From an uncultured Flavihumibacter sp. (GTDB lineage: Bacteria > Bacteroidota > Bacteroidia > Chitinophagales > Chitinophagaceae): 11,084 nucleotides of DNA. The position numbers were made by a program, and so were the translations under genes. The stretch covers positions 1 through 11,084 of the forward strand of contig CAMLPA010000075.1 of assembly GCA_946481605.1 (NCBI GenBank), written 5' to 3'. Below the pieces are notes generated by a model that was not told the DNA's origin, did no database searches, and saw nothing but the letters and a program-made list of their open reading frames with translations. Of the stretch, positions 1 through 11,084 are shown in pieces; the first letter of the stretch is position 1; each line of letters opens with the position of its first letter.

Positions 1-401
1 AGGTCTTTCACGAGCACCTGCGTGGCCGTTTCGAACAATGCAGGCCTTATAGAAAGGTCTCTTTCCTTCAGATTTTTATGCCGCCAGTTATTGGATACAA
101 TGTTCTTGTAATCGTGCACAACATTTCCAAAAGAATATCCATCCGTAAACTCATTCCAGGTAAGCATACCTGCCAGTACAATAAATCCGGGAATAATGAG
201 TGGCTTAAATAACCAGGAGATCAGCCTGATAATCAAAGCAGAGATCAGGACGGACAATACCAGGTCTGCATTCCACTTCCCGATCATTACCGGCGGAATG
301 TACCGGTTAATAACGGGGGCCAGGGGAATGATCGTAAGTACGGCAACGACATGAATAAAAATATCGCGGACGACCGGGTATTTTTCTTTGGGTTGATCCA
401 T
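1..401 (-). CDS. N-terminal part of a membrane protein, possibly transglutaminase-like (runs off the left edge)
   Basis: The reverse strand is open from an ATG at 401 down to position 1, giving 133 residues without a stop, so the gene continues beyond the window. The protein starts with a short charged stretch (MDQPKEKYPV). Three hydrophobic segments follow at about residues 13-33, 46-64 and 67-81, then a soluble part rich in Asp, Asn and Lys. It is therefore an integral membrane protein with its N-terminal anchor region visible here. From memory, this plan (three N-terminal helices, then an HDYKN-type segment) resembles Bacteroidota proteins annotated as transglutaminase domain-containing, but no catalytic Cys/His/Asp region is in view and the functional guess is weak. 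It lies 46 bp downstream of the 88-residue gene on the same strand, so the two may be co-transcribed. No strong ribosome binding site is visible. Confidence 0.6.
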   Translation of the reverse strand, partial: MDQPKEKYPVVRDIFIHVVAVLTIIPLAPVINRYIPPVMIGKWNADLVLSVLISALIIRLISWLFKPLIIPGFIVLAGMLTWNEFTDGYSFGNVVHDYKNIVSNNWRHKNLKERDLSIRPALFETATQVLVKD

Positions 402-447
402 TAACTCATTTACGGAAAAAATTGTACCAAAAAACGCAAACGGATTG

Positions 448-714
448 TTATTCTTCCTCACCCGTATTGAACGCATCCTCACTGTTCACATAAAGTGATT
501 CCCAGGCCTTCACGCTCTTTTCATCCAACAATTCTATAATGTCGAATATGGTGTCCGACTTACGTTTCCAGGAAGAACTTTCCGTGTCTCCATGGTAAGT
601 AATAAACATACAATGATCCGTTTTCAGATTTACCTGAATCATACTCACTACCGCATCCTGTTTCTCCTGTATCAGGTAGTAACAGCCTTTTTCCAAAAGT
701 TCAAAATTGTACAT
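448..714 (-). CDS. Small acidic hypothetical protein, 88 aa
   Basis: A complete 88-residue reading frame from ATG (714) to TAA (448-450). I do not recognise a named family. The sequence looks like a genuine small cytosolic protein: it has no signal peptide or membrane segment and mixes hydrophobic and charged residues evenly. The first half alternates in a way that suggests beta strands (MYNFELLEKGCYYLIQ, then VVSMIQVNL and MFITYHGD). A probable helix follows (IFDIIELLDEKSVKAWESLY), and the acidic tail ends GEEE. It is divergent from parE and may share a leftward transcript with the partial membrane-protein gene 46 bp downstream. Upstream there is a plausible Bacteroidota-type promoter box and a leader that can fold. 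The divergent position next to parE may be conserved in relatives, but that was not checked. Function is unknown. Confidence 0.72.
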   Translation of the reverse strand: MYNFELLEKGCYYLIQEKQDAVVSMIQVNLKTDHCMFITYHGDTESSSWKRKSDTIFDIIELLDEKSVKAWESLYVNSEDAFNTGEEE

Positions 715-719
715 ACACC

Positions 720-773
720 GCTTATTTAGCTGTTTAGAAAATATTCTCCTAAGAATAAAATGGGTTAATAAGC
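720..773 (-). promoter_or_regulatory. Foldable 5' leader of the 88-aa gene
   Basis: On the reverse strand the leader contains two nested inverted repeats. The outer one pairs GCTTATT (773-767) with AATAAGC (726-720). The inner one pairs TATTCT (757-752) with AGAATA (747-742) around a four-base loop. The outer 3' arm ends only five bases before the start codon, and the 5' arm begins close to the transcription start inferred from the box at 785-792. The pairing is visible in the sequence; a regulatory role such as masking the start is inference. Confidence 0.3.
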
Positions 774-784
774 TGCACTTCGAG

Positions 785-792
785 CGAAAGTA
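785..792 (-). promoter_or_regulatory. Candidate -7 box of the leftward promoter
   Basis: On the reverse strand positions 792-785 read TACTTTCG, which fits the Bacteroidota primary sigma-factor -7 consensus TAnnTTTG in seven of eight positions. It would place the start of transcription near 780, about 65 bases before the ATG at 714. No convincing TTG-type -33 element lies at the usual distance, so the call is tentative. Confidence 0.35.
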
Positions 793-861
793 AACCGCTG
801 TGCCTGGTGGGTTGGTAAGGCCTCAAAATTAGCCAATTTTTTTATGCGGCAAAATACAGGT

Positions 862-878
862 TTGGAAGATTTTAACGG
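862..878 (+). repeat. Direct repeat copy 1, 17 bp
   Basis: TTGGAAGATTTTAACGG occurs here and again, identically, at 965-981. The two copies start 103 bases apart in the parE upstream region. They flank an inverted repeat. The repeat could be a pair of binding sites for a regulator or a relic of duplication; the sequence alone does not decide. Confidence 0.7.
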
Positions 879-886
879 AGCAGTTG

Positions 887-961
887 TAAATTAAGCTGAT
901 GAAAACCATCGTAATTAATTTAAAATCAGCTAAATATTAAACTTTGCATCAGTTTAATTTT
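887..961. repeat. Imperfect inverted repeat between the direct repeats
   Basis: TAAATTAAGCTGATG (887-901) is matched at 947-961 by its reverse complement at 13 of 15 positions. In RNA one of the two mismatches (895 against 953) would be a G-U pair and the other is terminal, giving a stem of about 14 pairs around a loop of 45 bases. A further copy of the core, ATCAGCT at 925-931, is the exact reverse complement of AGCTGAT at 894-900, so two alternative stems are possible. There is no T-run after the second arm, so it does not look like a simple terminator. Confidence 0.55.
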
Positions 962-964
962 ACA

Positions 965-981
965 TTGGAAGATTTTAACGG
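965..981 (+). repeat. Direct repeat copy 2, 17 bp
   Basis: This is the second identical copy of the 17-base word at 862-878. It lies about 70 bases upstream of the candidate parE -7 box, at a distance where an activator or repressor site would be plausible. Confidence 0.7.
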
Positions 982-1052
982 GGTGCTATTTATAGTGAAA
1001 ACACTGATACATTTCCGTTAAAAAACCTATGCACGACTGCTAAAAATGTTAG

Positions 1053-1060
1053 TATCTTCG
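1053..1060 (+). promoter_or_regulatory. Candidate -7 box of the parE promoter
   Basis: TATCTTCG fits the Bacteroidota -7 consensus TAnnTTTG with one change. Transcription would start near 1065, leaving a leader of roughly 85 bases before the parE ATG at 1152. No clear TTG at the expected -33 distance is visible. If correct, this promoter would serve the whole rightward gene run, as no equally good box is evident between the genes. Confidence 0.4.
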
Positions 1061-1151
1061 TTGCCATTTGCTGGAAGTATTGCATAATTTTTCCTGTAAA
1101 TGCTTAATAATTACGAATTTGTAGCGCATTCAAAAAAAGGTGAACCAGTAT

Positions 1152-3041
1152 ATGGCAGAAAAAAACACATCGAATTACACGGAAGATTCCATTAAAAGTC
1201 TGGACTGGCGCGAACACATTCGTTTGCGACCTGGGATGTATATCGGAAAACTGGGAGATGGTTCCAGTCCTGACGATGGTATTTATGTACTCGTAAAAGA
1301 GGTGATTGATAACTGTATCGATGAACACATGATGGGATTTGGAAAGCAGGTGGAAATCACGATTGAAAATAAGACTGTTACCATACGCGATTATGGAAGA
1401 GGAATTCCGCTGGGAAAACTGGTGGATGTGGTGAGTAAAATCAATACCGGCGCGAAATACGATAGTAAAGCATTCCAGAAAAGTGTTGGACTGAACGGTG
1501 TGGGTACCAAAGCGGTAAATGCACTCAGCAATTACTTTATGGTACAGAGTTTCAGGGATGGCAAAACAAGGGTGGCGGAATTCGAGAAAGGGGTACTTAT
1601 AAAAGAACATAAAGAGACTGCCACGAAAGAAGAAAATGGCACATTGGTCAGCTTTGTTCCTGACGATACGATTTTCAGGCATTTTCATTTTATTCATGAA
1701 TACCTGGACAAACAAATATGGAACTATTGCTTTCTGAATGCGGGACTTGTCCTGAGTTTCAACGGTAAAAAATACGTGAGCCGGAACGGCCTGCTGGATT
1801 TGCTTACAAGGAACACCAACCCGGACGAACTGCGGTACCCGATCATTCACCTGAAAGGAGAGGACATCGAAGTGGCCATTACCCATAACAATGATTACGG
1901 GGAAGATATTTATTCCTTTGTGAACGGCCAGTTTACTACCCAGGGCGGTACACACCAACAGGCGTTCAGAGAATCGTTCGTGAAAACGGTGCGCGAGTTC
2001 TTTAAAAAAGATTACGAACCCTCGGATATCAGGGGAAGCATCTGTGCGGCAGTGGCGGTTCGGGTGCAGGAGCCGGTTTTTGAGTCACAGACCAAAACAA
2101 AACTGGGTTCACTGAATGTAGCTGAAGGCGGGCAAAGCATGAAGAACTTTATTGGAGAGTTCCTCGCCAAACACCTGGATGATTACCTGCACAAGAATCC
2201 CACCGTAGCGGAAGCGTTGAAAAAGAGGATCGAACAAAGCGAGCGCGAAAGAAAGGAACTTAGCGGTATACGCAAGCTGGCAAATGAAAGGGCCAAAAAA
2301 GCGAACCTCCACAATAAAAAATTACGGGATTGCAGGTACCACCTGAATGATGAAGCCCCCGCAAAAAATAAAGAAGAATTTGAACAAAAGAAACTGGAGA
2401 GTACCATCTTTATTACGGAAGGGGATTCCGCGAGCGGCTCCATTACAAAGGCAAGAAACGTAGAACTACAGGCCGTTTTCAGTTTGCGCGGAAAGCCATT
2501 GAACTGTTTCGGACTCACCAAGAAAGTAGTATATGAGAACGAGGAATTCAACCTTCTTCAACACGCCCTGAACATCGAAGCTGGCATAGACGAATTGCGG
2601 TACAATAATATTGTAATCGCTACCGATGCTGATGTGGATGGGATGCATATCCGGTTACTGCTGATGACCTTCTTCCTGCAATTTTTCCCGGATCTTGTTA
2701 AAAACGGACACGTTTACATCCTGGAAACGCCTTTGTTCAGGGTCAGGAACAAACAGGAAACCATCTATTGTTATGATGAAAGCGAGAAACAGGCTGCTGT
2801 AAAGAAACTCGGTGGCAAACCTGAGATCACGCGGTTCAAAGGTTTGGGTGAAATCTCTCCCGATGAGTTCGGAAGATTTATAGGTGAAGATATCCGTCTT
2901 CAACCAGTGATGGTTATGCCGGAGACGCATATCACACAACTCCTTGAATACTTTATGGGGAAAAATACCCCGCAACGGCAGGAGTTTATTATAGACAACC
3001 TGAAAGTAGAATTGGATATCGTGAACGAAAACCTGAATTAA
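1152..3041 (+). CDS. parE: DNA topoisomerase IV subunit B
   Basis: This is the ATPase and TOPRIM subunit of a type IIA topoisomerase, 629 residues from the chosen ATG. The N-terminal GHKL ATPase has the catalytic Glu and Mg-binding Asn in [10 protein letters not shown] (E50, N54), the DYGRGIP motif at 80-86 and the ATP-lid motif GLNGVGTK at 113-120. The transducer has the ATP-sensing QTK loop at 313-315. The TOPRIM domain carries EGDSA (423-427), SLRGKPLN (444-451), the acidic DADVDG triad (492-497) and RFKGLGE (561-567). Length fits ParE/GyrB proteins that lack the proteobacterial insert. Pairing with a ParC-type subunit in the same gene run favours topoisomerase IV over gyrase. The ATG at 1152 follows AAGG at 1137-1140; a GTG at 1140 would add four residues and is less likely. 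DUF1835 follows after 9 bp. Confidence 0.93.
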
Positions 3042-3050
3042 GCGATTGAA

Positions 3051-3902
3051 ATGATTCATATAGTTTTTAATGAGGCAGATGTAGCCATCCTGGAAAAAGC
3101 GATTGAGACCAATGAGGACCTCGAAGGGAAAGTGGTTCAAATAAAAGACGATTATGCAGTTGGGCCCTTACTGAATGGGTATCTTGGAGAAGGTCGCGCG
3201 CTGCGCAATGAATGGTGGAAAACATTACTGACCGGTACTGAATATGAGGGAAAAACGGAATCTGGGGAAGTCGATGACTTTAAAACCGTGGCCGAATTGT
3301 CCGGTACCATGAGCCGGGACGAAAACGAAAAGATCTGGATATGGATGGCCCAGAACCAGCATGATGTATGCGGGTACTACTGGTTGCTTCATTTTCTGAA
3401 ACAATTCCAGGGACGGGTATTCGTATTGTACCTGAATAACCTTCCATTTATCAATGAAAAGGGAGGCATATTTTATCCTTCATGGATCAGTGAAATTCCC
3501 GTTTCGGAATTCAGGAAAGCGAAAAAACTCGCCCGGGTGATCACCCCAAGCGAATTGGAAGTTGATCCTGATGAATGGAAAAAACTTTCAGAAGAAAATG
3601 GGTTGGTGCGCATACTGGAAGGCGGCAAAAAAATCGTGACCAAAGAAGCGGATTTTTACGACAAAGACATTCTTTCGAACTGCACCTCTGATTGGCAAAA
3701 AGCGCAACGGGTGATCAACAATACCCTGAACAGGATGAAAATCAAAACCGGGGACGTTTTCCTCGGATGGCGGTTGAAAGAACTTGCCGGCAACGGAAAA
3801 CTTGAGGTGAATGGGGATATGAACAGGCCCTGGAAGGAATTCGAGGTGAAACTTCCGGGAAGCGGCGGCGGTAATGTAAGTGAGCAGGAGGCGGGGGGAT
3901 AA
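3051..3902 (+). CDS. DUF1835/DUF3658 domain protein
   Basis: A 283-residue protein with the two-domain plan of the DUF1835 family. The N-terminal part (about 1-155) begins with the family-like strand MIHIVFNEAD and contains DDYAVGPL at 33-40, a hallmark of DUF1835. The C-terminal part (about 183-268) matches DUF3658, with WQKAQRVINNTLNR (215-228), then DVFLGWRLKEL (235-245) and FEVKLPG (264-270). There is no signal peptide or membrane segment, so it is probably cytosolic. The biochemical function of the family is unknown. The usual G[DE]S after the first strand is replaced by NEAD, so this copy may differ from the family norm; that is a judgement from memory. The end of the protein is a Gly/Ser-rich tail encoded by G-rich DNA. 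It starts 9 bp after parE, so the two are almost certainly co-transcribed. The family assignment is firm, the role is not. Confidence 0.87.
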   Translation: MIHIVFNEADVAILEKAIETNEDLEGKVVQIKDDYAVGPLLNGYLGEGRALRNEWWKTLLTGTEYEGKTESGEVDDFKTVAELSGTMSRDENEKIWIWMAQNQHDVCGYYWLLHFLKQFQGRVFVLYLNNLPFINEKGGIFYPSWISEIPVSEFRKAKKLARVITPSELEVDPDEWKKLSEENGLVRILEGGKKIVTKEADFYDKDILSNCTSDWQKAQRVINNTLNRMKIKTGDVFLGWRLKELAGNGKLEVNGDMNRPWKEFEVKLPGSGGGNVSEQEAGG

Positions 3903-3953
3903 ATTCAATTTTCACAATTGTAACCAGACGTTATAAACCAAGCCACAATCAGA

Positions 3954-4343
3954 ATGAAACTGCTGGGCATCCACCACATCGCTATACTGACGGACGATTA
4001 CGAAACAAGTAAAAAGTTTTACACGGAACTGCTTGGCTTTAAGGTGGTGGCAGAAACTTACAGGGAAACCAGAGATTCCTGGAAACTGGACCTGGCTTTG
4101 GATGACCGGTACATGATTGAACTTTTTTCTTTTCCGAATTTCCGGGAAAGAGCTTCATTCCCGGAAGCGAAGGGGTTGCGTCATCTGGCGTTTTCCGTGG
4201 AAGATGTGGCGGAAGCAAGGTCTTTTCTGCTGGCAAATGGCGTAGAAAAAGTGGAAGAAATTAGAGTGGATGAATTGACAGGTAAGAAGTTCCTGTTCTT
4301 TTATGACCCAAATGGTCAACCACTGGAATTATACGAAACCTGA
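3954..4343 (+). CDS. VOC-family metalloprotein, YaeR/GloA2-like
   Basis: A 129-residue single-domain protein of the vicinal oxygen chelate superfamily, which includes glyoxalase I. It opens with MKLLGIHHIAI and shows two beta-alpha-beta-beta-beta modules. The four expected metal ligands are present in order: H8, E56 (in MIELFSF), H77 (in LRHLAFSV) and E125 (in PLELYE). The sequence is closest in my recollection to the YaeR / SMU.1112c subgroup, whose substrate is not established, rather than to classical lactoylglutathione lyase. It has no signal peptide, so it should be cytosolic. It starts 51 bp after the DUF1835 gene and ends 7 bp before the adenylation gene, so it may be the first gene of the acylation module or simply a passenger. 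A role in detoxifying a dicarbonyl is possible but not shown. Confidence 0.88.
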   Translation: MKLLGIHHIAILTDDYETSKKFYTELLGFKVVAETYRETRDSWKLDLALDDRYMIELFSFPNFRERASFPEAKGLRHLAFSVEDVAEARSFLLANGVEKVEEIRVDELTGKKFLFFYDPNGQPLELYET

Positions 4344-4350
4344 CACCAAG

Positions 4351-5838
4351 ATGGAGAAAGAAGTGTATGCGCGTAAGGGCTGGCTGGACCGTTATTTAGG
4401 TTGGGTGAAAACGCGACCTGATGCTGTGGCTTTCCAAACCTATGATGCAGCTATTTCTTATGCGGCTTTCCATGAGCGGGTACTGCTTTATGCCAGGGAA
4501 TTCATGAAGCTGGAAATGGAAAGTATTGCTGTGTTGGCAACCGGTTCGGTGGAGATGAACGCATGTATACTGGCATCCTTCTTATTGGAGAAAACAATTG
4601 TTCCAATACATCCTGAATGGCCGTTAACCAGGCAGGTATTTGCGTTGGATGAAAGCAGGGCAGGTGTGGTTGTTTCCCCTGATAATATGCCACTGGCTGA
4701 AGCACTGACAGCTCCAAATCGGAAAGTTGTTTTCCCGAAAGATTTTGAGGGCATAGGCGGTTCTGTTGATCTTCCGTCTTTTGATGCGGCTTCAAGTGAG
4801 AAGCCCGCATACATCCTCTTTACCTCAGGAAGTACCGGCAAGCCCAAAGGAGTTCCGGTGCCATTTCGGTGTTTGCATGCTTTTAAGGAATATTATCTGA
4901 ATGACCCGCGGTATGGGTTTTCTTCGGCAGACAGGTTCCTTCAGGTGTATGACGCAACATTTGATGTGTTCTACTTCCCTTTCTTAATCGCGCTGGAAAC
5001 AGGTGGAACATGTTGTCTCCTGCCGCCGAAAAAACAAATCAGGTCGTTGCTGATCCTGGAAGCTTTGCTTTTCTACAATACTACGGTGCTGAGCATGGTA
5101 CCTACTGTGCTTCAGATAGTAAAGGGACTTATTAAGGGAATGTCTTTCCCGGCACTGAGGCTGAGTTTTTTTTCCGGAGATATTTTGTACCGGCACCTGG
5201 CCGAAACATGGGAAAATGCCTGCCACAACGCGGTCATTTATAACTGTTACGGTCCTACTGAAACAACAATCGTGTGTACCGCATTTTGTTGGAACGAAGA
5301 AAAAAACAGTACAACGCATCCGGTCGTTCCAATGGGGTTTCCTTTTCCTGGTACTACTGTTGCGGTGATCAATGATGGTACACTGTGCGAAACCGGTGAA
5401 ACCGGAGAATTATTTTTAAAGGGCGCGCAGGTCTTTAATGGGTATCTGGGCAATGGCGAAAATTGTTTACAGGATGGCTGGTTTCCTTCGGGCGATCTGG
5501 TGCACCAGGATGAGCGGGGATGCCTGCACTTTCATGGAAGAAAAGATTTCCAGGTAAAGATTGGCGGCTACCGCATAGAGATGGAGGAGGTTGCCATTAA
5601 AGTAAGTCATGTATTGCAAAAAGAAGTGGTGGTAATCGCACACAGAGACCAGGAGGGCAACAACACATTAGTCGCTTTTGTAAAAGGCGCCGCTCCGGTA
5701 GATACTGCCTCGTTGAGTAGCCAACTGAAGGAATTACTCCCCGCTTACATGATCCCGGGAAAATACAGGAGCATTGAAGAATGGCCTTACAACAACAATG
5801 GAAAAATTGACCGCCAGCAACTAATCGCATTATTATGA
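4351..5838 (+). CDS. Stand-alone amino-acid adenylation enzyme, DltA-like
   Basis: A 495-residue member of the ANL superfamily, about the size of DltA. It should activate an amino acid with ATP and transfer it to the carrier protein encoded next. Core motifs are in order: A3 P-loop LFTSGSTGKPKGV (156-168), A4 region with YDAT (D201), A5 YNCYGPTE (297-304), A6 GELFLKGAQVFNGYLG (352-367), A7 SGD (380-382), A8 GRKDFQVKIGGYRIE (396-410) and A10 NGKID with the catalytic Lys (K485). D201 aligns with the Asp that binds the alpha-amino group in GrsA and DltA, so an alpha-amino acid is the likely substrate; which one cannot be read reliably. There is no condensation or thioesterase domain. The ATG at 4351 lies 7 bp after the VOC stop; an upstream in-frame ATG at 4303 would overlap the VOC gene. 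The stop overlaps the ACP start as ATGA. Confidence 0.88.
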   Translation: MEKEVYARKGWLDRYLGWVKTRPDAVAFQTYDAAISYAAFHERVLLYAREFMKLEMESIAVLATGSVEMNACILASFLLEKTIVPIHPEWPLTRQVFALDESRAGVVVSPDNMPLAEALTAPNRKVVFPKDFEGIGGSVDLPSFDAASSEKPAYILFTSGSTGKPKGVPVPFRCLHAFKEYYLNDPRYGFSSADRFLQVYDATFDVFYFPFLIALETGGTCCLLPPKKQIRSLLILEALLFYNTTVLSMVPTVLQIVKGLIKGMSFPALRLSFFSGDILYRHLAETWENACHNAVIYNCYGPTETTIVCTAFCWNEEKNSTTHPVVPMGFPFPGTTVAVINDGTLCETGETGELFLKGAQVFNGYLGNGENCLQDGWFPSGDLVHQDERGCLHFHGRKDFQVKIGGYRIEMEEVAIKVSHVLQKEVVVIAHRDQEGNNTLVAFVKGAAPVDTASLSSQLKELLPAYMIPGKYRSIEEWPYNNNGKIDRQQLIALL

Positions 5839-6098
5839 ACTTAAAATCAAAAGAGGAAATTTTAGCTGAAGTAAGTGGCGTGCTGAGAAAATTACTGGAT
5901 CAGCCCGAACTTATTGTGACTTCCGAAACAAGCGCGGACCAGGTGGAAGGTTGGGATTCACTCACACACATGTCCATCATCAGCGAAGTGGAGGCTGTTT
6001 TTAATATTGAATTCAGGTTCAATGAAATTATGCAGATGGAAAAATTAGGAGACATGGTAGATATTATCGCTGAAAAAATTGCCGGGAATGCCGTTTAA
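5835..6098 (+). CDS. Acyl/aminoacyl carrier protein, DltC-like
   Basis: An 87-residue acidic helical carrier protein. The phosphopantetheine attachment site is S42 in EGWDSLTHMSII, the typical DSL motif at the start of helix 2. Helix 1 is about residues 5-22 and helix 4 about 70-84. The start overlaps the stop of the adenylation gene by four bases (ATGA), a classic arrangement for translational coupling. Its own end overlaps the start of the MBOAT gene. It most likely receives an aminoacyl group as a thioester from the preceding enzyme and presents it to the membrane acyltransferase, as DltC does between DltA and DltB. It differs from housekeeping fatty-acid ACP in context and in lacking the usual DSLDTVE-type sequence. 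Confidence 0.9.
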   Translation: MNLKSKEEILAEVSGVLRKLLDQPELIVTSETSADQVEGWDSLTHMSIISEVEAVFNIEFRFNEIMQMEKLGDMVDIIAEKIAGNAV

Positions 6099-7479
6099 CT
6101 CCCTTTCATATTTACTTTTTCTGGCGGCTACAGCAGGGATATTTTCCCTGTTGAAGTCAGGTAGGACACAGCAACTGTGGCTTTTGTTTGCCGGGTGTGT
6201 GTTTGTGGGGTATTTCAGTTGGATTTCACTGGTGGCAATACTCGTGATCACTTCAGGCAACTTTATGTTGATGCGACGGTATGCAAGCGCAGGGGAGGTG
6301 GGTTCAAAAAAAACGCTCTTTACTATAGCCCTGACATTAAACATGTTGCTGTTGCTGGGTTATAAATATATGCAGGAGTATCTGGGGATGAATGAATGGC
6401 TGCTCCTGGGCATAGGCTTCTACACCCTGCAGCACGTGGGCAACTGGATAGCGATTCATTTCACCGGGTATGATTCCTCAAAGCAGCGAAACAGTTATTT
6501 TCTCTCGGTACTTTTTTTTCCGAAAATACCATCGGGTCCTTTGCTGTCGGCAAAAGAAGTGCAACTTTTTCAGTCGGAAGCAAAATACATTACCCGAAAA
6601 AAAGATGTGATTTATGCAGTAAACCGCATCACCCTTGGACTGGTAAAAAAGATGGTGATTGCAGACAGGCTCTTGCCCTTTGTGCAGGAAATATTTGATA
6701 AACATACTGCATTGTCTGTATTCGATATTTACATGGGATCAGTGTTGTTTACGATCCAGTTGTATGCGGATTTCTCAGGTTATATAGACATCGCGCTTGG
6801 TTCCGCAAGGTTATTCGGCATCGCTCTTCCCGAAAATTTCCAACTGCCGCTGCGGGCACAGTCCGTTACGGCTTTCTGGCGCAAATGGCACATAACATTG
6901 GTGGCCTGGCTGCGGAATTATATTTTCCAACCGGTTGCATTTGCATACAGGAAATCTCCTTACGGCCTGTATCTGGCAATTGGCGTCACTTTCCTCGTCA
7001 GTGCCTTATGGCATGGACTGACCATTACGTTCTTTATATGGGCCCTGTTTCATTTTGTGTACCTGGCTGTAGAAAAAAAAGCAGGAACTGCCAGCAAAGA
7101 AGGCAAAACTTTTTTCGGGAAACTGATCCGCGCTTTTGTAGTGTTGAACCTGGTTTCCGTAGCCCATTTTTTCTTCCGGGCGGGAAGCTGGAAAGGACTT
7201 ACAATACTTTCAAAACAACTGGTTGAACTTCCGGTTTTGCTTCCCGAAGGAGCAGCATTGAAAACCTGGTTGATTAACGGGGGACGATATATAGAGGACA
7301 CGATGAACATCAGGCTCGGAATGGTGCTCGCGGCAGGACTACTTTTTTTCGAACACCGCATCGATAAATATGCTAAGAGTGAAGAATTACATATTGCCTA
7401 CTCCGTTTTGATGTTGTTTCTTCTGCTGTCCATTGGTATATTCGACGCTGGTGAAAGGTTCATTTATATGCAGTTCTGA
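6088..7479 (+). CDS. MBOAT-family membrane O-acyltransferase, DltB/AlgI-like
   Basis: A 463-residue polytopic membrane protein with roughly ten or more hydrophobic segments. The MBOAT signature region is clear: YADFSGYIDIALG (226-238), then FWRKWHITLVAWLRNYIFQP (263-282) with H268, and SALWHGLT (305-312) with H309, the almost invariant MBOAT histidine in a membrane segment. It also has FFPKIPSGPLL (143-153), corresponding to the FP..aGP stretch of AlgI/DltB. Such enzymes move an acyl group from a cytoplasmic donor to an extracytoplasmic hydroxyl acceptor. The preceding adenylation enzyme and carrier protein suggest an aminoacyl donor, as for DltB, rather than acetyl groups. The ATG at 6088 overlaps the ACP gene by 11 bp; a TTG three codons earlier is less likely. 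The next gene starts one base after the stop. The gene contains three eight-base homopolymer runs (6306-6313, 6512-6519, 7073-7080). Confidence 0.9.
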   Translation: MPFNSLSYLLFLAATAGIFSLLKSGRTQQLWLLFAGCVFVGYFSWISLVAILVITSGNFMLMRRYASAGEVGSKKTLFTIALTLNMLLLLGYKYMQEYLGMNEWLLLGIGFYTLQHVGNWIAIHFTGYDSSKQRNSYFLSVLFFPKIPSGPLLSAKEVQLFQSEAKYITRKKDVIYAVNRITLGLVKKMVIADRLLPFVQEIFDKHTALSVFDIYMGSVLFTIQLYADFSGYIDIALGSARLFGIALPENFQLPLRAQSVTAFWRKWHITLVAWLRNYIFQPVAFAYRKSPYGLYLAIGVTFLVSALWHGLTITFFIWALFHFVYLAVEKKAGTASKEGKTFFGKLIRAFVVLNLVSVAHFFFRAGSWKGLTILSKQLVELPVLLPEGAALKTWLINGGRYIEDTMNIRLGMVLAAGLLFFEHRIDKYAKSEELHIAYSVLMLFLLLSIGIFDAGERFIYMQF

Positions 7480-7480
7480 T

Positions 7481-8449
7481 ATGAGTACTGGGAGAAAAAT
7501 ATTATTTATTCTGATTACGCTTGCAGCGCTGCTGATTGTGTTTCCCGTATTTATGCGGGAAGGGATTATTCATAACCGCAACTATAAGCCGGGGTATATT
7601 CTTTCCAGCCGGATTGATGCTGATATCGTTTACCTTGGAGCCTGCGAGCCGGAGTGGGGCATATTGCCTGATTCAGTAAAGAAATATTCGGGCCATACAA
7701 ATTTTATTCTTGGCCAGTTTGGCGCTGACTACGCGGAAAATTTTCTGATGGTAAGATCATATCTGACACACCAAAAGAAACCAGAACTTGTTGTCATCTT
7801 CGCAACCCCGGAATCATTTGATGAGTCAATTGCCAATGGATTCAACAGCTACAGGTTTGCACACCTTGATTCTGATGATACTATCAGAAGCATTATCAGG
7901 GACTTTGACGCGCCTTATGAAAAATGGATGCACCTCCCTTTCATGCGCTATTCCTGGTACGCGAACCATACTTTCTTTAAAAGCATTTTAGGGTGGGGAG
8001 ATAAGTTTAGAAAAAAGAATGCGTTGGATACCACAACAGGGGCCGGCATTTTCCCTATTCCTTTTGAGCCGGGTAAAGATGCGGTTATTGTACACGGTGC
8101 ACCAGCAAAGGATTTTCAATGGAGTAATAGAAGAGCAAAATATTTTTCGCAATTGATCAGTTTTCTTCAGCAGCGAAATATTCCGGTACTGCTTTATGAA
8201 TCACCACTTTGGGAAAAAGGAGAGATGCTCCGTCATAACCGGAACGAAATGGTTGCAAAAATTGATTCAATAGCGGCGGTTTATAAAGTTCCTTTCAAAA
8301 AATTCGAAAACAAAGCAATAAGTTCAGACAGTACCAATTTCTTTACCATCACCAACCTCAGCCACAAGGCGACAGGATGGTTCAGCAAAGAACTAGGCGT
8401 TTACATGCGAGACAGTTTGCATTATCTTTACCCCGACGAATTCAAATAA
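7481..8449 (+). CDS. Membrane-anchored SGNH-like protein, DltD-like position
   Basis: A 322-residue protein with one N-terminal hydrophobic segment (about 6-24) after MSTGRK, so probably an inner-membrane anchor with the rest outside the cytoplasm. The fold resembles SGNH/DltD proteins that accompany MBOAT enzymes. The first block is DIVYLGACEPEWGI (48-61), the second ILGQFGADYAENFLMVRSYL (76-95), followed by the strand PELVVIFATPESFD (101-114). The last block is TNLSHKATGWFSKEL (291-305) with the His of the usual DxxH motif (H295). Two expected catalytic residues differ: C55 stands where the nucleophilic Ser of GSS is expected, and N292 where the Asp of DxxH is expected. It may use Cys, or be a non-catalytic partner. 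The ATG at 7481 is one base after the MBOAT stop. Overall similarity to DltD is weak, and the assignment relies on motif order plus context. Confidence 0.75.
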   Translation: MSTGRKILFILITLAALLIVFPVFMREGIIHNRNYKPGYILSSRIDADIVYLGACEPEWGILPDSVKKYSGHTNFILGQFGADYAENFLMVRSYLTHQKKPELVVIFATPESFDESIANGFNSYRFAHLDSDDTIRSIIRDFDAPYEKWMHLPFMRYSWYANHTFFKSILGWGDKFRKKNALDTTTGAGIFPIPFEPGKDAVIVHGAPAKDFQWSNRRAKYFSQLISFLQQRNIPVLLYESPLWEKGEMLRHNRNEMVAKIDSIAAVYKVPFKKFENKAISSDSTNFFTITNLSHKATGWFSKELGVYMRDSLHYLYPDEFK

Positions 8450-8456
8450 CAAGTGT

Positions 8457-10976
8457 ATGAGCAAGGAAAATTACGACGCACAGGAAAAGAATGAAAAAGA
8501 AACCGGCGTACAGAGCCAGTACAAAACCTGGTTCCTGGATTACGCTTCTTATGTGATTCTGGAAAGGGCCGTACCCGCTATTGAAGATGGCCTGAAGCCC
8601 GTTCAACGCAGGATACTCCACGCCATGAAGGAAATGGATGACGGGCGTTACAATAAAGTGGCCAACATCATCGGCCAAAGTATGCAGTACCATCCCCATG
8701 GCGACGCTTCCATAGGAGATGCACTGGTGAATATGGGACAAAAAGACCTGCTGATAGATACGCAGGGCAACTGGGGCGATGTGCGTACCGGAGATGACGC
8801 TGCCGCCGCAAGGTATATTGAGGCACGCCTGAGCAAATTCGCGCTGGATGTGGTTTTCAACAATAAAACCACGGAATGGCAACTCAGTTATGATGGCCGT
8901 AAGAACGAGCCCGTAACCTTACCCGTCAAGTTTCCGTTGCTACTCGCACAGGGCGCGGATGGTATTGCGGTTGGTTTGTCTACCAAAATTCTGCCCCACA
9001 ATTTTTGTGAGATCATAGAAGCGGCCATTAAACACCTTCGGGGAAAGAAGTTTGAGTTGTACCCTGATTTTCTTACCGGTGGAATGATTGATGTAACCAA
9101 CTACAACGACGGCAAACGCGGTGGAAAAGTAAGGGTACGCGCCAACATTGAAGAGCTGGACAAGAAAACCCTGATCATCCGCAATGTGCCCTACGGCGTA
9201 ACCACCTCCTCACTCATTGATTCTATCCTGAAGGCCAACGATCAGGGTAAAATCAAAATCAAAAAAGTGACCGACAATACCGCCGCCGATGTGGAAATTA
9301 TGGTTGACCTGGCGCCCGGAATTTCTCCAGATATCACGATCGACGCGCTTTATGCGTTTACCGATTGTGAAGTGAGCATTTCACCCAATGCCTGCGTGAT
9401 TGTCGACAATAAACCCAGGTTCCTCGGCGCCCATGATCTGCTGGTGCACTCCGCGGATCAGACCCGGGACCTGCTGAAAAAAGAACTGGAAATCAAACTC
9501 GGTGAACTACAGGAGAAATGGCATTATACTTCATTGGAGAAAATATTCTTCGAAGAGAAAATCTATAAGGAACTCGAAAAGAAACATGAAACCTGGGATA
9601 AAGTAATCGAAGCCATCAACAAAGCTTTCGATCCTTTCAAAAAGAAACTGAAAAGAGACATCACCAGGGAAGATATCGTTAAACTCACGGAGAAACCCGT
9701 AAGAAGAATTTACCGCCTGGATATTGATGAATTGAATGAACAGATTAAAGGACTCGAAGCCGATATCAAACAGGTAGAATACGACCTGGAGCACATCACG
9801 GATTTCACCATTTCCTATTTTGAAAACCTGCTTAAAAAGTATGGAAAAGGACGTGAACGCAAAACAGAAATCAAATTATTTGAAGCGATCCAGGCCAAAC
9901 AGGTAGCTATCGCCAATACGAAGTTGTATGTAAACCGTGCCGACGGATTTATCGGTTCCGGGTTGAAAAAAGATGAATTCGTAACCGATTGCTCTGACCT
10001 GGACGATATCATCGCCTTCACCAAATCAGGAAAAATGAAAGTGGTGAAAATGGCTGATAAGGTATTCATTGGTAAAGACATTATCCATATCGCCGTATTC
10101 CAGAAGAACGATGAACGCACCACCTATAATATGATTTATGCGGATGGAAAAAGCGGGATCAGCTATGGAAAACGGTTTAATGTTACCGGTGTTACACGCG
10201 AAAAAGAATATGACCTTACGAAAGGTGATCCCAAATCAAAAGTGCTTTACTTCTCCGTGAATCCGAATGGCGAGGCGGAAGTAGTGAAAGTGTTGTTAAG
10301 TCCGAACTGCAGCGCACGCATCAAAGAACTGGACTTTTATTTTGAAACGCTGGAAATTAAAGGCAGATCAGTATTGGGTAACCAGGTTACCAAATACCCC
10401 ATCAAAAGCGTGAAGTTCAAAGAAGCCGGTAAATCCACACTCAGTGCGCGAAAATTATGGTTCGACGACCAGTTCGGCAGGCTGAATACGGAGGAGAAAG
10501 GCACGTATCTCGGGAGTTTCGATCCTGAAGATAAAATACTGGTTGTGTACAACGATGGCACTTACGAAATCACCGACCAGGAACTCACGCAACGTTTTGA
10601 TGCAGACAAGGTAATGCTGATCCAGCAGTTCAACAATCTACGCATACTCACGGCTATCTACTACGATGCGGTAAAACTTCAGTTCAACATTAAAAGGTTC
10701 AAGATTGAAACAGGTACCCTGAAAACCAGGTTCCTGTTCATCAAGGAAGGAGAGGGCAACTATCTCGCTTCCATCACCACCGATGAACAACCGGTATTGC
10801 TGCTGAAAACAGGTAAAAAATCCGCTCCCGAAATCCAGAAAATCAAGATCGCGGATTTCGTTGAAGTGATGGGCTGGAAAGCCGTGGGCAACAAACTGGT
10901 AGACAAAAAAGCGGTAGATTTTGAATGGGAGAAAAAGGCCGGCAAGGACGATGGGCAACCGGAATTATTTGAATAA
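8457..10976 (+). CDS. parC: DNA topoisomerase IV subunit A
   Basis: The DNA breakage-reunion subunit of a type IIA topoisomerase, 839 residues. The winged-helix region begins with the family stretch [24 protein letters not shown] (29-52). The quinolone-determining segment is [13 protein letters not shown] (78-90). The catalytic tyrosine is Y120, with R119 before it, in [14 protein letters not shown] (112-125). A tower domain follows to about 330, then a long coiled-coil arm with [20 protein letters not shown] (425-444). The C-terminal part from about 485 has beta-pinwheel-like blades. The canonical GyrA box QRRGGKG is absent; [10 protein letters not shown] (569-578) occupies a comparable place. 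That absence and the partner parE favour topoisomerase IV. The ATG lies 7 bp after the SGNH-like gene, so it is probably on the same transcript. The extreme C-terminus, QPELFE, resembles a sliding-clamp-binding peptide. The Ala at residue 84 replaces the Ser often linked to quinolone binding. Confidence 0.93.
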
Positions 10977-10990
10977 TTTATGTAATTCGC

Positions 10991-11007
10991 CATCCCAAAT
11001 CGGGATG
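10991..11007 (+). repeat. Hairpin formed by the tRNA leader and acceptor strand
   Basis: CATCCC at 10991-10996 is the reverse complement of GGGATG at 11002-11007, the 5' acceptor strand of tRNA-Pro, and identical to the tRNA 3' acceptor strand at 11067-11072. An alternative six-pair hairpin with a five-base loop is therefore possible in the precursor. There is no T-run, so it is not a typical terminator for parC. Confidence 0.5.
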
Positions 11008-11074
11008 TAGCGCAGCCCGGTAGCGCGCTTCGTTCGGGACGAAGAGGCCGCTGGTTCGAATCCAGTCATCCCGA
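11001..11074 (+). tRNA. tRNA-Pro (anticodon CGG)
   Basis: A full 74-base cloverleaf can be drawn. The acceptor CGGGATG (11001-11007) pairs with CATCCCG (11067-11073), with A as the discriminator at 11074. The D stem is GCGC/GCGC (11010-11013, 11023-11026) and the anticodon stem is CTTCG/CGAAG (11028-11032, 11040-11044). The loop TTCGGGA has anticodon CGG at 11035-11037, which reads the proline codon CCG. The variable loop has five bases, and the T arm GCTGG/CCAGT with loop TTCGAAT closes with one G-U pair. CCA is not encoded and must be added after transcription. It lies 24 bases after the parC stop with no terminator between. Confidence 0.95.
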
Positions 11075-11084
11075 CAGCATTCAG

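Follow-up and report, generated by a model that had tools for sequence, protein, structure and literature searches.

A dlt-like four-gene module of an uncultured Flavihumibacter sp. with cysteine at the nucleophile position of its DltD-fold protein

Four consecutive genes were analysed in the window (the whole stretch of 11,084 nucleotides from an uncultured Flavihumibacter sp.). The product of the last gene, the terminal protein, is, judged from aligned sequences, a member of an unnamed family which has Cys in place of the catalytic Ser of the SGNH fold and has lost the block V His. This combination suggests an altered chemistry for the amino-acid decoration of the envelope. We consider it rather likely that the genes form a dlt-like envelope aminoacylation module, in which an amino acid would pass from a carrier to a Tyr of the MBOAT protein, then to a thioester on Cys55 and finally to an envelope acceptor. 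The dlt-like reading proposed in the earlier note is thus largely right, yet the module is a variant. The Dlt logic, an A domain with D205, a carrier, the DltB fold and the DltD fold are present, whereas the curated tests for DltA, DltB and DltD, the Ser/His residues and a separate DltX do not agree with it, and the predicted pocket gives no indication of D-alanine.

Gene run and upstream proteins

The open reading frames and the sequence agree with the earlier description of four consecutive genes joined by a 4-bp overlap, an 11-bp overlap and a 1-bp gap (Table 1). They belong to one gene run on the plus strand from parE to parC, with gaps of 9, 51, 7, 1 and 7 bp. Between positions 4343 and 8457, where gaps are at most 7 bp, there is no room for a separate DltX microprotein gene. 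A TTG at position 6079 is an alternative start of the MBOAT gene. An Rfam scan found one tRNA. The location between parE and parC looks lineage-specific: in the stretches retrieved around the 18 related loci, parE/parC flank the module at one.

Table 1. Coordinates of the genes, motifs and key residues in the window.
Feature	Position	Strand	Description
parE	1140–3041	+	Upstream end of the gene run
DUF1835/DUF3658 gene	3051–3902	+	Between parE and module
VOC/YaeR-like gene	3954–4343	+	Between parE and module
Adenylation enzyme gene	4351–5838	+	ATG start (ORF list and sequence); 495 aa; stand-alone amino-acid adenylation enzyme, DltA-like role, predicted from family
D205 codon	4963–4965	+	Amino-group-binding Asp of the A domain
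Carrier gene	5835–6098	+	Overlaps adenylation gene by 4 bp; 87 aa; DltC-like role; GWDSL phosphopantetheine site
Carrier Ser42 codon	5958–5960	+	In GWDSL
MBOAT gene	6088–7479	+	11-bp overlap with carrier gene, counted from ATG 6088; 463 aa; acyltransferase with DltB-fold core (residues 1–376) and C-terminal extension
FIYMQF	7459–7476	+	FxYxxF acyl-shuttle motif with Tyr460, MBOAT C-terminus
Terminal protein gene	7481–8449	+	1-bp gap after MBOAT gene; 322 aa; membrane-anchored, DltD-like SGNH fold
Cys55 codon	7643–7645	+	SGNH nucleophile Ser column; sole Cys of terminal protein
Degenerate block V, T289-I-T-N292	8345–8356	+	[DN]-x-x-His expected
parC	starts 8457	+	3' of terminal protein gene

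In comparison with the nearest relative, dN/dS of the four module genes is about 0.07–0.12, so they are under purifying selection and are not chance ORFs. A recent horizontal replacement of the module was considered because its identity to the relative is 73–82%, as against 98–99% for parE/parC. The dS values are 1.15–2.06 for the module (near saturation) and 0.9–1.0 for parE/parC; the GC content is 40–47% in the module and 45% in parE and parC. A tblastn search of plasmids with the A domain yielded 2624 records, with no match at ≥60% identity.

The adenylation enzyme matches the Pfam family AMP-binding (PF00501) with 181.8 bits (cut-off 29.9). Among NCBIfam models, TIGR01733 (amino-acid adenylation domain) comes first with 241 bits, below its cut-off of 317.4 and above the DltA, fatty-acid and aryl-acid models among the best 25 of 103 matches. 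The curated DltA models failed, with 201.1 bits for TIGR01734 (cut-off 559.85) and 204.5 bits for PRK04813 (cut-off 476). The nearest named match, from Parasegetibacter sp. NRK P23 (Chitinophagaceae), has 73% identity, in agreement with a Bacteroidota source of the window. D205 and the adenylation Lys, K485, are invariant in 41 sequences, the A5 motif is NCYGPTE, and the predicted pocket code is DVFSFSCIVK. The substrate is probably an ordinary alpha-amino acid. The predicted pocket does not look like that of DltA and has nothing favouring D-Ala; the corresponding code of the DltA-like protein of C. weizhouense (itself 543.8 bits, below the model cut-off) is DLTVVVGVAK. A beta-amino acid, suggested by Val at the A236 column, is not favoured, as there is no gap after GPTE, unlike in the described shortened loop.

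The carrier reaches 22.9 bits against PP-binding (PF00550, cut-off 20.8), and its nearest NCBIfam models are acyl-carrier models, every one below cut-off. The MBOAT protein matches the MBOAT family of Pfam with 98.5 bits (cut-off 27) and contains a WHG motif with His309. It failed the curated DltB model TIGR04091 (124.3 bits, cut-off 375). The FxYxxF motif, described as an acyl shuttle in the excerpted text of PMC12148441, was found in 120 of 120 homologues listed and at 18 of 18 loci; in the model, residues 455–463, the tail with FIYMQF, have a pLDDT below 50. The earlier note had proposed a structure search against the Dlt proteins. This found the DltB fold in the MBOAT protein and placed DltD first for the terminal protein (Foldseek, 6o93, E 2e-6, TM 0.50).

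Catalytic residues and distribution of the terminal family

Profile searches did not assign the terminal protein to a family. The best Pfam match, Lipase_GDSL_2, stayed below cut-off (E 0.23), and at E <= 1 neither NCBIfam nor the DltD family PF04914 was matched. PF04914 was above cut-off in none of two related genomes, with one weak match elsewhere in G046 (E 0.4). The AlphaFold model (pLDDT 88, pTM 0.87) has an N-terminal helix (residues 3–30) and an SGNH-type fold. The label ‘SGNH-like’ given earlier to this protein therefore holds for the fold, by AlphaFold and Foldseek, but not for the catalytic residues, as it has Cys55 and lacks the block V Asp and His.

When homologues of the terminal protein were searched for, four proteins were obtained, including that of the window itself, and MBOAT loci were therefore used to enlarge the family. 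A contig profile scan with the MBOAT alignment returned mainly other MBOATs; of the 80 loci obtained, L001 and L002 alone had a high-scoring member of the window's terminal family, and the remaining loci were the source of the Ser-type relatives. These relatives, 29 in number, were picked by similarity to the HMM of the Cys family; 28 adjoin an MBOAT gene and one (L015, 11010–12464) does not. The aligned set of 23 left out six proteins longer than 400 aa and the duplicates L001/L002; the six were read later and have Ser and His.

The column of Cys55 is Cys in 22 of 22 family rows (two of which, P0002 and L091, are apparently the same protein) and Ser in all 23 aligned relatives and the six further ones. 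At column 292, His occurs in 0/22 family rows and 23/23 aligned relatives; at column 289, Asp is absent from all 22 rows, while the relatives have Asp (18/23) or Asn (5/23). Ser and His are thus both present in 29/29 related proteins from other MBOAT loci. No His is invariant among the 22 rows of the terminal family. Another column, which corresponds to position 81 of the window protein, shows His in 17 of the 22 rows, but the window protein lacks it.

The Cys-type terminal protein adjoins the MBOAT gene at all 18 loci, which represent 17 genomes. A carrier lies upstream at 15 of 17 evaluable loci (the contig of L112 ends in the MBOAT gene), L124 and L125 having no adjacent carrier. An A domain is adjacent at 8 of 16 (in addition to L112, the contig of L126 ends near the carrier). 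The neighbourhood survey proposed in the earlier note thus shows that the four genes are not in every case found side by side. At L113 the A domain is replaced by an FkbH-like protein next to the carrier. Where an adjacent A domain is lacking, the A genes read elsewhere in the genome carry the same pocket in G513 and G422 and a different one in G500, G590, G531 and G670; G561 also has an A gene, and G408 has no A match at the survey threshold. Half of the evaluable loci lack an adjacent A domain, some genomes have another pocket and two loci lack an adjacent carrier, so the donor may differ between family members.

A match to the A family at E <= 1e-115 was found in 14/16 genomes as against 26/379 others (Fisher P ~1e-13); this concerns the A family and not the same pocket, since several of those read among the 26 have another one. 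In the family of G002, this MBOAT subfamily is present in at least one of 394 genomes (best four candidates per genome). The genome counts of 1/394, 16/395 and 40/395 are lower bounds, with the best three to four candidates per genome scored.

Proposed pathway and its alternatives

By analogy with its family, and with D205 and K485 in place, the A domain would form an aminoacyl-AMP and load the phosphopantetheine arm of the carrier. As in PatA and DltB/DltX, the MBOAT protein could then move the aminoacyl group through the membrane via His309 onto its own Tyr460. From this tail the group would reach the anchored DltD-fold protein, where the invariant Cys55 may hold it as a thioester without an Asp–His pair, before passing it on to an acceptor located beyond the inner membrane. 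Counting against this pathway, no His is invariant and the window protein lacks that of position 81, which leaves Cys55 without an evident activating residue. As the loci sit in changing neighbourhoods, a general envelope component is weakly favoured as acceptor over one capsule. Tentatively, a His-free Cys active site might have replaced Ser-His-Asp and pass the thioester-bound amino acid to an amine (an amino sugar, lipoprotein or aminolipid), as in other amide-making Cys acyltransferases. This extension is less likely than the thioester pathway itself; if true, it would yield stable N-aminoacyl marks on the envelope and not labile D-Ala esters. If Cys55 does turn out to carry the acyl group, a second chemistry would be added to the SGNH fold, and an environmental genus would offer a way to test what Gram-negatives attach amino acids to, and for what reason.

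The terminal protein might instead be a pseudo-enzyme, a DltD-fold scaffold presenting the acceptor, with the acyl-Tyr tail of the MBOAT protein reacting directly and Cys55 kept for redox sensing, an intermolecular disulfide or metal. The missing block V Asp and His in 22/22 rows and the lack of any invariant His point in this direction. However, Cys55 is invariant exactly at the nucleophile position in proteins just ~26% identical to that of the window, a conservation that a scaffold alone could do without, and we regard this explanation as possible but doubtful. A somewhat lower probability is given to a module whose product is an aminoacylated lipid or a small secreted molecule and not a decorated polymer. 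None of 20 scanned neighbour proteins, a minority of all neighbours, matched a glycosyltransferase family, and Vibrio cholerae AlmEFG, with a related stand-alone A domain and carrier in a Gram-negative, puts glycine on lipid A (excerpts of PMC11253843 and PMC12930378); the MBOAT–SGNH pairs named in the excerpted PatA paper, however, work on polymers (PMC12148441). The transferase genes of the module differ from those of AlmEFG in encoding an MBOAT and a DltD-fold protein. AlmG is of the lysophospholipid-acyltransferase type and not such a pair.

Orthodox D-alanylation appears unlikely. A Gram-negative Dlt/Dra system would place D-Ala esters on an outer-membrane component, with Cys as a conservative nucleophile change. 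Gene order and the DltB and DltD folds agree with this, as does the Bordetella dra locus, likened to the module by description, which has a Dlt-like function in a Gram-negative and is reportedly needed for D-alanine incorporation in the outer membrane (PMC9858536, in excerpt). Against it, the DltA and DltB models stay below cut-off and DltD is unmatched. Further, the columns of the B. cereus DltA pocket residues Leu198 and Cys269 (excerpts of PMC4176424 and PMC11253843) hold Val and Ser in DVFSFSCIVK, by our own column assignment and with the C. weizhouense protein likewise lacking Cys at the C269 column. Other Bacteroidota cassettes do show Leu and Cys there (DLMLLCVIFK), together with Ser/His partners. 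Very improbable is an ordinary O-acylation system with an A domain activating a fatty, hydroxy or aryl acid, the nearest models of the carrier being acyl-carrier ones (below cut-off) and FkbH standing beside the carrier at one related locus. According to the excerpted text of PMC11253843, Asp235 of EntE binds the aryl hydroxyl, so that Asp at this column is not strictly exclusive; yet hydroxy-acid domains have Ala or Gly and DhbE has Asn at the amino-group column, and the A5 motif of aryl-acid domains differs from NCYGPTE. The Asp is invariant in our 41 sequences, and the best acyl-CoA ligase model among the matches listed reached 149 bits as against 241 for amino-acid adenylation.

Comparison with related systems

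Returning to the thioester pathway, the module departs from Gram-positive Dlt (DltA-DltC-DltB-DltX-DltD) in that the shuttle motif, there supplied by DltX, is fused to the MBOAT protein; the pocket is different, and the terminal protein has Cys and lacks Asp/His. With MBOAT–SGNH systems of the PatA/PatB type it shares the C-terminal extension ending in FxYxxF, the catalytic His and a separate anchored partner, but these use an acyl-CoA donor and no carrier protein, as far as the excerpted text of PMC12148441 describes them, while the module encodes a carrier and an A domain. Its partner protein has Cys55 and N292, with Ser or His at these positions in 0/22 family rows.

GSCFA (PF08885), listed as an SGNH-superfamily family without known activity in an excerpt of PMC9487903, was found in five of six genomes searched, with G-S-C present. 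Cys is common to both families, but the five GSCFA sequences read keep D-x-x-H (e.g. EDMVHPN), absent from the window family. The terminal protein does not match PF08885 at E <= 1, nor do the window-family HMMs match the five GSCFA proteins at E <= 10.

The open-access literature returned nothing on point for a described system of this kind in Bacteroidetes/Bacteroidota. Other cassettes of this phylum follow the same overall logic, with an A domain (e.g. DLMLLCVIFK), often a protein of ~223 aa, a carrier, an MBOAT and an SGNH protein. They differ from the module in their pockets, in the extra protein of some, and in a Ser/His partner at 7/7 loci, these being the loci with a recognised MBOAT and adjoining recognised partner among 13 (in the other six, either an A domain stands by itself or no pair of this kind was recognised). 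The presence in Bacteroidota of A–carrier–MBOAT cassettes with several predicted amino-acid pockets makes it probable that envelope aminoacylation fed by a carrier is not confined to Gram-positives. In one subfamily, the last enzyme appears to have exchanged its catalytic centre for another.

Gene run and genomic setting

The window carries parE through parC as a single plus-strand gene run, followed by tRNA-Pro. The four consecutive genes described in the earlier note, joined by a 4-bp overlap, an 11-bp overlap and a 1-bp gap, were borne out on the sequence. Their placement between parE and parC holds in the window, but among 18 loci from 17 genomes the two par genes were seen beside only one other cassette, L109 (genome G046). 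Relative to L109, parE is 98.9% and parC 98.0% identical, and the module genes are 73–82% identical with dN/dS of about 0.07–0.12. From locus to locus the neighbours change; a scan of 20 representatives gave subtilase, UbiA and PKD proteins, among others. Between parE and the module the window has a VOC gene, for which L109 showed no match. The 88-residue ORF upstream of parE matched nothing in Pfam or in NCBIfam at E ≤ 1.

Coordinates of features in the window and of cassettes in surveyed loci (L)
Feature	Position	Strand	Remark
88-aa ORF	448–714	−	
parE	1140–3041	+	same gene run as module
DUF1835/DUF3658 gene	3051–3902	+	between parE and module
VOC/YaeR-like gene	3954–4343	+	between parE and module
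Four-gene module	4351–8449	+	same gene run
parC	8457–10976	+	3' of module
tRNA-Pro (cgg)	11001–11075	+	just past parC
L165	3500–8501		related cassette
L168	3471–8308		related cassette
L174	1570–6379		related cassette
L170	4984–8118		tandem A domains
L113	1655–6444		FkbH-like variant

Adenylation enzyme

The adenylation enzyme has an AMP-binding match of 181.8 bits. Its best NCBIfam model is the amino-acid adenylation domain (241 bits, cut-off 317.4), with the DltA models second (204.5 and 201.1 bits versus cut-offs of 476 and 559.85); the enzyme lies below the cut-off of each. D205 and K485, invariant in an alignment of 41 relatives, correspond by position to D235 and K517 of GrsA (columns assigned by us from motifs; GrsA roles from excerpts of PMC11253843). 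Because the Asp of EntE in the D235 column binds an aryl hydroxyl (same excerpts), this residue alone is no proof of an amino-acid substrate; support for one comes from the NCYGPTE motif and from the order in which the models rank.

The ten-residue pocket, DVFSFSCIVK, is nearly fixed among relatives (DVFS in 47/48, DVFSFSxIVK in 39/48, 40 of the 48 drawn from the window's best matches, a sampling that favours likeness). The family thus probably has a single amino-acid substrate in common. Its pocket appears unlike the one described for D-alanine in Bacillus cereus DltA (excerpts of PMC4176424 and PMC11253843). That of a Clostridium weizhouense DltA-like protein is DLTVVVGVAK.

Proposed mechanism and relation to Dlt

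The analysis establishes the genes with their linkage and conservation, the motifs, and the folds as predicted by models; the chemical steps are all inferred. An amino acid would be converted to aminoacyl-AMP and passed to the carrier as a thioester; the MBOAT would take the aminoacyl group across the membrane to its own Tyr460, from which it would move to Cys55 of the anchored terminal protein and finally to an acceptor. Acyl-Tyr, being an aryl ester, has an energy near that of a thioester, which makes the Tyr-to-Cys transfer reasonable. The main rival explanation casts the terminal protein as a scaffold. If Cys55 does carry the group, stable N-aminoacyl marks on envelope amines are conceivable, since amide formation is known from Cys acyltransferases such as Lnt; we consider this outcome rather unlikely.

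The dlt-like interpretation was supported in part, as regards working: read from its genes, the module would follow the same logic of A domain, carrier, MBOAT and DltD-fold protein. Curated tests place it outside Dlt, as a variant of Dlt-type systems and not a member.

Conserved pair and related cassettes

At E ≤ 1e-115, the window's MBOAT subfamily was found in at least 1 of 394 genomes from the family of G002, 4 of 12 from that of G003 and at least 16 of 395 genomes sampled across the class, counts being lower bounds wherever only a few candidates per genome were scored. Constant co-occurrence applies to the MBOAT and the Cys protein, which follows it in 18/18 loci, but not to the carrier (upstream of the MBOAT in 15/17 evaluable loci) or the adjacent A domain (8/16 evaluable loci). 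The MBOAT/Cys-protein pair is the constant core. An A match (E ≤ 1e-115) occurs anywhere in 14 of the 16 genomes with the subfamily versus 26 of 379 others; a same-pocket A gene away from the cassette turned up in just two genomes, G513 and G422, and the A gene read in G500, G590, G531 and G670 has a different pocket. Given this variable adjacency and these differing pockets, donor supply seems to differ among members, which is evidence against one identical pathway in all.

In L113 an FkbH-like protein (PF21211) beside the carrier replaces the A domain, with the same MBOAT/Cys pair. FkbH proteins load glyceryl groups onto carriers, and this variant may transfer a glyceryl-type group. In L121–L125 the pair is followed by a GATase-containing protein (~632 aa), presumably asparagine-synthase-like; none of the five has an adjacent A domain. 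All lie near PKD/CHU_C genes, four near PorP/SprF-cluster genes.

Among other A genes, the pocket DL[MYF]LLC[VM]IFK was found, besides others, in 10 genomes read. Where the neighbourhood was read, such genes often stood with a carrier, an MBOAT and an extra protein of ~223 residues, GNAT-like in our reading, a label with no family search behind it. The MBOAT has a tail like that of the window's MBOAT (one ends FIYFQY), and its partner, in all 7 of 7 cassettes where one was recognised, is an SGNH protein that has both Ser and His. Having a Cys partner is therefore peculiar to the window's subfamily and no general trait of aminoacylation cassettes in Bacteroidota. G500, G590 and G670 have both kinds.

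L165, L168 and L174, further Bacteroidota cassettes of this sort, encode a stand-alone A domain, a ~220-residue GNAT-like protein (again labelled without family search), a carrier, an FxYxxF MBOAT and a Ser/His SGNH protein; their pockets differ (DLMLLCVIFK, DVASFTAVWK). L170 has tandem A domains (DLMYLCTMYK, DFLCFCSVYK), then a single carrier and MBOAT. GSCFA proteins (PF08885, no known activity) in L178–L182 carry Cys in the SGNH-type nucleophile motif and keep D-x-x-H; they may be a second lineage of Cys-type SGNH proteins among Bacteroidota.
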